Assembly: GCF_000025005.1 (NCBI RefSeq)
Contig: NC_013525.1
Location: 310,001-374,000, forward strand
Reading direction: 5' to 3'
DNA length: 64,000 nt
From: Thermobaculum terrenum ATCC BAA-798
GTDB lineage: Bacteria > Chloroflexota > Chloroflexia > Thermobaculales > Thermobaculaceae
In this document: in pieces, positions 1 through 64,000 of the stretch
Position numbering within the stretch: the first letter of the stretch is position 1
How the letters are laid out: each line of letters opens with the position of its first letter
Translations under genes and position numbers: made by a program
The notes under the pieces: model-generated
Database searches by the model: none
Seen by the model: the letters and a program-made list of their open reading frames with translations, nothing else
Told to the model about the DNA's origin: nothing

Positions 1-64
1 ATCCCTCCCGACCGGTTATACCCTGCACAAGAAGCCTCGTATTCTTGTCTACCAGTATGCTCAC
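1..64 (-). CDS. sucD: Succinyl-CoA ligase alpha subunit (partial, 5' end only)
   Basis: Only the first 21 codons are in the window; the gene continues past base 1. Read from a GTG at 64, the peptide starts MSILVDKNTRLLVQGITG, the usual SucD N-terminus leading into the CoA-binding Rossmann fold. A GGGGAG ribosome site lies about 7 bases upstream. It follows sucC by 30 bases on the same strand, the standard sucCD order. Together they interconvert succinyl-CoA and succinate with nucleotide phosphorylation in the TCA cycle. Confidence 0.85.
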   Translation of the reverse strand, partial: MSILVDKNTRLLVQGITGREG

Positions 65-94
65 GCCACATCTCCCCACTTAGATTAATCGGAG

Positions 95-1243
95 TTATCT
101 AGAGACCGTGCTCTTGGAGGCAAGTTCAACAGCCAGCTTGGCAGCTTCTTCCAAAGAGGATAGGGATCTAAGTCCTGCATCCTCAAGTATCCTATGACCT
201 TCCTCCTCATTGGTTCCTACCAACCTGACCACTATAGGCACTCCTCTTTTGATGTTTCTAAGCCCCTCTACTATCCCACGAGCCACATCATCACATCTCG
301 TTATGCCACCAAATATATTGATCAAGACCGCACTTACCTTCTCATCAGATAGAATGATATTCATCGCAGCTTCAACTTGATCAGCATGCGCTCCACCACC
401 TATATCGAGGAAGTTAGCTGGACTACCCCCATATAGCTTTACGAGATCCATGGTAGCCATTGCTAGACCAGCTCCGTTAACCATACATCCGATGTTACCA
501 TCGAGCTTTATGTAGCTTATACCTACTCGAGAGGCCTCTACCTCAGCAGTCTCCTCCTGGCTTAGATCTCTCATCTCAGCTATATCTGGATGTCTAAATA
601 GAGAGTTATCATCCACGACGATCTTGGAATCCAGCGCTATCAGATCACCAGAGGAAACCTTGGCCAGGGGATTTATCTCCACAAGACTAGCTTCCACATC
701 CAGAGCACATCTGTAGAGAGACATTGCTATTTCTACGAAAGTCCTAACGAGCGAGCCCTCGAAACCCACTTTGTAGGCTAGCTCTCTTGCTTGATAAGGC
801 TGTAGTCCTAGCCAAGGATGGGCGGGCACTCTCAAGATGCTATCAGGATGTTCGCGAGCAACCTCTTCTATATCTACCCCGCCTTCAGCACTGGCAATAA
901 GGGTGAAGGTTTTCAGCTCCCTATCTAACACTACGCTGAGATAATATTCTTTTTGTATATCGGCAGCGGGAACAACCAAAAGAGCACTAACAGGGCGGCC
1001 GCCTATATTCATGCTTAGTATAGTTGGAGCTACATATTCAAGCTCTCGCTGCGAGTTTACCAGCTTTATACCGCCAGCCTTGCCTCTCCCTCCAGAATGC
1101 ACCTGAGCCTTAATTACTACAGGATAACCAAGAGAAGAGGCTGCCTCAACAGCCTCTTCCACGCTTCTTGCCAATATTCCGGGTGGGATAGGAATGCCAT
1201 GTTTGGCAAGTATTTCCCTTGACTGATACTCATGTAGGTTCAT
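95..1243 (-). CDS. sucC: Succinyl-CoA ligase (ADP-forming) beta subunit
   Basis: The 382-residue product begins MNLHEYQSREILAKHGIP, the typical SucC start, followed by an ATP-grasp domain and a C-terminal ligase-CoA domain containing NIFGGITRCD. It supplies the nucleotide-binding half of succinyl-CoA synthetase. An in-frame start 27 codons earlier exists, but that extension is not family-like, and ATG 1243 has GAGGGG about 10 bases upstream. Length matches the family (about 385-390). It is co-transcribed with sucD. The partner enzymes that make succinyl-CoA (sucAB and korAB) lie 50-58 kb away in the same window. Confidence 0.95.
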   Translation of the reverse strand: MNLHEYQSREILAKHGIPIPPGILARSVEEAVEAASSLGYPVVIKAQVHSGGRGKAGGIKLVNSQRELEYVAPTILSMNIGGRPVSALLVVPAADIQKEYYLSVVLDRELKTFTLIASAEGGVDIEEVAREHPDSILRVPAHPWLGLQPYQARELAYKVGFEGSLVRTFVEIAMSLYRCALDVEASLVEINPLAKVSSGDLIALDSKIVVDDNSLFRHPDIAEMRDLSQEETAEVEASRVGISYIKLDGNIGCMVNGAGLAMATMDLVKLYGGSPANFLDIGGGAHADQVEAAMNIILSDEKVSAVLINIFGGITRCDDVARGIVEGLRNIKRGVPIVVRLVGTNEEEGHRILEDAGLRSLSSLEEAAKLAVELASKSTVSR

Positions 1244-1363
1244 CCCCAGTTCCCCTCGTGTAAACAAAAATGATAAGGCCAATATGGCCAGCGATCTTCT
1301 GAGGGTATGATAATCCCATCTCAATGGGTTGTCTATCGCTCAAGTTGAGGAATATTTGCCGAA

Positions 1364-2365
1364 TTACCTGGCCGGGATAGCTATGTAAAAAGTGGTACCA
1401 TAACCTGGCTCTGACTCAAACCATATACGCCCGCCGTGAAGCTTTACGAGCTCTGAAGATATATAGAGGCCTAGACCGAGCCCTCCGCTACATTCGGCTC
1501 CCCTGTAAAATTTCTCGAATATATGAGGGCTGTCCTTAGGCTGTATACCTTTGCCATAATCAGTAACCGTCAGGTATATATCATCCATATCCTCATATGC
1601 TTCCACTAGCACTGCTTTGTCTGGATCTGAGTTCTCTACAGCATTGCGTAAGATATTCTCGATCACCTGAGACAGTCTTACAGGATCTATGTTTGCACGC
1701 AGCTCGTGTGAAGGCATCTTTATGTCTATGTTTCGACCAGGAATCGATGACCTTACTTCTTCCACAGCTTCCTGTACTATCATACGTAGGTCATGATCGC
1801 TTTTGGTAAGCTTTATCCTGCCTGAAGCTAATCTAGAGGTATCTAACAGACTATCAACCATATAGGATAATCTGTTAACCTGCGAGATTATCATGCCCAG
1901 TAACTTCGATTCTCTATCGCTCAGGTCGCCATTTCTCAGCAGTGTCCTCTCCAGAAGCTGTGTGCCTCCTTTAATAGCGGTTAGAGGAGTCTTGAGTTCA
2001 TGAGCAGCTATGGATAGATAATCAATATTTTCATCGTATCCTGGAGAGGGGTCACTAAAGGCTACACTCACTACGTCTCCTATGTCAGCAACCGTGAACT
2101 CGATGCGTGTATTTGCAATGGTTGCATGTCCACTCTCAGAACGCGAGTACCCCTTCAGAACCCTATACAAAGACTCGCGGATGCTCGCCGGTAGAGCAGG
2201 ATTTTCTAATGAGCCGTTATGATTATCACCTTTGCTAATGGGTAGCAGCATCGCACGGGCCTTGGGAGATGCAGCCAGAAGATTTGCATCACGATCAAAG
2301 ACCAACAACGCTACCGGCATCGCCTCTACTAAGCTGTATATCCACAACTTCTCAGAAGTCTTCAT
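1364..2365 (-). CDS. PAS-domain sensor histidine kinase (soluble)
   Basis: The product is 333 residues. Residues about 10-105 look like a PAS-type sensor. The HisKA segment SIAAHELKTPLTAIKGG carries the phospho-acceptor His (about residue 122). The ATPase domain follows, with the N box NILRNAVEN, DYGKGI, and GLGLYIS. There is no membrane segment, so the kinase is probably cytosolic. ATG 2365 is preferred because AAGG lies 8-9 bases upstream; a GTG three codons earlier would sit on top of that site. No response regulator is adjacent, so it is an orphan here. The signal sensed cannot be told from sequence. Confidence 0.85.
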   Translation of the reverse strand: MKTSEKLWIYSLVEAMPVALLVFDRDANLLAASPKARAMLLPISKGDNHNGSLENPALPASIRESLYRVLKGYSRSESGHATIANTRIEFTVADIGDVVSVAFSDPSPGYDENIDYLSIAAHELKTPLTAIKGGTQLLERTLLRNGDLSDRESKLLGMIISQVNRLSYMVDSLLDTSRLASGRIKLTKSDHDLRMIVQEAVEEVRSSIPGRNIDIKMPSHELRANIDPVRLSQVIENILRNAVENSDPDKAVLVEAYEDMDDIYLTVTDYGKGIQPKDSPHIFEKFYRGAECSGGLGLGLYISSELVKLHGGRIWFESEPGYGTTFYIAIPAR

Positions 2366-2419
2366 CACCACCACCTTCTATCAAGTTCGAAGGTCACAGC
2401 AATAATGATGCCATCGATG

Positions 2420-2448
2420 TTGTACAAAATTACAAGCAATGATATAAT
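2420..2448 (+). promoter_or_regulatory. Sigma-70-type promoter for rpoN
   Basis: TTGTAC at 2420-2425, a 17-base spacer, then TATAAT at 2443-2448, about 48 bases before the rpoN start. It lies in the divergent gap between the histidine kinase and rpoN. Spacing and hexamers fit a housekeeping promoter. Confidence 0.6.
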
Positions 2449-2496
2449 CCACACGACCTAAGTTGAATACCGACAGATCTGAGGGAGGAGATTTTT

Positions 2497-3933
2497 ATGG
2501 ATATGCAGATGTCGCAGGAACAAAATCAAGCGCAAGAGATGACTATAAAAGCTTCTCCCTCGCTGATAGAGGCAAACTACATACTTAGTTTGTCCCTACC
2601 AGAGCTGCGACAGACGATACTAAACGAGCTAAGCCAGAATCCTGCTCTCGAGCTAGTGGACCACGAAACTTGCCCCTTTTGTGGCGAAGTCATGGTAGGT
2701 GGCAAATGCGAGAACTGTTCTCGGGAAGACTCTAAAACAGATCATACTGATACCGTCAACGAGGATCTGGATTCTCTGTACTATGAAAGCTACTCAGCAA
2801 CATCGCGTTCGTTAGTATCTGATGATGAAGATGACTTTGACCCCATGTCCATAGTGGCATCCGAGCAGGATTTTCATGAATCACTGAGGTCGGATCTACA
2901 TTCAATACTCCCTGAAGAAGACTACGAGATAGCTGACTACCTAATAGAGTCCCTGGATGAGAATGGTTACCTTAGGCAACCGCTGGATGCTATAGCTCGT
3001 GAGCTGGGGAGGGATGTGCAGAGGGTAGAATGGGTACTACAGAGATTACAGGAGATAGCACCCGCGGGTGTAGGTGCAAGGAATCTTCAAGAATGTCTAC
3101 TGCTCCAGCTGAGATATCTGGAGCAAGAGGGAGAAATCATACCCGAGTACGTAAGAGCCATCCTAGAGAACTATATCGAAGAGCTGGGGAGTCATAAATA
3201 CGGCTACATAGCTAGGAAGCTGAAGACCTCTCCTGAAAAAGTAGCTGAAGCTAGGCAGTTCATTAAGCAGAAACTATCTCCTTATCCTTCACTTGATCCT
3301 GCAGTTGGACGTACATGGAAAAGCCCCTCCAGGTCCACTTACATCTCTCCTGATGTCATCATATTTGAGAGAGAAGGCAAGCTAGAGGTAGAAGTGGTCG
3401 AGGGTAGGCAGTTCGAGCTTCGGTTAAGTCCAGCATACCAGCAGATCGCAAAAGACCTGGAAGCACATCCGAACTCTTATTCGGAGAACGAGAGAACTCA
3501 TATCAAGGAGTACATCTCGCGTACGAAGATGTTTATTTCGAACGTAAACCAGCGCCGCAAGACTATATACAAAATAGCCTCCGCTCTGGTCGAGCTGCAA
3601 GAGGATTTTATAAGATATGGAGTCAGACATCTAAAGCCTCTAACTAGAGCTATGCTCGCAGACTACATAGGGGTACATGAGAGCACAGTCAGCCGCGCCA
3701 CTGCTGGCAAATATGTAATGTTGCCTAACAGGAAAGTTATACCTTTTTCAGACTTCTTTACCGCTTCACTTAGCATCAAAGACGTGATCAAAGAGATCAT
3801 AATGAGCGAGGATAAAGCTCTGACCGATCGACAAATATGCGATAAGCTACGTGAGAGAGGAATAAGAGTAGCGCGAAGAACAGTGGCCAAATATAGGGCT
3901 GAGCTTGGCATACTTCCTTCTACTCTAAGATAA
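2497..3933 (+). CDS. rpoN: RNA polymerase sigma-54 factor with a four-cysteine insert
   Basis: The protein has 478 residues. The Gln/Leu-rich region I (about 5-50) is followed by the core-binding domain, the helix-turn-helix with HESTVSRATAGKYV, and the RpoN box ARRTVAKYRA at 459-468. It directs polymerase to -24/-12 promoters and needs AAA+ activators, none of which is nearby. Unusually, C59-x2-C62-x8-C71-x2-C74 forms a probable zinc ribbon right after region I, where most RpoN proteins have only a variable acidic linker; an acidic stretch follows. The start has GGAGGAG 8 bases upstream. Family identity is certain; the insert's role is unknown. Confidence 0.95.
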   Translation: MDMQMSQEQNQAQEMTIKASPSLIEANYILSLSLPELRQTILNELSQNPALELVDHETCPFCGEVMVGGKCENCSREDSKTDHTDTVNEDLDSLYYESYSATSRSLVSDDEDDFDPMSIVASEQDFHESLRSDLHSILPEEDYEIADYLIESLDENGYLRQPLDAIARELGRDVQRVEWVLQRLQEIAPAGVGARNLQECLLLQLRYLEQEGEIIPEYVRAILENYIEELGSHKYGYIARKLKTSPEKVAEARQFIKQKLSPYPSLDPAVGRTWKSPSRSTYISPDVIIFEREGKLEVEVVEGRQFELRLSPAYQQIAKDLEAHPNSYSENERTHIKEYISRTKMFISNVNQRRKTIYKIASALVELQEDFIRYGVRHLKPLTRAMLADYIGVHESTVSRATAGKYVMLPNRKVIPFSDFFTASLSIKDVIKEIIMSEDKALTDRQICDKLRERGIRVARRTVAKYRAELGILPSTLR

Positions 3934-3980
3934 AGCTGGAGTCAACATACTAGCCTTACTTCCTAAATATAAAAGCTAAA

Positions 3981-4009
3981 TATAAAAGGCACGCTTGTCT
4001 TTGTGCCTT
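3981..4009 (-). terminator. Rho-independent terminator (minus strand)
   Basis: AAGGCAC at 3986-3992 pairs with GTGCCTT at 4003-4009. Read on the minus strand, the stem is followed by TTTTATATTT. It sits just downstream of the small minus-strand gene at 4039-4224 and supports that gene being transcribed. It faces the end of rpoN, where the T-run is on the wrong side. Confidence 0.55.
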
Positions 4010-4038
4010 ACAAGCTTGAGACAAGGTTGATCTAGAAT

Positions 4039-4224
4039 TTACTTATAGATACATCTTACCCTTATATACCCTTTGCTGGTGTGTTCACAAATTAATAGCC
4101 TTACCATGGTCCAGTTAACTGCCTCCAGTACCCTACACAAATCTTCAGGGGACACCAGCAAGTCTTCGATAAGATTTGCTTGGAACTTGGCTTTGTTATA
4201 TGAGAAGGGATTTCTCTCGTACAT
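4039..4224 (-). CDS. Small protein, unknown function
   Basis: A 61-residue reading frame starting MYERNPFSYNKAKFQAN. I do not recognise a family. It is mixed alpha/beta-like, has one Cys, is rich in charged residues, and has no signal peptide or clear membrane helix. It has an excellent ribosome site (GAGGAG, 6 bases before ATG) and a hairpin-plus-T-run terminator 30 bases downstream, which together make a chance frame less likely. It sits alone in the 450-base gap between rpoN and a lipoprotein gene; the rest of that gap shows nothing else convincing. Confidence 0.5.
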   Translation of the reverse strand: MYERNPFSYNKAKFQANLIEDLLVSPEDLCRVLEAVNWTMVRLLICEHTSKGYIRVRCIYK

Positions 4225-4384
4225 ATCTAACTCCTCAAAACATAGCTATCTGATAATAGCACTCTAGTTCTCATGAACACAGGTTCGTTTATAAAGAAAA
4301 TATAAAATTCTGGGAATAAATAATCTTTTTCTTTCACTAATACACCATTGACCCTGTGTGTACAGCCCTTTAGCATCTAATGCT

Positions 4385-5608
4385 ATGAAGAAGCTAATTA
4401 CTTTTATGGTGCTATTTGTTTTCTTGACTTCTTGCTCGTGGGGTACCACGGGTCGAAATACCAGCAAGCAAGCGGTACAACCTACACAAACCTCTTATCA
4501 AAGAGGCACGAAACATCCTGAACCCACAAACAGTTCTCCTCGTGGGATTACTCCAGTACCAACAGTCACCCCAAAAGCGGGTCAACAGCAGCGAGTTAAG
4601 CGCCGAGATCTAGTGTTATTTCAATCTGATAAAGCTATCTGGAAGATGGATCCATCCCGAGGTAGTGCAGAGGTATTTCTAAATCTCACATGTAGAGAAC
4701 TGTTGTTAAATCCCAGAACTCAAGATCTAACTTGTATACAACCATCGAAGAGCAAAAGCACAGGACTGCTCTTGATAAACCTGGAGACTCATAAATCTAA
4801 GGAAATAGTCTCTGATAATGTTATACAAGCTGCGTGGAGCCAAGACGGAAGGTACCTAGCTTATACCGTTACTAGAGATAGTAATCATGACAAAAAGCTA
4901 GAACTTTATCTAGACAGAAGTCTGATTTACATAAAAGATATAGTTCGCGGTAGCACAATAAGAGTTGGACCTGGGATTGATCCCGCATGGGACCCAAGAA
5001 AGCCTCAATTATTCTTTGCAACTCTCGGATCCAGACAAGGCAACAAGATAATGTCATACTCACTAGCTAGTCGAGCTTTCAAAGAGGTTGTAGCCATCAA
5101 AGATCTACCTAAGGATCTATCGCAATACGGAGTACCTTTTGCGACGAAGCTCAATTTATTGCGTCATCCTTCTATCAGCTATGATGGCTCAAGACTAGCC
5201 ATAAGTGCCTATGGGTCAACTGCTCTCCTAATTACCTTGGATCTACATAAGCCAGATAAGAATAATATTCATGTTGAGGATTTCGCCCCAGAATCAAGCT
5301 TTGAGCATCTAGTATGGGGTCCCAATAGTCATAAGCTCGCATATGAAGTACTTACACCTTCTGGGCTAGATCAATTGGCTGTCTTAGACGTCTCTACTGG
5401 TAATAGAGAGATCTTTGGAGATATACGATCAGGTATAGGCTATACTGAGCCAGCATGGGCTCCTGATGGTAAGCATCTAATAGCGACCAGAACCTACAGA
5501 AATAGGGCTAAGGGCATATATATGATCACGCTCGGTAATCAGAGAATAAGGACTCTGAAGCCAGGGTACTACTCAAAATCCTTATGGATACGGGTTCTTA
5601 CAAGGTAA
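4385..5608 (+). CDS. Lipoprotein with TolB-like beta-propeller repeats
   Basis: The start MKKLITFMVLFVFLTSC is a lipoprotein signal peptide with lipobox LTSC, so the mature protein is anchored outside the membrane. A Thr/Pro-rich linker (about 25-75) leads to a six-repeat WD40/PD40-like region with motifs AAWSQDGRYLAYT, HPSISYDGSRLAI, HLVWGPNSHKLAY and EPAWAPDGKHLIA. ATG 4385 is chosen over a start nine codons earlier because the signal peptide begins there; the ribosome site is weak. No Pal/Tol partner is present, so the name TolB would be misleading. It is probably a surface binding or scaffold protein. Confidence 0.7.
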   Translation: MKKLITFMVLFVFLTSCSWGTTGRNTSKQAVQPTQTSYQRGTKHPEPTNSSPRGITPVPTVTPKAGQQQRVKRRDLVLFQSDKAIWKMDPSRGSAEVFLNLTCRELLLNPRTQDLTCIQPSKSKSTGLLLINLETHKSKEIVSDNVIQAAWSQDGRYLAYTVTRDSNHDKKLELYLDRSLIYIKDIVRGSTIRVGPGIDPAWDPRKPQLFFATLGSRQGNKIMSYSLASRAFKEVVAIKDLPKDLSQYGVPFATKLNLLRHPSISYDGSRLAISAYGSTALLITLDLHKPDKNNIHVEDFAPESSFEHLVWGPNSHKLAYEVLTPSGLDQLAVLDVSTGNREIFGDIRSGIGYTEPAWAPDGKHLIATRTYRNRAKGIYMITLGNQRIRTLKPGYYSKSLWIRVLTR

Positions 5609-5680
5609 GCTTGACATCTCGAGTATATTAGCCAATAAGCTTTAAGGTGATCTTTAAATCTATTCTGAGAGGTATATTAT

Positions 5681-6463
5681 TTGGTAAGGAAGTTTGTACC
5701 TGTATTACTTCTTGTAACCTTTATATCTTTGCTTACCCTTGTGCAAGCCTCTATGCAGGCAATTGCACAGGATCAAGCAACGCCTCAGCCTACCGCAACA
5801 GTTAGCTTGACTCCCCAATCGGGCGGCAACTCCATAAGGGGCACCATCGCCGCTGTATCGGACACTGATGTCACTATCAATGTAGGTAACAGGTTGGTAA
5901 CAATACCTGTCTCTGAAGATATACCTATCGTGCGCAATGGTAAGCCTTCGACCCTTTCTGAGCTACAGGCAACAGAAAATATATCTGTACAAAGGGATAA
6001 AAGTGGCAAGGTCCTGAGCATTATAGTTTGGACCTCCACACCTACTCAGGTCGCGCAACCTACGGTTGTGGCCAGCCCCACTGTAAGCCCAACATCGGTC
6101 TCAGCTACCCCTACCCCCACGGAAAGGATAGTTACTGGTACGATCACATCAGTGGGGAACAATAGCATAAATGTATCAGGCGACGATGGCAAAACGTACA
6201 ACTTCTCAACTAGCACCGGCAACCTACAGATAACTAAGAATGGCCAGACCGTTACAGTAAGTCAGCTCAACGCAGGAGATTCCGTAGTTGTTACTCTCGA
6301 CGCAAGTGGTAATCCCGTGAGAATAGAAGCCACGAGCGTAAATACCTCAGGCGGTGGGTTCAACCCAAGATGGGTATTATTCCCAATACTCATGCTTCTA
6401 CCATTTGTGCTATTGTTGCTGTTGCTGATCAACAAACCTGCCAGTGCAGAAGAGAATGAATAA
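5681..6463 (+). CDS. Exported membrane-anchored protein with two DUF5666-like domains
   Basis: TTG start with GAGAGG 8 bases upstream. The 260 residues comprise a signal peptide (1-30), a beta-rich domain with IRGTIAAVSDTDVTINVGN (about 50-115), a Thr/Pro/Val linker, a second copy with VTGTITSVGNNSINVSGDDG (about 150-218), and a hydrophobic helix near the C-terminus (about 228-250) ending in a short charged tail. The two domains look like a duplication of the small OB-like fold seen in DUF5666 proteins. It follows the lipoprotein gene by 72 bases and may share its role at the cell surface. Function unknown. Confidence 0.65.
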   Translation: MVRKFVPVLLLVTFISLLTLVQASMQAIAQDQATPQPTATVSLTPQSGGNSIRGTIAAVSDTDVTINVGNRLVTIPVSEDIPIVRNGKPSTLSELQATENISVQRDKSGKVLSIIVWTSTPTQVAQPTVVASPTVSPTSVSATPTPTERIVTGTITSVGNNSINVSGDDGKTYNFSTSTGNLQITKNGQTVTVSQLNAGDSVVVTLDASGNPVRIEATSVNTSGGGFNPRWVLFPILMLLPFVLLLLLLINKPASAEENE

Positions 6464-6527
6464 CCCAAGGGCTTGCTTATAGCTTACATAGGATTGTTAG
6501 TCATCCTAGTACGGGATTACGTTGAAG

Positions 6528-6872
6528 CTATAACAGTGTTCCCCCTCGGCTAAGATCCGTTATTCTCTCTCTGGTAGGTCGCAGCTTCTCTCTTATATAG
6601 CTTATAGCTAGCTCGGGATTCATACCCTGGTATGTGAAGACATCGATAGCAGCATATTTTTCCTCAGACCAGGTGTGGATGGAGAGGTGAGATTGAGCGA
6701 TCAGCACAACACCAGACACGCCATGAGGATCAAACTGGTGGAAGTACGAATGAAGTATTGTGGCACCACTGCAACGCGCAGCCTCGAGCATTATCTGCTC
6801 TAAAGGCTTGGTACGTTCCAGTATAGAGGGATCTTCTACCCAGAGATCATATAGTATATGCCGGAAGGACAT
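6528..6872 (-). CDS. SpeD-family pyruvoyl decarboxylase lacking the canonical catalytic Cys
   Basis: A 114-residue protein of the short AdoMet decarboxylase (class 1b) family, with HGVSGVVLIAQSHLSIHTW. The pyruvoyl-forming Ser is S61, and the processing residues S53 and H66 are in place. Two family hallmarks differ. The residue before the cleavage Ser is Gln instead of Glu. The catalytic Cys (FTCG in the Thermotoga enzyme, Cys83) is replaced by Tyr81 in FTYQG. It lies 9 bases after bpsA, which needs decarboxylated AdoMet, so AdoMet decarboxylation is still plausible. Some SpeD relatives have become arginine or ornithine decarboxylases, which is the other possibility. The substrate is uncertain, so no gene symbol is given. 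Confidence 0.75.
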   Translation of the reverse strand: MSFRHILYDLWVEDPSILERTKPLEQIMLEAARCSGATILHSYFHQFDPHGVSGVVLIAQSHLSIHTWSEEKYAAIDVFTYQGMNPELAISYIREKLRPTRERITDLSRGGTLL

Positions 6873-6881
6873 ATGTTAGCA

Positions 6882-8042
6882 TCACCCACTAAGTGTACTG
6901 CTCTGGCGCCTGAAAGATCTGTTGCCGCATCTAGGGCAACCTTCTGCTTTCAATGCTTCTATAGTTTGCCATTTTTCGCCAGGAGCAATCTTATATGATG
7001 AGCCACACTTCGTACAAATATAAGTGCGTACCTTAGGTCTCACATCTCCGGTATAGATCTCTCTAGTATATCTTCCCTTAATTGTAGGCTTTGAGATGTG
7101 AGTAGCTCTAAGTAAGTAGATATCGCTTGCGCCAGCTAAAACGCTGGCACCTTCGTACCGATTGAAACTTGGCCTCACATCTGAGACGTATAAGTGCATA
7201 TTGCAGATCTTTTCCATGATTTGGACCGATTCAGACGGAGGCTTACGACCAAAAGATAGAACCACTGCAGATCCTTCCTGCTTGACCAAGGCATCAACGG
7301 CTCGTGACAGGAAAAGTTCCAATCCTGTAAGTGTGTATGGAGGATCAATAAAGACCGTGTCGAATGTAGAAGAAATATATGTGGGGAGAGGATCTCTGGC
7401 GTCATGATCAAGCAGTTTGACCTCTATTCCCTCCTCATCACATGCGGTTTGAACATAGCTCAATATTCTATGATCAATATCAAGAACGGTTAGATCCACA
7501 TGAAAACCTAGATAAGCTGCCAGCAGACCTACACATAGTGAGCCAGCATCATCATCTCCTATAAAGAGCACCCTCCTTCCAGCAAGTAGTCCGTGGTTGA
7601 GTGCGAACAGACACCTTCTAAGGTTATATTCAGGCAATATAAAGCTTTGATCTAAGCTGACGTCGACTTGAGGTCTATTTGCCCGATATAAACGCAGCTT
7701 ATCGAGCAATGGGGAGAGTTCGTCCGGTATCAGCAGTCCAGCACCAGAACATGCTTCGCAAACACCAAGGAATCTGTAGGTTTGTCCTTCTAGTAGGCGC
7801 TTTCCATTATCCGTTAGTACTATACCGCCTTTACGCTCCAAAATTCCTCTGGATTCAAGTTCACGCCTTACAGCGGCCAACACCGGAATTGGAAGGCCGA
7901 TGGACTGAGAGAGCTCTTTAGCACTGATAGGGCCACGTGCAGCGACTACCTGCAGGAGCCTAATTACCGCATCAGGGCCTTCCTTGAGCGAGGCCGCATC
8001 GGATACAGCACGCGCCAAGTCGCTGAGAGACGTATTTATCAC
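6882..8042 (-). CDS. bpsA: N4-bis(aminopropyl)spermidine synthase (branched polyamine synthase)
   Basis: The product has 386 residues: an N-terminal winged helix (about 25-88), a CxxC pair in CEACSG (95-98), then a Rossmann-type aminopropyltransferase fold with GDDDAGSL (162-169) and the active-site motif DPPYT (233-237), both BpsA hallmarks. This enzyme adds two aminopropyl groups to the same nitrogen of spermidine, giving branched polyamines that protect nucleic acids in thermophiles. A C-terminal zinc-ribbon-like tail follows (C343-x2-C346 and C369-x2-C372). GTG start with AAGGA 5 bases upstream. Encoded between recR and the SpeD-like gene with gaps of 11 and 9 bases, so one operon. Confidence 0.88.
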   Translation of the reverse strand: MINTSLSDLARAVSDAASLKEGPDAVIRLLQVVAARGPISAKELSQSIGLPIPVLAAVRRELESRGILERKGGIVLTDNGKRLLEGQTYRFLGVCEACSGAGLLIPDELSPLLDKLRLYRANRPQVDVSLDQSFILPEYNLRRCLFALNHGLLAGRRVLFIGDDDAGSLCVGLLAAYLGFHVDLTVLDIDHRILSYVQTACDEEGIEVKLLDHDARDPLPTYISSTFDTVFIDPPYTLTGLELFLSRAVDALVKQEGSAVVLSFGRKPPSESVQIMEKICNMHLYVSDVRPSFNRYEGASVLAGASDIYLLRATHISKPTIKGRYTREIYTGDVRPKVRTYICTKCGSSYKIAPGEKWQTIEALKAEGCPRCGNRSFRRQSSTLSG

Positions 8043-8053
8043 AAAATTCCTTC

Positions 8054-8653
8054 CTATATGGACTGCCTACCCTGTAGGGCCCTGCTGAGCGTTACTTCGT
8101 CAGCGTATTCAAGATCTCCACCAACTGGAAGACCATAAGCAAGTCTAGTTATCTTCACGTTCAGGTTCTTCAGAAGGCGAGCTATATAGAAAGCCGTGTT
8201 GGAGCCTTCAAGTGTAGGATTAGTCGCGATTATAACCTCCTTCACTCCTCCACGGGCAACTCTATCCTTCAATTCCTGTAGCTTTAGTTTGTCAGGAGTG
8301 ATCCCATCCAAAGGTGAAAGTAATCCATGCAGTACATGGTACAAACCTTTATACTCATTAGTGTTCTCTATAGCTCTGACATCCAAGGGTTCTTCGACAA
8401 CGCATATAACAGATCGATCCCTTGATTCGCTAGAGCAGATCCTGCATGGATCCACATCTGTAATGTTGAAGCACTCTGAGCATAGGGTAGTCTTTTCTTT
8501 TAGCTCCCTAATAGCATCGGCCAAAGACTCAGCCTGCTCTTTGCTACTCCTCAGCAGCCAATAAGTAAGCCGGGAAGCTGTTTTCGGTCCTATTCCTGGT
8601 AATTTGGAGAATTCCTCTATGAGCCTCTCCACAGGCTCTGCCGTAGTATACAT
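8054..8653 (-). CDS. recR: Recombination mediator protein RecR
   Basis: The 199-residue product matches RecR in length and layout: helix-hairpin-helix FSKLPGIGPKTASRL, a zinc finger with C58, C61, C70 and C73, a TOPRIM domain with VVEEPLDVRAIE, and the C-terminal GLPVGGDLEYADEVTLSRAL. RecR with RecF and/or RecO loads RecA on single-stranded DNA during gap repair. It is the first gene of a three-gene unit with bpsA and the SpeD-like gene. The usual neighbour dnaX is absent; the link to polyamine genes is probably positional. Confidence 0.95.
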   Translation of the reverse strand: MYTTAEPVERLIEEFSKLPGIGPKTASRLTYWLLRSSKEQAESLADAIRELKEKTTLCSECFNITDVDPCRICSSESRDRSVICVVEEPLDVRAIENTNEYKGLYHVLHGLLSPLDGITPDKLKLQELKDRVARGGVKEVIIATNPTLEGSNTAFYIARLLKNLNVKITRLAYGLPVGGDLEYADEVTLSRALQGRQSI

Positions 8654-8776
8654 GCTTTCTTTGTCCTCGGAAGATCAGGAATCAAGTAGTAAGTTATGTT
8701 TATCTATAGCTATAAAATTATATCAGTCAATAGGCACAATTATCCTATCGATGTACAGCGATTAGGCTGGAAAAAT

Positions 8777-9460
8777 CTAGCTAACCAACTTCTTACGCAG
8801 AAAGGCAATAGTTCTCTGCCAAGCTAGCTCACAGGCTTCCCTGTTGTATACCTGTGGTCTAGTGTCGTTACAAAAGCCATGCTGTGCTCCCTGGTATATA
8901 TGGATCTCAACTTCTTTACCCAAGGACTTCAGCTGATTCTCAAATTCTCTTACCCTTTCTACGGTTATGCCTTGATCCAACTCCGCATAGTGGCCGAGCA
9001 CCGAGGCCTGCAGCTTGCTCCAGTCCACAGGAGGCGCAGACGGAGGCACTAAACCGTAGAAAGGCACCACTGCCTTGACCACATCACCTCTAAGAGCAGC
9101 TATGAACAGAGCAAGTCCTCCGCCCATACAGTAGCCCACTGCTCCCACAGATGTATACCCAGCATGCTCCCTAAGATAATCCACTGCACCACTCATGTCT
9201 TTGGCTGCTGTCTCCATTTGAAGAGACATAGCAAGCTTCCTGGCTTCATCTGGCTCGGTAGTTGCTCGTCCATGATAGAGGTCTGGGGCTAGTGCCAGGA
9301 ACCCTTCCGAAGCAAACCTTTCACATATGCTCTTGATATTGTCGTTCAGCCCCCACCATTCCTGTATTACTAACACACCCGGGGCTTTGTCAGTATCTGG
9401 CTTGGCAAGATAACCCTCAGCAGTAGTGCCATTGCTTGGAAAGGTAACCATCTCACCCAT
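8777..9460 (-). CDS. Dienelactone hydrolase family protein
   Basis: A 227-residue alpha/beta hydrolase. The nucleophile elbow is GYCMGGG (C111), with Asp162 and His194 (AQHGF) completing the triad, and QEWWG (about 33-37) matching the oxyanion region of dienelactone hydrolases. These cytosolic enzymes open lactones or cleave small esters. No chlorocatechol or aromatic degradation genes are nearby, so the physiological substrate is open. ATG with GGAGGAG 8 bases upstream. It lies 22 bases downstream of the O-methyltransferase gene on the same strand and may be co-transcribed with it. Confidence 0.85.
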   Translation of the reverse strand: MGEMVTFPSNGTTAEGYLAKPDTDKAPGVLVIQEWWGLNDNIKSICERFASEGFLALAPDLYHGRATTEPDEARKLAMSLQMETAAKDMSGAVDYLREHAGYTSVGAVGYCMGGGLALFIAALRGDVVKAVVPFYGLVPPSAPPVDWSKLQASVLGHYAELDQGITVERVREFENQLKSLGKEVEIHIYQGAQHGFCNDTRPQVYNREACELAWQRTIAFLRKKLVS

Positions 9461-9482
9461 AATTTAATCTCCTCCAGAAATA

Positions 9483-10118
9483 TCACTGCTTGTAAGCAAG
9501 TAAAAGACCATCTCTTAGAGGTACTATGCTATAGATCCACTCTGGATCATTTCTGACCATATCGATCATAACTCTTATAGCCTCGGTGTCTCTAGACCTT
9601 TCGGAAGGATCTAGTATCCTCCCATGCCAGAGGATGTTATCTACTATGAGCATGCCACCTTTCTTCAGCTTGCTTTTGATTACGGGCAGAGAATCAGGGT
9701 AAGCAGACTTATCTATATCATTGAACACTATATCGAAAGTATCGTCCGTATTTCTAAGGGTCTCAACCGCTTCCCCTATATGGTAGACAACTATGTTCTC
9801 GTATCCCATATTCTTTAGATGTAAGCGCGCCATATTTGACAAGTTTGAGTCCCAAACGGTGTGGTGAACCACCCCACCACCATTCTCGTGCACACCCCTT
9901 GCGAACCAAGCGGTGGAGTACCCGTAACCAGAACCTAACTCAAAAACCTTTCTAGCACCCATCACCCTGGTCATAAGGTAACAAAAATATCCTGCTGATG
10001 GGCCAATGATCGGAAAGCCATGGGCTTTAGCATAATCTTCCATGATCACCATATCACCGGTTCTCTCCGGCACGAGGGCATCCAGATATCTAGCTATACT
10101 TGGAGCAATCTCTTCCAT
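9483..10118 (-). CDS. SAM-dependent O-methyltransferase (family 3, caffeoyl-CoA OMT-like)
   Basis: A 211-residue class I methyltransferase. The SAM motif I is VFELGSGYGYSTAWFA (about 58-73). Motif IV is FNDIDKSAYPDSLPVI, where this family has the metal-binding Asp, and GGMLIVDNILWHGRI follows. Members methylate catechol-type or other hydroxylated substrates in the cytosol with a divalent metal. AGGAG lies 8 bases before the ATG. The gene is divergent from the response regulator at 10229; the 110-base gap should hold both promoters. The substrate cannot be predicted. Confidence 0.82.
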   Translation of the reverse strand: MEEIAPSIARYLDALVPERTGDMVIMEDYAKAHGFPIIGPSAGYFCYLMTRVMGARKVFELGSGYGYSTAWFARGVHENGGGVVHHTVWDSNLSNMARLHLKNMGYENIVVYHIGEAVETLRNTDDTFDIVFNDIDKSAYPDSLPVIKSKLKKGGMLIVDNILWHGRILDPSERSRDTEAIRVMIDMVRNDPEWIYSIVPLRDGLLLAYKQ

Positions 10119-10228
10119 CTACTGAACTCCTGCAAATAAAATATCGGCTATACATGCACAGGGTATCATACAGGAGGTAAAGAAAGCGGTATTATAAGCA
10201 ATTAGATTTCCAAAGAGGTAAAAGCAGA

Positions 10229-10903
10229 ATGCAGGAAGAGCAGGTTAGCGGGACAGAGGCTATCCGTGTAGTGATAGCTGAGGATCATGCTCTCGTGAGG
10301 GAAGGAACAAAGGAGCTCCTCGAGAAGCGAGGTATAAGGGTAATAGGGGAGGCTTCAAATGGCGAGGAGGCTGTAGAGCTTGCCCAAAAGCTCCAACCAG
10401 ACCTGATCTTGATGGATGTAAGCATGCCAAAGCTAAATGGCATAGATGCCACGAAGATTATCAAGCAAAAACATCCAAATATAGCTGTTCTTGTTCTCAG
10501 TGCGTATGACGATGATCAGTATGTGTTTGCGCTCCTTCAAGCAGGGGCAGCAGGTTACATACTGAAGGACGCACATGCTGATGAAGTCGTGAACGCGGTG
10601 AAGGCGGTCGCTAATGGAGAGTCTGTACTTGCGCCTTCCATAGCCAAGAAAGTGCTTTCAAGGTTTACATCTCCTAGTACACAGCCTGAACATCCAAGCC
10701 CTGTTCTAACTGATAGGGAGCTAGATGTCTTAAGGTTAGCGGCAAAGGGAGAGAGCAACAAGGCAATTGCCCAACAATTACATCTGAGTCCCCGTACCGT
10801 TCAGGTACACTTGAGCAATATATTTAATAAATTTGGTGTTGCATCAAGGACAGAAGCTGTGCTGCATGCTCTCAAGTTGGGGCTTATAGACCTTTCGGAG
10901 TAA
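10229..10903 (+). CDS. NarL/FixJ-type response regulator
   Basis: The 224-residue product has a receiver domain (about 12-130) with acidic pocket E18/D19, phospho-acceptor D63 in LILMDVSMPKLNG and the conserved Lys in GYILKDAHADEV, and a C-terminal LuxR-type HTH (about 155-220) with LTDRELDVLRLAAKGESNKA. It is an output partner for the histidine kinase that starts 6 bases downstream. Regulon unknown. Start chosen from the ATG with GAGG about 12 bases upstream. Confidence 0.93.
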   Translation: MQEEQVSGTEAIRVVIAEDHALVREGTKELLEKRGIRVIGEASNGEEAVELAQKLQPDLILMDVSMPKLNGIDATKIIKQKHPNIAVLVLSAYDDDQYVFALLQAGAAGYILKDAHADEVVNAVKAVANGESVLAPSIAKKVLSRFTSPSTQPEHPSPVLTDRELDVLRLAAKGESNKAIAQQLHLSPRTVQVHLSNIFNKFGVASRTEAVLHALKLGLIDLSE

Positions 10904-10909
10904 TATATT

Positions 10910-13156
10910 ATGGACAGAAGGTTTGCCAGGGTAAGGGTCCAGGAGCCATTGGAAAAGCCTCCGCCTGACTTTAGAACCGTAGATCAAACCACTCAAAAGA
11001 TATTCACCCTCAATGCTATAGCTGCTGCTATAAGCAGAGAGGCCGACCTAGATAAGGTCTTTTATTTAGCCCTGGACTGGATCCTGGAAGTAACAGGTGC
11101 TGACGCGGGAACAGTATTCTTGCGTGATGAAGAGACAGGAGACTTGGTCAGAGTAGTTAGTAGAGGTATAAGCAACCTTTTTCTGACCGAGCAAGAAAGA
11201 CATAGTTATGGTATTGGTCTGGCAAGCAGGGTGATAAGGGCGGAGTCACCCATAGTTCTGGACAACGTAGCTCGAAGCTCCATGATTAGCCCATCTAGCT
11301 ACGGAGACGTAGTCAAGAGCTGTGTGGGCATCCCATTAAGGTCCGATAATAAAGTCGTAGGAGTCCTCAATATATTCTCTAAGCAGGTCAATAAATTCGA
11401 ACCTGCTGATATAGAGCTACTCACAAGTATTGGTAACCAGATAGGAGTAGCAGTAGCCAAAGCGAAACTCAGTTCAACTGTTACCCAGAGCAGAGAGCAG
11501 CTGCAAGAGAAGATGCGTCAGCTGCAGGAGCTTTTGAAGATCAGTGCCACTTTCAGAGCTAACGCTCCTCTCGAGAAAGTACTCAATGCTATCTGTAACG
11601 CTATCAGTAGTGCGCTTGGCTTCAGACTAGTTGAGCTTAGTCTTCTGGATCCTACCACTGGGATGATGGTACCTGCAGCATTCGCAGGCTTCTCTGAGGA
11701 AGAGCAGCAAGAGCTAAGGAGTTTTGTGAGGCCTCCAAGCTTCTACGAGCGTATCATGCATCCCAGGTTTCAAATCTCAAATAGTTACTTTATATCTCAC
11801 AAGGAAGATATCGAGCAGACGCTAGGCATGCAGTGGGCCTTTCTACCAAATATCAACGATGAAGAGAGAGGTCCAGATGAGTGGCATCAGAAGGATGCAT
11901 TAGCTGTGCCAATCTACGATCGTGATGGCAACCTTACGGGACTGGTCTTTGTAGATGATCCCATCGATAGAAAAGTACCTAGCCTAGAGAAGATACAAGT
12001 GCTGGAGATGTTCGTGCAACAAGCCGGGCTAGCTGTAGAGAATGCCAGGCTCCTGAGCGACCTACAGAAGTCTGAAGCACAGTACAGGTTGGTGACCGAA
12101 AATGCAAGTGACCTCATATTCCTGCTTAACCCAGATGGAAGCATATCTTTCGCAAGCAGCAGCGCAAAAGCAATCCTTGGTTACCAACCAGATGAACTGT
12201 TAGGGAAGATGTTTGCGGATCTAATATCTCCTCAGTCCAAGCGCATAACACCTGAATGTCTAATAAACCCATCGACCGCAGACGAGCTGAGCATCAGGTG
12301 CGAGATAGAAGCCATAAGAAAAGATGGGAACTCAGTATTTCTTGAAATAAGCTGTACACCAGTGTTTGAAAATGGAGTATTTAGAGGCGAGCAAGGTACA
12401 GCAAGAGATATCACTGAAAAGAAGAGGATGGAAAGGGAAATAGCTCGCAGGCAGAGGCAGCTTAGAAGATCCCAAAAGCGAGAGGAGCAGCTCAGCGGCT
12501 ACGCTGCAGCTGTGATAGCTGCTCAGGAAGAAGAAAGACGAAGAATAGCCAGAGATCTGCATGACGATACAGCGCAAGCTCTAATTGCTCTCTCCAGACG
12601 TATAGACTCACTTAGAGAAGACCTAGGAGATCTTCCAGAAGCAGCTCAAAGAAAGATCGAGGATCTAAAGGCCCTTACAGATCAAACCCTTGCTAGCGTG
12701 AGAAGATTCAGCCGAGATCTAAGGCCTTCCATACTCGACGATCTAGGTCTAGTACCAGCTCTAGAGTGGCTGGTCTCTGAGAATGCTAAGAGATACAAGA
12801 TAACCACCAGGCTGAAAATCCAGGGTGAGGAAAGAAGGCTACAACCTGAAGTAGAGTTAGCATTATTCAGAATAGCCCAGGAGGCCCTTAACAACACTGC
12901 CAAGCACTCTCAAGCTACAGGAGCTGCTGTAGAGCTAACCTTTGGAGACACATGGTGCAGGCTTACAGTTTCTGATAATGGCATAGGTTTTCAAACTCCA
13001 CCCAATATATCTGAGCTTGCCGACCGGGGTCGCATGGGAGTTATGGGTATGTATGAGAGAGCTAACCTGCTTGGTGGTAACCTCTATGTAAGGACCGCTC
13101 CCGGACAGGGTACCAGAATAACAGTCACTGTTCCCCTGATAGAGTCCTCATTGTAA
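10910..13156 (+). CDS. GAF-GAF-PAS sensor histidine kinase (NarX-like, HisKA_3)
   Basis: The 748 residues comprise a first GAF domain (about 35-185), a second GAF-like domain (about 208-385), a PAS domain (about 390-510), a coiled segment, the HisKA_3 dimerisation motif RRIARDLHDDTAQALIAL with phospho-acceptor H551, and a C-terminal ATPase domain ending MGVMGMYERANLLGG and GQGTRITVTVPL. There is no membrane helix, so it senses a cytoplasmic or diffusible signal such as redox or a small ligand. CGGAG lies 9 bases before ATG. It overlaps the response regulator's transcription unit, a classic NarL/NarX-type pair. Confidence 0.92.
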   Translation: MDRRFARVRVQEPLEKPPPDFRTVDQTTQKIFTLNAIAAAISREADLDKVFYLALDWILEVTGADAGTVFLRDEETGDLVRVVSRGISNLFLTEQERHSYGIGLASRVIRAESPIVLDNVARSSMISPSSYGDVVKSCVGIPLRSDNKVVGVLNIFSKQVNKFEPADIELLTSIGNQIGVAVAKAKLSSTVTQSREQLQEKMRQLQELLKISATFRANAPLEKVLNAICNAISSALGFRLVELSLLDPTTGMMVPAAFAGFSEEEQQELRSFVRPPSFYERIMHPRFQISNSYFISHKEDIEQTLGMQWAFLPNINDEERGPDEWHQKDALAVPIYDRDGNLTGLVFVDDPIDRKVPSLEKIQVLEMFVQQAGLAVENARLLSDLQKSEAQYRLVTENASDLIFLLNPDGSISFASSSAKAILGYQPDELLGKMFADLISPQSKRITPECLINPSTADELSIRCEIEAIRKDGNSVFLEISCTPVFENGVFRGEQGTARDITEKKRMEREIARRQRQLRRSQKREEQLSGYAAAVIAAQEEERRRIARDLHDDTAQALIALSRRIDSLREDLGDLPEAAQRKIEDLKALTDQTLASVRRFSRDLRPSILDDLGLVPALEWLVSENAKRYKITTRLKIQGEERRLQPEVELALFRIAQEALNNTAKHSQATGAAVELTFGDTWCRLTVSDNGIGFQTPPNISELADRGRMGVMGMYERANLLGGNLYVRTAPGQGTRITVTVPLIESSL

Positions 13157-13530
13157 CCGATATATCCACAAACCTACGTTAGATAGTTGTGAATATATTT
13201 TTATTTTGAAAAGAGGATGGGCAGACGTATTTAGTAGAGAGTGTGGATACGTGGAAAACAACTCAAAATGCACCAAATAAGCGGAGTTACCCGTGGAAAT
13301 ATATGTGGAAAAACCGGAGAGCTTTTGCACAATGTTTATAACTTTTGGGACACGTTTTTATATCGCTGAAAGTTATCCAGGATTTTTCCAGAGTATTTTC
13401 CACAACTCAGCTACATTTTCCACAAAGTTTTCCACAATTTCCACAAGTTATCCACAATCGCTAATCTACTGATGTTTAGATTATAGATGTCCTAAATTGT
13501 GGATTTCGCAAAACGTTACAAAATCTTTAT
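13157..13530. other. DnaA-box-like cluster, candidate replication origin
   Basis: This AT-rich non-coding block holds one perfect DnaA box (TTATCCACA, 13448-13456) and many near matches: TTTTCCACA at 13396, 13416 and 13428; ATTTCCACA at 13437; ATATCCACA at 13162; and, on the other strand, TGTGGATAC at 13242, TGTGGAAAA at 13304 and TGTGGATTT at 13498. Five sites between 13396 and 13456 are spaced 9-20 bases apart. Such density is typical of oriC. No dnaA, dnaN or gyrB is adjacent, so it could instead be a DnaA titration site or an upstream control region for the NYN gene. Confidence 0.5.
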
Positions 13531-13535
13531 TGGGT

Positions 13536-13541
13536 TATAAT
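13536..13541 (+). promoter_or_regulatory. Candidate -10 element for the NYN-domain gene
   Basis: TATAAT at 13536-13541, 48 bases before the GTG start. No good -35 hexamer is found at 16-18 bases; the upstream DnaA-box-like sites could bring in a regulator. Confidence 0.35.
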
Positions 13542-13588
13542 AGCTTCTAGGTTGCAGAGGGGAGTTCAAGAAAGGGAAGGGAGAAGTA

Positions 13589-14815
13589 GTGCATAACTTG
13601 GATAGTCGTGTGCGTAGCGGCACACAGTTTTTACACCAAAATGATGTAGCTCTTTACATAGACTGGGAGAACATCAAATATAGCCTTTGGAACAAGGATT
13701 CAAGGGTCCCGAATGCTACAGCTCTCAAAGAAGCAGCTTCAAAGTTTGGACGTGTAGTCGTAGCCAGGGCTTATGCCAATTGGCAGGAGCACCAGCACCA
13801 GCTTGATCCTAATGATCTTTATTCAGCTGGAATAGAACCTATCTATGTACCTACCAGGACATACACCTCAACCGACGCTGTAAAGACTAATAATCGCAGA
13901 AAGAACAGTGTAGATGTAAAGCTGACAGTGGATGCTGTGGACTTCTGCTTGAGTAATCCTAATATACATACATTTGTACTAGTGACTGGTGATGGTGATT
14001 TCATCCATCTCGTCAATGCTCTCAGGTCGCGCGGTAGAGAGGTAGTGGTAATTGGCTGCTCCTGGAGCACTAGTTGGCAGCTCACAAGCATGGCAGACTA
14101 CTTTATACCATACGATATAGAGGTCGACCCTATATACGACAAGGTCGGTGAGGATAACACTGAGGACGTAGACCTGGAACATGCATTTAAGACCTTAGTA
14201 GAGATAATGCATGATATACGCAGGAGGGGTGAGCCAAACGTCTTCGCTCAGATTCGTCTTCTTATGCTCTCCAGGATGCGAAACTTCGATGAGAGGCACT
14301 ATGGATTCTCTAACTTCAGAGAATTCATGAAAGAAGCTGAGAGGAGAGGCTTGATCAAGACCTACAATGTGGGTCTAATAGATCGTGCTTACCTTCCGGA
14401 TGAGCAGCTGGAAGTTGATGTGCATACCCACATGAAAGGTATTCCCAGCAATGAGCTATCTGCTAGCGGAGCTAATACTGGATATGCCTCTTCCTATCCG
14501 TATAAGGAAGATGGCAGAAGCATGCTCATCAAGCTAATAAGGTACATCAGTGAGCTGGAGCGAAACAGTCCCTATATGAGCTTCAACTTCATGGTGGAGA
14601 ATGCCGCGAACAATGGAATACTACCTATAAGCGTTTCAGAGATAGCTACTATGCTCAACATAGCTATAGATGATGGTATATTCAAGCGCGAGACCAAGAC
14701 CATCTACAGCAAAGCTACGAATGATTACCGGGAAATAAGTGTGTTCCATCTCAACAGATCACATCCCCTGGTTATAGAGGCAACCGAAGAGGATATGGTC
14801 TCGAGCGAGAGCTGA
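13589..14815 (+). CDS. NYN (PIN-like) domain protein with LOTUS-type C-terminal region
   Basis: The protein has 408 residues. The NYN/LabA-type nuclease fold (about 18-175) begins VALYIDWENIKYSL (D25, N28) and includes NSVDVKLTVDA (D109) and LVTGDGDFIHLV (D135, D137), the acidic residues that bind metal in PIN-like ribonucleases. Residues about 195-265, with YGFSNFREFMKEAERRGLIK, look like an OST-HTH/LOTUS RNA-binding domain; a further winged-helix-like segment (about 310-400) ends the protein. GTG start with GGGAG 5 bases upstream. Likely an RNA-targeting protein; targets unknown. It sits directly beside the DnaA-box cluster. Confidence 0.8.
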   Translation: MHNLDSRVRSGTQFLHQNDVALYIDWENIKYSLWNKDSRVPNATALKEAASKFGRVVVARAYANWQEHQHQLDPNDLYSAGIEPIYVPTRTYTSTDAVKTNNRRKNSVDVKLTVDAVDFCLSNPNIHTFVLVTGDGDFIHLVNALRSRGREVVVIGCSWSTSWQLTSMADYFIPYDIEVDPIYDKVGEDNTEDVDLEHAFKTLVEIMHDIRRRGEPNVFAQIRLLMLSRMRNFDERHYGFSNFREFMKEAERRGLIKTYNVGLIDRAYLPDEQLEVDVHTHMKGIPSNELSASGANTGYASSYPYKEDGRSMLIKLIRYISELERNSPYMSFNFMVENAANNGILPISVSEIATMLNIAIDDGIFKRETKTIYSKATNDYREISVFHLNRSHPLVIEATEEDMVSSES

Positions 14816-14890
14816 TTTCCTCATCCTGCTTTGCTGAGTTAGAATCACGTAGAAGCTCCCGAGCTCTCACTTCTTGCTGGAAGGTTGGGT

Positions 14891-15889
14891 ATGAAGGCAC
14901 AAATGCTTTCCGAGCAGTTATCAATCGATAGACGCCCACTTAAACTTGTAGAGGTGGACGAACCTTCTATTGGCCAAAAAGATCTGCTTATAAAAGTCAA
15001 GGCGTGTGGAGTATGCCATACTGATCTCCATATAGTTGAAGGTGATATACCTTTGCACAAGCGGCCAATTGTACCCGGCCATCAGATAGTAGGTGTGGTG
15101 GAGAAAGTAGGTGAGGCTGTCACACGCTTCTCCCCTGGAGATCGAGTAGGGGTACCCTGGCTTAACTGGGCATGTGGTAGATGTGAGTACTGCCAGAGAG
15201 GATATGAGAATCTCTGCGTGAACGGCAAGTTCACTGGTTGGGATGTTGACGGCGGCTATGCTGAGTATCAAGTCACAAGTGAAGACTTTACATATCATAT
15301 CCCTGATGGATATTCAGACCTGCAAGCTGCTCCCCTACTATGTGCTGGAGTTGTGGGTTACAGGGCTCTAAAGCTTGCTAAGGCTGATAATGCTGAGCGA
15401 GTGGGCCTATATGGTTTTGGGGCTTCTGCTCATATCGCCATACAGGTGCTAAGGTATTGGGGAACGAGGGTCTTTGTCTTTACCCGTAGTAGAGAACACC
15501 AAAAGCTTGCCCTGGAGCTGGGTGCCGAATGGGCAGGTACTGCTAATGATGATCCTGGAGTGTTGATGCAGTCGTCCATAATTTATGCCCCGGCAGGTGA
15601 TATCATTCCGCAGGCCCTTGGAGTGCTGGATAAAGGTGGGGTTCTGTCTCTAGCAGGTATATATATGACACCTATACCTCAATTAGATTATGAGCTGCTG
15701 CGCGGAGAGAAAGTTATAGTGAATGTTACAAATGCAACCAGGCAAGACGCTATAGAGCTTCTGGACCTTGCACCTAGGGTGCCGATACGTACCGAGATAG
15801 AGGTATATCCTCTAGAAGAAGCCAACGATGTGCTATTAAGACTCAAGGAAAGCAAGATAAACGGTTCAGCTGTTTTACAGATATCATAA
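14891..15889 (+). CDS. Zinc-dependent alcohol dehydrogenase
   Basis: The 332-residue medium-chain dehydrogenase contains the catalytic zinc site (Cys and His in ACGVCHTDLH, and the GHQIVG segment), the structural zinc loop WACGRCEYCQRGYENLC with four Cys, and a cofactor fold GLYGFGASAHIAIQVL. It oxidises alcohols or reduces aldehydes with NAD(P). The cofactor motif GFGASA lacks the usual GxGxxG spacing but matches the AdhA/YjgB-like branch. ATG 14891 is preferred over a TTG two codons earlier because GGAAGG is placed 6 bases upstream. Monocistronic as far as can be seen. Confidence 0.88.
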   Translation: MKAQMLSEQLSIDRRPLKLVEVDEPSIGQKDLLIKVKACGVCHTDLHIVEGDIPLHKRPIVPGHQIVGVVEKVGEAVTRFSPGDRVGVPWLNWACGRCEYCQRGYENLCVNGKFTGWDVDGGYAEYQVTSEDFTYHIPDGYSDLQAAPLLCAGVVGYRALKLAKADNAERVGLYGFGASAHIAIQVLRYWGTRVFVFTRSREHQKLALELGAEWAGTANDDPGVLMQSSIIYAPAGDIIPQALGVLDKGGVLSLAGIYMTPIPQLDYELLRGEKVIVNVTNATRQDAIELLDLAPRVPIRTEIEVYPLEEANDVLLRLKESKINGSAVLQIS

Positions 15890-15936
15890 TGCTGATATAA
15901 TCCAGCTTGTCATAAACTTTTGAGTTAGAGATAGGT

Positions 15937-16512
15937 ATGTCACAAGAAGATATATATTCAGAGACCACGCAGCCTATAGACACATCGAGGAAACCTACGG
16001 GCAGCTCCGCTAGTAAAGCTCCTCTTAATGCCGATAGGATAGGGGTAAGTAGAGGTGAACCCTGGGTTGATGCTGTAAGGTGGGGAGCAGTATGGGCAGG
16101 ACTGCTAAGCGCATTTGGTCTGTTCCTGCTTCTCTTCACCCTAGCTCTAGCGTTAGGATTTGGATCAACCTCGGTACTGGCGGCAATCGTGCTCTTATGC
16201 ACCTTTTTTGGCGGTTTCGTGTCGGCACGTAGCTCAGGGACCTACAGCAGGTTTATAGGATTTATTCAGGGTTTTCTTGCTTGGATATTAGGAGTACTTG
16301 TATCCGTGCCTCTTACATACATAGCTATAGCCATTTATAGAGGAGATGTCATCAAGAATGGCTTGTCTCTCGAACCCTTCCTGGAAAGGCTACGTAACGA
16401 TACCACCTATTTCGGTACATTTACGTTTCTCGGACTTCTCATCACAGCATTGTTGTCCAGCCTGGGCGGCATAGTTGGCACTTTGTCGGGCGAAGGCTCT
16501 GATGTTTCCTAA
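15937..16512 (+). CDS. Multi-pass membrane protein, unknown function
   Basis: A 191-residue protein: a polar N-terminus of about 45 residues followed by four likely membrane helices, near 47-72 (AVWAGLLSAFGLFLLLF), 78-95, 104-130 and 160-182 (Gly/Ala-rich end). The layout resembles TIGR04086- or YrzE-type Gly-rich integral membrane proteins, but I cannot name a family. GAGATAGGT precedes the ATG. A TATAAT-like hexamer lies at 15895-15900, just after the dehydrogenase stop, so it may have its own promoter. Confidence 0.6.
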   Translation: MSQEDIYSETTQPIDTSRKPTGSSASKAPLNADRIGVSRGEPWVDAVRWGAVWAGLLSAFGLFLLLFTLALALGFGSTSVLAAIVLLCTFFGGFVSARSSGTYSRFIGFIQGFLAWILGVLVSVPLTYIAIAIYRGDVIKNGLSLEPFLERLRNDTTYFGTFTFLGLLITALLSSLGGIVGTLSGEGSDVS

Positions 16513-16570
16513 TCTGGTATTGTAAATTGCAGTTGTCTGCATATTTTGGTATATTACAAGCGTGGTACGT

Positions 16571-16642
16571 TCCCCGATAGCTCAACGGTAGAGCGGGCGG
16601 CTGTTAACCGCAAGGTTCCAGGTTCGAATCCTGGTCGGGGAG
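16571..16642 (+). tRNA. tRNA-Asn (anticodon GTT)
   Basis: A 72-base cloverleaf. Acceptor TCCCCGA pairs with TCGGGGA, the D-arm contains AGCTCAACGGTAGAGC, the anticodon loop is CTGTTAA with GTT, and the T-arm is CCAGGTTCGAATCCTGG. Discriminator base is G. CCA is not encoded (GCCG follows). Confidence 0.97.
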
Positions 16643-16667
16643 CCGGAAGATAATCCTAGATACCTAA

Positions 16668-16700
16668 ACCGAGCGGTAACACTACCGCTCGGTATTTTTT
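16668..16700 (+). terminator. Rho-independent terminator after tRNA-Asn
   Basis: ACCGAGCGGTA (16668-16678), loop ACAC, TACCGCTCGGT (16683-16693), followed by ATTTTTTG. An 11-bp perfect stem plus T-run, 25 bases after the tRNA. The 110 bases from here to the next gene show nothing further. Confidence 0.85.
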
Positions 16701-16812
16701 GTTTGCCCAATTATTTGCAAAGCATGGTGATATCGACTCGAACTAAGCTATCGGCTGTTGGCGATCAAAGGTTTATCTCTCTAGGCTGTATTTAGACTTA
16801 CCTTGCGTGTTC

Positions 16813-17670
16813 TTACTCATCACCTGTAGCTATGGGTCTGCTCTCGTCGGTTATCCACTCGCTCCAGGAACCCGGATACAGCTTTGGCATCCCCATACCG
16901 GCGTGTGCAAAGGCGAGTACGTTATGGGCTGCGGTTACTCCTGATCCACAATAGAACACTATAGACTCTGGAGGATATTGCTCTGCAATTGAGGCGAATC
17001 TTTCTCTCAAGATTTGAGGTGGCCTGAAGAAGCCATCAGTATCTAGATTTTCGGTATATGGTAAAGAGATCGCGGTAGGTATATGACCTGCCTTTGGATC
17101 TATAGTCTCGTTCTCGCCCCTGTACCTATCACGTGTTCTCGAATCAACTATTTTGCAAGACCTTGAACCTATTGTTGCGCGGAGATCATCAGCAGAGGCT
17201 ACAAGCTTATGGTTGTATTTACCATGAAACTCCGTACTAGCTCTACTCTCCTTCCCGGTGGCAACCGGGAGGCCATTTGCGATCCAGGCTCTAAAGCCTC
17301 CATCTAGGACTGCTACGTTGTTATGCCCTGCCCACTTAAGCAGCCACCAGAGCCTAGCAGCTGCCATTGCACCAGTCTGCTCATCGTAGGCCACAACCTG
17401 TGATTCTTGCGAGACGCCAAGACGGGACATGGTCTTGTCGAAATCTATTAGATCTGGTAGTGGGTGACGTCCTGTCTTGCCTGGTATTACCTTTCCAGAT
17501 AGATCTTTATCCAGATGTGCATATACTGCACCTGGTATGTGAGCTTGGAGGTAATCCCTTAGACCTTTTTCAGGGTCTCCAAGAGTGTAGCGACAATCTA
17601 TAAAGACCCAGTTGGGATCATGTAAGTGCTTTGCTGCCTCTTGTACGCTGATAAGTGTTTCGTAGGACAT
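16813..17670 (-). CDS. Sulfurtransferase (thiosulfate / 3-mercaptopyruvate type)
   Basis: The 285 residues form two rhodanese domains, an inactive N-terminal one (about 5-135) and a catalytic one (about 155-280), with active-site loop CGSGVTA (C241). The CG-S/G-GV-TA loop is typical of mercaptopyruvate sulfurtransferases, while thiosulfate enzymes more often have CRKG. It moves sulfane sulfur to cyanide or thiols. AGGAG is 8 bases before the ATG. It follows msrA by 11 bases, suggesting a joint role in sulfur or oxidative damage handling. Confidence 0.9.
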   Translation of the reverse strand: MSYETLISVQEAAKHLHDPNWVFIDCRYTLGDPEKGLRDYLQAHIPGAVYAHLDKDLSGKVIPGKTGRHPLPDLIDFDKTMSRLGVSQESQVVAYDEQTGAMAAARLWWLLKWAGHNNVAVLDGGFRAWIANGLPVATGKESRASTEFHGKYNHKLVASADDLRATIGSRSCKIVDSRTRDRYRGENETIDPKAGHIPTAISLPYTENLDTDGFFRPPQILRERFASIAEQYPPESIVFYCGSGVTAAHNVLAFAHAGMGMPKLYPGSWSEWITDESRPIATGDE

Positions 17671-17681
17671 GGAATTTACTC

Positions 17682-18230
17682 CTACTGCTTTATTAGCTCT
17701 GTATATCTCTTACGAAACTTCTCATATTTGGGAGCTATTACCAACCTGCAGTAGGCTTGATTAGGATTGCGGCGGAAATAGTCCCAATGGTACTCTTCTG
17801 CCGGATAAAAAGCCTCGAAGGGTACAACTTGGGTCACTATTGGGTCTTGCCACACTTTGTTCCTGGTAAGCTCCTCAATAACCTCTTGCGCGATCCTTCG
17901 TTGCTCCTCATCACGGTATAGGATGATCGACCTATATTGGGTCCCCACGTCTTCGCCTTGCCTATTCAGGGTAGTGGGATCATGCACCGAAAAGAAGACC
18001 TCTAAAAGATCTCGGAATGAGATTTGGTTGGGATCAAACTTGATGTTAACGACCTCAGCATGCCCGGTTGTATCAGTACATACCTGTTCGTATGTGGGAT
18101 TAGGTACATGCCCTCCAGAGTAACCGGGGATTACCTCTATCACACCCTTAAGGTCCTTGAATATGGGCTCCATGCACCAGAAGCACCCACCTCCAAGAGT
18201 AGCTTCCTGTATTCGGCTAATATTTGACAT
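17682..18230 (-). CDS. msrA: Peptide-methionine (S)-S-oxide reductase
   Basis: The product is 182 residues. The signature [12 protein letters not shown] has catalytic C16 (and C19). [16 protein letters not shown] and GHAEVV follow, all MsrA hallmarks. It repairs oxidised methionine in proteins using thioredoxin. No recycling Cys pair is obvious near the C-terminus. GAGGTGAG lies just before ATG. First gene of a two-gene unit with the sulfurtransferase. Confidence 0.95.
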
Positions 18231-18304
18231 ATTTACTCACCTCTATCAGTTGCATAATGTCTGGTCAATTATATGACTTGGTGGTGAATAGCACTCTATA
18301 CGTC

Positions 18305-19228
18305 TCAGGATCCTAGCTTTGGGTTCCTGTAGATAGCCTCTCCATTAGCTATCTTTATAGTTAGCTGATTTAGGAGCTCAGCAAGTGCCTTGATAGCCCA
18401 CTTAAAATCTGACTCTTCCATAGCATCAGGATCGATGTCTGGTATTGGGTTGAAGCAATCTATAAGAAAGGCCTTGTCCTCATATACAGCCCATTCCACC
18501 AAGTTTATATCGTAGCCAAGTTCTTTGACTATCTTAGATGAGTCCGACATAATGCTTTCTTCGAGCTCGTTGGGTATTCCTTGACTGCCGGGTAGATATC
18601 TCTTCTTCTGGAAGTCAAAGTACATAGGTATAACTTCCTCTCCTATAACCAGGCAACGAACAAAAAGATCCCAGTCTATGAGTTCTTGTACCATAACTGT
18701 TCTTGTCGATGTATGTCGGTAGTTTTCCATAAGCTCGTCTACTGAGTGGCATATATGTAGCTCAGACCACTCACCTTTTTCTGCGTCCTTCAATATGCAG
18801 GGTAGTCCTACTTCTTCTGCTACCTCGTACCAGTCAACTGGTAGCGGATGGCTTACTAGCTCTCGAGAAGGAGAATAATTTTCTAGAAAGTAGTGATTGG
18901 GTAGTAGCACAGTTTTGGGTGTTAGTAGACCTAGTTTATGAGCCAGAGATACCTGATGAAACTTATCATCTGAGGAAGATACAAACGGGTTGTTGATAAC
19001 ATAGACACCGCTTACTAAGGCGTGCTTGAGGTAGGCCTTGTAAAATGGAACGACGTGCGAAAGCCTGTCAACAATAACGGAATATCTGCAGTCTTCTCCC
19101 AGCTCTACTGCTCCTAGCCTGGCGATTCCCACGTCTACGTGTGAATAGTTGGATGTAATCTCCTGTAAAAGTGCACTGACTAGACTTTTCTCTCTTCCTA
19201 CCAGAAGTCCCACTCTTAGTTTTTCCAT
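18305..19228 (-). CDS. ATP-grasp fold protein, unknown substrate
   Basis: A 307-residue protein starting MEKLRVGLLVGREKS, with AGGAGG 6 bases upstream. A start 11 codons earlier was rejected on that basis. The N-terminal pre-ATP-grasp region leads to GLPCILKDAEKGEWSE (lysine and glycine-loop positions), VMVQELIDWDLFVRCLVIGEEV and a C-terminal metal-site segment FLIDCFNPIPDIDP. The family is a RimK/D-Ala-ligase-like peptide or amide ligase. It is distinct from the LysX paralogues elsewhere in the window. It is divergent from ppc with a 140-base gap. Substrate unknown. Confidence 0.7.
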   Translation of the reverse strand: MEKLRVGLLVGREKSLVSALLQEITSNYSHVDVGIARLGAVELGEDCRYSVIVDRLSHVVPFYKAYLKHALVSGVYVINNPFVSSSDDKFHQVSLAHKLGLLTPKTVLLPNHYFLENYSPSRELVSHPLPVDWYEVAEEVGLPCILKDAEKGEWSELHICHSVDELMENYRHTSTRTVMVQELIDWDLFVRCLVIGEEVIPMYFDFQKKRYLPGSQGIPNELEESIMSDSSKIVKELGYDINLVEWAVYEDKAFLIDCFNPIPDIDPDAMEESDFKWAIKALAELLNQLTIKIANGEAIYRNPKLGS

Positions 19229-19368
19229 GGCCTTCCTCCTGGTGATCTGGAAAATGGGCAACCGCCTTTAGGCGCGGTTACAGCAATTATTAGGCCCCTA
19301 TTGTACTTGAGTTATTGTAGCCCGCCAGTGCAAAATGGTTCTTGAACTAATATCTGGTGGGTAGAGGT

Positions 19369-22164
19369 ATGGCGATAGAGAGAGCTGGCACTGGTGACAA
19401 GCTTAGTGAGGATGTACGCCTCCTTGGAAGCATAGTTGGAGAGGTGCTCATAGAACAAGGCGGTCGGCGATTATTTGAAATAGTAGAAAAGCTCAGAACT
19501 ACCTCTATAGCCTTGCGTACTAGGTACTCAGAGGAACTTCATCGTGAGTTAGTTCAAATAACCTCCGAACTTGATCCTGCGACAGCCTTTGATGTAATAC
19601 GAGCTTTTAACCTCTTCTTTCTGGTCGTGAATCTTGCTGAAGAAAACCACAGGGTAAGGGTGCTCAGGCAAAGGGAGATTAGTAGTTATCCTGAGCCTCT
19701 GGAAGGTTCGATTAGAGAGGCTGTAAGAGATCTACGCAACGAGGATATATCGGATGAGCAGCTGCAGGAGCTATTAAACAGACTTAGGGCAAGGTTTGTC
19801 TTCACTGCCCATCCTACTGAGTCCAGGCGAAGAACGACCTTGATGCACCTTAGACATATATCTAATCTCATAGCCTTGCTTGATGATGCTCTCCTGACTC
19901 CCACCCAACGTGAGATGGTTATAGACAGGCTGCGGGAAGTAGTAACAGCTCTTTGGCAGACAGACGACTTTAGAGAAACCAGACCTACTCCTCTGGACGA
20001 GGTCTATAACAGCCTCTACTTTTTCCAGGAGAGTGTGTTCGAGATTCTTCCCTCTGTCTACAGAGAGTTCTCAGATGCCTTGAAATCGGTATATAAAGAC
20101 TGGAATTTCCAGATACCTCCTGTCATTCAATTTGGTACTTGGATGGGAGGAGATAGGGACGGCAATCCTAATGTTACACCTGAAGTAACTATACGTACAG
20201 CGCGTCTCCAGAAAGGTGTATTGCTGAGGCACTATATATCCCAGCTCGACAGGCTTCGCAGGCATCTCTCGATGAGTGTTCGACGTGCTGGGGTGAGCGA
20301 TGAGCTCATGCAGTCCATAGAGAAGGAGAGAAAGATCCTCCCCGAGGCCTCTGAAAGGATAGAGGAGAGAAACAAGAACGAGATGTATCGCCTGAAGATA
20401 GGCCTCATGATAGAAAAGCTAAAGAATACTCTCTCTGCTATGGAAGCTAGACAGAGGCCTCAGCCCGATGTTGCTTATGAGAGTGTAGAGCAGTTCTATA
20501 CAGATATAGATATGATCGTCAATAGCCTGAAGCAGAACAAGGGAGACAGACTGGCTTTAGGCGCAGCAGAGGACTTCCGGAGGCTTGCTGAGGTATTTGG
20601 ATTTCATCTTGCAAAGATAGATGTGAGGCAGCATAGCTCTCGCCACAGCCAGGCCATAGCGGAGGTGTTATCCTCAGTAGGTATATGTGACAGGTACTTG
20701 GAGCTCAGTAGCGAGGAGCAAGCTGAGCTCCTGCGTGAGTTGCTTAGAGACAATCGACCTATCATAGGTAAGGTTCACCACTTTTCACCTTCCACCGAAG
20801 AAACAATCGCTGTCTTTGATGCTATCAGAACCATCCAGGAAGAGATTGGAAAAGAAGCTTGTGACACTTACATAATAAGCTTTGCTCAATCTGCTGCTGA
20901 TCTGCTTGAGATTCAGCTGCTGGCCAGAGAAACTGGTCTACTGTCGATATCTGAGGGTTGGAGCAGACTTCAGATAGTCCCGTTATTTGAGAGCATACAT
21001 GACCTAAACGAGTGCGGTAATATAATGGCTAACCTCCTGGATGACCCTATATATAGATGCAACGTCAAGGCATGGGGTGACCACCAGGAAGTTATGATAG
21101 GTTACTCGGACTCCAACAAGGACGGTGGCTTCTTTACGAGCTGTTGGGAGCTCTACAAAGCTCAGAGGCGTCTGGCCGCTGTGTGCTCTGAGAGAGGCGT
21201 TACCCTAAGGTTGTTCCACGGTAGAGGTGGTGCTATAGGTAGGGGAGGAGGGCCAACACATATGGCCATACTTGGGCAACCTCCCGATACCATACATGGC
21301 GAGCTCAAGCTCACCGAGCAAGGTGAAGTTATATTTGCCAGGTATGGTAATCCTGCGATCGCGAAGAGGTATCTGGAGCAGGTGCTGAACGCTCTACTCA
21401 GAGTGAGCCTAAGCCCAACCGTTATAGAAAACCAGAGCAGAATAGAACCAGAGTGGCAGGAAGCCGCAGACACTTTGAGCACCTACTCTTATAGAGAGTA
21501 TAGGAATCTAGTGTATGAGACGCCTGAGTTCGTAGAATACTTCCGCGAAGCTACTCCTATAGGCGAGATAAGCCTGCTACCCATAGCTTCACGCCCCGTC
21601 CGCAGGCAGAGTGGTTTTGATATCGAGCAGCTCAGGGCCATCCCCTGGGTTTTCTCCTGGATGCAGAGCAGGCATACCTTACCAGGGTGGTATGGTCTTG
21701 GGACTGCTATAGAGAAGTATATTGCTGGAGACGATTCTAAACTCAAGATACTTCAGGAGATGTATCAGAAGTGGATATTCTTCAGGTCTACATTGGACAA
21801 CGCTCAGATGATACTCTCTAAAGCTGATATACACGTAGCGAGTATGTACGCGGGATTGGTGAGCAACCCGGATGTATGGAATAGGGTTTGGCCCAGGATA
21901 CAGCAGGAATATGAAAGAACTGTCTACTGGGTAATCAAGGTAACTGGGCTCAACAGGTTGCTCGATAATGCGCCAGTGCTTCAGAGATCTATCATGCTCA
22001 GGAATCCTTATGTAGATCCAATAAGCTACATACAGGTAGCTCTACTACGCAAGTTGCGAACAATTCCTGATACTAAGGATCATAAAAAGGAACGCGAGAG
22101 TATACTGCAAGCAGTATTCCTCTCTATCAACGGCATAGCTGCAGGTCTACAGAACACTGGATAA
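19369..22164 (+). CDS. ppc: Phosphoenolpyruvate carboxylase
   Basis: The 931-residue product, usual length, carries all family motifs: FVFTAHPTESRRRT (catalytic His148), GTWMGGDRDGNPNVT, GYSDSNKDGGF, FHGRGGAIGRGGGPTH, and the C-terminal GIAAGLQNTG. It carboxylates PEP to oxaloacetate, feeding the TCA cycle and the aspartate and glutamate families used by the arginine operon further along. ATG 19369 is preferred to an upstream GTG four codons earlier; the ribosome site (GGTGGG) is weak. Monocistronic. Confidence 0.96.
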   Translation: MAIERAGTGDKLSEDVRLLGSIVGEVLIEQGGRRLFEIVEKLRTTSIALRTRYSEELHRELVQITSELDPATAFDVIRAFNLFFLVVNLAEENHRVRVLRQREISSYPEPLEGSIREAVRDLRNEDISDEQLQELLNRLRARFVFTAHPTESRRRTTLMHLRHISNLIALLDDALLTPTQREMVIDRLREVVTALWQTDDFRETRPTPLDEVYNSLYFFQESVFEILPSVYREFSDALKSVYKDWNFQIPPVIQFGTWMGGDRDGNPNVTPEVTIRTARLQKGVLLRHYISQLDRLRRHLSMSVRRAGVSDELMQSIEKERKILPEASERIEERNKNEMYRLKIGLMIEKLKNTLSAMEARQRPQPDVAYESVEQFYTDIDMIVNSLKQNKGDRLALGAAEDFRRLAEVFGFHLAKIDVRQHSSRHSQAIAEVLSSVGICDRYLELSSEEQAELLRELLRDNRPIIGKVHHFSPSTEETIAVFDAIRTIQEEIGKEACDTYIISFAQSAADLLEIQLLARETGLLSISEGWSRLQIVPLFESIHDLNECGNIMANLLDDPIYRCNVKAWGDHQEVMIGYSDSNKDGGFFTSCWELYKAQRRLAAVCSERGVTLRLFHGRGGAIGRGGGPTHMAILGQPPDTIHGELKLTEQGEVIFARYGNPAIAKRYLEQVLNALLRVSLSPTVIENQSRIEPEWQEAADTLSTYSYREYRNLVYETPEFVEYFREATPIGEISLLPIASRPVRRQSGFDIEQLRAIPWVFSWMQSRHTLPGWYGLGTAIEKYIAGDDSKLKILQEMYQKWIFFRSTLDNAQMILSKADIHVASMYAGLVSNPDVWNRVWPRIQQEYERTVYWVIKVTGLNRLLDNAPVLQRSIMLRNPYVDPISYIQVALLRKLRTIPDTKDHKKERESILQAVFLSINGIAAGLQNTG

Positions 22165-22195
22165 AAATGCAGGGGGCAGGAAACTGCCCCCTGCA
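22163..22195 (-). terminator. Strong terminator (minus strand), 12-bp stem with GAAA loop
   Basis: TGCAGGGGGCAG (22168-22179), loop GAAA, CTGCCCCCTGCA (22184-22195). The minus-strand reading is followed by TTTTTAT, so it ends the substrate-binding protein gene; it may also stop ppc transcription from the other side. Confidence 0.85.
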
Positions 22196-22210
22196 GCGGA
22201 TCCTGGAAGT

Positions 22211-24508
22211 TTAGGACTGCATTTGATGCTGCTCGGGGTTCTCCCAGTACCAAGTCTCTGGGTCATATACCGCCGGTGTAGGATGGATCCAGGGGTTGAC
22301 CCAGCCATGGAGCGTTAAATCCTCTCTTCTGGGAACGTTCTTCAAGCCGTTCTTGACCAGCTCGACTCTCGGCCAGTTGGCCACCACTCCCAGGAAGAAC
22401 GGGCCCTGTTCTATGTGAAGCTTCATTATCTGCCACTCTAGTGAGATCCTCTTCATGCGGTCGACCTCTACTCGGGCCTTGTTGTATAGATCCCACAGGG
22501 TCTTGACCGGCTCGAAGAACTCCTTATCAAAGGGTCCTATTCTGGGTGGATTGCGCTTCCAAGGATTTATGTTCTTCTGTTGGTTCTGCTTGGGTGTTCC
22601 AATCACCTGGAAGAACGCCCCATGTAGAGGTGCCCAGTGAGCGGGCTCCACAGGTACAACCCATCCTGGATATATGAGTATGCTGTTGTCTCCCACCTCC
22701 CAGGTAGTAGTGCTCATCAGCTTGCCGGAGTTCCATCTGTCATCCCAGCCTGTTGGTGGTATGGGGTTGAGCTTGGCGTTGATACCTACGGCCTTCCAGT
22801 CAGCAGCGAGCTGCTCGTTCTTCCTCATGTGCTCGCCACCCTGGGGAGTGTCTGCCTGATAATCTAGGTAGACTACCAGTTTGCTACCATCTGGCATCTC
22901 ACGCCAGCCATCACCGTCTTTATCGACCACACCTATCTCGTCAAGTATCTGCTTAGCTTTGTCGGGGTTATATTCCAGATAGGAATCCCTCCATTGCTCG
23001 TAGAGCTTACGGCCTTCATCGTTGATATTGAAGTTTACACCTTTGGGACTTAGAGTACCTGTAGTTACTTCGCCTGTGTCTAGATAGACTAGCTTCCTTA
23101 CGGCTTCTCGGTTATAAGCGTGCGATAGTGCCTGCTTGAACTTGGGATTACGTATTAGCTCCCTCATCTTGGCATCGGGATAATCATGGTTGAAGAAGAA
23201 GATCGATCCCGTACCAGAGCCAGAATCCCAGAATATCATTTGATAATCGCCCTTCTGTTCAGACTGCTTCAAAAGGGCATAGTCTGCTGGCGATATAGGC
23301 TCAAATCCTCCATGCACGAAATCAGCTGCTCCCTGAGTGAACTTCAGCTTGAGCACTTCAGGATCTAGGATATTTCTCATGATTAGATTATCTATATAAG
23401 GCAGCTGGTTGCCCCATTTATCTATACACCAGTAGTAGGGATTACGCTCCCAGATGGAATACTGACCCTTCTTATACTCCTTGAGCTTCCATCCCGTCAT
23501 GGTTGGACAATCTGGATTGGCTGTAAAGTCCACAGCCTTGCCCCATGGGAAAGCAAAATCCTCGGTCCAGTTCTTCTTAACATTGGGGTTGTATTTCTTG
23601 TGGAACTGCTTTGCATAATGCTTTGGTGCCATCCAGGTAGGACCTATGCCTCGGTTAACCCAAGCAGCCAGACGCTCAGGTGTAACAGGTGCCGGTGCGT
23701 CGAAGATCAGCTGTAGAGTATAGTCATCGATCTTCTTCATTTTACCTATGGTGCCCTTACCAGACCTCATATCGTCTGGTGGCCCCTCGGGAATCTCGTC
23801 ATTAAGCACCATATCTTCCCACCAGAAGAGGATGTCATCTACAGTCCATGGATGGCCATCGGACCACTTTAGTCCTTCTCTGAAGTGGAAAGTCCATACC
23901 GTGGCGTCCTCATTCGACTCCCAACTTTCAGCTAGTCCAGGACCTATAGTGAGACCATCGTTAAGGTATCTCAGAGGTGAATGCCCGTACATCGACTCTT
24001 GAATGAAGTGAGTCGTACCCCAGTCATCAGAGCTGGAGTTGAGCATTTCTATCTTGCCGCCGTACTTGCCCTGCTGTACCCACTTATGAGGCACTACATA
24101 TGGGTTCTTAGGAAGTCGCTGCTCAACAGGTGGTAGCTTGCCAGCCTTCACTAGTTCAGCAAGCGAGGGTGCCTCCTTGTACTCTCCCTGGTAGGTAACA
24201 GGGGTTGCTATGTAAGGTACATTTGGTACACCTGATGATGTACCAGGAGTTGCCGAAGCCGAAGGACTTGCAGCTGCCGTTGGTGAAGCGCTGGGGGCGC
24301 TTGGCTGTGGACTCATAGCAGCCGTTGGTGAAGCTCCTGGTGTGCTTGGCTGTGGACTAGCTCCCATGGTAGGAGAGGCTGCAGGCTGACTTGCGGATGG
24401 TGTGTTGGTAGCCGTGCTTCCTCCACATGCAGCTAGAACCACACCTCCTGCCGCCATTGCTGATAATCTCAGGAACTTCCTTCGGCTGATTCCGTGCTTC
24501 TGATGCAT
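22211..24508 (-). CDS. ABC transporter substrate-binding protein, family 5 (oligopeptide type), Tat lipoprotein
   Basis: The 765 residues start with SRRKFLRLSAMAAGG, a twin-arginine motif, then lipobox LAAC. The mature protein would be exported folded and lipid-anchored. A Ser/Pro/Ala-rich linker (about 30-110) contains near-identical 15-residue repeats. The SBP_bac_5 domain follows, with ESWESNEDATVWTFHFREGLKW. Ligands are usually peptides but can be sugars or nickel. ATG 24508 is set by the signal peptide and AGGA site; upstream in-frame codons are rejected. No permease or ATPase gene is adjacent, so its transporter is encoded elsewhere. Confidence 0.9.
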   Translation of the reverse strand: MHQKHGISRRKFLRLSAMAAGGVVLAACGGSTATNTPSASQPAASPTMGASPQPSTPGASPTAAMSPQPSAPSASPTAAASPSASATPGTSSGVPNVPYIATPVTYQGEYKEAPSLAELVKAGKLPPVEQRLPKNPYVVPHKWVQQGKYGGKIEMLNSSSDDWGTTHFIQESMYGHSPLRYLNDGLTIGPGLAESWESNEDATVWTFHFREGLKWSDGHPWTVDDILFWWEDMVLNDEIPEGPPDDMRSGKGTIGKMKKIDDYTLQLIFDAPAPVTPERLAAWVNRGIGPTWMAPKHYAKQFHKKYNPNVKKNWTEDFAFPWGKAVDFTANPDCPTMTGWKLKEYKKGQYSIWERNPYYWCIDKWGNQLPYIDNLIMRNILDPEVLKLKFTQGAADFVHGGFEPISPADYALLKQSEQKGDYQMIFWDSGSGTGSIFFFNHDYPDAKMRELIRNPKFKQALSHAYNREAVRKLVYLDTGEVTTGTLSPKGVNFNINDEGRKLYEQWRDSYLEYNPDKAKQILDEIGVVDKDGDGWREMPDGSKLVVYLDYQADTPQGGEHMRKNEQLAADWKAVGINAKLNPIPPTGWDDRWNSGKLMSTTTWEVGDNSILIYPGWVVPVEPAHWAPLHGAFFQVIGTPKQNQQKNINPWKRNPPRIGPFDKEFFEPVKTLWDLYNKARVEVDRMKRISLEWQIMKLHIEQGPFFLGVVANWPRVELVKNGLKNVPRREDLTLHGWVNPWIHPTPAVYDPETWYWENPEQHQMQS
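24276..24358. repeat. 45-base-period tandem repeat in the lipoprotein linker
   Basis: Two 38-base units, 24276-24313 and 24321-24358, share GCCGTTGGTGAAGC at their starts and CTTGGCTGTGGACT at their ends. They encode the alternating ASPTAA/SPQPS linker. Slippage could change linker length. Confidence 0.8.
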
Positions 24509-24632
24509 AAGCTTTTCCTCCGAGTTGTGGATACTTGCGAGCTTGACGCTAATTATTAGCCTAAATCTCGGTATTGTCAATACTAGACACGTACCTGTAA
24601 AAAGATGAATAACTCTTGATAGGTGGTAATGT

Positions 24633-25244
24633 ATGAAACAGGAAGATAAGAGTCATATCTTACTCAGGATACCGGAACGTATATCTACTCGTAGGCTGGT
24701 GATTAGGAACTACGTGCCCGAGGATGCCACATCTTTATGGTTAGCAGTGGAAGAGTCGAGAGAATCGATTGAGCCATGGCTACGATGGCCTAGAGATGTA
24801 AGAAACGTTGATACGGCAAGAATCAGAATTCGCTACCTACAAGCCGAGTGGATACTCAGGGATAGGCTGGTTTGGGGATTATTCAGCAAAGAGGATCAGC
24901 AACTCTTTGGGGAGATAGGACTTGTTCATCCTGACTGGAGTGTTGTGAGCTTCCAAGTATCTTATTGGCTGAGAAAAAGTGCTCAGGGGCATGGTTACAT
25001 GCGGGAAGCACTCAGAGCTATTACAGCTCTGGTTTTCGAAACCATAAGTGCCAGTAGAGTTGAGGTAAGGGTAGAATCTGATAACTTGAGAAGCAGAAAA
25101 GTCCCCGAGGCGTTAGGATACAGACTTGAAGGCGTGCTTAGAAGAGATCACGTAGGACTGGACGGTGAACTCACAGACATGTATGTATATGCATTGACTT
25201 CTGAGGACTATGAAGATATTAGATTGGGCAGTGAAGATCAATGA
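24633..25244 (+). CDS. GNAT N-acetyltransferase (RimJ/RimL-like)
   Basis: A 203-residue protein beginning at ISTRRLVIRNYVPEDA, the RimJ/RimL entry motif, with SAQGHGYMREALRAI in the acetyl-CoA pyrophosphate loop (motif A is degenerate: Q/G-x-G-x-G/Y), then ASRVEVRVESDNLRSRKVPEALGYRLEG. The family acetylates ribosomal protein N-termini or amines on small molecules. AGGTGG lies 6 bases before the ATG. It is convergent with ogt, with only 2 bases between the stops. Confidence 0.82.
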   Translation: MKQEDKSHILLRIPERISTRRLVIRNYVPEDATSLWLAVEESRESIEPWLRWPRDVRNVDTARIRIRYLQAEWILRDRLVWGLFSKEDQQLFGEIGLVHPDWSVVSFQVSYWLRKSAQGHGYMREALRAITALVFETISASRVEVRVESDNLRSRKVPEALGYRLEGVLRRDHVGLDGELTDMYVYALTSEDYEDIRLGSEDQ

Positions 25245-25246
25245 CT

Positions 25247-25774
25247 TCACATTGATATGGGGCTTTCAAGTGTAGCCTTCACATCCTCCATGTGCAATAA
25301 TTGCTGCTTGCATGCTGTTCCAAATAGGTACTTGCCGATCACTCCATCGCTACGCACTACCCGATGGCAAGGGATAAGTATAGGCACTGGATTGCTTGCA
25401 AGCGCTGTCCCCACAGCTCTGAGAGCTTTAGGGTTGCCTATCTTATTTGCCACCCAGGTATACGTTCTTACTTCCCCTCTGGGAATGCTCAAAGTTGTTT
25501 CCAACACTTTTCTTTGGAAAGCGGTCGTACCTCTCAAGTCAAAGTCCGACAAAGAACCTCTATATCCATCAAGATACTTCCTGACTTTGACCCTAATATC
25601 TTCACAAGCGTGTAATTCTGGACGTATCGATTTTTGGAACCTTCTTAGGAAGTAGTCTTCGAAGCTAGAATCATCTGATGCGATCGCGGTGGCCGATATT
25701 CCCAAAGGATTATAGGCCACGTAGAGACGCCCAATAGGTAAATCTATGCTAAAGTACTGATCTAGGTTCTCCAT
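25247..25774 (-). CDS. ogt: Methylated-DNA-protein-cysteine methyltransferase
   Basis: The 175-residue product has the alkyl acceptor motif PILIPCHRVVRSDG with C136, the recognition-helix region and the RAVGTALASNP segment. It removes O6-alkyl groups from guanine by suicide transfer to its own Cys. No Shine-Dalgarno sequence is visible before ATG 25774, unlike most neighbours, so expression may be low or the mRNA leaderless. The window also holds an alkyltransferase-like relative at 58775. Confidence 0.9.
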   Translation of the reverse strand: MENLDQYFSIDLPIGRLYVAYNPLGISATAIASDDSSFEDYFLRRFQKSIRPELHACEDIRVKVRKYLDGYRGSLSDFDLRGTTAFQRKVLETTLSIPRGEVRTYTWVANKIGNPKALRAVGTALASNPVPILIPCHRVVRSDGVIGKYLFGTACKQQLLHMEDVKATLESPISM

Positions 25775-25860
25775 GATAGGTCGATCTTAGTGATAACGTG
25801 AGTCCTTTGCAACCCCGTCTACTGGATTAAACAAGCATACTTAGCTAAGAGAAATATCTG

Positions 25861-26499
25861 CTAGATCAGCTTTTGAAGCTCTTCGATAGACCTTTTTTCT
25901 CTTTGAAGCCAGTTATGAAGCCGCGTTGATATCTCTTCCCGACTTAGCTTGGGATGATCATAATGTCCAGCTGCACGTCTCTGCCTAAGAGCCTCGTACA
26001 GGGTCACAGCACAAGCTACTGAGATGTTCAGGCTTTGGACCATCCCCATCATCGGGATGACAAAGTTACCGTCAGCTAGTCTCGAAGCCTCCTCTGAGAC
26101 TCCCCTCTGCTCGTTCCCGAATACTAGAGCGGTAGGCTTAGTGAGATCTAGAGAGTACAGGTCGTGGCTTCTTTGCGGATCCGCCAAGTAGGTTGTGTAT
26201 ATCGTCATCCCTTGAGATCTGAGAGTGTCGTAACAGTCTTGGATGTCCTTGTGCTTTATAATCTCTAGCCACTTTAGAGCGCTGCCAGAAACGTTCTTGC
26301 TGAGGTCTGGAAACTCCTCTATGGTGTATACCAGGTGCACTGCTAGTACTCCCACAGCATCACAGCTGCGTAAGACTGCGCTCACGTTGTGTGGATCATG
26401 AACGTTCTCGAGGACTACAGTTAGATCAGGTTGCCTTCTCTTCAGAACCTGGATCATTCTGTTGAGTCTGCGTTCCGTTATCTTTCTCGTAGTATTCAT
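25861..26499 (-). CDS. SpoU/TrmH-family RNA 2'-O-methyltransferase
   Basis: A 212-residue protein with VVLENVHDPHNVSAVLRSCDAVGV (motif 1 region), ALVFGNEQRGVSEEA (motif 2) and IPMMGMVQSLNISVACAV (motif 3), the trefoil-knot SAM-binding core. The C-terminal extension and LNISVACAVTLYEALRQRR resemble TrmH (tRNA Gm18). An open frame extends 102 codons upstream, but that part overlaps the T-box leader and promoter on the other strand and has no family character; ATG 26499 starts at the domain. The trmH assignment is likely but other SpoU members are possible. Confidence 0.88.
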   Translation of the reverse strand: MNTTRKITERRLNRMIQVLKRRQPDLTVVLENVHDPHNVSAVLRSCDAVGVLAVHLVYTIEEFPDLSKNVSGSALKWLEIIKHKDIQDCYDTLRSQGMTIYTTYLADPQRSHDLYSLDLTKPTALVFGNEQRGVSEEASRLADGNFVIPMMGMVQSLNISVACAVTLYEALRQRRAAGHYDHPKLSREEISTRLHNWLQREKRSIEELQKLI

Positions 26500-26562
26500 G
26501 CCAGATAATTTTACTGTAACCTGTAGCGAACTGCTGAATGGGAGAAATTTCCTGCTAAAAGG

Positions 26563-26592
26563 TTGACATGTCCAAATGCGCTTTCCTATACT
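26563..26592 (+). promoter_or_regulatory. Sigma-70 promoter of the arginine/LysW operon
   Basis: Consensus TTGACA at 26563-26568, an 18-base spacer, and TATACT at 26587-26592. Transcription would begin near 26599, about ten bases before stem I of the T-box leader. The best promoter match in the window. Confidence 0.8.
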
Positions 26593-26599
26593 TACAGCC

Positions 26600-26876
26600 A
26601 GATACTTGCCCGCGATGAGGATGAGTAGTACGTTCTGGCTCTGCCGATAGCGAGCTGGGGATGGTGGAAGCCCAGTACGGTAATCCAGGGCGGAACGCGC
26701 ATCTGAGCGGTGGTCCGAAGAAAGCGCTTTGGCGCAAGTAGGACCTACTGGTTGGTTACCAGGCAAGAAACAACCAAGAGTGGCCACAGGCGTTAAATGT
26801 GGCAACTAGGGTGGCACCGCGGGAGCGAATAAAAAAGCTCTCGTCCCTAATGCTGATTAGGGACGAGAGCTTTTTT
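26600..26876 (+). promoter_or_regulatory. T-box riboswitch, probably tRNA-Arg responsive
   Basis: Stem I starts about 26609 with CCGC paired to GCGG (26707-26710). It contains the GATGAGGA / TGAG kink-turn-like base and the AGTA specifier-loop element (26627-26630). The sequence before ATCTGAGCGG is GGAACGCGC, so the specifier triplet is best read as CGC (26698-26700), arginine. Stem III is GCCACA/TGTGGC. The T-box AGGGTGGCACCGCGG is at 26808-26822; its UGGN base is C, which pairs with a G73 tRNA, compatible with Arg and against Ala. Uncharged tRNA would stabilise the antiterminator and allow read-through into argG. Confidence 0.92.
26831..26876 (+). terminator. T-box regulatory terminator
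   Basis: AAAAAAGCTCTCGTCCCTAAT (26831-26851) and its complement 26856-26876 form a 21-bp perfect hairpin with loop GCTG, ending in TTTTTT. It competes with the T-box antiterminator and lies 35 bases before argG. Confidence 0.95.
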
Positions 26877-26911
26877 ATTGGGAAAAATATTTTATTAGGG
26901 AGGTTTGTGTT

Positions 26912-28165
26912 ATGGCTCTTTCACCGCTTGAGAAGATACAGGCTGTAGAGGTCCCCAAGTACCGCAAAGTGGCTCTGGCTTATTCGGGTGGTTTGGACTC
27001 GGCCCTCTGCCTGGTACTCCTCAGGGAGAAATATGGTGCCGAGGAAATTATACCTATAACTGTGGATGTAGGACAGGGTCAGGACGAGGTAGAACAGAGC
27101 TTCAAGAAGGCCGAGGTACTTGGAGTGGAGCCGCTGCTCATAGACGCCAAATCAGAGTTCACTAATGAGTGGTTGACCAAGGCTATCAGAGCCAACTCTA
27201 GCTATAACGGTTATCCAGTATCTACCTCCATGACCAGGCAGCTTATAGCCGCTAAGGTGGCTCAGAAGGCTGTAGAGCTAGGCTGTGATGCTCTCGCCGA
27301 GGGTTCAAGTGGCAAGGGCAATGACCAGTACAGGATGCATAAAGTCTTCAAGTACTTTGCTCCCCAGCTGGGAATAATAGTGCCCGTGAGGGACTTCGAC
27401 CTCACCCGAACAGAGGAGATGGAGCTTTGTGAGCACTACGGAGTGCCTGTAACCGAGATCATCGTGGGTGGTGATGATAAGACTATGTGGTGCCGCTCCA
27501 TTGCTAGCGGTGGAATAACCCTCGAGACCGAGTTACCTGATAACATCTGGCTTTGGTACACACCACCTCAGAAGGCTCCAGATGATCCCTACACCTTCAC
27601 CATTGAATTCGAGGCTGGTATCCCGGTAGCTCTCAACGGCCAAAAGATGCCGCTTGAGGATATAATCGATCAGCTCAACGTTATCGGTGGTAAGCACGGT
27701 ATAGGTAAGATCGATATGTTTGAAGACGGCATAATGGACCTCAAGTCCAGAGAGATCTATGAGGCTCCAGCTGCTACCATAATACTAACGATCCATCGCG
27801 ATCTTGAGCAGTTTACGTTGACTAAGGACGAGATCCAGTTCAAGAAGATAGTGGATGCTCAGTGGGCCTACAAGGTTTATCACGGTGAGTGGTTCCACCC
27901 GTTGAAGAAGGCGCTGGATGCATTTATAGCGGAGACTCAGAGCGTGGTCAATGGTGAATATACCGTGCAACTCTACAAGGGCAACATTGATATCCTGAAG
28001 CGCAAGTCCGATACCGGCTTGTTCTTCCCGGATGTCAGATCTATCTCCAGCGCTAGCTTCAACCAGCAGCTCTGTGGTCCAACAGCCCAGATCTGGGGTC
28101 TGCCGTTCGAGCTGCTAGCTAGAAGGGAAAAGGAGAGCAAGAAAGTAGGAGCTGCTAGTGAGTAA
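26912..28165 (+). CDS. argG: Argininosuccinate synthase, divergent paralogue (first copy)
   Basis: The 417-residue product has the ATP-pyrophosphatase P-loop [13 protein letters not shown] and a GKGNDQ motif, so it belongs to the ArgG family that joins citrulline and aspartate. It differs from the canonical enzyme encoded at 38346: SGGLDSA replaces SGGLDTS, EGSSGKGNDQYR replaces [13 protein letters not shown], and the middle region diverges. It is the first gene after the T-box, with GGGAGG 8 bases before the ATG, and overlaps argH by 8 bases, which favours a true arginine role. Whether it prefers another substrate is open. Confidence 0.85.
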   Translation: MALSPLEKIQAVEVPKYRKVALAYSGGLDSALCLVLLREKYGAEEIIPITVDVGQGQDEVEQSFKKAEVLGVEPLLIDAKSEFTNEWLTKAIRANSSYNGYPVSTSMTRQLIAAKVAQKAVELGCDALAEGSSGKGNDQYRMHKVFKYFAPQLGIIVPVRDFDLTRTEEMELCEHYGVPVTEIIVGGDDKTMWCRSIASGGITLETELPDNIWLWYTPPQKAPDDPYTFTIEFEAGIPVALNGQKMPLEDIIDQLNVIGGKHGIGKIDMFEDGIMDLKSREIYEAPAATIILTIHRDLEQFTLTKDEIQFKKIVDAQWAYKVYHGEWFHPLKKALDAFIAETQSVVNGEYTVQLYKGNIDILKRKSDTGLFFPDVRSISSASFNQQLCGPTAQIWGLPFELLARREKESKKVGAASE

Positions 28166-29504
28166 GCTCTGGGACAAGGGCTACAAGCTGGATGAAACTA
28201 TCGAGCGCTTCGAGATAGGTCACGATCTTGCCTTCGACAATGAGCTCGTCGAGGTGGATGTCTATGGCTCGATAGCTCATGCAGAGATGCTCAATCGGAT
28301 AGGCATACTAACCGATGATGAGCTGCAGACGCTCAAACAAGGTCTTGGCAGGATCTTGGATCTCTATCGGCAGGGGCAGTTCTTCATGACCCCTGCCGAT
28401 GAGGATATACATACTAAGATAGAGAACTTTTTAGTGCGGGAGTACGGCGATGTGGGCAAGAAGATCCATACCGCCCGCTCCCGCAACGATCAAGTTCTCG
28501 TGGATCTTAGGCTCTATGCCAAGGCCAAGATCCTTGAGTTGGAATCTGCGCTGTTGCAGTGTGCTGAATCTTTAGTGGAGTTTGCCTCTAAGCACGAGCA
28601 TGTCCCAATGCCTGGCTACACTCACATGCAGAGAGCTATGCTCAGTAGCGTAGGGACATGGGCCGGTGCCTTCGCTGAAGCTTTGCTAGATGACCTCAAG
28701 CTACTTGAGACTGCCTATGAGCTTAACGATCAGTCACCCCTAGGGTCTGCTGCATCTTACGGCGTCCCCTTACCTATAGATCGACAATATGTAGCTGATA
28801 AGTTGGGGTTTGCTAAGGTCCAGAACAACGTGCTCTATGCACAAAACGCTAGAGGGAAGTTTGAAGCGCTGGTTGTACAGGCTATAAGCCAGATAATGCT
28901 GGATCTTAGCAAGCTTGCCCAAGATATACTGCTCTTTACCACTGCGGAATATGGTTTCTTCACTATATCAGACAGCTTTGTTACAGGTAGCTCTATCATG
29001 CCTCAGAAGAAGAATCTAAGCATGATGGAGCTTATAAGAGCAAAGGCAAATATGGCCCTTGGTTATCAACAACAGATGATGTCTGTGTTAAGCGGGCTCC
29101 CTTCAGGCTATAACAAAGACTATCAGGAGACCAAGAAGCCCTTTATGGAGGCTATCCAGCTAGCGTTAGATTCCCTTAAGGTTGCTGAGCTTACAATAAG
29201 TAACCTTAGCCCTAACAAAGATAAGCTGCTAGCTGCCTGTACTCCTGAGCTTTTTGCCACTGATAAGGCCTATGAGCTAGTACAGCAGGGTATGCCTTTC
29301 AGGGATGCCTATAGATATGTAGGCACGAATCTGGACAAGCTTGAGGGGGCCGATCCAGAAGAAAGCCTCAAGAAGCGTACCCACATAGGTGCAAGTGGTA
29401 ACCTTGGGTTAAGCAAATTAAAAGAAAGCATATCTGCATCCAAGGTAAATGTCGATAAAAAGTACTCGCATTTGATGGAAACCTGGCAAAATTTACTATC
29501 CTAG
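28158..29504 (+). CDS. argH: Argininosuccinate lyase
   Basis: The 448 residues include the fumarase/aspartase-family signature [16 protein letters not shown] (usual form [16 protein letters not shown]), the substrate segment [10 protein letters not shown], and GYTHMQRA. It splits argininosuccinate into arginine and fumarate. GTG start with AGGAG 6 bases upstream, inside the end of argG, so translation is coupled. The altered residues after PQKKN parallel the divergence of its partner ArgG, suggesting the two co-evolved as a distinct argGH pair. Confidence 0.93.
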
Positions 29505-29526
29505 AAAAAACGGAGGTATGAGAGAA

Positions 29527-29703
29527 ATGGCAGCGACCCAAACAGGCACTTGTCCCGAATGTGAGGCTGAGATAGCTCTTGCTGATGTTGAGAAGGGCGA
29601 GATAGTTCAGTGTCCTGACTGCGGAGCAGAGCTCGAAGTACGTGATACAAACCCAATTGTCCTCGAGTTGGCTCCTGAAGAAGAGGAAGACTGGGGAGAG
29701 TAA
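29527..29703 (+). CDS. lysW: Amino-group carrier protein LysW
   Basis: A 58-residue acidic protein: a zinc-finger fold with C9, C12, C29 and C32, and the defining C-terminus EEDWGE, whose terminal Glu gamma-carboxyl is joined to the amino group of alpha-aminoadipate or glutamate. The carrier protects the amino group and presents intermediates to later enzymes by its negative charge. ATG 29527 is used (GGAGG, 10 bases); an ATG three codons earlier is only one base from GGAGG. Placed between argH and lysX, upstream of every enzyme that acts on it. Confidence 0.96.
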
Positions 29704-29728
29704 GTTTCGCTAAAAGTCGGAATCCGTG

Positions 29729-29758
29729 TGGGGGAGCAGGTATTTTTCTGCTTCCCCA
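29729..29758 (+). other. Intercistronic hairpin after lysW
   Basis: TGGGGGAGCAG (29729-29739) pairs with CTGCTTCCCCA (29748-29758) across an 8-base loop: 11 pairs with one G-T. No T-run follows, so it is not a simple terminator. It sits 25 bases after lysW and 31 bases before lysX, where it could protect lysW mRNA 3' ends or lower downstream expression. Confidence 0.6.
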
Positions 29759-29788
29759 ACATCAAGAAAGTTTTGGGAAGGGTTAGGT

Positions 29789-30637
29789 TTGAAGGTAGGA
29801 GTTTTACTGTCTCGAGTACGGGCTGAGGAGAAACTAATATTTGAGGAGTTTGATGCTCGAGGGATCGATGTGGAAAGGATCTATGATCCCGAGCTCGTGC
29901 TTGACATCGAGAGCCCGATCAATGGATATGATGTGATTCTCGAAAGGGCTATCAACCACTCTAGAGCAGTCAGCGCTCTCAGATTATTCAACGATTGGGG
30001 TATTCCCACAGTTAACACCTACGAAGTGGCTACTATATGTGGTAACAAGCTTGAGACCTCTGCTGCTCTTGCTCGTTGTGGTGTGCCCACTCCAAGGACT
30101 CTTATTGCCTTCACGCCCGAATCTGCACTAAAGGCGATAGAGAGTATAGGTTACCCGGTCGTACTTAAGCCCCTAATAGGATCCTGGGGAAGACTTATCT
30201 CATTGGTAAATGATCGATATGCAGCAGAGGCCTTGCTTGAACATAAGGAGATACTCGGGTCGTACCACCACTCAATCTTCTACATACAGGAATATGTTGA
30301 GAAACCTGGTAGGGATATCAGAGCGTTTGTGGTAGGGGACAAGACTATAGCTGCGATATATAGGTATTCAGATCATTGGATAACTAATACAGCTCGTGGT
30401 GGTCAGGCATCTAATTGTCCAGTTACTGACGAGATAAACGAGATCTCAGTAGCTGCTGCCAAGGCGGTCGGTGGAGGGGTCGTGGCTATAGATCTCGTAG
30501 AAAGTCCTGAGGGACTCAAGGTGCTGGAAGTGAACTACACTATGGAGTTTCGTAACAGCATACAACCGACTGGTGTGAACATACCAGCTTATATAGTCGA
30601 CTATGTAATAGCTCGTGGGGAGGGGGCTCCTCCATGA
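29789..30637 (+). CDS. lysX: LysW ligase, LysX type (probably alpha-aminoadipate)
   Basis: A 282-residue RimK-type ATP-grasp ligase. It opens [15 protein letters not shown] from TTG 29789, with AAGGG 6 bases upstream; the 21 in-frame codons before it cross the hairpin and lack family character. [29 protein letters not shown] and [11 protein letters not shown] are LysX signatures. The substrate-loop N249-Y-T-M-E-F-R-N closely follows Thermus LysX (NHTMEFKN), which attaches alpha-aminoadipate to LysW for lysine synthesis. Glutamate specificity cannot be excluded. Overlaps lysK by 4 bases. Confidence 0.85.
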
Positions 30638-31680
30638 GCTGGCAGCTAGATATTCTAAGAGAAATGCTCGAGCTTTACAGCCCTACGGGTTCTGAAGATC
30701 AGGTCTCCAGTTTTTTGGTTGATCTGTTCAGATCCGAAGGGCTTGAAGCTTATAAAGATGAAGCAGGTAACTTTATAGGCATTGTCGGTAGAGGCCAACC
30801 AGAAATTATGTTGTTAGGACATATAGATACGGTACCAGGCAAGATACCCGTCAGAGAAGAAGATGGCAAGCTGTATGGAAGAGGTGCAGTGGATGCTAAG
30901 GGCCCGATGGCAGCATTTGTTTGTGCTGCTATTCAGGCCAAGCGCCAGGATGGTGTTAATGCTACTCTGAAGGTCGTGGGTGCTGTGGGCGAAGAAGGAG
31001 ACTCTCGAGGAGCGCGTTACCTTGTAAAGAACCACCTGCCTGAGTACCTGATTATTGGTGAACCTAGTGGATGGGATAGTATCGTTTTAGGATACAAGGG
31101 ATCCATGCATGTACATTATGTGCTCAACAAGTCCATGAGCCACAGCGCAGGTCCTGAAAGGTCAGCAGCGGAGGAGGCACTGGACTTTTGGAATCATGTA
31201 GTTGAGTTTTGTAGAGAGCTTAATCAGGAGAAGAGGGTATTCGATCAGCTGTCACCATCGTTGCGCTCGATCAATACTTATAGTGACGGGTTTATTTCAA
31301 CCGTAGAAATGGATATCAACTTTAGATTGCCCTTGGCATATTCTCCAGATGATCTGGGGCAGAGATTGAGGGACTTTGCAGGGAAAGGTAAGATATCCAT
31401 TCTATACGGTGATCCTGCGTTTAAGGCAGATAAAAATACTCCTCTGGTAAGAGCTTTCATGCAATCCTTGAGGAGTGTTGGAGTGACCCCAAGGTTCAAG
31501 GTTAAAACTGGGACCTCTGATATGAATGTCGTGGCGCCGGAGTGGCGATGCCCGGCTATAGCTTATGGCCCAGGGGACTCCTCGTTAGATCATACACCGG
31601 AGGAGCATATTTATATATCCGAGTATGAAAAATCTATAGATATACTTGTAAAAGCATTGAAATATCTTGAAGAGGCGTGA
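30634..31680 (+). CDS. lysK: LysW-lysine/ornithine hydrolase (M20 peptidase family)
   Basis: The 348 residues have the two-metal M20 site: GHIDTVPG (H63, D65), [11 protein letters not shown] (bridging D87) and [12 protein letters not shown] (E120/E121), with [15 protein letters not shown] in the substrate region. It releases lysine or ornithine from the LysW C-terminus in the last carrier-bound step. ATG overlaps the lysX stop (ATGA). Location between two LysX paralogues suggests one hydrolase serves both products, as in Sulfolobus. Confidence 0.9.
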
Positions 31681-32552
31681 GCAAAGTGAAGATCGGGGTA
31701 TTGCTGTCGAGGATAAGAATTGAAGAAAAGCTTATTTTTAAAGCTGCTGAAAGACTAGGTGTTGACATAGTTAGAATAGATGACCGGGACTTGATTTTTG
31801 ACCTGGGGAAGAAGGATTTCCCTGAGGTAGATATAGTCCTGGATCGCGGCCTGGTTCACAGCAGGGCTGAGTATACTCTAAGGATCCTTGAGAGTTGGGG
31901 TATTCCAACTGTCAACAGCTACAAGGCCACGATCACATGCGACAACAAGTTTTTGACCAACATGGCTCTTATCGAGCACGGTGTTCCCACGCTGCGTACT
32001 ATGTTGGCTTACACCCCAGAGTCAGCTATAGAGGCTATTGAGAGGCTGGGATATCCAGTGGTTCTCAAACCCAATACTGGTTCATGGGGCAGACTGTTGG
32101 CGAAGATAAATGATAGGGACGCCGCTGAAGCCGTGTTGGAGCATAAGGAGATCCTGGGATCCTATCATCACTCCATCTTCTATATCCAGGAGTATGTCCA
32201 AAAGCCCGGCAGAGATATTAGAGCATTTGTGATAGGAGACTCTGTGATAGCTGCTTCTTACAGGCAGTCTGATCATTGGATCACCAATACTGCCAGAGGA
32301 GGTATATCCGCTCCCTGCCCAATAACACCCGAGATCGAGGATTTAGCTCTGCGGGCTGCCAATGCAGTGGGAGCTGAGATAGCGGGCGTAGATATAATCG
32401 AGACCCCCGAGGGCTATAAGGTTATAGAGATCAACGTGGGGGCCGAGTTTCACGGTCTGATAGAAACCACCGACCGTGATATCCCGGGAGAAATAATTTC
32501 CTACCTAGTATCTAAAGCCCATAAGTCTACCGTAGAGCCTGTTGCTTCCTAA
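31677..32552 (+). CDS. argX: LysW ligase, second LysX paralogue (probably ArgX, glutamate)
   Basis: A 291-residue ATP-grasp ligase very similar to the lysX at 29789 throughout ([49 protein letters not shown]). It differs at the substrate loop, where N253-V-G-A-E-F-H-G replaces NYTMEFRN. Loss of the Asn in that loop matches what I recall of glutamate-specific ArgX enzymes, so it likely starts the ornithine branch. GTG 31677 overlaps the lysK stop; a GTG three codons on, aligned with the lysX start and 10 bases from GAAGAGG, is an alternative. Confidence 0.8.
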   Translation: MSKVKIGVLLSRIRIEEKLIFKAAERLGVDIVRIDDRDLIFDLGKKDFPEVDIVLDRGLVHSRAEYTLRILESWGIPTVNSYKATITCDNKFLTNMALIEHGVPTLRTMLAYTPESAIEAIERLGYPVVLKPNTGSWGRLLAKINDRDAAEAVLEHKEILGSYHHSIFYIQEYVQKPGRDIRAFVIGDSVIAASYRQSDHWITNTARGGISAPCPITPEIEDLALRAANAVGAEIAGVDIIETPEGYKVIEINVGAEFHGLIETTDRDIPGEIISYLVSKAHKSTVEPVAS

Positions 32553-32580
32553 CGACTATGAGAACACATAGGGGGTAGAA

Positions 32581-33624
32581 ATGCTTAAAGTCTCTATAGT
32601 AGGAGCTTCCGGATACGGGGGAGGTGAGCTGCTTAGGTTACTCTTAGATCACCCCGAGGTGGAAGTGGCTCAGGTAACGTCAGAATCCAACGCCGGAAAG
32701 TTCGTATACAAAGTACATCCAAATCTGAGAAAGCGCACTGACCTGAAGTTCGTTAGCTCCAGTGAGCTTGAGAAATGTGATGTCCTTTTCCTGGCATTAC
32801 CACACGGGACTGCTATGGAGAAGATAGACCACTGGATGGAACTAGCACCAGTGATAATAGATCTTAGCGCCGACTTCAGGTTGCGTAACCCGGAGGATTA
32901 TCCAAAATGGTATGGGCATGACCATACCCATCCAGAGCTACTTGGGAAGTTTGTGTATGGCATGCCTGAGCTGCATAGGGAAGAGATTAAGAATTCCAAT
33001 TATATATCCAGTGGTGGGTGCCTCTCTACGGCGGCTATACTTGGGCTCTATCCCCTCTTTCAAGCAGGAGTAGTGGACTTGGATAAGCCTGTAGTGATAG
33101 AGGGGAAGACCGGATCCTCCGGAGCTGGCGGTGGGGTATCACTGTCCTCGCATCACCCAGAGCGTAGTGGTGCTATGAGGTCCTTTAAACCCACGGGCCA
33201 TAGGCATACGGCTGAGATAGTGCAGGAGCTATCTTTCCACGGCAAGCCAAAGATTAGCTTCTCCGCTACAGCTATCGAGGCTGTCAGGGGAATCTTATCC
33301 ACGGCCCATGTTTTCCTGAATAAAGAGATGGATGAGCGTGAGCTGTGGAGGATCTATAGAAAAGCCTATGCAGGCGAACCTTTCATGAGGATAGTCAAGG
33401 AGAGTAGTGGTGTGTACCGCTATCCCGAGCCTAAGATCCTGACTGGTAGCAACTACTGTGATGTGGGCTTTGAGCTTGATCCCGATAATGGGCGAGTTGT
33501 AGTGATGTCGGCTATCGATAATCTGATGAAGGGAGCTGCTGGTCAGGCTGTACAAGCCTTCAACGTTAGGTTTGGGTTTCCAGAAACCACAGCTCTAGAA
33601 TTTCCAGGACTGCACCCCATCTAA
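32581..33624 (+). CDS. lysY: LysW-aminoadipyl/glutamyl phosphate reductase
   Basis: The 347 residues start IVGASGYGGGELLRLLL, the NADPH-binding motif, with catalytic Cys147 in SSGGCLSTAAILGLYPL and HHPERSG / PTGHRHTAEI in the active site. This is the ArgC fold; next to lysW and lysZ it should reduce the LysW-linked acyl phosphate to a semialdehyde. The GKTGSSGAGGG segment is the LysY/ArgC substrate loop. GGGGG precedes the ATG. A single copy implies it serves both lysine and arginine intermediates. Confidence 0.92.
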   Translation: MLKVSIVGASGYGGGELLRLLLDHPEVEVAQVTSESNAGKFVYKVHPNLRKRTDLKFVSSSELEKCDVLFLALPHGTAMEKIDHWMELAPVIIDLSADFRLRNPEDYPKWYGHDHTHPELLGKFVYGMPELHREEIKNSNYISSGGCLSTAAILGLYPLFQAGVVDLDKPVVIEGKTGSSGAGGGVSLSSHHPERSGAMRSFKPTGHRHTAEIVQELSFHGKPKISFSATAIEAVRGILSTAHVFLNKEMDERELWRIYRKAYAGEPFMRIVKESSGVYRYPEPKILTGSNYCDVGFELDPDNGRVVVMSAIDNLMKGAAGQAVQAFNVRFGFPETTALEFPGLHPI

Positions 33625-33644
33625 GTGAACGGAGAATTATAGCA

Positions 33645-34439
33645 ATGCTGGTTATCAAGATCGGTGGTAGCAAGGGGATAAACGTAGACAAGATCCTGGA
33701 GGATGTCCCCAATATCCAAGACAAAATGGTCATAGTCCATGGAGCTAATTACGAGCTCAATCAGGTCTCCGAGCAGCTGGGGCATCCCCCTCGTATAGTG
33801 ACCTCAAGTACTGGGCAAGTTAGCAGATTTACCGACCGGCGTACCATGGAGATTTTCATGATGGTCTATTGCGGAAAGGTGAACAAGACCATAGTTGAAA
33901 AGCTCCAAAGACTTGGTGTAAACGCGGTCGGGCTTAGTGCCCTGGACGGAGGGATAGCCAAAGGTAGGCGCAAAGACCAGATAAGGGTTATTGAAGATGG
34001 TAAGCCGAAGGTGCTAAGAGGGGATTATGCTGGTAGTATTCAGCAGATAGATACTAGGCTCATAAACCTGCTGCTCGACAATGGATATCTTCCCGTGCTT
34101 ACTCCGCCAGCCATATCTCACGAAGGTGAAGCAATAAACGTTGACGGCGATAAGCTGGCCATGGAGATAGCAGCCGCATTGCATGCTGACAAGTTTCTAA
34201 TTTTCTCCGACACACCCGGTTTGCTCAGGAATTTGGAGGATGAAAACTCCCTCATAACAAGAGTGGGGCCTGATGAGATAGAAGAGGCCATGCAGGTTGC
34301 AGAAGGTAGAGCAAAGAAGAAGGTGCTTGCAGCAGGCGAGGCTTTGAAGAGAGGTATAGGACAAGTTATATTCGCAGATGGTCGTGTAGATGCTCCTATC
34401 CAGAAGGCGCTGTCAGGTATTGGAACAGTAATAGGCTAA
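33645..34439 (+). CDS. lysZ: LysW-aminoadipate/glutamate kinase
   Basis: A 264-residue amino-acid kinase of the ArgB fold, starting LVIKIGGSKGINVDKIL, with MVIVHGANYELNQVSEQLG (LysZ-type substrate segment), TGLSAL-like GLSALDGG, and INVDGDKLAMEIAAAL near the phosphate site. It phosphorylates the side-chain carboxyl of the LysW-bound amino acid with ATP. GGAG lies 10 bases before the ATG. One copy for both branches, as for lysY. Confidence 0.92.
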   Translation: MLVIKIGGSKGINVDKILEDVPNIQDKMVIVHGANYELNQVSEQLGHPPRIVTSSTGQVSRFTDRRTMEIFMMVYCGKVNKTIVEKLQRLGVNAVGLSALDGGIAKGRRKDQIRVIEDGKPKVLRGDYAGSIQQIDTRLINLLLDNGYLPVLTPPAISHEGEAINVDGDKLAMEIAAALHADKFLIFSDTPGLLRNLEDENSLITRVGPDEIEEAMQVAEGRAKKKVLAAGEALKRGIGQVIFADGRVDAPIQKALSGIGTVIG

Positions 34440-34452
34440 GGGGAGTACCGAT

Positions 34453-35628
34453 ATGGATATCCAGCAGATAGAGAATGAAACCCTGGTTCCCATGTATGCC
34501 AAGAGAGATATAGCCTTGGTAAGGGGTGAAGGCTATTACCTATGGGATTCAGAAGGTAATAGGTATTATGATTTTGCATCAAACTACGGGGTCAACATTC
34601 TCGGACATTCTCATCCTGCTATCACAAACGCTATATCTCAGCAGGCTTCCACTCTGATCTCATGTCATCAGAGCTTTTACAACGATGTGAGAGCAAAGTA
34701 TCTGCAGAAGCTTTCAGAGAAGCTCCCGGAAGGCCTTGACAAAGTTTTCTTCTGTAACTCAGGCACCGAATCCGTGGAGGCAGCCATAAAATTTGCTCGG
34801 GCCGCTACAGGTAGGAGCAGGATTATAGCTACAAAACGCGGTTATCATGGCAGAACATATGGTGCTCTTAGCGCTACAGCTGACAAGAAGTATCGAGAAC
34901 CTTACATGCCTTTGGTACCCGACTTCGAGCATGTACCGTATGCAGATTTGGAAGCCTTGGAGAGAAGCCTCTCCGAAGACGTGGCTGCGGTTATATTAGA
35001 GCCTGTGCAGGGGGAATCCGGTATTTATCCTGCCCCCAAAGAATACCTTGCAGGCGTGAGGGCTGCCACACGCAAATTCGGTGCACTATTGATCTTAGAT
35101 GAGGTACAGACTGGCTTCAGGACAGGCAAGTACTTTGCTTTTGAACATTATGACATAGTCCCTGACATACTGTGCCTTTCTAAGGCAGTGGCCAATGGGT
35201 TTCCAATGGGGCTTACCATAACCTCCAGAGATGTAGCTTCCAGGTTACCTGCAGGCACTCATGGTAACACCTTCGGAGGCAATCCATTGGCCTGTGCGGT
35301 TGCTTTGGTAGTGCTAGAAGAGATTGATAGAGGAGATCTTTTGTCCAATGCTGCTAATATGGGCGCCTATTTGATAGATAGGCTCAGATCTATGAACTCT
35401 CCTGTAGTACGCGAGGTTAGGGGCCTAGGGCTGATGATAGGGGTGGAGCTCAAGGATAGGCCCACAAAGTACCTTAGACTGCTACAAGAAAGGGGCTTTA
35501 TAGCTCTGCCTGCGGGCGCTACGACTATACGTTTTCTGCCTCCCATCGTAATTGATCAACAAGCCATAGATGCCCTTATTGAGGTGTTCGAGGAGGTACT
35601 GACGGCCCAGAACTTTGTCAGAAGCTAG
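34453..35628 (+). CDS. lysJ: LysW-aminoadipate/glutamate semialdehyde aminotransferase
   Basis: A 391-residue class III PLP aminotransferase: FCNSGTESVEAAIKFARAAT (phosphate site), ILDEVQTGFRTG (Asp binding the pyridine N), and CLSKAVANGFPMG containing the Schiff-base Lys. It converts the LysW-bound semialdehyde into LysW-lysine or LysW-ornithine with glutamate as donor; ArgD is the non-carrier equivalent. GGGGAG is 7 bases before ATG. It is the last carrier-step gene of the run. Confidence 0.92.
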   Translation: MDIQQIENETLVPMYAKRDIALVRGEGYYLWDSEGNRYYDFASNYGVNILGHSHPAITNAISQQASTLISCHQSFYNDVRAKYLQKLSEKLPEGLDKVFFCNSGTESVEAAIKFARAATGRSRIIATKRGYHGRTYGALSATADKKYREPYMPLVPDFEHVPYADLEALERSLSEDVAAVILEPVQGESGIYPAPKEYLAGVRAATRKFGALLILDEVQTGFRTGKYFAFEHYDIVPDILCLSKAVANGFPMGLTITSRDVASRLPAGTHGNTFGGNPLACAVALVVLEEIDRGDLLSNAANMGAYLIDRLRSMNSPVVREVRGLGLMIGVELKDRPTKYLRLLQERGFIALPAGATTIRFLPPIVIDQQAIDALIEVFEEVLTAQNFVRS

Positions 35629-35652
35629 CTGTCAAAACATAGGAGGAGAGAT

Positions 35653-36723
35653 ATGGGTGGTGTTCCTGAAGAATTCCAGGTGGATTACAAACCGAGCTTC
35701 CCTGCGGATTACAGCCCTGGAATCGGCATTATTGGCTGTGGCGGCATAGTCAAGAATGCTCATCTACCAGCTTACAAGAAGTATGGGTTGCGAGTAGTTG
35801 GAGTATACGACGTATTGCCGCAGGCTACGGAAGGTGTGATCGAGACTTTTGGTGTAGAGAGGGTATACAACAGCTTGGAAGACCTGCTTGCAGATCCAGC
35901 TATAGAGGTAGTAGATATCGCCACTCATCCTGCTGAGAGGTTCGAGCTGATAAATAAAGCCCTTGATGCTGGTAAGCACGTGCTCTCGCAAAAGCCTCTT
36001 GCACTTACTCTAAGTGAGGCAAAACAGCTAGTTAGTAAGGCGGAGCACAAAAGACTAAAGCTAGCTGTCAATCAGAATGGCAGGTGGGCACCTCCATGGA
36101 GGGTGGCTACCCTTCTAATCCAAAAAGGCGTTATCGGCGATGTACTGTCGGTTACTCACCTATACGACATAAATTACTCTTGGGTCACAGGTACGAATTT
36201 TGATCTAATCAAGCATTTTGCCATATATGACTATTCCATCCATTGGGTTGATATAACTAGGTGTTGGATGGAGGGAAAGGTTCCCAATTTGGTCAGAGCT
36301 CGAGAGTACAGGACTCCAGTCCAACCACAGGATAGCCTTACCCCTTGGGGTATGTGGATCGACTTTGAGTATCCAGATGGCTACAGTGCCTTCATACGTG
36401 GTATTGGCTGTTCACAGACCTCTCAAGAAGGTCATTATTTCTGGATTCATGGTCAGGAAGGCACTATTAGAGGGAGTGTTTTAGGGAGTGACTACGTCGA
36501 GCTCGAAAAAGACGGTAGCTATCATAAATACGAACTCGAAGGGCAATGGTTTCCAGATGGTTTTGCAGGAAGTATGGCTGAACTTCTCTCCTCTGTGAGA
36601 GAGGATCGAGAGCCCTATAACTCAGCTTCTCATAATTTGCTCTCTTTGCAGATGGTGCTTGCGGCTTGCAAGTCAGCTGAGAGCTCAGGGAAGCCTGTGC
36701 GTCTGGAGGAGGTGGAGAATTGA
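35653..36723 (+). CDS. Gfo/Idh/MocA-family oxidoreductase
   Basis: The 356 residues begin with a Rossmann motif GIGIIGCGGIVKNAHLPAYKK, followed by VVDIATHPAERFELINKALDAGKHVLSQKPLALT, where the EKP-type motif is QKPLA. The C-terminal substrate domain (about 125-355) is dimer-type. Such enzymes oxidise sugars, inositols or sugar acids with NAD(P). It sits 24 bases after lysJ with GGAGGAG before its ATG and overlaps the next gene by 4 bases. It has no known role in arginine synthesis; it may have inserted into the operon or serve a sugar pathway co-regulated by the T-box. Confidence 0.82.
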   Translation: MGGVPEEFQVDYKPSFPADYSPGIGIIGCGGIVKNAHLPAYKKYGLRVVGVYDVLPQATEGVIETFGVERVYNSLEDLLADPAIEVVDIATHPAERFELINKALDAGKHVLSQKPLALTLSEAKQLVSKAEHKRLKLAVNQNGRWAPPWRVATLLIQKGVIGDVLSVTHLYDINYSWVTGTNFDLIKHFAIYDYSIHWVDITRCWMEGKVPNLVRAREYRTPVQPQDSLTPWGMWIDFEYPDGYSAFIRGIGCSQTSQEGHYFWIHGQEGTIRGSVLGSDYVELEKDGSYHKYELEGQWFPDGFAGSMAELLSSVREDREPYNSASHNLLSLQMVLAACKSAESSGKPVRLEEVEN

Positions 36724-38330
36724 AACTGGGAGCAATGGACTATCTATTGCCGGGCAAAACTCCTGGCGAAATGTTCACTCTTGCAAAATCCCTGGGCTTC
36801 CACGGAGTAGAAATCAACCTTCATAGAGAACATCTAAGGTCTGATAATGGTCAGCTTGTGCAGATCAAGAACGCGTCTGAAGCTACTGGGGTAGAGGTAT
36901 CTTCTCTAGTCCTTGGAGAACATAACTACGGAGGAGTTAGCAGTTCTGATCAGGACGTTGTTTCTCAGGCTAAGGAAGATATAAAAGCAGCTATTGGTTG
37001 GGCCAGAGAGCTAGGCGCGAGTATTATACTTGTACCTTTCTTTGGTAAAGGGGAAATTATAACTCAGGGAGACTTTGAGAGAGCAGTAGAAGCCTTTCGG
37101 GAACTGTGCCCTGAGGCTGAAGCTTTTGGGATAAAGTTGTGCTATGAGGGTACCCTCCCAGCCCAGAGAATAAAGGAGATGGCTTCGGCAGTAGGATCGC
37201 CTGCTGGCTTTGGTTGTTACTTTGATCTGGCCAACGTAGTCTGGAGAGGACTTGATACTGCTACTGAGATCCGAACTCTGGGCTCCTTGGTATCTCAGGT
37301 GCATATAAAGGACTGCCTCGCTGGTACTGGTGATTGCCATCCTGGGCATGGTTTTGTAGATTTTGCAGAATCATCAAAGGCCTTGCGTGAGATAGGTTTC
37401 GACGGATGGCTAGTGCTTGAAACTCCAGCTTCGCCTCCTCCAATAGTTCAGAGAGATGCGACTTTCGCTCGTAAGTGGTTTCCAGAGGTGGGGCTGCCTG
37501 AGTGGCCTCAATTTGGAGCCTTTACTTGGGACTATCAACCTGAGGACTGGAGTAAGTTAGTAGAGGACTTTGTCAGTTACGGCCTCAAATACGTACAGCT
37601 ATCAGGTCCTTTGCTCACAAGTGCTTTGGCCAGCGACTCTGGCTATGCTTCAGCTCTGAGCTATTTCAAGAACTCGGAACTATCGGTTGCTGCTATCGGG
37701 GCCTATCGCAACCTTGTAGCTCCGGATGATGGGAGAAGGCGAGAGAATATTGATTTCCTAAAGAGGTGTATCGAAGCTGCTCCTGGTCTCGGTACGTATG
37801 TAGTTGCTACGGAGACCGGTAGTTGTAATCCAGAGAGTGACTGGTTGCCTACTCAACTCAATAAGACCGAACAAGCTTGGAATATGCTGTTGGATGTTTT
37901 GGATGAGCTTGTGCCTGTGGCTAAAGAAAACAACGTAGTTTTGGCTCTCGAGGGCTATGTGAATAATGTGCTATATAACTTTTGCCAGATAGAGGCTCTA
38001 AATAGACGTTACGATGGCGATAACCTTCAATTGGTACTAGACCCTTATAACTATATCTCGAGCTATCTGCTACCGGTGCATGAAAGGCTTACACAGGGCT
38101 TCCTTTTCAGGTTTGAAAGTAGTTTTGTACTTGCTCACCTGAAGGATGTATCGGCTAAGGGCGCTGAGGTGGAGACTCCTGAATTTGGTGCTGGAGTTTT
38201 CAGGCAGCAACCTTACTTAGAGTTCTTGAGAACACAGAGGTTTGATCTTTCTCTGATACTTGAACATCTACCTATGGATCATATCCCAAGTGTCATAAAG
38301 CAAGTGCTTAGTATCACAGATCAAAATTAG
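36720..38330 (+). CDS. Double-domain sugar phosphate isomerase/epimerase-like protein
   Basis: The 536 residues look like two full AP_endonuc_2/xylose-isomerase-type TIM barrels joined head to tail. Domain 1 (about 1-250) has GVEINLHREHL, CYEGTLPAQ, YFDLANVVW, VHIKDC and LVLETPAS. Domain 2 (about 265-536) has GLKYVQLSGPL, LALEGYV, LVLDPYNY, AHLKDV and LILEHLP. Both keep Glu/Asp/His metal-site candidates. TTG start with GGAGG upstream, overlapping the Gfo/Idh stop. The pair resembles myo-inositol/sugar-modifying modules; substrate unknown. Single-domain proteins of about 270 residues are the norm, so the fusion is unusual. Confidence 0.75.
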   Translation: MKLGAMDYLLPGKTPGEMFTLAKSLGFHGVEINLHREHLRSDNGQLVQIKNASEATGVEVSSLVLGEHNYGGVSSSDQDVVSQAKEDIKAAIGWARELGASIILVPFFGKGEIITQGDFERAVEAFRELCPEAEAFGIKLCYEGTLPAQRIKEMASAVGSPAGFGCYFDLANVVWRGLDTATEIRTLGSLVSQVHIKDCLAGTGDCHPGHGFVDFAESSKALREIGFDGWLVLETPASPPPIVQRDATFARKWFPEVGLPEWPQFGAFTWDYQPEDWSKLVEDFVSYGLKYVQLSGPLLTSALASDSGYASALSYFKNSELSVAAIGAYRNLVAPDDGRRRENIDFLKRCIEAAPGLGTYVVATETGSCNPESDWLPTQLNKTEQAWNMLLDVLDELVPVAKENNVVLALEGYVNNVLYNFCQIEALNRRYDGDNLQLVLDPYNYISSYLLPVHERLTQGFLFRFESSFVLAHLKDVSAKGAEVETPEFGAGVFRQQPYLEFLRTQRFDLSLILEHLPMDHIPSVIKQVLSITDQN

Positions 38331-38345
38331 CTTAAAGGGTGGCTT

Positions 38346-39557
38346 ATGGAGAAGATCAAGAAAGTAGTACTGGCATATTCTGGAGGGCTAGATACTTCCG
38401 TCATACTTGCGTGGATAAAAGAGAACTACGGAGCAGAAGTAATTGCTTTTACCGCTGATGTTGGGCAGGGAGAAGAGGTAGAAGAGGCCAAACAGAAGGC
38501 TCTGGCCACTGGTGCTTCTAAGGCCTATGCGCTGGATCTACGCGAAGAGTTCGTCAGAGACTTCGTTTTCCCTGTCATAAGAGCGGCAGCCGTCTACGAG
38601 AACCAATATCTAATGGGTACATCGATAGCCAGACCTCTTATAGCTAGAGAACTAGTAAGAATTGCTCGAGAAGAAGGAGCCGATGCAATAGCCCATGGTG
38701 CAACTGGTAAGGGTAATGATCAGGTAAGATTCGAACTTACAGCATACGCCCTGCAGCCTGATATAAAAGTCATTGCTCCATGGAGGGAGTGGAGTTTTAA
38801 AGGCAGGACCGATCTAATCAATTACGCCAAGGAAAAGGGTATTCCGGTTCCGGTTACTCCGGAGAGGCCTTACTCTATAGATGCTAATCTGTTTCATATA
38901 AGCTATGAAGGTGGTGTACTGGAGGATCCATGGGTAGCACCGCCAAAGGGTATGTGGCGACTTACACGCGATCCTGAAGACGCCCCGGATGTTCCTGAGG
39001 AGATAGAGATTGAATTCGAAGCAGGTAATCCTGTAGCAGTGAACGGCCAGAGGATGGGGCCGCTAGAGTTACTACAGTGTCTCAATCAGATAGCTGGTAA
39101 GCATGGCGTAGGCAGAGTGGATATCGTCGAGAACAGATTCGTTGGTATGAAGTCTAGGGGATGTTATGAGACTCCTGGGGGAACATTGCTACACATTGCT
39201 CATCGAGCTGTCGAGTCTATAACTCTTGACAGGGAGGTGATGCACCTCAGGGATCAACTCATACCTCAGTACGCTGAGATGGTGTATAACGGCTTCTGGT
39301 ATGCTCCAGAAAGGATCGCCCTACAGAAGTTCATGGATGATATTCAGCAGCGAGTTAGTGGTGTTGCCAGACTTAAGCTATACAAGGGTAATGCTTACGT
39401 GACGGGCAGAAAATCGGATGCTTCTCTATACGATCACAAGACTGTTACTTTCGAAGAGGATGAAGTGTATAACCAGGCCGATGCTGGAGGTTTCATACGG
39501 CTCCAGGCTTTGAGGCTGAGAACACACGCAGCTAAGAGGCTAGGGCCAGGAGAATAA
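38346..39557 (+). CDS. argG: Argininosuccinate synthase, canonical copy (second copy)
   Basis: The 403 residues match the usual bacterial Arg[16 protein letters not shown] (P-loop), [38 protein letters not shown], and [14 protein letters not shown]. It should form argininosuccinate from citrulline, aspartate and ATP. AAGGGTGG precedes the ATG. It is 9 kb downstream of the divergent argG and follows two sugar-type genes 15 bases after the isomerase stop. Why one operon holds two ArgG types is not clear; this copy looks the more certain synthase. Confidence 0.93.
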
Positions 39558-39603
39558 CAGTATACTTATATAAATACAGGAAAACTTCTCTTAAGGATTA
39601 GCA

Positions 39604-40734
39604 TTGGCTACTGGTATATATAAGCACTTAGTACTACCCTTGCTAGATAGACTGGACTCCGAAACTTGGCACGAAAGGGTAAGGCACGGTCTACATACCG
39701 TGGAACAAGTGCCTTTGGGGCCCGAGTTCCTTGAGATCTTGGCCTGGAAGGGTAGACGTGTAGTAGATCCAAGGCTAAAAGTTAGCTTGGCTGGTGTGCA
39801 ACTCGAAAACCCCTTAATAGTGGGGGCAGGCTGGGATAAATCTGGTATATCAATAAGAGCTCTATATGCGCTCGGTTTCGCAAGCGTTGAGGTGGGCACC
39901 GTAACTCCTAGACCGCAACCAGGCAATCCTAGGCCCAGGCAGTTTGTACTTAGCTCTGGTGTGGTGATAAACAGACTAGGATTCAATAACCCTGGAGCTG
40001 ATGCGGTTGCGGCTAATTTGGAGTCATATAAATCCGACAACATACCAGTGGGTATAAGTATAGGGAAGAATAAAGATGATCCCGAGGACAGGGCTCCATT
40101 AGCCTATGCTGAAGTTGCTAGGAAGCTGTATCCTTACGGCTCCTACTTCGTAATTAATGTCTCATCCCCTAACACTCCAGGTCTCCGGTCACTCCAGCGA
40201 AAGGAGGCTCTACTATCTATAGCTCAGTCAGTGCTAGATGTCATGGACAGTTATGGAGCTAGAAAACCTTTATTTATCAAAATAGCGCCGGAACTCTCTT
40301 ACCAGGAAGTGGATGAAATCCTGGATGTAGTATTACAGTTAGGGCTTGCTGGGGTGGTAGCAACCAATACTGTGGCGTTGGGAGATGTCAAGGCTAGATA
40401 TGGAGAGGGGTGGAGACTACAGCCAGGTGGGCTCAGTGGGGATGACGAAGTGTTCAGGCATATGTCCACATCCAAGGTGGCATATATATATTCCCAAACC
40501 AAGGGGAGTATAGACATAATTGGCGTGGGGGGAGTCAAGGATGCTCACACTGCGTTGGAGAAGATCCTTGCCGGAGCTACGGCCGTACAGGTAGTGACTG
40601 CTATCCGCAGTGAGGGGCTTGCAGTAGCAGCGAGGACTAACCTGGGGCTTCTAGAATGGTTGGATAAGAACGGTGTAAAGTCGATAAGTAACGTGGTTGG
40701 AGCTAGATACGAAGATTTTCTAGATACCAAGTAA
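39604..40734 (+). CDS. pyrD: Dihydroorotate dehydrogenase (quinone, class 2)
   Basis: The product has 376 residues. An N-terminal amphipathic segment for membrane/quinone contact (about 1-45) precedes the FMN barrel with NPLIVGAGWDKSG, GTVTPRPQPGNPRPR, NRLGFNNPGA, INVSSPNTPGLR (catalytic Ser), and the C-terminal GVGGVKDAHTALEKILAGA. It oxidises dihydroorotate to orotate in pyrimidine synthesis and delivers electrons to quinone. TTG start with AAGGA 6 bases upstream. Carbamoyl phosphate and aspartate link pyrimidine to arginine synthesis, which may explain its place at the end of this run. Convergent with, and overlapping by 15 bases, the ACT gene. Confidence 0.94.
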   Translation: MATGIYKHLVLPLLDRLDSETWHERVRHGLHTVEQVPLGPEFLEILAWKGRRVVDPRLKVSLAGVQLENPLIVGAGWDKSGISIRALYALGFASVEVGTVTPRPQPGNPRPRQFVLSSGVVINRLGFNNPGADAVAANLESYKSDNIPVGISIGKNKDDPEDRAPLAYAEVARKLYPYGSYFVINVSSPNTPGLRSLQRKEALLSIAQSVLDVMDSYGARKPLFIKIAPELSYQEVDEILDVVLQLGLAGVVATNTVALGDVKARYGEGWRLQPGGLSGDDEVFRHMSTSKVAYIYSQTKGSIDIIGVGGVKDAHTALEKILAGATAVQVVTAIRSEGLAVAARTNLGLLEWLDKNGVKSISNVVGARYEDFLDTK

Positions 40735-41097
40735 GGTAGCTGTAGCCCTAGCATGATCATTGGTACCTATAGCAACTCTGGTCCTAGTGGCAAGGTACAA
40801 CAGGTCGACTTTTAAGCCTGCTTCTATTAGCTCTCTTAACACTTCTCCAAGGGCTCCTGGGCGATCTTCTATGTCTATCAGCAGTACATCTCTTTCCTCC
40901 CGAATCTTAAATCCGGCCTCTTTTATCACCCTCTTAAAACCTTCTATATCTTCTACGAGGGCATGAAATACACCTTGTCCCTCACAGAAAAAGCAGCATC
41001 CACCTTCGAGATTTATACCTGCTCGTCCTGCCGCCTCACATATTTGGGTTAGCGTTTCTGAGCTGTTATCGATCGCTAGAACTATGTCCTTAGCCAT
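40720..41097 (-). CDS. ACT-domain protein (two ACT-like units)
   Basis: The 125 residues comprise two ACT-type beta-alpha-beta units: about 1-65 (VLAIDNSSETLTQICEAAGRAGINLEGG) and about 68-125 (LLIDIEDRPGALGEVLRELIEAGLKV). ACT modules bind amino acids and regulate enzymes; a free-standing pair usually acts as a sensor or partner. GGAGGAG lies 7 bases before ATG. It is the last gene of the glg run, 16 bases after glgB, and its 3' end overlaps pyrD tail to tail, so expression of the two may interfere. Confidence 0.8.
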   Translation of the reverse strand: MAKDIVLAIDNSSETLTQICEAAGRAGINLEGGCCFFCEGQGVFHALVEDIEGFKRVIKEAGFKIREERDVLLIDIEDRPGALGEVLRELIEAGLKVDLLYLATRTRVAIGTNDHARATATLLGI

Positions 41098-41113
41098 AGT
41101 TCGACTCCTCCGG

Positions 41114-43309
41114 TTACATGGGCTTAAAGAAGACTGCCCCCAAGGGCGGAAGTGTTATAGCTACGGAATAAGGGTGCCCATTATGCATGACCACCTCTGA
41201 GCTTACTTCACCCATATTCCCTATCCCACTACCACCATAAATTTGGGCATCCGTATTCAGCACTTCTCGGTACTTACCTAGATGAGGTGCTGGGATCCTG
41301 TAGTTATATCTAGGCACGGGTGTAAAGTTGAAAGCACATACTATGTGATTGTTACCATCGCCAGACCATCGTGCAAAAGATATCACCGAGTTCTCCCAGT
41401 CGGAGTAATCGAGCCAGGTAAAACCCTTGGGATCATGGTCGAGTCTATATAGTGCTGGTTCGTGCAAATATAATCTGTTTAAGTCCTGCAGCAATCTTTG
41501 CACTCCCTGGTGATAGCCGAACTGCAGTACCCACCAATCCAGCTGCCAGTCATGATTCCATTCAGATCTCTGCCCGAACTCGTCTCCCATGAATATGAGC
41601 TTCTTACCGGGGTGGGCCCATTGGTAGGCAAAGAGTAGTCTAAGATTAGCGAACTGCTGCCACTCATCACCAGGCATCTTGTTGACTAAGGAACCCTTGC
41701 CATGAACGACCTCGTCGTGACTAAGGGAGAGAATAAAGTTCTCGTTGTATGCGTACACCATAGAGAAAGTCAAATCGTTATGATGATATTTACGATATAT
41801 GGGATCCTTACGAAAGTACTCTAGAGTATCATGCATCCATCCCATATTCCACTTGAAGCCAAAGCCCAGCCCCCCCAGGTAAACGGGTCTAGATACACCT
41901 GGCCAGGCTGTAGATTCTTCTGCTATGGTGATGGCTCCTTCGCCTTCCGCATATACGAGAGAGTTCATTTCACGTAAGAAATCTATGGCTTCTAAATTCT
42001 CTCTACCACCATACTTATTGGGCGTCCATTCCCCAGGACCTCTGCTGTAATCGAGGTAAAGCATAGAGCTTACGCCATCAACTCGGAGGCCATCGACGTG
42101 AAATTCCTTGACCCAGAATAGGGCGCTAGCTGTTAGAAAGTTACGAACTTCGTTTCTCCCATAATTGAAAGAAAAAGTCCCCCAGTCAGGTTGGAATCTC
42201 CGCCTGATATCCTCATGTTCGTACAGATAAGTTCCGTCGAATCTACAAAGGCCATGTTCGTCTACTGCAAAGTGTGCAGGTACCCAGTCTATGATCACAC
42301 CTATGCCTGCCTGGTGACATCTGTCAATTAGATATCTGAGATCATCAGGTGTACCAAACCTGCTAGTTGCCGAATAGAATCCAGTTACCTGGTAACCCCA
42401 TGATCCGTCATAGGGATGTTCCAGTAGGGGCATAAACTCCACGTAGTTGAATCCCATTCTTTTGACATAGGGTACCAGTTCATCTGCAAGCTCTCTATAA
42501 GAGAGCCATGAGCCATCCGGATGACGCTTCCATGAGCCGAGGTGAACCTCGTAAATGTTCATGGGCTTTTTGTATGGATTGTTTTCAAGGCGTCTTAGCA
42601 TCCATTCTCTGTCTTTCCATTTGTAACCGCTCAAGTCATATATGATGGATGCTGTCCTTGGCCTTAACTCGCTGTAGAATGCCAGTGGATCAGCCTTTTC
42701 CCTCTCTATGCCATCGGCGCCATTTATAGCGTACTTGTATTTCTCTCCAACCTGGACTCCTGGGAGAAAGATCTCCCAGACGCCTGATGACCCAAGCACT
42801 CTCATTGGGTATCTGCGTTTATCCCAACCGTTGAAATCCCCTATAACACTGACGCCACGAGCATTTGGTGCCCACACTGCAAAAGAGACACCCTTGACTC
42901 CATCTATCTCTCTAAGATGGGCTCCCAGTACCTCGTACAGCTTTCTGTGGGTACCTTCTCCTATGTAGTATAGATCTAGCTCTCCTATAGTCGGCAGAAA
43001 GCGGTATGGGTCCTCTTGCACCCAAGTGTGATGTGCTGTTGAAATGCGTAGTCTATAGGGGAAGACCTCTGTCCTGGTAGGAAAAGTACCAATGAAGAAG
43101 CCGGCTTCATGTACCCTTTCAAGGGGTAGTATCTCTTCGTTTGTTTTGTAATCGAGGGCTGATACTTTTATGGCTCCCGGTACCCAGACTCTCAGCTCTA
43201 TGCATCTCCTACCGTTCCTCTCGACCGGGTGCATTCCAAGTATGGAGTGTGGATCATAACACGTGCCATTTATGAGATCCTCTATCCTGCATGCGCCTTC
43301 TATTTGCAT
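41114..43309 (-). CDS. glgB: 1,4-alpha-glucan branching enzyme
   Basis: A 731-residue GH13 enzyme. The N-terminal CBM48 modules (about 15-215) precede the catalytic barrel with VIIDWVPAHFAVDEHGL, nucleophile Asp in GLRVDGVSSMLYLDY, acid/base Glu in ITIAEESTAWPGV, and the third Asp in LSHDEVVHGKGS. It transfers glucan segments to make alpha-1,6 branches. ATG 43309 has GGAGG 8 bases upstream; a GTG three codons earlier is too close to it. In the GlgE pathway it branches the linear chains made by the GlgE encoded upstream. Confidence 0.96.
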   Translation of the reverse strand: MQIEGACRIEDLINGTCYDPHSILGMHPVERNGRRCIELRVWVPGAIKVSALDYKTNEEILPLERVHEAGFFIGTFPTRTEVFPYRLRISTAHHTWVQEDPYRFLPTIGELDLYYIGEGTHRKLYEVLGAHLREIDGVKGVSFAVWAPNARGVSVIGDFNGWDKRRYPMRVLGSSGVWEIFLPGVQVGEKYKYAINGADGIEREKADPLAFYSELRPRTASIIYDLSGYKWKDREWMLRRLENNPYKKPMNIYEVHLGSWKRHPDGSWLSYRELADELVPYVKRMGFNYVEFMPLLEHPYDGSWGYQVTGFYSATSRFGTPDDLRYLIDRCHQAGIGVIIDWVPAHFAVDEHGLCRFDGTYLYEHEDIRRRFQPDWGTFSFNYGRNEVRNFLTASALFWVKEFHVDGLRVDGVSSMLYLDYSRGPGEWTPNKYGGRENLEAIDFLREMNSLVYAEGEGAITIAEESTAWPGVSRPVYLGGLGFGFKWNMGWMHDTLEYFRKDPIYRKYHHNDLTFSMVYAYNENFILSLSHDEVVHGKGSLVNKMPGDEWQQFANLRLLFAYQWAHPGKKLIFMGDEFGQRSEWNHDWQLDWWVLQFGYHQGVQRLLQDLNRLYLHEPALYRLDHDPKGFTWLDYSDWENSVISFARWSGDGNNHIVCAFNFTPVPRYNYRIPAPHLGKYREVLNTDAQIYGGSGIGNMGEVSSEVVMHNGHPYSVAITLPPLGAVFFKPM

Positions 43310-43339
43310 ATTGCGCACCTCCGTTCCGTCAACCCTCGC

Positions 43340-45472
43340 TTATGATTCTGTTCTCGGGCTTTGAATAGGATACTTAAAAATTGCCATAGACGTGGGAGCT
43401 AACCTGTAGTTCTTAGCAACTCTGCGATTTAGGGTCTCCTGATATCTAGGGTTGCTAGTATCCAAGACCAGCTGCCATCTAAGTCCCGATGGGGGTTGTG
43501 GCAGGTAAAAGGTGATATTCCTCTTGCTCGCATTGAATATCACCAGGATGTTATCGTCAACACATTCTAGAGCTGACGCTCCCGACAGGAGCATACCAAA
43601 GGCTCTTATTTCTTGGTTCAACCAGTCCTCTTCAGTCATTTCCCTGCCATCTGGCCTTAGCCATGTAAGGTCCTTGGTGCCATAGCCTTCTATAATCTGG
43701 CCTTTATAGTATTCGCCTCTGCGTAACACGGGATGAGCTTTTCTGAAAGCTATGACCTGTTTAGTCCACTCCAGGAGTTCTCGCTGCCATTCCTCTAGAT
43801 CCCAAGGTTGCCAGGTGGTTTCATTATCCTGACAGTAAGCATTGTTGTTTCCCCTCTGAGTTCTACCAACCTCATCCCCATGGAGGATCATGGGCGTGCC
43901 TTGGGAAACAAGCAGGGTAGTCAGGAAATTACGAATCTGCCTTCTTCGAAGTGACAATACTGCCTGATTGTCTGTTTCTCCCTCAAAGCCACAATTCCAA
44001 CTAAGATTGTTATCAGTACCATCTTTGTTACCTTCACCGTTGGCCTCGTTATGTTTGGAGTTGTAACTGACCAGGTCCCGCATGGTGAAGCCATCATGGG
44101 AGGTAACATAGTTGATGCTAGCATTGGGACCTCTTCCCCCTGAGGCGAATATATCGCTGCTTCCAGATAGACGCCAACCGAGCTCTCTGACTTGACCTGG
44201 ATCTCCTCTCCAGAAGCGACGGATGTTATCTCTGTATCTATCGTTCCATTCAGCCCATCCTTCTGGGAAGTTTCCTAATTGATAGCCACCTTCTCCCAGG
44301 TCCCACGGCTCCGCTATGAGTTTTACCTGAGATATAACTGGGTCTTGGCTGATGATATCTAAGAATGATCCAAACTTATCGAAGTGATGAGCTTCTCTTC
44401 CCAAGGTGGCTGCCAGGTCAAATCTAAAGCCATCGACATGCATTTCCTGGATCCAATATCTAAGGCTATCCATAATTAGCCTTAGAGAGTATGGCTCGGT
44501 TGTATCTAACGTATTACCTGTACCGGTGTAGTCTATGTAGAAACGTGGGGAGTCAGGAGATAACCTATAGTAGCGATCGTTAGCCATCCCTTTGAAGGAC
44601 AAAGTGGGTCCAAAATGGTTACCTTCTCCTGTGTGGTTATATACGACATCTAATATCACCTCTATGCCTGCCTTGTGGAGCTTCCGAACCATAGTTTTGA
44701 ACTCATGCACTTGTTGCCCCATAAAGCCTGAAGAGCTATATGCTGAATCTGGGGCGAAGAAACCGATCGTGTTGTATCCCCAGTAATTAGTTAGTCCTTT
44801 TTCAACAAGGTACCTATCGCGCACGAAGTGATGTACTGGAAGTAGCTCCACTGCGGTGACACCAAGATCTTTCAGGTACTTTATAATCTCGTGGTGAGCT
44901 AGCCCAGCGTACGTACCTCTGAGATTTTCTGGCAGGCCAGGGTGTAGCTGCGTGAAGCCTTTCACGTGGAGCTCATAGATGATCGTATCTTTCCAGGGAA
45001 TGTTGGGCCTTTTGTCGTCTCCCCAAGTAAAGCTTGTATCCACAACTACCGACTTAGGTACGTAAGGTGAGCTATCTGTTTCAGAGGCTATCAGGTCCTG
45101 GTCGTCATGGCCCGTAATCCTATATCCAAAGACATCATCGGACCACTTTATATCTCCTGCTATGGCCTTGGCATAGGGATCTATGAGTAACTTGTTATGG
45201 TTGAATCTTAACCCTCTAGCAGGGTCATAGGGCCCATAAACCCTGTAACCGTATAACAGTCCGGGCCTTGCTTCCGGCAGATATACATGCCATATATAGT
45301 TGGTTTTATTGGTTACCGGAATCCTAACGCTCTCTTTCTCCTCGAAAGGATTATTGAAAATACATAGCTCTACTTTCTCAGCACCAGGAGAGAACAGGGC
45401 AAAGTTCACCCCGCTTCCGTCCCATGTTGCTCCTAATGGATACGGCTTTCCCGGACAGAATGTAAAATTCAC
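43340..45472 (-). CDS. glgX: Glycogen debranching enzyme (isoamylase type)
   Basis: The 710 residues begin PGKPYPLGATWDGSGVNFALFS, the GlgX/isoamylase CBM48 entry. The GH13 barrel follows, with EVILDVVYNHTGEGNHFGP, nucleophile Asp in GFRFDLAATLGRE, Glu in LIAEPWDLG, and VTSHDGFTMRDLV. It removes short alpha-1,6 branches from glycogen or limit dextrin. GTG start; it overlaps the maltokinase stop by 4 bases, indicating translational coupling. Lies between maltokinase and glgB in the pathway operon. Confidence 0.94.
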   Translation of the reverse strand: MNFTFCPGKPYPLGATWDGSGVNFALFSPGAEKVELCIFNNPFEEKESVRIPVTNKTNYIWHVYLPEARPGLLYGYRVYGPYDPARGLRFNHNKLLIDPYAKAIAGDIKWSDDVFGYRITGHDDQDLIASETDSSPYVPKSVVVDTSFTWGDDKRPNIPWKDTIIYELHVKGFTQLHPGLPENLRGTYAGLAHHEIIKYLKDLGVTAVELLPVHHFVRDRYLVEKGLTNYWGYNTIGFFAPDSAYSSSGFMGQQVHEFKTMVRKLHKAGIEVILDVVYNHTGEGNHFGPTLSFKGMANDRYYRLSPDSPRFYIDYTGTGNTLDTTEPYSLRLIMDSLRYWIQEMHVDGFRFDLAATLGREAHHFDKFGSFLDIISQDPVISQVKLIAEPWDLGEGGYQLGNFPEGWAEWNDRYRDNIRRFWRGDPGQVRELGWRLSGSSDIFASGGRGPNASINYVTSHDGFTMRDLVSYNSKHNEANGEGNKDGTDNNLSWNCGFEGETDNQAVLSLRRRQIRNFLTTLLVSQGTPMILHGDEVGRTQRGNNNAYCQDNETTWQPWDLEEWQRELLEWTKQVIAFRKAHPVLRRGEYYKGQIIEGYGTKDLTWLRPDGREMTEEDWLNQEIRAFGMLLSGASALECVDDNILVIFNASKRNITFYLPQPPSGLRWQLVLDTSNPRYQETLNRRVAKNYRLAPTSMAIFKYPIQSPRTES

Positions 45473-46926
45473 CTCAGATTACTCTCCAGCAAGTTCTTGA
45501 TAGATACTGCAGGTATGTCTACCCAGTCTGGTCTGTAGTCAAGTTCATACCTGAGTTCGTATAGAGCTTTGCGGAGTTTGAATAAATCGAGTAGTTGTCT
45601 GGTGCTTTGGTCATCCTGTGGGAGGAACTTGGTGTCTGATGAGTCGGCAGCATCAATGTAAGATCTCAAAAATTGGTTGCTTACTAGATTCTCCCATATG
45701 GAAAGAAGTGTTTTCTTCTCAGGATACTGTTTGGACAACGACATAGCTACGTAGTTCCAGGATCTGAGCATGCCAGCCACATCTACAAGGGGACTCTCGA
45801 GTGAATTCCTCTCGAATAACGGCTTTGCTGGTTCTCCTTCCAGATCTATGATCAGGAACCTGTCTTTACCAACTAGTAGCTGTCCTAGGTGTAAGTCCCC
45901 ATGAATCCTTGTCTTTAAGCCGAGTTGACTTGGAGGATCTGGCTGCAGAGAGGTTGCTTCTGCAACCAGGTTCTTGAGTGATTCGTCTGGGTATTGAACG
46001 CGGTTGAGGGCTTCCAGCGCATTGTTAGCTTCATTTTGTACCGACTCAACCCAGTTATCGAAATCTTGTTGAGATGCTTGTTCAGGTTGTAGCCCTTCTA
46101 TATCAGCCCTGGCTAGCAGGGAATGGAATTCAGCTAATGTGCTTCCTATGTTGCTAGCACCTTGTAGAGTTTCTGTTTCCTGATCTAGCCATGCTCCGGC
46201 TTCAGAATCTTGTTCAACATTTTCGAGAAAGAGTCTGGCTTTTTGCAGTGCCCAGGACCAGCAATCTCCCTGGTTGGGTACGTATTCGTGGAGCACTAAT
46301 GCATCCACGTCGTAACCATCCGATGAAGATAGCTTGAGGAACGCCAGCAGTGAGGGGGTCTTATCGAAGCGCAAGTTGCTGAGATATCTGCCAAGCTCTA
46401 TTTCTGGGTTTCTACCCTGCTCCAATTTACGATACAGCTTCATAATGCAAGACTCATCTAGTATTACAGAGGTATTACTCTGTTCTCCTTGCAGCGTCCT
46501 GCCCTCACCTTCGCACCTTGGGGTAGTTACCACTTCTGCTACGGCGTCCAGCCTGAATCCCGATAAGCTTTGATCATCTGTCAATAGCCGTAACAGGGCT
46601 TGCCTAGCATCTTCGAACTGCATGCCATCGGCGATCTCCGTCTGCTCTTCTTCTGGCTCAGCAGGCCGCAGATATAGTAGATAATCAGTAAGGTTGTTGC
46701 TTGCATCTATTGCGGTGACAACGCACAGGCATGCTCCGCCTGAATTTGGAACCTCTACCCATCGCTCGAACCTGGCAGACTGGAGATGCCTTGTATGGGC
46801 ACCAAACCATCTATTGGATTCAAGATAGGCAGGTAGTTGTAGATCAAGCGATGCTCTTTCAAGTGCATCATGCAAGGCTTCAACAAGGTTGTTATACTTG
46901 TTGCTTATATATAGCTTGTTGTTCAC
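45469..46926 (-). CDS. mak: Maltokinase (maltose to maltose 1-phosphate)
   Basis: A 485-residue protein with an N-terminal cap ([23 protein letters not shown], typical of Mak/Pep2) and an aminoglycoside-phosphotransferase-like kinase lobe with [14 protein letters not shown] (catalytic Asp) and [12 protein letters not shown] (metal Asp). It phosphorylates maltose made by TreS, giving the GlgE donor. Start GTG 46926 (AGGAG, 8-9 bases) overlaps the treS stop; an open frame reaching 54 codons further upstream lies inside treS and was rejected. In many genomes mak is fused to treS; here they are separate but coupled. Confidence 0.9.
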
Positions 46927-48578
46927 GGTAACTGCTCCTGTGGTTTTAGCTCGAACCAATAGAACACGTGTGGTCCGAATGTAAGCAGGTATGGCAGCTC
47001 TCCTATCTGTGGAAATACGGTCTTCCCATACAGTTCGACTGGATATAATCCCTTGAAGTCGCTCAGGTCGAGTTCTGCTGCCTGGCAAAACCTTGAGAGA
47101 TTACACGCACAGAGGATGGTAGTATCTTGATACTGCCTTATATAGGCAAGCACAGCTCTATTGGATGGTTGCAGGAAGCGTATGGATCCCCTCCCAAATA
47201 CCGGGTACTTTTTCCTTATCTGTATTGTTCTCTTCATCCAATTCAGGAGTGAAGTTGGCACCTGCTCCTGAGCTTCTACGTTAACAGCTTCATAAGTAAA
47301 TACCGGATCCCTTATTGGAGGCAGGTATAGTGCCTGCGGATTAGCTCTTGAAAATCCGGCATTGCGATCTCCGCTCCATTGCATGGGAGTACGTACACCG
47401 TCCCTGTCTCCCAGATACACGTTATCCCCCATACCTATCTCATCTCCGTAGTAGATGATAGGCGTTCCAGGCAGGGTAAAGAGAAGCAGGTGCATCAGTT
47501 GTATTCTTCTCTCGCTGTTGTCCAGTAGAGGTGCCAGCCTACGCCTTATCCCAAGGTTAAGACGCATCCTGGGGTCTTTCGCATACTCGTGATACATGTA
47601 ATCCCGTTCTTCATCGGTAACCATTTCAAGAGTCAACTCATCATGGTTACGCAAGAATAGTGCCCACTGACATGTCTCTGGTATGGGGGGAGTGCGTCTT
47701 AGTATCTCCGTGATCGGATGTCGGTCCTCCCTGCGTAAGGCCATGTACATTCTGGGCATTATCGGGAAGTGATAAGCCATATGGCATTCATCGCCATTTC
47801 CAAAGTAAGCTACTACGTCCTCTGGCCATTGGTTGGCTTCAGCAAGGAGCATTCTATTAGGCCAGTTATCATCTACGAATTTACGCAGTTTCTTGAGGAA
47901 TTCATGTGTCTCCGGCAGATTCTCGCAGTTGGTACCTTCTCTTTCGTACAGGTAGGGGACGGCATCTAACCTTAATCCGTCTACTCCCATGTCGAGCCAA
48001 TAACCTACTATGTCAAGGATCTCTTGTTGTACCTTTGGGTTGTCGTAATTGAGGTCAGGCTGATGGCTGAAGAACCTATGCCAGTAGTATTTGCCTGCTT
48101 CCTGATCCCAAGTCCAGTTAGATCGCTCGGTATCTATAAATATTATGCGAGCGTCTTTATATTTATCGTCCGTATCGCTCCATACGTAGTAGTCCCTGTA
48201 AGGAGAGTTAGGATTGCTGCGGGCCTCTCTGAACCATTGGTGTTGGTCTGAGGTATGGTTCAGTACAAGCTCAGTAATTACTCTAATACCACGCCTATGG
48301 GCTTCGTCTAAGAAGACCTTAAAATCTTCGATAGTTCCAAAGTCTGGGTGAAGAGATCTGTAGTCGGAAATGTCATAGCCTCCATCCTTGAGGGGAGAGG
48401 CGTAAAAGGGAAGCAGCCATATGGCTGTAACACCTAGAGACTCGATGTAGTCAAGCTTGGCAGTCAGTCCTGGTATATCTCCACTGCCATCGTTATTTGA
48501 ATCAAAAAAGCATCGGACACCTACTTCATAGATAATGGCATCTTTGTACCAAGTTGGATCATCATTCAAGTTGCTCAT
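46923..48578 (-). CDS. treS: Trehalose synthase / maltose alpha-D-glucosyltransferase
   Basis: The 551-residue GH13 enzyme starts [19 protein letters not shown], the TreS entry motif. Nucleophile Asp is in [18 protein letters not shown], Glu in [13 protein letters not shown], and the third Asp in FLRNHDEL. It interconverts trehalose and maltose in one step. Six bases separate it from glgE upstream and it overlaps mak downstream. In the GlgE route it provides maltose from trehalose. No otsA or otsB is in the window. Confidence 0.95.
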
Positions 48579-48584
48579 AGCTCA

Positions 48585-50543
48585 TCACTCTATCCTAAAG
48601 AGATGTACTGGTTCATAGTTTGGATCTAGACGAACGTAATTAGCCGTGCCGTGCCATTGGTAGTAGGCATCAGTGATTAGATCGTGCACAGTATAAGTAT
48701 CCCAAGGTGCGATGTGAAGAGCTTCACCATTGAGATGTACCGTGCATTCATGCCAGTTAAATGGATCAAGGTTAGCTATCACCAGGATACGGTTGCTGCC
48801 GTCCTCACTTATCTTGCTGTAAGCAATGATGTTTGGGTTGTCAGGGTAGTGAAACGTTAGATTAGTGTATAGCTGTAGTGCACGGTTCTGTTTTCTAGCT
48901 TGGTTTATCGTCTTTATGTATGGGATTATGTTCCCTGGAGCGTTCCAATCCCTGACTCTGATCTCGTATTTCTCAGAGTTTAGGTACTCTTCGCTGCCTG
49001 GATGTAAGGGCACGTTCTCTATAAGCTCGAAGCCGCTGTAGATACCATAGGTAGGAGACAGCGTTGCGGCCAAGGCCAGTCTTATCTTGAATGCCGGTCT
49101 GCCTCCTTTCTGCAGGTATTCTGTGAGAATGTCAGGTGTATTAGCGAAGAAGTTGGGCCTTAGGAACTCCACCTGTTCAGTATGTAGCAGCTCATGCATG
49201 AACTGCTCTATCTCCCACCTACTATTGCGCCATGTGAAATAGGTGTATGACTGGGAGAACCCTATCTTAGCTAGTAGCTGAAGCTTCTTAGGTCTGGTAA
49301 ATGCTTCCGAGAGGAATATCACGTCTGGATGTTCTCTTTTTATCTCGGATATAAGCCATTCCCAGAAGGCTACCGGCTTGGTATGGGGGTTATCTACCCT
49401 GAAGATGCGTATGCCGTGCTCGATCCAGAAAAGTACCACACGCTTGAGTTCGTTCCATAGGCTAAGGAAATCTTCGCACCACATATCGAGAGCAACTATA
49501 TCTTCATACTTCTTGGGAGGATTTTCGGCGTACTTTATAGTGCCATCCGGCCTCTTGCGAAACCATTCCGGGTGTTCCCTCACATATGGATGATCTGGAG
49601 AACACTGTATCGCCAGATCAAGCGCTACCTCTATTCCTAGATTTTGGGCTTCTCTTACAAAAGCATCAAAGTCTTCGATTGTGCCCAGTTCGGGATTTAC
49701 AGCATCATGTCCGCCGTATTGATTCCCTATAGCCCATGGACTACCAGGGTCACCAGGTTGGGCCACTAGAGCGTTATTACGCCCTTTACGGTTAGTAAAA
49801 CCAATGGGGTGTATGGGAGGAAGGTAGAGCACATCGAACCCCATATCCTTGATAGCCTCTAGCCTCTTCATGGCAGTTCTAAAGGTCCCGTGCTTGTGAG
49901 GATCGTCTGTTTGGGACCTGGGAAACATCTCGTACCATGCCCCGAACCTGGCCTTTTCTCTATCGACTATAACCCTGAGCCACTTATTGTACAGAGTGAG
50001 ATCTTCTCTAGCTTCGTGTGATGATACAAGTTGTGCAAGCTCCGGCGTAAGAGCTAGATCTACTTTCTCCCTCTGAGTTGAAGCTTCCTGCAACCTGTTG
50101 ATGTATCCTGCCAGCAGCACCTTGGGTTCTCCCACAGCTCTAGCCTCTGCCTGGCGTATTAGCTCAAGTCCTTCAAGGAGCTCCGAGCTCACATCCCTGC
50201 CGGCCGCAACCTTTCGGCTCAGCTCATGAGTCCAACTTATGAAGACTTCTGTCCATGCGGCTACCGTATACTCCAGCATCCCTATGAATTCGATAGGGAT
50301 TTCCGCTGACCATTCGTCGTCATCGTAAGAGTACGACATGGGGACAGATTCCCATTCTTCTGAGCCCTGTCGCCGGTATCTAACCTCGGCTCCAAGGGTA
50401 TCATGGCCCTCTTTTATGATGTCAGCAGTTACCCTTAGTCTGTCGCCAACTATGCGTTTTATAGGGAATCTACCGCAATCTATCTGTGGCCTTACAGATA
50501 CTATACTTATTCGATAGAAGGGATCTGGTTGTTGATCTGCCAT
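48585..50543 (-). CDS. glgE: Alpha-1,4-glucan:maltose-1-phosphate maltosyltransferase
   Basis: The 652 residues match GlgE throughout: an N-terminal Ig-like domain with DRLRVTADIIKEGHDTLGA (about 30-125), a helical insert, then a barrel with GFDVLYLPPIHPIG, GRNNALVAQPGDPGSPWAIG, nucleophile Asp in IRIFRVDNPHTKP, and Glu in IFLSEAFTRP. It adds maltosyl units from maltose 1-phosphate to glucan chains. First gene of the five-gene pathway run. ATG 50543 has AGGAGG 14 bases upstream, longer than usual; a GTG five codons earlier is too close, so the start is slightly uncertain. Confidence 0.95.
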   Translation of the reverse strand: MADQQPDPFYRISIVSVRPQIDCGRFPIKRIVGDRLRVTADIIKEGHDTLGAEVRYRRQGSEEWESVPMSYSYDDDEWSAEIPIEFIGMLEYTVAAWTEVFISWTHELSRKVAAGRDVSSELLEGLELIRQAEARAVGEPKVLLAGYINRLQEASTQREKVDLALTPELAQLVSSHEAREDLTLYNKWLRVIVDREKARFGAWYEMFPRSQTDDPHKHGTFRTAMKRLEAIKDMGFDVLYLPPIHPIGFTNRKGRNNALVAQPGDPGSPWAIGNQYGGHDAVNPELGTIEDFDAFVREAQNLGIEVALDLAIQCSPDHPYVREHPEWFRKRPDGTIKYAENPPKKYEDIVALDMWCEDFLSLWNELKRVVLFWIEHGIRIFRVDNPHTKPVAFWEWLISEIKREHPDVIFLSEAFTRPKKLQLLAKIGFSQSYTYFTWRNSRWEIEQFMHELLHTEQVEFLRPNFFANTPDILTEYLQKGGRPAFKIRLALAATLSPTYGIYSGFELIENVPLHPGSEEYLNSEKYEIRVRDWNAPGNIIPYIKTINQARKQNRALQLYTNLTFHYPDNPNIIAYSKISEDGSNRILVIANLDPFNWHECTVHLNGEALHIAPWDTYTVHDLITDAYYQWHGTANYVRLDPNYEPVHLFRIE

Positions 50544-50665
50544 GATGTCGGCGATCACCTCCTGTAGGCAGTGTGTGCTAAGTTTCAGGATATCATAGCT
50601 TGGGTTGGCAGTAGCGCATATTCTAGAGCCACATTGGTATCGGGTGCAAGTGGCTGGCTTTTACG

Positions 50666-50715
50666 TAATAAACAAAAAGCGTATGGCCAGCTTATCAAGC
50701 TACCTGCCCATACGC
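50666..50715 (-). terminator. Terminator downstream of sucB (minus strand)
   Basis: GCGTATGG (50679-50686) pairs with CCATACGC (50708-50715), with further pairing inside. The minus-strand product is followed by TTTTTGTTTATT. It separates sucAB from the glgE promoter region (50559-50665), in which no clear promoter hexamers were identified. Confidence 0.75.
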
Positions 50716-50763
50716 CTGATGAAGGATATGCTTGGGATATAATTATACCGTAGACTTATTATC

Positions 50764-52014
50764 CTAGCTCTCGAGCATGAGAGAAGTAGGGTCTTCTATT
50801 AGCTCCTTGATACGCACGAGGAAGCGCACCGCATCACTTCCATCTACTATCCTGTGATCATAAGTAAGAGCTAGGTACATCATAGGCCGAACCACTACTT
50901 GTCCTTCCACCACAACCGGCCTTTCCTTGATTGCGTGCATTCCGAGGATACCTACTTGTGGAGGATTTAGTATGGGGGTTGATAGCAGGGAACCATAAAT
51001 ACCTCCGTTGGTTATAGTGAAGGTTCCTCCACGTACCTCTTCCAAAGATATAGTGTTATTTCTTACCTTGGTAGCAAGCTCATCTATCTCCTTTTCTATC
51101 TCTGCGAAGCTCTTGCGGTCTGCGTTTCTAATCACAGGCACCACTAATCCTTCTTTGGCGCCAACGGCTATGCCTATATCGTAGTGGTATTTCAGAATTA
51201 TGTCTTCGCCATCTATCTCAGCGTTGAGATAAGGGAACTCCTTGAGAGCGGCAACTACTGCTTTCGTGAAGAACGACATGAAGCCGAGCTTGACGCCATA
51301 CTTTTCCTGAAACCTGGGACCCAGCCTTCGGCGTATCTCGATAACGTTGCTCATATCACATTCGTTGAAGGTAGTAAGCATAGCGGCTGTATGCTGAGCT
51401 TCTACCAATCGACGGGCTATAACTCTACGACGAGTAGACATGCGCTCTCGTCTCTCCAGCTCTGATAGCTCCCTTGCAGGGGCTTCTGAGGGGGCAGGGG
51501 TGGTTTCCTTAATGGGCTGAGCTTCTACAGTTTTACTTGATTCCGCCTGTTGCGCTCCGGACGGAGCTTGCCTCATAGCTAGCACATCTTCCCGTGTGAT
51601 TCTGCCGCCCGCTCCAGATCCCTCTATCTTTGAGATGTCTATACCTAACTCTTCGGCCAGTCTGCGTACAGAAGGTGTTGCCTTGGGTTGTACCTCTGTA
51701 TGATGCGCAGCCTGAGGGCTGACTGCTTCCCTCTCTTGAGGAGCCTCAGGTTGTGATGGTTCCCTGGCCTGTGAAGGGGTTTCCGTGATTGTTCCAAGCA
51801 GATCACCTACGGAGGCAGATTCTCCTTCCTGTATAGAGATACTCTCCAGGAATCCGCTCGAAGGAGCTGGAACCTCTACGTTGGCCTTGTCTGTTTCAAG
51901 CTCAACGACTACATCCCCTTCTTCTACGCTGTCTCCTGGTTGTTTATGCCACTTTAGAACTGTAACATCGACTACGGATTCTCCAAGATCAGGCACTCTG
52001 ATCTCAACTGCCAT
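50764..52014 (-). CDS. sucB: 2-oxoglutarate dehydrogenase E2 (dihydrolipoamide succinyltransferase)
   Basis: The 416 residues comprise one lipoyl domain (1-78, lipoylated K43 in [13 protein letters not shown]), a Pro/Gln/Ala linker, an E3-binding domain (about 113-148, [15 protein letters not shown]), a second linker, and the catalytic domain (about 190-416) with [10 protein letters not shown] (H387, D391). It transfers the succinyl group to CoA. ATG lies inside the sucA end (11-base overlap) with GGGAG 10 bases upstream. No lpd gene is in the window, so E3 is shared from elsewhere. Confidence 0.95.
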
Positions 52015-54841
52015 GTCTTACGGTCTCCCTTATTCCACTAATAGATATATCTGGAGCTTCTCCGAAAGCCGCCTTAATAATTCTGCTTTGCTGTACGTTG
52101 TGCAAAGTTACAGATCCCTCTGCAGGGCTAGCCCTGTCAGGCCTACCTATGTAACCCAAGTTGATGTCGGGATCGAGTATCTTTCTAAGCCTTAAGGCTA
52201 TGTAGTTCCAGGCACCCATGTTGCGTGGTTCCTCTTGGACCCATACTACTTCCTTGGCTGCTGAGTATCTAGATACTACCTGCAAGATCTCCCTTGCCGG
52301 GAAAGGATACAGCTCCTCAACCCTTGCTATAGCTACGTGATTAGCCTCTCTGTATTCTTTGCTCGATACTAGATCGACATAGATCTTGCCACTACAGAGG
52401 ATTATGCGATTAACCCTAGGGGCTATATCATCTGAACGTGGGTCATCTATAACTTTTTGGAATCTGCCATCTACAAGATCCTCAACGGATGCCATGGCAA
52501 GTGGATGCCTAAGCAGACTCTTGGGTGTAAATACCACAAGAGGCTTTGGGGACGACTTGAGACTGGCCGCCTGGCGCCTGAGTAAGTGAAAATACTGGGC
52601 TGCGTTACTTGGGTATACGATCCTGATGTTGTCGTTAGCTGCGAGCTGTAGGAACCTCTCGATCCTAGCACTGGAGTGCTCAGGGCCTTGCCCTTCATAA
52701 CCATGCGGCAATAGCAACACTAGCCCGGACTTCTGCCTCCATTTGGCTTGCCCGGACACAATAAACTGATCGATCATCACCTGGGCGCCGTTCACAAAGT
52801 CCCCGTATTGGGCTTCCCAGAGAACCAAAGTTTCGGGTGCGTGGGTCGAGTATCCGTACTCAAAACCTAGTACAGCGTTCTCGGATAGTGGGCTATTGTA
52901 AATAGCAAAAGATGCCCTGGCTTGAGGTATTGCTTGCAGCGGGATATATCTTTGCCCAGTTTTCACATCATGCAAAACCATATGTCGTTGGCTAAATGTG
53001 CCCCTCTCTGTATCTTGCCCGCTGATACGAATGGGAGTACCGTTCATAAGTATCGTTGCGAATGCTAAGGTCTCTGCGTGCCCCCAATCTATCTCACCTC
53101 TCTCAAGAGCATCTCTTCTTCTTGCAAGGGTGCGCCAGAGCTTGGGATGTACTTCAAAACCTTCGGGTAAGCTTAGCAGGGATTCATTTATCTCGGCGAT
53201 TAACTCTCTAGATACTTTTGTCTCCTGCAAGAAGTGATCCTTCTCCGGTTCTAGGAGCTCCATCTCCGACTCAGGACTCCTACCATCCTCGACCTCTGCC
53301 TGCATAGCCCTGCGAAGCTTCCCCTCAACTTTGCTGACGAAGGCTTGTACTTCTTCAGTAGATACTATTCCCCTCTGTATTAGCTTTTGAGCGAATATCT
53401 CCCTGACTGTAGGGTGTTTCCTTATCTTCTCGTACATCAGGGGTTGAGTAAAGCTAGGCTCATCGCTCTCGTTGTGTCCGTAACGTCTATAACCGATTAG
53501 GTCTATCATAAAATCTTTACGGAAGGTTTCCCTATATGTTTCTGCGAGTCTGGCGGTTAAGATGCAAGCATGAGGATCATCTGCATTGACGTGTACGGTA
53601 GGGATCTCAAAACCCTTGGCAAGGTCTCCAGCGTAAGTTGTGGATCTACCTTCCGAAGGCTCTGTGGTAAAACCTAGCTGATTATTGGCTATGATATGGA
53701 TTGTGCCTCCGGTCCGATAGCCTGGAAGACGCGATAAGTTGAGAGTTTCTGCAACTATTCCTTGTCCAGGAAATGCTGCATCTCCGTGAATGAGTATAGC
53801 TAGCGATGCGCGCTCATCCTGACGAGGTGGTCCAGGAAGGCTCCTATCTTCCTGGGCAGCTCGTGCCCTACCCTCGACCACCGGATTTACATGCTCCAGG
53901 TGGCTAGGATTTGGAACCAGCGTTATAGGGATAGTGCAACCCAGGTTGGTCTTCAAATTAAGGGTAGCACCCAGATGATATTTCACATCACCTGTCCAGC
54001 TATCGACACCTACATCCGTATTAGAAGTTCCCTTCGTGTGCTCAAGCCCGTGCTTGAACTCGGCGATGATCTTTTCATAGGGTTGCTCCAGGATGTGAGC
54101 CATGACGTTTAGCCTTCCCCTGTGGGCTATTCCGATGACGACCTCTCTCACGCCTGATTCCGCGGCTCTGGATATAATCTCATCCAACATCGGTATGAGC
54201 ATATCCAGTCCCTCTATGGAGAACCATTTCTGCCCTGGGAAATACCTATGGAGGAACCTTTCGAAGGTTTCTACCTCTGATAATCTCTCCAAGAGCTTGC
54301 GATCGAACTCCGGGTCGTCACCAATCGCAAACCTGCGGCTTTCAACCATATCACGCAGCCAGTCACGCTCTTTTGAGTCTTGTACCTGGTCGAAGTCATA
54401 GCCTATGGATCCACAATATATATCCCTGAGCTTTCGATAAGCCTCGAGGGCATTCCTGCTCGTTTGGGCAAGTGGTCCCCCAACTACCGATGCAGGTAGT
54501 TTCTCAAGATCAGCCTCGGTCAAACCATGGGTATCAAGTTCGAGCTCAGGGTCTCCCGGGGGTGGAGTGCCCAATGGGTCTAATTGTGCAGCCATGTGTC
54601 CGTACTCTCTGGTTAGCCTGGCTAACCTGGCTGCGCCTACTATCTTGAGTACGTCTATCTCAGTGGGCAGCTCTGCTTGGGTTACTAACTCCTCAAGCTC
54701 TTCTGGGAATGGATTACCTACCCTGTCGAAGTACGCTCTAGTCGAAGGATCTACAGATGATGGGTCGGCTAAGTATCTGAGATATAGCTCGGCTACTAAC
54801 CCAGCATTCAAACCATACAGTTTATCGTTCTTCCCCCACAT
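52004..54841 (-). CDS. sucA: 2-oxoglutarate dehydrogenase E1
   Basis: The 945 residues, usual length, have the E1o motifs: the N-terminal helical segment with [32 protein letters not shown], the TPP-binding region [35 protein letters not shown], and the C-terminal [20 protein letters not shown]. It decarboxylates 2-oxoglutarate with TPP and passes the succinyl group to E2. Divergent from korA with a 236-base gap. With sucCD in the same window this gives the aerobic TCA segment. Confidence 0.96.
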
Positions 54842-55077
54842 ATCACCCTACCTAAGTGCAAGCCGGCTTGCAGGATAGCGCTATAGGCATCCTGTGTCAA
54901 TACCTGATTACAGCAAAAAGCTAGCCATATGAGATCTATTGCAAATCATACCCTTTACAGGACGTCAATGAGTGGTACTATAAGCCTAGAGCTCGTCATA
55001 TGATAGTAGCCTAATAAACATAATAAAATTATACAGACTGTTGGTACGAGGGGAATAACTAATCGAGAGGGTATGTC
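54842..55077. promoter_or_regulatory. Divergent control region between sucA and korA
   Basis: 236 non-coding bases that must hold promoters for both alternative 2-oxoglutarate-oxidising units. An AT-rich stretch (55010-55035, with TAATAAACATAATAAAATT) lies on the kor side. I found no clear hexamer pair or long operator palindrome. Confidence 0.45.
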
Positions 55078-56901
55078 ATGAGCCTGGCTGAAGACATAAA
55101 AGCTATACCTGTGGGTAAAACGCCTGAGGTGATCAACGACTTTTCCATAGTGGCAGCGACGGTCAACGGCTCCGGAAGTCAGACATCTAACCTGACGCTG
55201 ATCAGAGCCCTGTTTCGGATGGGGATTCCGGTCAATGGTAAGAATCTTTTTCCTTCAAATATATCGGGGTTGCCTACCTGGTACACCATTAGGGTCAATA
55301 AGGATGGTTACATAGCCAGGAAGGAACGAGCAGAGATACTCGTAGCATTTAACCCGCAGACCGCTGCTGAGGACATACAGGCTCTGCCACCAGGAGGGGT
55401 CTGCATATACCCTGCAGAGTCCAAGCTGCCTTTGGTTCGGGATGACATAGTATATTATTCTGTCCCAGTAAAGCCTTTTGTGGAAGCTACTGGGGCTGAT
55501 CCGAAGCTGAGAGAGAAATTTGCAAGCATGGTGTACGTAGGAGCTTTAGCAGAGCTCCTGGGTATTGATAGGCAAGAGATTAGAGCGGCTCTCTCTCAGC
55601 AATTTCGCGGCAAGGAGAAAGTTGTTGATCAGAACTTCCAGGTGATAGTCTCCGCTGCTGATTGGGTCAAAGAGAACATAACCAAGAAAGACCCATACAG
55701 AGTGGAAAGGATGGAAGCTACAAGGGGTAAGATACTTATAGATGGGAACAGCGCTGCTGCTCTAGGAGCTATATTTGGGGGAGTAACTGTCGCAGCCTGG
55801 TATCCTATAACTCCTTCTACTAGCTTGATAGAAGCACTACAGTCTTATCTCCCTAAGTTACGCACGGACAAAGATGGTAACCATACATATGCCGTCGTAC
55901 AGGCCGAAGATGAGATGGCGGCTTTAGGGATAGTTTTAGGAGCTGGCTGGGCCGGTGCCAGGGCTATGACTTCTACCTCCGGACCCGGAATCTCGCTGAT
56001 GACGGAGTTTGCGGGATTAGGCTTCTTTGCTGAGATACCTGGGGTTATCTGGGATATACAGAGAATAGGTCCCAGTACCGGTCTGCCAACGCGAGTTTCG
56101 CAGGGAGATGTGCTGAAGGTCTACTTCCTTGGACATGGAGATACGAGACATGTCTGCCTGATCCCTGGAACTGTAGCCGAGTGCTTTGAGTTTGGCTACA
56201 AAGCTTTTGATCTGGCCGAACGCTTGCAGACGCCAGTGTTTGTGCTCAGCGATCTCGACCTTGGTATGAACCTTTGGATGAGTGATCCTTTTGAATATCC
56301 ATCTGAACCTATGGATAGAGGCAAGGTGCTCTCTGCAGAGGACCTGCAACGCATAGGAGAATTCGCGCGTTACAGAGACGTAGATGGAGACGGAATTCCC
56401 TATAGAACTTTGCCAGGGACTGATCATCCACTTGCTGCCTACTTTACTAGAGGTTCTGGTCATAATGAGTACGCTCAGTATAGCGAGAGACCGGATGACT
56501 GGCGAAGGAACATGGAGAGGTTAAGGCGTAAGCATGAGACGGCTCGCAAGTTAGTCCCTAAGCCAGTAATAGAGTCATGGGCTGATTCGAGTGTAGGTAT
56601 AGTCAGCTTTGGATCAGTACACCATCCTGTGATGGAGGCTATTGATCTGCTTGCAGAGAAAGGATTGAGTACTGACTACCTACGCATAAGGGCTTTGCCA
56701 CTAGAGGAAACCCTTCGCGAATTCATAAGGAAACATGATAGAACATATGTTATCGAGCTTAACCATGATGGGCAGATGGTTAACCTCATACGTATGGAAT
56801 TCCCAGAAGTAGCAGATAAGGTAATCTCCATAGCTTACTGCGATGGCCTGCCTATGACCGCTAACTATATAGCGAATGCCCTATTGGAAAAGGAGTGCTA
56901 G
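55078..56901 (+). CDS. korA: 2-oxoacid:ferredoxin oxidoreductase, fused gamma-alpha subunit
   Basis: The 607 residues comprise an N-terminal gamma-type domain (about 18-200, VAATVNGSGSQTSNLTLIRALFRMGIPV) fused to the alpha pyrimidine-binding domain (about 220-600, GNSAAALGAIFGGVTVAAWYPITPSTSL and TSTSGPGISLMTEFAGLG). It belongs to the KorA/VorA-like fused type that oxidises 2-oxoglutarate or related acids to acyl-CoA while reducing ferredoxin. GAGAGGG precedes ATG. Three bases separate it from korB. The substrate is inferred from context with sucAB/sucCD; pyruvate or branched-chain acids are possible. Confidence 0.88.
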   Translation: MSLAEDIKAIPVGKTPEVINDFSIVAATVNGSGSQTSNLTLIRALFRMGIPVNGKNLFPSNISGLPTWYTIRVNKDGYIARKERAEILVAFNPQTAAEDIQALPPGGVCIYPAESKLPLVRDDIVYYSVPVKPFVEATGADPKLREKFASMVYVGALAELLGIDRQEIRAALSQQFRGKEKVVDQNFQVIVSAADWVKENITKKDPYRVERMEATRGKILIDGNSAAALGAIFGGVTVAAWYPITPSTSLIEALQSYLPKLRTDKDGNHTYAVVQAEDEMAALGIVLGAGWAGARAMTSTSGPGISLMTEFAGLGFFAEIPGVIWDIQRIGPSTGLPTRVSQGDVLKVYFLGHGDTRHVCLIPGTVAECFEFGYKAFDLAERLQTPVFVLSDLDLGMNLWMSDPFEYPSEPMDRGKVLSAEDLQRIGEFARYRDVDGDGIPYRTLPGTDHPLAAYFTRGSGHNEYAQYSERPDDWRRNMERLRRKHETARKLVPKPVIESWADSSVGIVSFGSVHHPVMEAIDLLAEKGLSTDYLRIRALPLEETLREFIRKHDRTYVIELNHDGQMVNLIRMEFPEVADKVISIAYCDGLPMTANYIANALLEKEC

Positions 56902-56904
56902 AAC

Positions 56905-57957
56905 ATGGAAACCATAACTAAGCCTGGCAGCTCTCCCGGAAGAAAAGTAAACAGGATAGGCTTGGAGAGGACTGATTACAGGGGGGGAGTCTCTACACTT
57001 TGCGCAGGTTGTGGGCATGATTCGATATCCAGCCAGATCATGACAGCAGCTTTTGAGCTCTCGCTGAAGCCTGAGCAGATAATCAAGCTGAGTGGTATAG
57101 GTTGCTCGAGCAAATCGCCAGCCTACTTCTTAGGTAGATCTCACGGTTTCAATGCCATACATGGGCGTATGCCGGCGGTGGCTACAGGGGCTACTTTAGC
57201 TAACAGGAAGTTGCTAGCTATAGGAGTGAGCGGTGATGGTGATACCGGTAGCATAGGTATAGGGCATTTCAAGCACATGGTTCGTCGTAATATCCCACTG
57301 GTCTACATAATAGAAAACAACGGCGTCTATGGTTTGACCAAGGGGCAGTTCTCGGCGACAGCGGATATAGGACAGAAACTGAAGCACGCAGGTATTAATG
57401 AGCTTCCTCCTATGGATCTATGTATGGAGGCAATAATAGCTGGATGTGGTTTTGTCGCCAGATCGTTTGCCGGTGACGCTAAGCAGGTCCGTCAACTGTT
57501 AAAGGCTGCTATGAGCTTCAAGGGTACCGCTGTGATAGATATTATAAGCCCCTGCGTGACCTTTAATAATGCCGAGGACAGTACTAAGAGTTACCCATAT
57601 GGCAAGGCTAATGAGGAGCCTCTGCATGAGATAGGGTTTGTGCCAAAGTATGAAGAGATAGTTGTGGACTATGACCCTGGCACGGTGAAAGAGGTCGAGT
57701 TGCATGATGGCTCTGTAATCCAGCTACGTAAGCTGGATAGAGATTATGATCCTACTAACAAAGTTGAAGCTTTGAGGCTATTGGAGGAAGCCCAGGCAAA
57801 CAGGGAATTTATAACTGGGCTGATATATTTCAACGAAGATAGACCTTCCTTCCCAGAAGTTATGCGGCTGCCCGAGAAGCCCTTAGCTGAGCTTCAAGAG
57901 GAGGATCTGCGCCCACCTAAAGAGGCACTTGAGGCTATTATGTCAGGCTTGATGTAG
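56905..57957 (+). CDS. korB: 2-oxoacid:ferredoxin oxidoreductase, beta subunit
   Basis: A 350-residue TPP subunit with STLCAGCGHDSI (C33, C36), IGCSSKSPAYFLGRSHGFNAIHG, and the TPP/Mg motif VSGDGDTGSIGIGHFKHMVR ending ENNGVYGLTKGQ. No extra ferredoxin domain is present, so electrons must pass through the beta-subunit cluster to a separate ferredoxin. ATG with GGAG 9 bases upstream. The stop is directly followed by the stop of the convergent LLM gene, with no spacer. Confidence 0.9.
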   Translation: METITKPGSSPGRKVNRIGLERTDYRGGVSTLCAGCGHDSISSQIMTAAFELSLKPEQIIKLSGIGCSSKSPAYFLGRSHGFNAIHGRMPAVATGATLANRKLLAIGVSGDGDTGSIGIGHFKHMVRRNIPLVYIIENNGVYGLTKGQFSATADIGQKLKHAGINELPPMDLCMEAIIAGCGFVARSFAGDAKQVRQLLKAAMSFKGTAVIDIISPCVTFNNAEDSTKSYPYGKANEEPLHEIGFVPKYEEIVVDYDPGTVKEVELHDGSVIQLRKLDRDYDPTNKVEALRLLEEAQANREFITGLIYFNEDRPSFPEVMRLPEKPLAELQEEDLRPPKEALEAIMSGLM

Positions 57958-58752
57958 TCAGTCTATAATTGCGCTTGCTATTTCTCTGACCTTTTCTTGT
58001 AGTGGCCACTCATAGCCGACGTTTATAAACAGTCGGTCTATACCAACTTGCTTCCATTTAGCTATCTCTTGGGAGATATCCTGGGGCCATTGATCCCAAT
58101 CAAAGTGTAGGTAGACAGAAAGACCTATGGGCTTGTTAGAGTTGGATATTACTCGCTTTGTATATCTCACAAGCTCTTGGTCCGCATAGATATTGATTTC
58201 GTCTGCGTATTCCAGTGCTGAGCGTATCAGCTTCTTGGATTTACCGGCACCTACTATGATCCTGGGTGGCTTTGAAGGAGGAGGGGCACAGGTAGCATCC
58301 TGCAGCTTCACTTTTTGTCCATTAAACGTAACTTGCTTGCCCTGCCAAACCTCCCTCAAAGCAAGCATGTTCTCTCTTAGTAATGCAATGCGAAACTCCG
58401 CATCCGGATAAGGAAGATTCCAAGCAGCATATTCCTCAGGATAATCCCCTGCCCCTATACCAAGCTCGAACCTACCGTCGCTAATCAAGGCTAACATAGA
58501 TGTCTCTTTAGCCATAACACCTAGCGCGTAGTTAAGGTTACAGATAACCATAGGTACTAGTTTGACCCTCTCAGTAGCACAGGCTATTGCTCCATAGGAA
58601 GCCCATCCACAGACGTATCCCCATTCAGGTTTCATGGAGTGATAATGGTCCCAGAAGCCGACTGAATCTAGCCCTAACTTGTCTGCTAAGAGTGCCGCCT
58701 GGAAGATCTCCTGCCAGTTACTAGCAGGACTAAATACTATTCCTAACTTCAT
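57958..58752 (-). CDS. Luciferase-like (LLM) flavin-dependent oxidoreductase
   Basis: A 264-residue TIM barrel of the bacterial luciferase superfamily: MKLGIVFSPASNWQEI, LGLDSVGFWDHYHSM, SDGRFELGIGAGDYPEEYAAW and PPRIIVGAGKSKKLI. Members use FMN or F420 to oxidise or reduce small molecules; the cofactor cannot be settled here. It is shorter than the usual 300-340 residues but seems complete. GAGG precedes ATG. It lies 22 bases upstream of nothing obvious and downstream of the alkyltransferase-like unit on the same strand, so it may be the last gene of that run. Confidence 0.82.
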   Translation of the reverse strand: MKLGIVFSPASNWQEIFQAALLADKLGLDSVGFWDHYHSMKPEWGYVCGWASYGAIACATERVKLVPMVICNLNYALGVMAKETSMLALISDGRFELGIGAGDYPEEYAAWNLPYPDAEFRIALLRENMLALREVWQGKQVTFNGQKVKLQDATCAPPPSKPPRIIVGAGKSKKLIRSALEYADEINIYADQELVRYTKRVISNSNKPIGLSVYLHFDWDQWPQDISQEIAKWKQVGIDRLFINVGYEWPLQEKVREIASAIID

Positions 58753-58774
58753 GATTTCTGCCTCACTAAATAAA

Positions 58775-59161
58775 CTAGCTATCCTGGCTCAATCGCTCGA
58801 GCTTGAAACTTAGCCACTCGTCTACTAACTCTTGTGGAGGGAACCATTGATACTTCTGAAGATCAACAGTGAAGTCCTCTCTAACTTCTACACCATCTTT
58901 CTCCAGATCTTTCTTGTGACTATATACTCCTCCCCATCCGTAGCCTGCTGCCAGTCCTCCGAACCTGTTGACCACCCGCTGGCAAGGGATATTTAGCTCA
59001 GGAGGAGTATAGTGGAGGATCCATCCTACAACCTGAGCTGATCCTGGGTAGCCTGCTAGTGCTGCTATCTGTCCATAGGTCATTACCTTGCCCTTGGGAA
59101 TCGAGGATACAATCTTCCAGACGATCTCCTTGAAAGACTTGGCTTCCTTGGGCGTGCTCAT
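58775..59161 (-). CDS. Alkyltransferase-like DNA-binding protein (MGMT family) with PCQR
   Basis: A 128-residue single-domain protein: the winged-helix DNA-binding part of MGMT with IPKGKVMTYGQIAALAG, AQVVGWILHYTPP, and IPCQRVVNRFGG. The acceptor Cys (C60) is kept, but the His of PCHR is Gln. Short relatives that lack alkyl transfer (often PWHR) bind O6-alkylguanine and recruit nucleotide excision repair. Here activity could be reduced or absent. ATG 59161 lies 2 bases after the upstream gene's stop; an open frame running 71 codons further back is inside that gene and was rejected. Forms a unit with the ADP-ribosylglycohydrolase and VOC genes. Confidence 0.8.
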   Translation of the reverse strand: MSTPKEAKSFKEIVWKIVSSIPKGKVMTYGQIAALAGYPGSAQVVGWILHYTPPELNIPCQRVVNRFGGLAAGYGWGGVYSHKKDLEKDGVEVREDFTVDLQKYQWFPPQELVDEWLSFKLERLSQDS

Positions 59162-59163
59162 CT

Positions 59164-60093
59164 TTACCTGCTTGTCCGCACTATCTGTTCTGCAAGGACT
59201 ATTAGCTCTTGCGCTGGTTCCAGCCTTTCTAGCCATCTTTGAGGTATGGATTCTATTCCATAGTGAGCGCCAGCAAGCGCTCCTGTAACGGCTGCTCTGG
59301 TATCCGCATCTCCCCCCAGATTGGCTGCCTTTATGATAGCATCTTCCAGGCTGCTGGTATTTCCGAATGCCCAAATAGCGCTCTCGAGAGTCGCCAGCAC
59401 GTCTCCGGAGTTATCTAGATCATCTTCGCTCTTCTTCTCTATACTGCGCAACATCTCACTGATTTCAGGCTGTGGAACTTTGTCGGCTACTCGAACAACT
59501 ACTTGCTCGAACCTTCCTCTAAGTAATTCGGATATCATCATGTTTAGCGCTACAGCCGCCCATTGACATACTGGGTTAGCGTGGGTAATGGAAGCTACAC
59601 TACGTGTTTGCTTCACGAGCGCTTGCTCTCGTTTGTAAAGGAGCAGAGCTATAGGCACACATGGTATAAGGCACCCGTTTCCTCTGCTGCCATTCATAAA
59701 GCCCTCTCGTTCAATCACCAGCTTACTAGCTTCATAGATAGGTGTGCCATCTCGGATCAAGCTGAGTGACTCAAAAACGGTGTGGTCAATATCCTTTGGG
59801 TTGGAGTTCATCCATTCGACTAAGCGAGTTGTGATATCCTGCGGGTCTACCCTTCCTAACGTGGCTATGCTGCGAGCAACCTCCAGCATCATCTGGGTAT
59901 CGTCAGTAACCTCTCCTGGGCTAAGCGAGAGCCATCCTCCGCCTATGAAGTCTCTTACCTGCCCTAGGTTTCTACGGATCTCGTTTTTACCCATTAACTC
60001 TAGTGGTCCCCCAAGAGCATCCCCGCAGGCTGCAGCTATCAGAGTACCACGAGCCTTGGATAATAGCTTCAGATCTCCTTGGTCTGTACTCAT
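59164..60093 (-). CDS. ADP-ribosylglycohydrolase family protein
   Basis: The 309 residues have the DraG fold: AACGDALGGPLE near the N-terminus, the metal motif GEVTDDTQMMLEVARS, and NLGGDADTRAAVTGALAGAHYG near the C-terminus, giving the two-metal acidic site. The family removes ADP-ribose from Arg or from small molecules and nucleic acid ends. ATG overlaps the VOC gene stop (4 bases). Its pairing with an alkyltransferase-like protein hints at DNA or nucleotide damage repair, an inference only. Confidence 0.88.
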   Translation of the reverse strand: MSTDQGDLKLLSKARGTLIAAACGDALGGPLELMGKNEIRRNLGQVRDFIGGGWLSLSPGEVTDDTQMMLEVARSIATLGRVDPQDITTRLVEWMNSNPKDIDHTVFESLSLIRDGTPIYEASKLVIEREGFMNGSRGNGCLIPCVPIALLLYKREQALVKQTRSVASITHANPVCQWAAVALNMMISELLRGRFEQVVVRVADKVPQPEISEMLRSIEKKSEDDLDNSGDVLATLESAIWAFGNTSSLEDAIIKAANLGGDADTRAAVTGALAGAHYGIESIPQRWLERLEPAQELIVLAEQIVRTSR

Positions 60094-60461
60094 GCTTTCT
60101 CCTCTTGGACCTGGAGTATCTCTATACGATTTCCAAAGGGATCTTCTGTATAGAAGCGGTGGAAGCCAGGCAGCAGATGGTCATCTATAACCTTTACTCC
60201 GTACTGTAACAGTCTGTGTTTAATGCCATCAAGATCGTCTACCAAAAACGCTACATGTGCCTTTGTAGATGGTGAGAAGTTAGGATCTATCCCCAGGTGC
60301 AGTTCTAGGTTTCCCGTAGAGAACCATATTCCACCTCTGGATGCTAGTGTTGGAGGCTTAGGGACTTCTGTAAGGAGAAGAATCTGGCTATAGAACTCTC
60401 TAGCCTTGTCCTCACCCCCTTTTGGAATAGCTATCTGTACGTGATGGATGGCAATACTCAC
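60090..60461 (-). CDS. VOC-family (glyoxalase/bleomycin-resistance fold) protein
   Basis: A 123-residue protein with two beta-alpha-beta-beta-beta units: IHHVQIAIPKGGEDKAREFYSQIL, then AHVAFLVDDLDGIKHRLLQYG and RFYTEDPFGNRIEILQ. Metal-site candidates are His (7 or 8), Glu in NLELHLG, His in KAHVAF and Glu in NRIEIL. Function within the superfamily (lyase, dioxygenase, resistance) cannot be told. GTG start with GGAGGGAG closely upstream. It is the first gene of the VOC, ADP-ribosylglycohydrolase and alkyltransferase-like unit. Confidence 0.85.
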   Translation of the reverse strand: MSIAIHHVQIAIPKGGEDKAREFYSQILLLTEVPKPPTLASRGGIWFSTGNLELHLGIDPNFSPSTKAHVAFLVDDLDGIKHRLLQYGVKVIDDHLLPGFHRFYTEDPFGNRIEILQVQEEKA

Positions 60462-60528
60462 AACTCTCCCTCCATGGATCGAGAAAATACAAGCTCTCTA
60501 CTTACCCGAAGATCTAGGACGCAAATAA

Positions 60529-60567
60529 AAACTATAGATAGGATCGCGCGGATCCTATCTATAGTTT
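60529..60567 (-). terminator. Terminator downstream of sodA: 17-bp perfect stem
   Basis: AAACTATAGATAGGATC (60529-60545), loop GCGCG, and its complement 60551-60567. Minus-strand transcripts leaving sodA meet it 20 bases after the stop and then run into TTTATTTG. Confidence 0.8.
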
Positions 60568-60586
60568 GCTGGTTGACGCTGAGGAT

Positions 60587-61198
60587 TTACTTGCTGGACT
60601 GCTCAAAGCGGCGGTTGATCTCGTCCCAATTGACGACGTTCCACCAAGCTTCCAGATACTCTGCTCTGCGGTTTTGATACTTGAGGTAGTAAGCGTGCTC
60701 CCAAACGTCGTTGCCCATTATGGGATAAAGACCTTCCATAAGTGGGCTATCCTGGTTAGCAGTGCTGATTACCTGTAGCTGACCGTCTGGAGTGCGTACA
60801 AGCCATACCCAACCGCTGCCAAACCTCTTTGCTCCAGCATCGTTGAACTGCCTCTTGAACTCCTCGAAGCTCCCAAAGGTCTGCTTGATAGCGTCTGCTA
60901 TTGGGCCATAAGGCTCCCCGCCACCATTCGGCTTCATGATTACCCAGAACATACTATGGTTGACGTGACCACCACCATTGTTGCGCACAGCCGTACGTAT
61001 ATCCTCGGGTATGCTGTTTATATCCCTAAGCAAGTCCTCGGCACTCTTGTTCTGTAGCTCTGGATATTTCTCTAATGCCTGATTGAGATTGTTTACATAG
61101 GTGCCATGGTGCTTATCATGGTGGAGCCTCATGGTCTGCTCATCTATGTAGGGCTCAAGGGCATTGTAATCATATGGGAGTGGTGGTAACTCATGCAT
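60587..61198 (-). CDS. sodA: Superoxide dismutase (Mn/Fe family, Mn-like)
   Basis: The 203 residues keep the metal ligands H26, H81, D164 and H168, with HVNHSMFW and [17 protein letters not shown] signatures. [13 protein letters not shown] and the DVWEHAYY context are those of Mn-type enzymes, though metal choice is not certain from sequence. It converts superoxide to peroxide and oxygen in the cytosol. AGGAGG is 10 bases before ATG. Single gene with its own terminator. Confidence 0.96.
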
Positions 61199-61265
61199 GG
61201 TGATAAGACCTCCTGAAAGTTTTTAGTTTTGGCAGGTGGGATATTTATCCCAACGTGACCTACCC

Positions 61266-61320
61266 AGCAAAATATGTGCCCTTCAAGGGCAATAATAGCC
61301 TTAACTGCCTATATTTTGCT
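61266..61320. repeat. Nested inverted repeat between sodA and the anti-sigma gene
   Basis: Outer arms AGCAAAATAT (61266-61275) and ATATTTTGCT (61311-61320) enclose an inner hairpin TGCCCTT-C-AAGGGCA (61277-61291). It is just upstream of sodA and downstream of the sigma/anti-sigma unit. There is no T-run, so it could be an operator for sodA or a processed mRNA end rather than a classical terminator. Confidence 0.5.
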
Positions 61321-61329
61321 AGGGATAGA

Positions 61330-62109
61330 TTAATCCTTGAGACTACTAACAATGATGGGGTTAGATGTAGGTTGAGGACTACCACCTTTGGGCTCGCGAG
61401 TTATTCCCATTGCCGAGTACTGGCCAATTGGCTCCGGAGCCGAAAGCACTACAGCTAGTGTGCCGTTAGGGTGCACTACTGCTGCGCTTTGTTTATGCCC
61501 ATCTTTTATCAGCCATATCTGGTAGTCCTTATCCTCGGGTATAGGAGGAAGTCCTTGTATAACCAGGTAGGCTTTGTTATTGTTGGGGTTCATAATCATC
61601 CTGCCGTGGATGGAGTTTTGCTGCATCTCGGCTACCTGCGTGCTTGGCGATGTTAATAGGGCAACTATGGTTCTTTGTTCTTCTACGTCTGCCTTGAGTT
61701 GGTTTATTTGCCCCCTTTGCAGAAGAGCTATTACGCCTAGAGCTAAGATAACTACGGCTAGTGCTGCTGGAGCTACGAACTTCAAAGTGTTGCTTCCTAG
61801 GAAGAATCTCGCCCAGAAGCTGCCAGTAGATGCTGTCCTTGGTGCAATCACTTGCTCGTGAGGCGTACGCTCTTCGCTGCGGATACGATCCAGCAAGCGC
61901 TGTTTTACAGAAGGGGGAGGTGAATGTTGCTCGCTAGCCATACCAAGTATTGAAGCTACAGGTAGTAGCTCATCCAACACAGACGTGCAATCCATGCATG
62001 ACTGCAGATGACACTCCATGAGCCTCATGTCCTCGGGCTCAAGTGCTCCAAGCACATAAGCGGTGATTACCTCATATAACTGCTCGTGATTGTTATGCTC
62101 TATCTTCAC
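61330..62109 (-). CDS. Anti-sigma factor (RskA-like, zinc anti-sigma domain)
   Basis: The 259 residues comprise an N-terminal zinc-binding anti-sigma domain with ECHLQSCMDC (H34, C38, C41), one membrane helix (about 110-130, APAALAVVILALGVIALL), and an outside RskA-type C-terminal domain with AYLVIQGLPPIPEDKDYQIWLI. It would hold the ECF sigma factor at the membrane until a signal triggers release. GTG start, 6 bases after the sigma stop with no ribosome site, so translation is coupled. Confidence 0.9.
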   Translation of the reverse strand: MKIEHNNHEQLYEVITAYVLGALEPEDMRLMECHLQSCMDCTSVLDELLPVASILGMASEQHSPPPSVKQRLLDRIRSEERTPHEQVIAPRTASTGSFWARFFLGSNTLKFVAPAALAVVILALGVIALLQRGQINQLKADVEEQRTIVALLTSPSTQVAEMQQNSIHGRMIMNPNNNKAYLVIQGLPPIPEDKDYQIWLIKDGHKQSAAVVHPNGTLAVVLSAPEPIGQYSAMGITREPKGGSPQPTSNPIIVSSLKD

Positions 62110-62115
62110 GTTGTT

Positions 62116-62706
62116 CTATAGCTGTTCAGGCTTGATTCCCTTTTCTATTAGGTTTCTGCGAAGATGCTGCAAGGCCAAGCGCATTCTAGTCTTGATTGTG
62201 CCCAAGGGCTCACCTACTTTATCAGCTATCTCGGATTGAGTAAGCCCCCCGAAATATGACATCTCAAGAACTTTGCGCTGGTTTTCAGGAAGCTCTCTCA
62301 GAGCCTCTAAGACTATATTTCGCCTTATACCACCCATTATTATCTCATCTGGATCCTCTAAGCTGCTATCTGGCAGGTTCATTAGGTAGTTAGAGGAGTC
62401 TTCAGAGCGAATCGATTTGGGACGGGCCTTGCACCTCCTGATCTCATCTATGGCTATGTTATGAGCTATACTCATCAACCAGCTGGCGCACTTACCTCGG
62501 TCGTTACTGAAGCTTTTGGCTTGCTTCCAAGCTCTGAAGAAAGTCTCTTGAGTCAGCTCCTCAGCCACCTGTTGATCTTGAACGATTCTCAATATCATGG
62601 AGTAGACAGCTCTTGAGTAACAGTCGTACAAAGCCTCCATGGCGGATAAATCACCACGAGATAGTCGCTCCATGATTGCCTGGTCGTCTAGGGGCTGATT
62701 CGACAT
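62116..62706 (-). CDS. ECF-type RNA polymerase sigma factor
   Basis: The 196 residues contain region 2 (about 22-92, VAEELTQETFFRAWKQAKSF and WLMSIAHNIAIDEIRR) and region 4 (about 130-185, LRELPENQRKVLEMSYFGGL and IADKVGEPLGTIKTRMRLAL). It looks like the SigK/RpoE-like group paired with RskA. The upstream in-frame TAG at 62710-62712 fixes the start at ATG 62706 or later. No close Shine-Dalgarno precedes that ATG; the strong AGGAGGTG is 33 bases further up, ahead of a four-codon frame. Confidence 0.92.
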   Translation of the reverse strand: MSNQPLDDQAIMERLSRGDLSAMEALYDCYSRAVYSMILRIVQDQQVAEELTQETFFRAWKQAKSFSNDRGKCASWLMSIAHNIAIDEIRRCKARPKSIRSEDSSNYLMNLPDSSLEDPDEIIMGGIRRNIVLEALRELPENQRKVLEMSYFGGLTQSEIADKVGEPLGTIKTRMRLALQHLRRNLIEKGIKPEQL

Positions 62707-62712
62707 AGCCTA

Positions 62713-62787
62713 TAGTTCCGCCATTTTCTGCCCGACAGCACCTCCTGTAATCTTCTTTATAACTATACGTAAGGAAAGGCTGTCGGG
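62713..62787 (-). promoter_or_regulatory. Structured 5' leader of the sigma/anti-sigma operon
   Basis: On the minus-strand RNA CCCGACAGC (from 62787) pairs with GCTGTCGGG (ending 62731), nine pairs. Beyond one mismatch UUUCC can pair with GGAGG of the AGGAGGTG ribosome site (62746-62739). A mini-frame ATG GCG GAA CTA TAG follows (62724-62710), ending just before the sigma ATG. This suggests a hidden ribosome site plus reinitiation. Confidence 0.45.
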
Positions 62788-62998
62788 ATTAATAATTTGA
62801 GAGCTTCGGAAGGAATTGTAAGTATATGCGGATTGATTTGCAATATACTCAATGGCATCTAACATAGCATTGGACCTTTGTTGGTGATCAAGTATCGGTG
62901 ATCAAGAGAGTTTATGCAACTACTATGCATATTATGCTCAACTCTTGTCACTTTACCAGCAATTTTAGTTCCATCATTGAGTTTTTGGAGGCTAGACT

Positions 62999-63178
62999 TT
63001 GCAAGTAGATGATATTTCAAATCACGACCGAGAAGACGAGGAGCAATTACAAAAGATACGAGAATGGTATAAGCAAGCCAGGAGTATGGGAATAAGCAAG
63101 GAAACGTTCTATAGAGAGATGATACCGATTGTGGGGATAGAGTCCTTAGATAATGCACTGGAAGGCTACGATGAATAG
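62999..63178 (+). CDS. Small acidic protein, unknown function
   Basis: A 59-codon frame from TTG 62999, product starting MQVDDISNHDREDEEQL, ending EGYDE. GGAGG is 7 bases upstream, matching the strong sites of the real genes around it. The middle (QKIREWYKQARSMGISKETFYREM) is predicted helical and resembles short helix-turn-helix or DNA/RNA-contacting helices, but I recognise no family. It lies in the 520-base gap between the sigma leader and the histidine phosphatase; a longer minus-strand frame over it has no ribosome site and was rejected. Confidence 0.5.
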   Translation: MQVDDISNHDREDEEQLQKIREWYKQARSMGISKETFYREMIPIVGIESLDNALEGYDE

Positions 63179-63226
63179 TGGGCTATAATCTGTAGTTGTA
63201 AAAGCAAAACATTAGGTAGGAGTGTT

Positions 63227-63886
63227 ATGCCCGAAACAAAGATTTTGTTGGTCCGTCACGCTGATGTACATAACCCTGATCAAATAGTATATGGCAGACT
63301 TCCTAGGTTCAGGCTGAGCAAATTGGGGGAGGCGCAAGCCGAAGCTACTGCTGAATTTCTCTCCAAGGAAGACGTCAAATACATATATACCAGCCCAATG
63401 CTAAGAGCCAGACAGACAGCCAAAGCTATAGCTAAGTATCATCCTGATGCCAAATTGAGGATTTCAAAGCTTCTTGCCGAGATCAATACCAGCTGGCAGG
63501 GTATACCCTGGTCACAAATAGGTGCGAATGCTAACCTATACGAGCCTATCAAAGACCCGGAAAATGAGACCATAGAAGATGTAGCCAAGAGGATGCTCAG
63601 GATCATTAGAACTCTGGTGCGCAGACATCCGGGTGAAACCGTGATTTGTGTTAGCCACGCAGATCCTATAAAGATAGCCTGGGTAGCACTTGAGGGTAAA
63701 GAGCTTACTTTTGAGAACATTCGTAAGCCACCTTATCCAGATAGAGCGTCGGTTACTACGATCACTTTCAATGACGATCATGTGGTTAGCATTAAATATG
63801 AGAATCCGGCCATTAGCGTTAGGGTAACCCCGGAGCAAGAGAGTGAGAAGAAACCCAGTAGAAAAAAGGTGCCAGTGGGTGTGTAA
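63227..63886 (+). CDS. Histidine phosphatase family protein (phosphoglycerate-mutase-like)
   Basis: The 219 residues carry the catalytic motif LLVRHADVHN (R10, H11; RHA rather than the common RHG), with YTSPMLRARQTAKAI and VICVSHADPIKIAW holding the second Arg and His. Similar to MSMEG_4193/CobC-like phosphatases; the substrate is unknown. A charged Lys/Arg-rich tail ends the protein. A TATAAT hexamer at 63184-63189 lies about 38 bases before ATG. Confidence 0.85.
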   Translation: MPETKILLVRHADVHNPDQIVYGRLPRFRLSKLGEAQAEATAEFLSKEDVKYIYTSPMLRARQTAKAIAKYHPDAKLRISKLLAEINTSWQGIPWSQIGANANLYEPIKDPENETIEDVAKRMLRIIRTLVRRHPGETVICVSHADPIKIAWVALEGKELTFENIRKPPYPDRASVTTITFNDDHVVSIKYENPAISVRVTPEQESEKKPSRKKVPVGV

Positions 63887-63914
63887 GTAAGAGGGCAATT
63901 GCCCTCTTACTTAC
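63883..63914. terminator. 32-bp perfect palindrome, shared convergent terminator
   Basis: GTAAGTAAGAGGGCAA and its exact complement (63883-63914), with no loop bases between the arms. It includes the stop codon of the phosphatase gene and lies 2 bases from the stop of the convergent partial gene, so it can serve both. No long T-run on either side. Confidence 0.7.
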
Positions 63915-63916
63915 CA

Positions 63917-64000
63917 TTATCTTTGCTCTATTTTCTTAGTCGAATCTTTAGAATTATTTACGTCTTTCTTTTGTTGCTTGTCTTTGTTTTCTGACTCTTT
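63917..64000 (-). CDS. C-terminal fragment of a lysine-rich protein (partial)
   Basis: An open frame entering from the window end gives 27 residues, ending STKKIEQR and a stop at 63919-63917. It is very rich in Lys, Gln, Asp and Ser (KDKQQKKDVNNSKDS), like the disordered tails of many ribosomal or membrane-associated proteins. The convergent palindrome directly after its stop supports it as a real gene. Identity cannot be told without the upstream part. Confidence 0.45.
   Translation of the reverse strand, partial: KESENKDKQQKKDVNNSKDSTKKIEQR

Follow-up and report, generated by a model that had tools for sequence, protein, structure and literature searches.

A DnaA-box cluster detached from dnaA is the predicted replication origin of chromosome 1 of Thermobaculum terrenum

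The 64,000-bp stretch of the Thermobaculum terrenum genome analyzed here (the window, C1:310001-374000) contains a group of DnaA boxes at positions 13157-13530, which raises the question of whether chromosome 1 of this organism is replicated from a site outside the usual gene context of an origin or whether the boxes serve as a DnaA reservoir or regulatory site, both of which had been proposed in a preliminary description of the sequence. The genome of T. terrenum YNP1 comprises chromosome 1 (C1; 2,026,947 bp) and chromosome 2 (1,074,634 bp), and the coordinates of the window place the cluster at chromosome 1:323157-323530. The genes on its two sides, encoding a histidine kinase and an NYN-domain protein, are 432 bp apart (Table 1), and the absence of coding potential ascribed to it agrees with the flanking open reading frames, which end at 13156 and start at 13589. 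The genes immediately around it are ordinary regulatory and metabolic genes, and the local GC content matches that of chromosome 1. The possibility that the cluster is an RNA element was rejected, as the stretch has no Rfam match.

Within these 374 bp, 11 DnaA boxes with at most one mismatch to TTWTCCACA were identified, five of them exact, and the looser consensus TTWTNCACA returned 13 sites at the same threshold. The density reported in the preliminary description is thereby borne out, since 500 dinucleotide shuffles of the same AT-rich sequence yielded 0.34 ± 0.60 boxes at up to one mismatch (maximum 3), with an expectation of 0.02 for the exact motif. Every other 374-bp stretch of the window holds at most two boxes (TTWTCCACA, up to one mismatch); loose matches over the whole window are unremarkable in number (95 versus 84), and it is their clustering that stands out. 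Five of the boxes form a head-to-tail array, the last of which, at 13448, is the perfect TTATCCACA. This array had been described as regularly spaced; its boxes are packed tightly, but the start-to-start distances of 20, 12, 9 and 11 are not even. The boxes at 13396, 13416 and 13437 make up a triple phased at 20 and 21 bp as in relatives of the class Chloroflexia, the third with one mismatch, although with five boxes within 61 bp this phase could, in T. terrenum alone, be due to chance.

Table 1. Features of the proposed oriC of chromosome 1 and of the genes on either side (positions in the window).
Feature	Position	Strand	Basis or remark
LuxR-type response regulator and GAF-PAS histidine kinase genes	10229..13156	+	Orthologues near the G403 cluster
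Histidine kinase-NYN intergenic region, proposed oriC of chromosome 1	13157..13588		ORF bounds, box statistics, skew fit
Second A+T-rich low-stability stretch, left edge	13160..13209		Sixth least stable separate 50-bp stretch in the 64-kb window
DnaA box ATATCCACA	13162..13170	+	1 mismatch
DnaA box GTATCCACA	13242..13250	-	1 mismatch
DnaA box TTTTCCACG	13250..13258	-	1 mismatch
DnaA box TTTTCCACA	13304..13312	-	Exact TTWTCCACA
DnaA box TTTTGCACA	13323..13331	+	1 mismatch
DnaA box TTTTCCAGA	13384..13392	+	1 mismatch
Head-to-tail array of five DnaA boxes	13396..13456	+	Boxes at 13396, 13416, 13428 and 13448 exact TTWTCCACA; box at 13437 with 1 mismatch
A+T-rich DNA 3' of the array, preferred candidate for the unwinding element	13457..13546
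Possible DnaA-trio, 3'-GAT-GAC-TAC-AAA-5'	13466..13477	-	Direct reading against the PMC8287927 rule
NYN-domain protein gene (Pfam PF01936)	13589..14815	+	Orthologue flanks the box cluster in G400

The statement that dnaA and gyrB are not nearby was confirmed: dnaA is found at C1:439, 323 kb from the cluster, and gyrB at C1:53569 (53.6 kb). These usual origin neighbours, a common but not defining feature, are thus absent beside the cluster, and the ParB-family genes, at C1:559 and 998 kb, are also remote. The dnaA region was itself considered as the origin and ruled out, because no exact TTWTNCACA box occurs within the 20 kb flanking the gene in each direction and no skew switch is seen there. 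The encoded DnaA is full-length, with the standard domains PF00308, PF08299 and PF11638, including Bac_DnaA_C, and its helix-turn-helix contains GGRDHTTVLH, a sequence shared with DnaA proteins whose target is TTATCCACA; judging from this helix-turn-helix, T. terrenum DnaA is predicted to be able to read TTATCCACA.

Strand skew on chromosome 1 was fitted by a two-parameter origin/terminus regression, in which gene strand entered as the second term, using sampled stretches that cover about 43% of the chromosome. The best-fit origin falls at 322 kb for GC skew and at 325 kb for both skews combined, in a fit sharpened at this place by denser sampling near the window, and the cluster lies at 323.2-323.5 kb; AT skew by itself favours 315 kb. 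The fitted terminus, at 1.278-1.288 Mb, is near the point opposite the origin. At the best fit the combined-skew residual drops from 2.28 to 0.617, the lowest value among 100 block shuffles being 1.56, whereas forcing the origin to dnaA barely fits the data (2.08 of 2.28). In the sampled stretches, AT skew is positive between about 1.30 Mb and the cluster, across the zero point of the map, and negative between 326 kb and about 1.28 Mb, except at 775 kb, mostly independently of gene direction, and GC skew is higher to the right of the cluster. A skew minimum elsewhere had been named as an observation that would speak against an origin at this locus; on the sampled sequence, the switch is located at the cluster. 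In the samples outside the window, exact TTWTCCACA motifs are all on the + strand in the left replichore (11 of 11) and divide 4 to 2 by strand in the right one, both being small numbers. On chromosome 2 (L052-L071), sampled skew gave a best origin at about 5-10 kb and a terminus at about 0.68-0.71 Mb, and no parS was found on that replicon. One chromosome 1 sample, L025 (C1:1900001-1920000), has 65% GC on a chromosome of 48% GC, like chromosome 2, and is a possible case of transfer between replicons.

A parS site, a common though not defining feature of the surroundings of oriC, is present near the cluster. The 3.1-Mb genome has a single perfect site, TGTTTCACGTGAAACA; it is located at C1:309104, at a distance of 14 kb from the cluster and within the first codons of a gene that we take to be rpe, and a second site that keeps the 14-bp core lies 67 bp beyond it. 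Since a reversed control pattern matches equally often when up to two mismatches are allowed, weight is placed only on the perfect site and its neighbour.

The search for the same cluster in relatives, suggested in the preliminary description, returned a single site in most genomes of the family. The pattern TCCACA-N(2-32)-TTWTCCACA has four matches in the T. terrenum genome (3.1 Mb), all inside the cluster, and is confined to one place per genome in five of six family relatives; the sixth (G404, 78% complete) has no match. Flanking genes are shared with two of these relatives. In G400 the cluster immediately precedes the NYN orthologue (60% identity). In G403 it is about 4 kb from the orthologous kinase/regulator pair (identities of 64% and 71%); as in T. 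terrenum, the kinase gene has its 3' end towards the cluster, and an RNase Y gene is found on the opposite side of the cluster. One 20-bp box pair, without the triple, is kept in G400, G401 and G403. The three-box site of the relative G295 is surrounded by different genes, and the contig with the G295 NYN gene breaks off 81 bp upstream of the matched stretch. Wherever a family relative has a cluster, dnaA is on a different contig. AT skew in G403 is mostly weakly negative to the right of the cluster, and its dnaA contig has no clear switch; this counts for little, since only 14 kb of sequence lies to the left of the cluster. The G403 NYN orthologue (L075:5956-7217, G403:C33), which is not beside the box cluster of that genome, is split over two frames, possibly by a frameshift or an assembly error. 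Box groups flank the RNase Y gene on both sides in G403 (L132:4773-4824 and 8077-8284) and in G402, and are perhaps a two-part origin.

Box enrichment, the skew switch at the cluster, the nearby parS and conservation in relatives together lead to the reading that the cluster at 13157-13530, detached from dnaA, is almost certainly the DnaA-type oriC predicted for chromosome 1, and the last three of these support the earlier suggestion of an origin outside the usual gene context. The alternative raised with it, a reservoir or reactivation site comparable to E. coli datA or DARS that titrates DnaA while replication starts elsewhere, would likewise appear as a box cluster outside the dnaA context, and the chromosome does contain a smaller box group that is a candidate for such a role. 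Sites of the datA/DARS type lie apart from the origin, however, whereas here the skew origin coincides with the cluster, and the tandem-box pattern is found in the genome only at this cluster; a reservoir is therefore very unlikely, and is not needed to account for the locus. The smaller group (L013:11456-11603, C1:431456-431603), 108 kb to the right of the origin, occupies a gap between two genes and runs into the 3' end of the downstream one. It is a possible reservoir site, and its place inside the right replichore rules it out as the origin.

A main role of the boxes in regulating the NYN-domain gene is suggested by their distance from it, since only about 130 bp, with a promoter-like TATAAT at about 13537, separate the end of the cluster from the start of the gene, and by the position of the cluster ahead of this gene in G400 as well. 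Yet boxes are mostly absent upstream of NYN homologues in other Chloroflexota, which also rules out the cluster as a general promoter feature of such genes; in G403 the cluster and the NYN gene are not neighbours; and regulation of this gene would leave skew and parS unexplained. It could be a side role of the boxes, and as their main role is extremely unlikely. An integrated plasmid or other mobile element bringing its own origin might come to mind in a genome with a second replicon of different composition, but it has a vanishingly small probability given the match of local GC to chromosome 1, the ordinary neighbouring genes and the retention of the site in relatives.

With the cluster as oriC, initiation would begin with DnaA, supplied from a gene 323 kb away, binding the exact boxes of the array at 13396-13456 and then spreading onto the weaker boxes toward the A+T-rich flank. 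The DnaA oligomer would open adjoining A+T-rich DNA, most likely the 3' flank of the array (13457-13546), after which helicase would be loaded and two forks would travel, presumably in both directions, to the terminus near 1.28-1.29 Mb. By nearest-neighbour stability, this flank belongs to the least stable 1% of 50-bp segments at two of the positions examined, 13457 and 13480. Two low-stability flanks lie beside the boxes, although less stable places exist elsewhere in the window. Four in-frame trios, 9 nt past the box at 13448, resemble a DnaA-trio under the published rule (PMC8287927). This candidate is weak and likely due to chance, and it was rejected as strong evidence because A+T-rich DNA often contains three trios when any spacer of 0-16 is allowed, and because the run is not conserved in G400.

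Beyond the family, many genomes of the class Chloroflexia have box pairs just upstream of dnaA (e.g. G034, G102, G150, G158). In 11 class loci (L158-L168), picked by eye from the list of a pattern search for tandem triples, DnaA boxes are spaced at exactly 20 and 21 bp in several gene neighbourhoods: between dnaA and dnaN in G407; near dnaN and DNA ligase in G281 and G408, in the former also beside a ParA-like gene; and beside a bifunctional-nuclease-domain gene and parA in G118, G230, G158 and others. In Chloroflexus aurantiacus J-10-fl (G118) the array is at C1:1967010-1967060 (1.967 Mb), the skew-fitted origin at 1.97 Mb (loci L158, L170-L209) and parS at 1.969 Mb, 2.3 kb from the array, while dnaA, at 753, is far away on the terminus side. 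In the published description of this genome, oriC is set at the twelve o'clock position (PMC3150298). It is probable, if well short of certain, that Chloroflexia keep an oriC module locked at 20/21 bp amid scattered neighbourhoods (dnaA-dnaN, near dnaN, parAB, kinase/NYN). For this class-wide array, and for the doubt about the annotated C. aurantiacus origin that follows from it, the basis is one skew fit together with loci selected by a pattern search. C. aurantiacus thus resembles T. terrenum in its 20/21-bp boxes at the skew-fitted origin, with parS near and dnaA far, and differs in the array neighbours, which are parA and the bifunctional-nuclease-domain gene.

No paper describing the oriC of Thermobaculum was found, and a prior automatic prediction (DoriC) is possible. 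In E. coli, oriC is a DnaA-box origin separated from dnaA, between gidA/mnmG and mioC (PMC6669920; PMC10225481). The T. terrenum locus is likewise a predicted DnaA-box origin apart from dnaA, but a larger number of exact boxes are packed into a single array, and gidA/mioC neighbours are lacking. The distance between origin and dnaA is also far larger in T. terrenum than in E. coli. In Thermomicrobium roseum, of the same phylum, the origin was placed near dnaX rather than at dnaA, on the basis of GC skew because dnaA, dnaN and gyrB are dispersed; it shares with T. terrenum an origin away from dnaA and located by skew, and differs in that no box array is described in the available part of the source (PMC2615216). 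Synechococcus elongatus, from a lineage in which dnaA and dnaN are separate, has a DnaA-dependent oriC at the skew switch (PMC7198777), as predicted here for T. terrenum, but near dnaN, a gene that was not located in T. terrenum. Since the origins of E. coli, cyanobacteria and T. roseum are away from dnaA, T. terrenum adds a further case of a kind already known.

For T. terrenum, the result provides a specific, testable origin for the chromosome of a hot-soil bacterium that is numbered from dnaA. It also shows that numbering based on dnaA can mislead across a bacterial class as to replichores, gene dosage and strand bias. Greater interest attaches to the phased array seen across the class and to the question it raises over the C. 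aurantiacus annotation: if the array reading is true, origins published at dnaA, that of C. aurantiacus among them, would be wrong. A box spacing that stays constant while the neighbours change would, moreover, allow a constraint of DnaA geometry to be separated from mere gene order.
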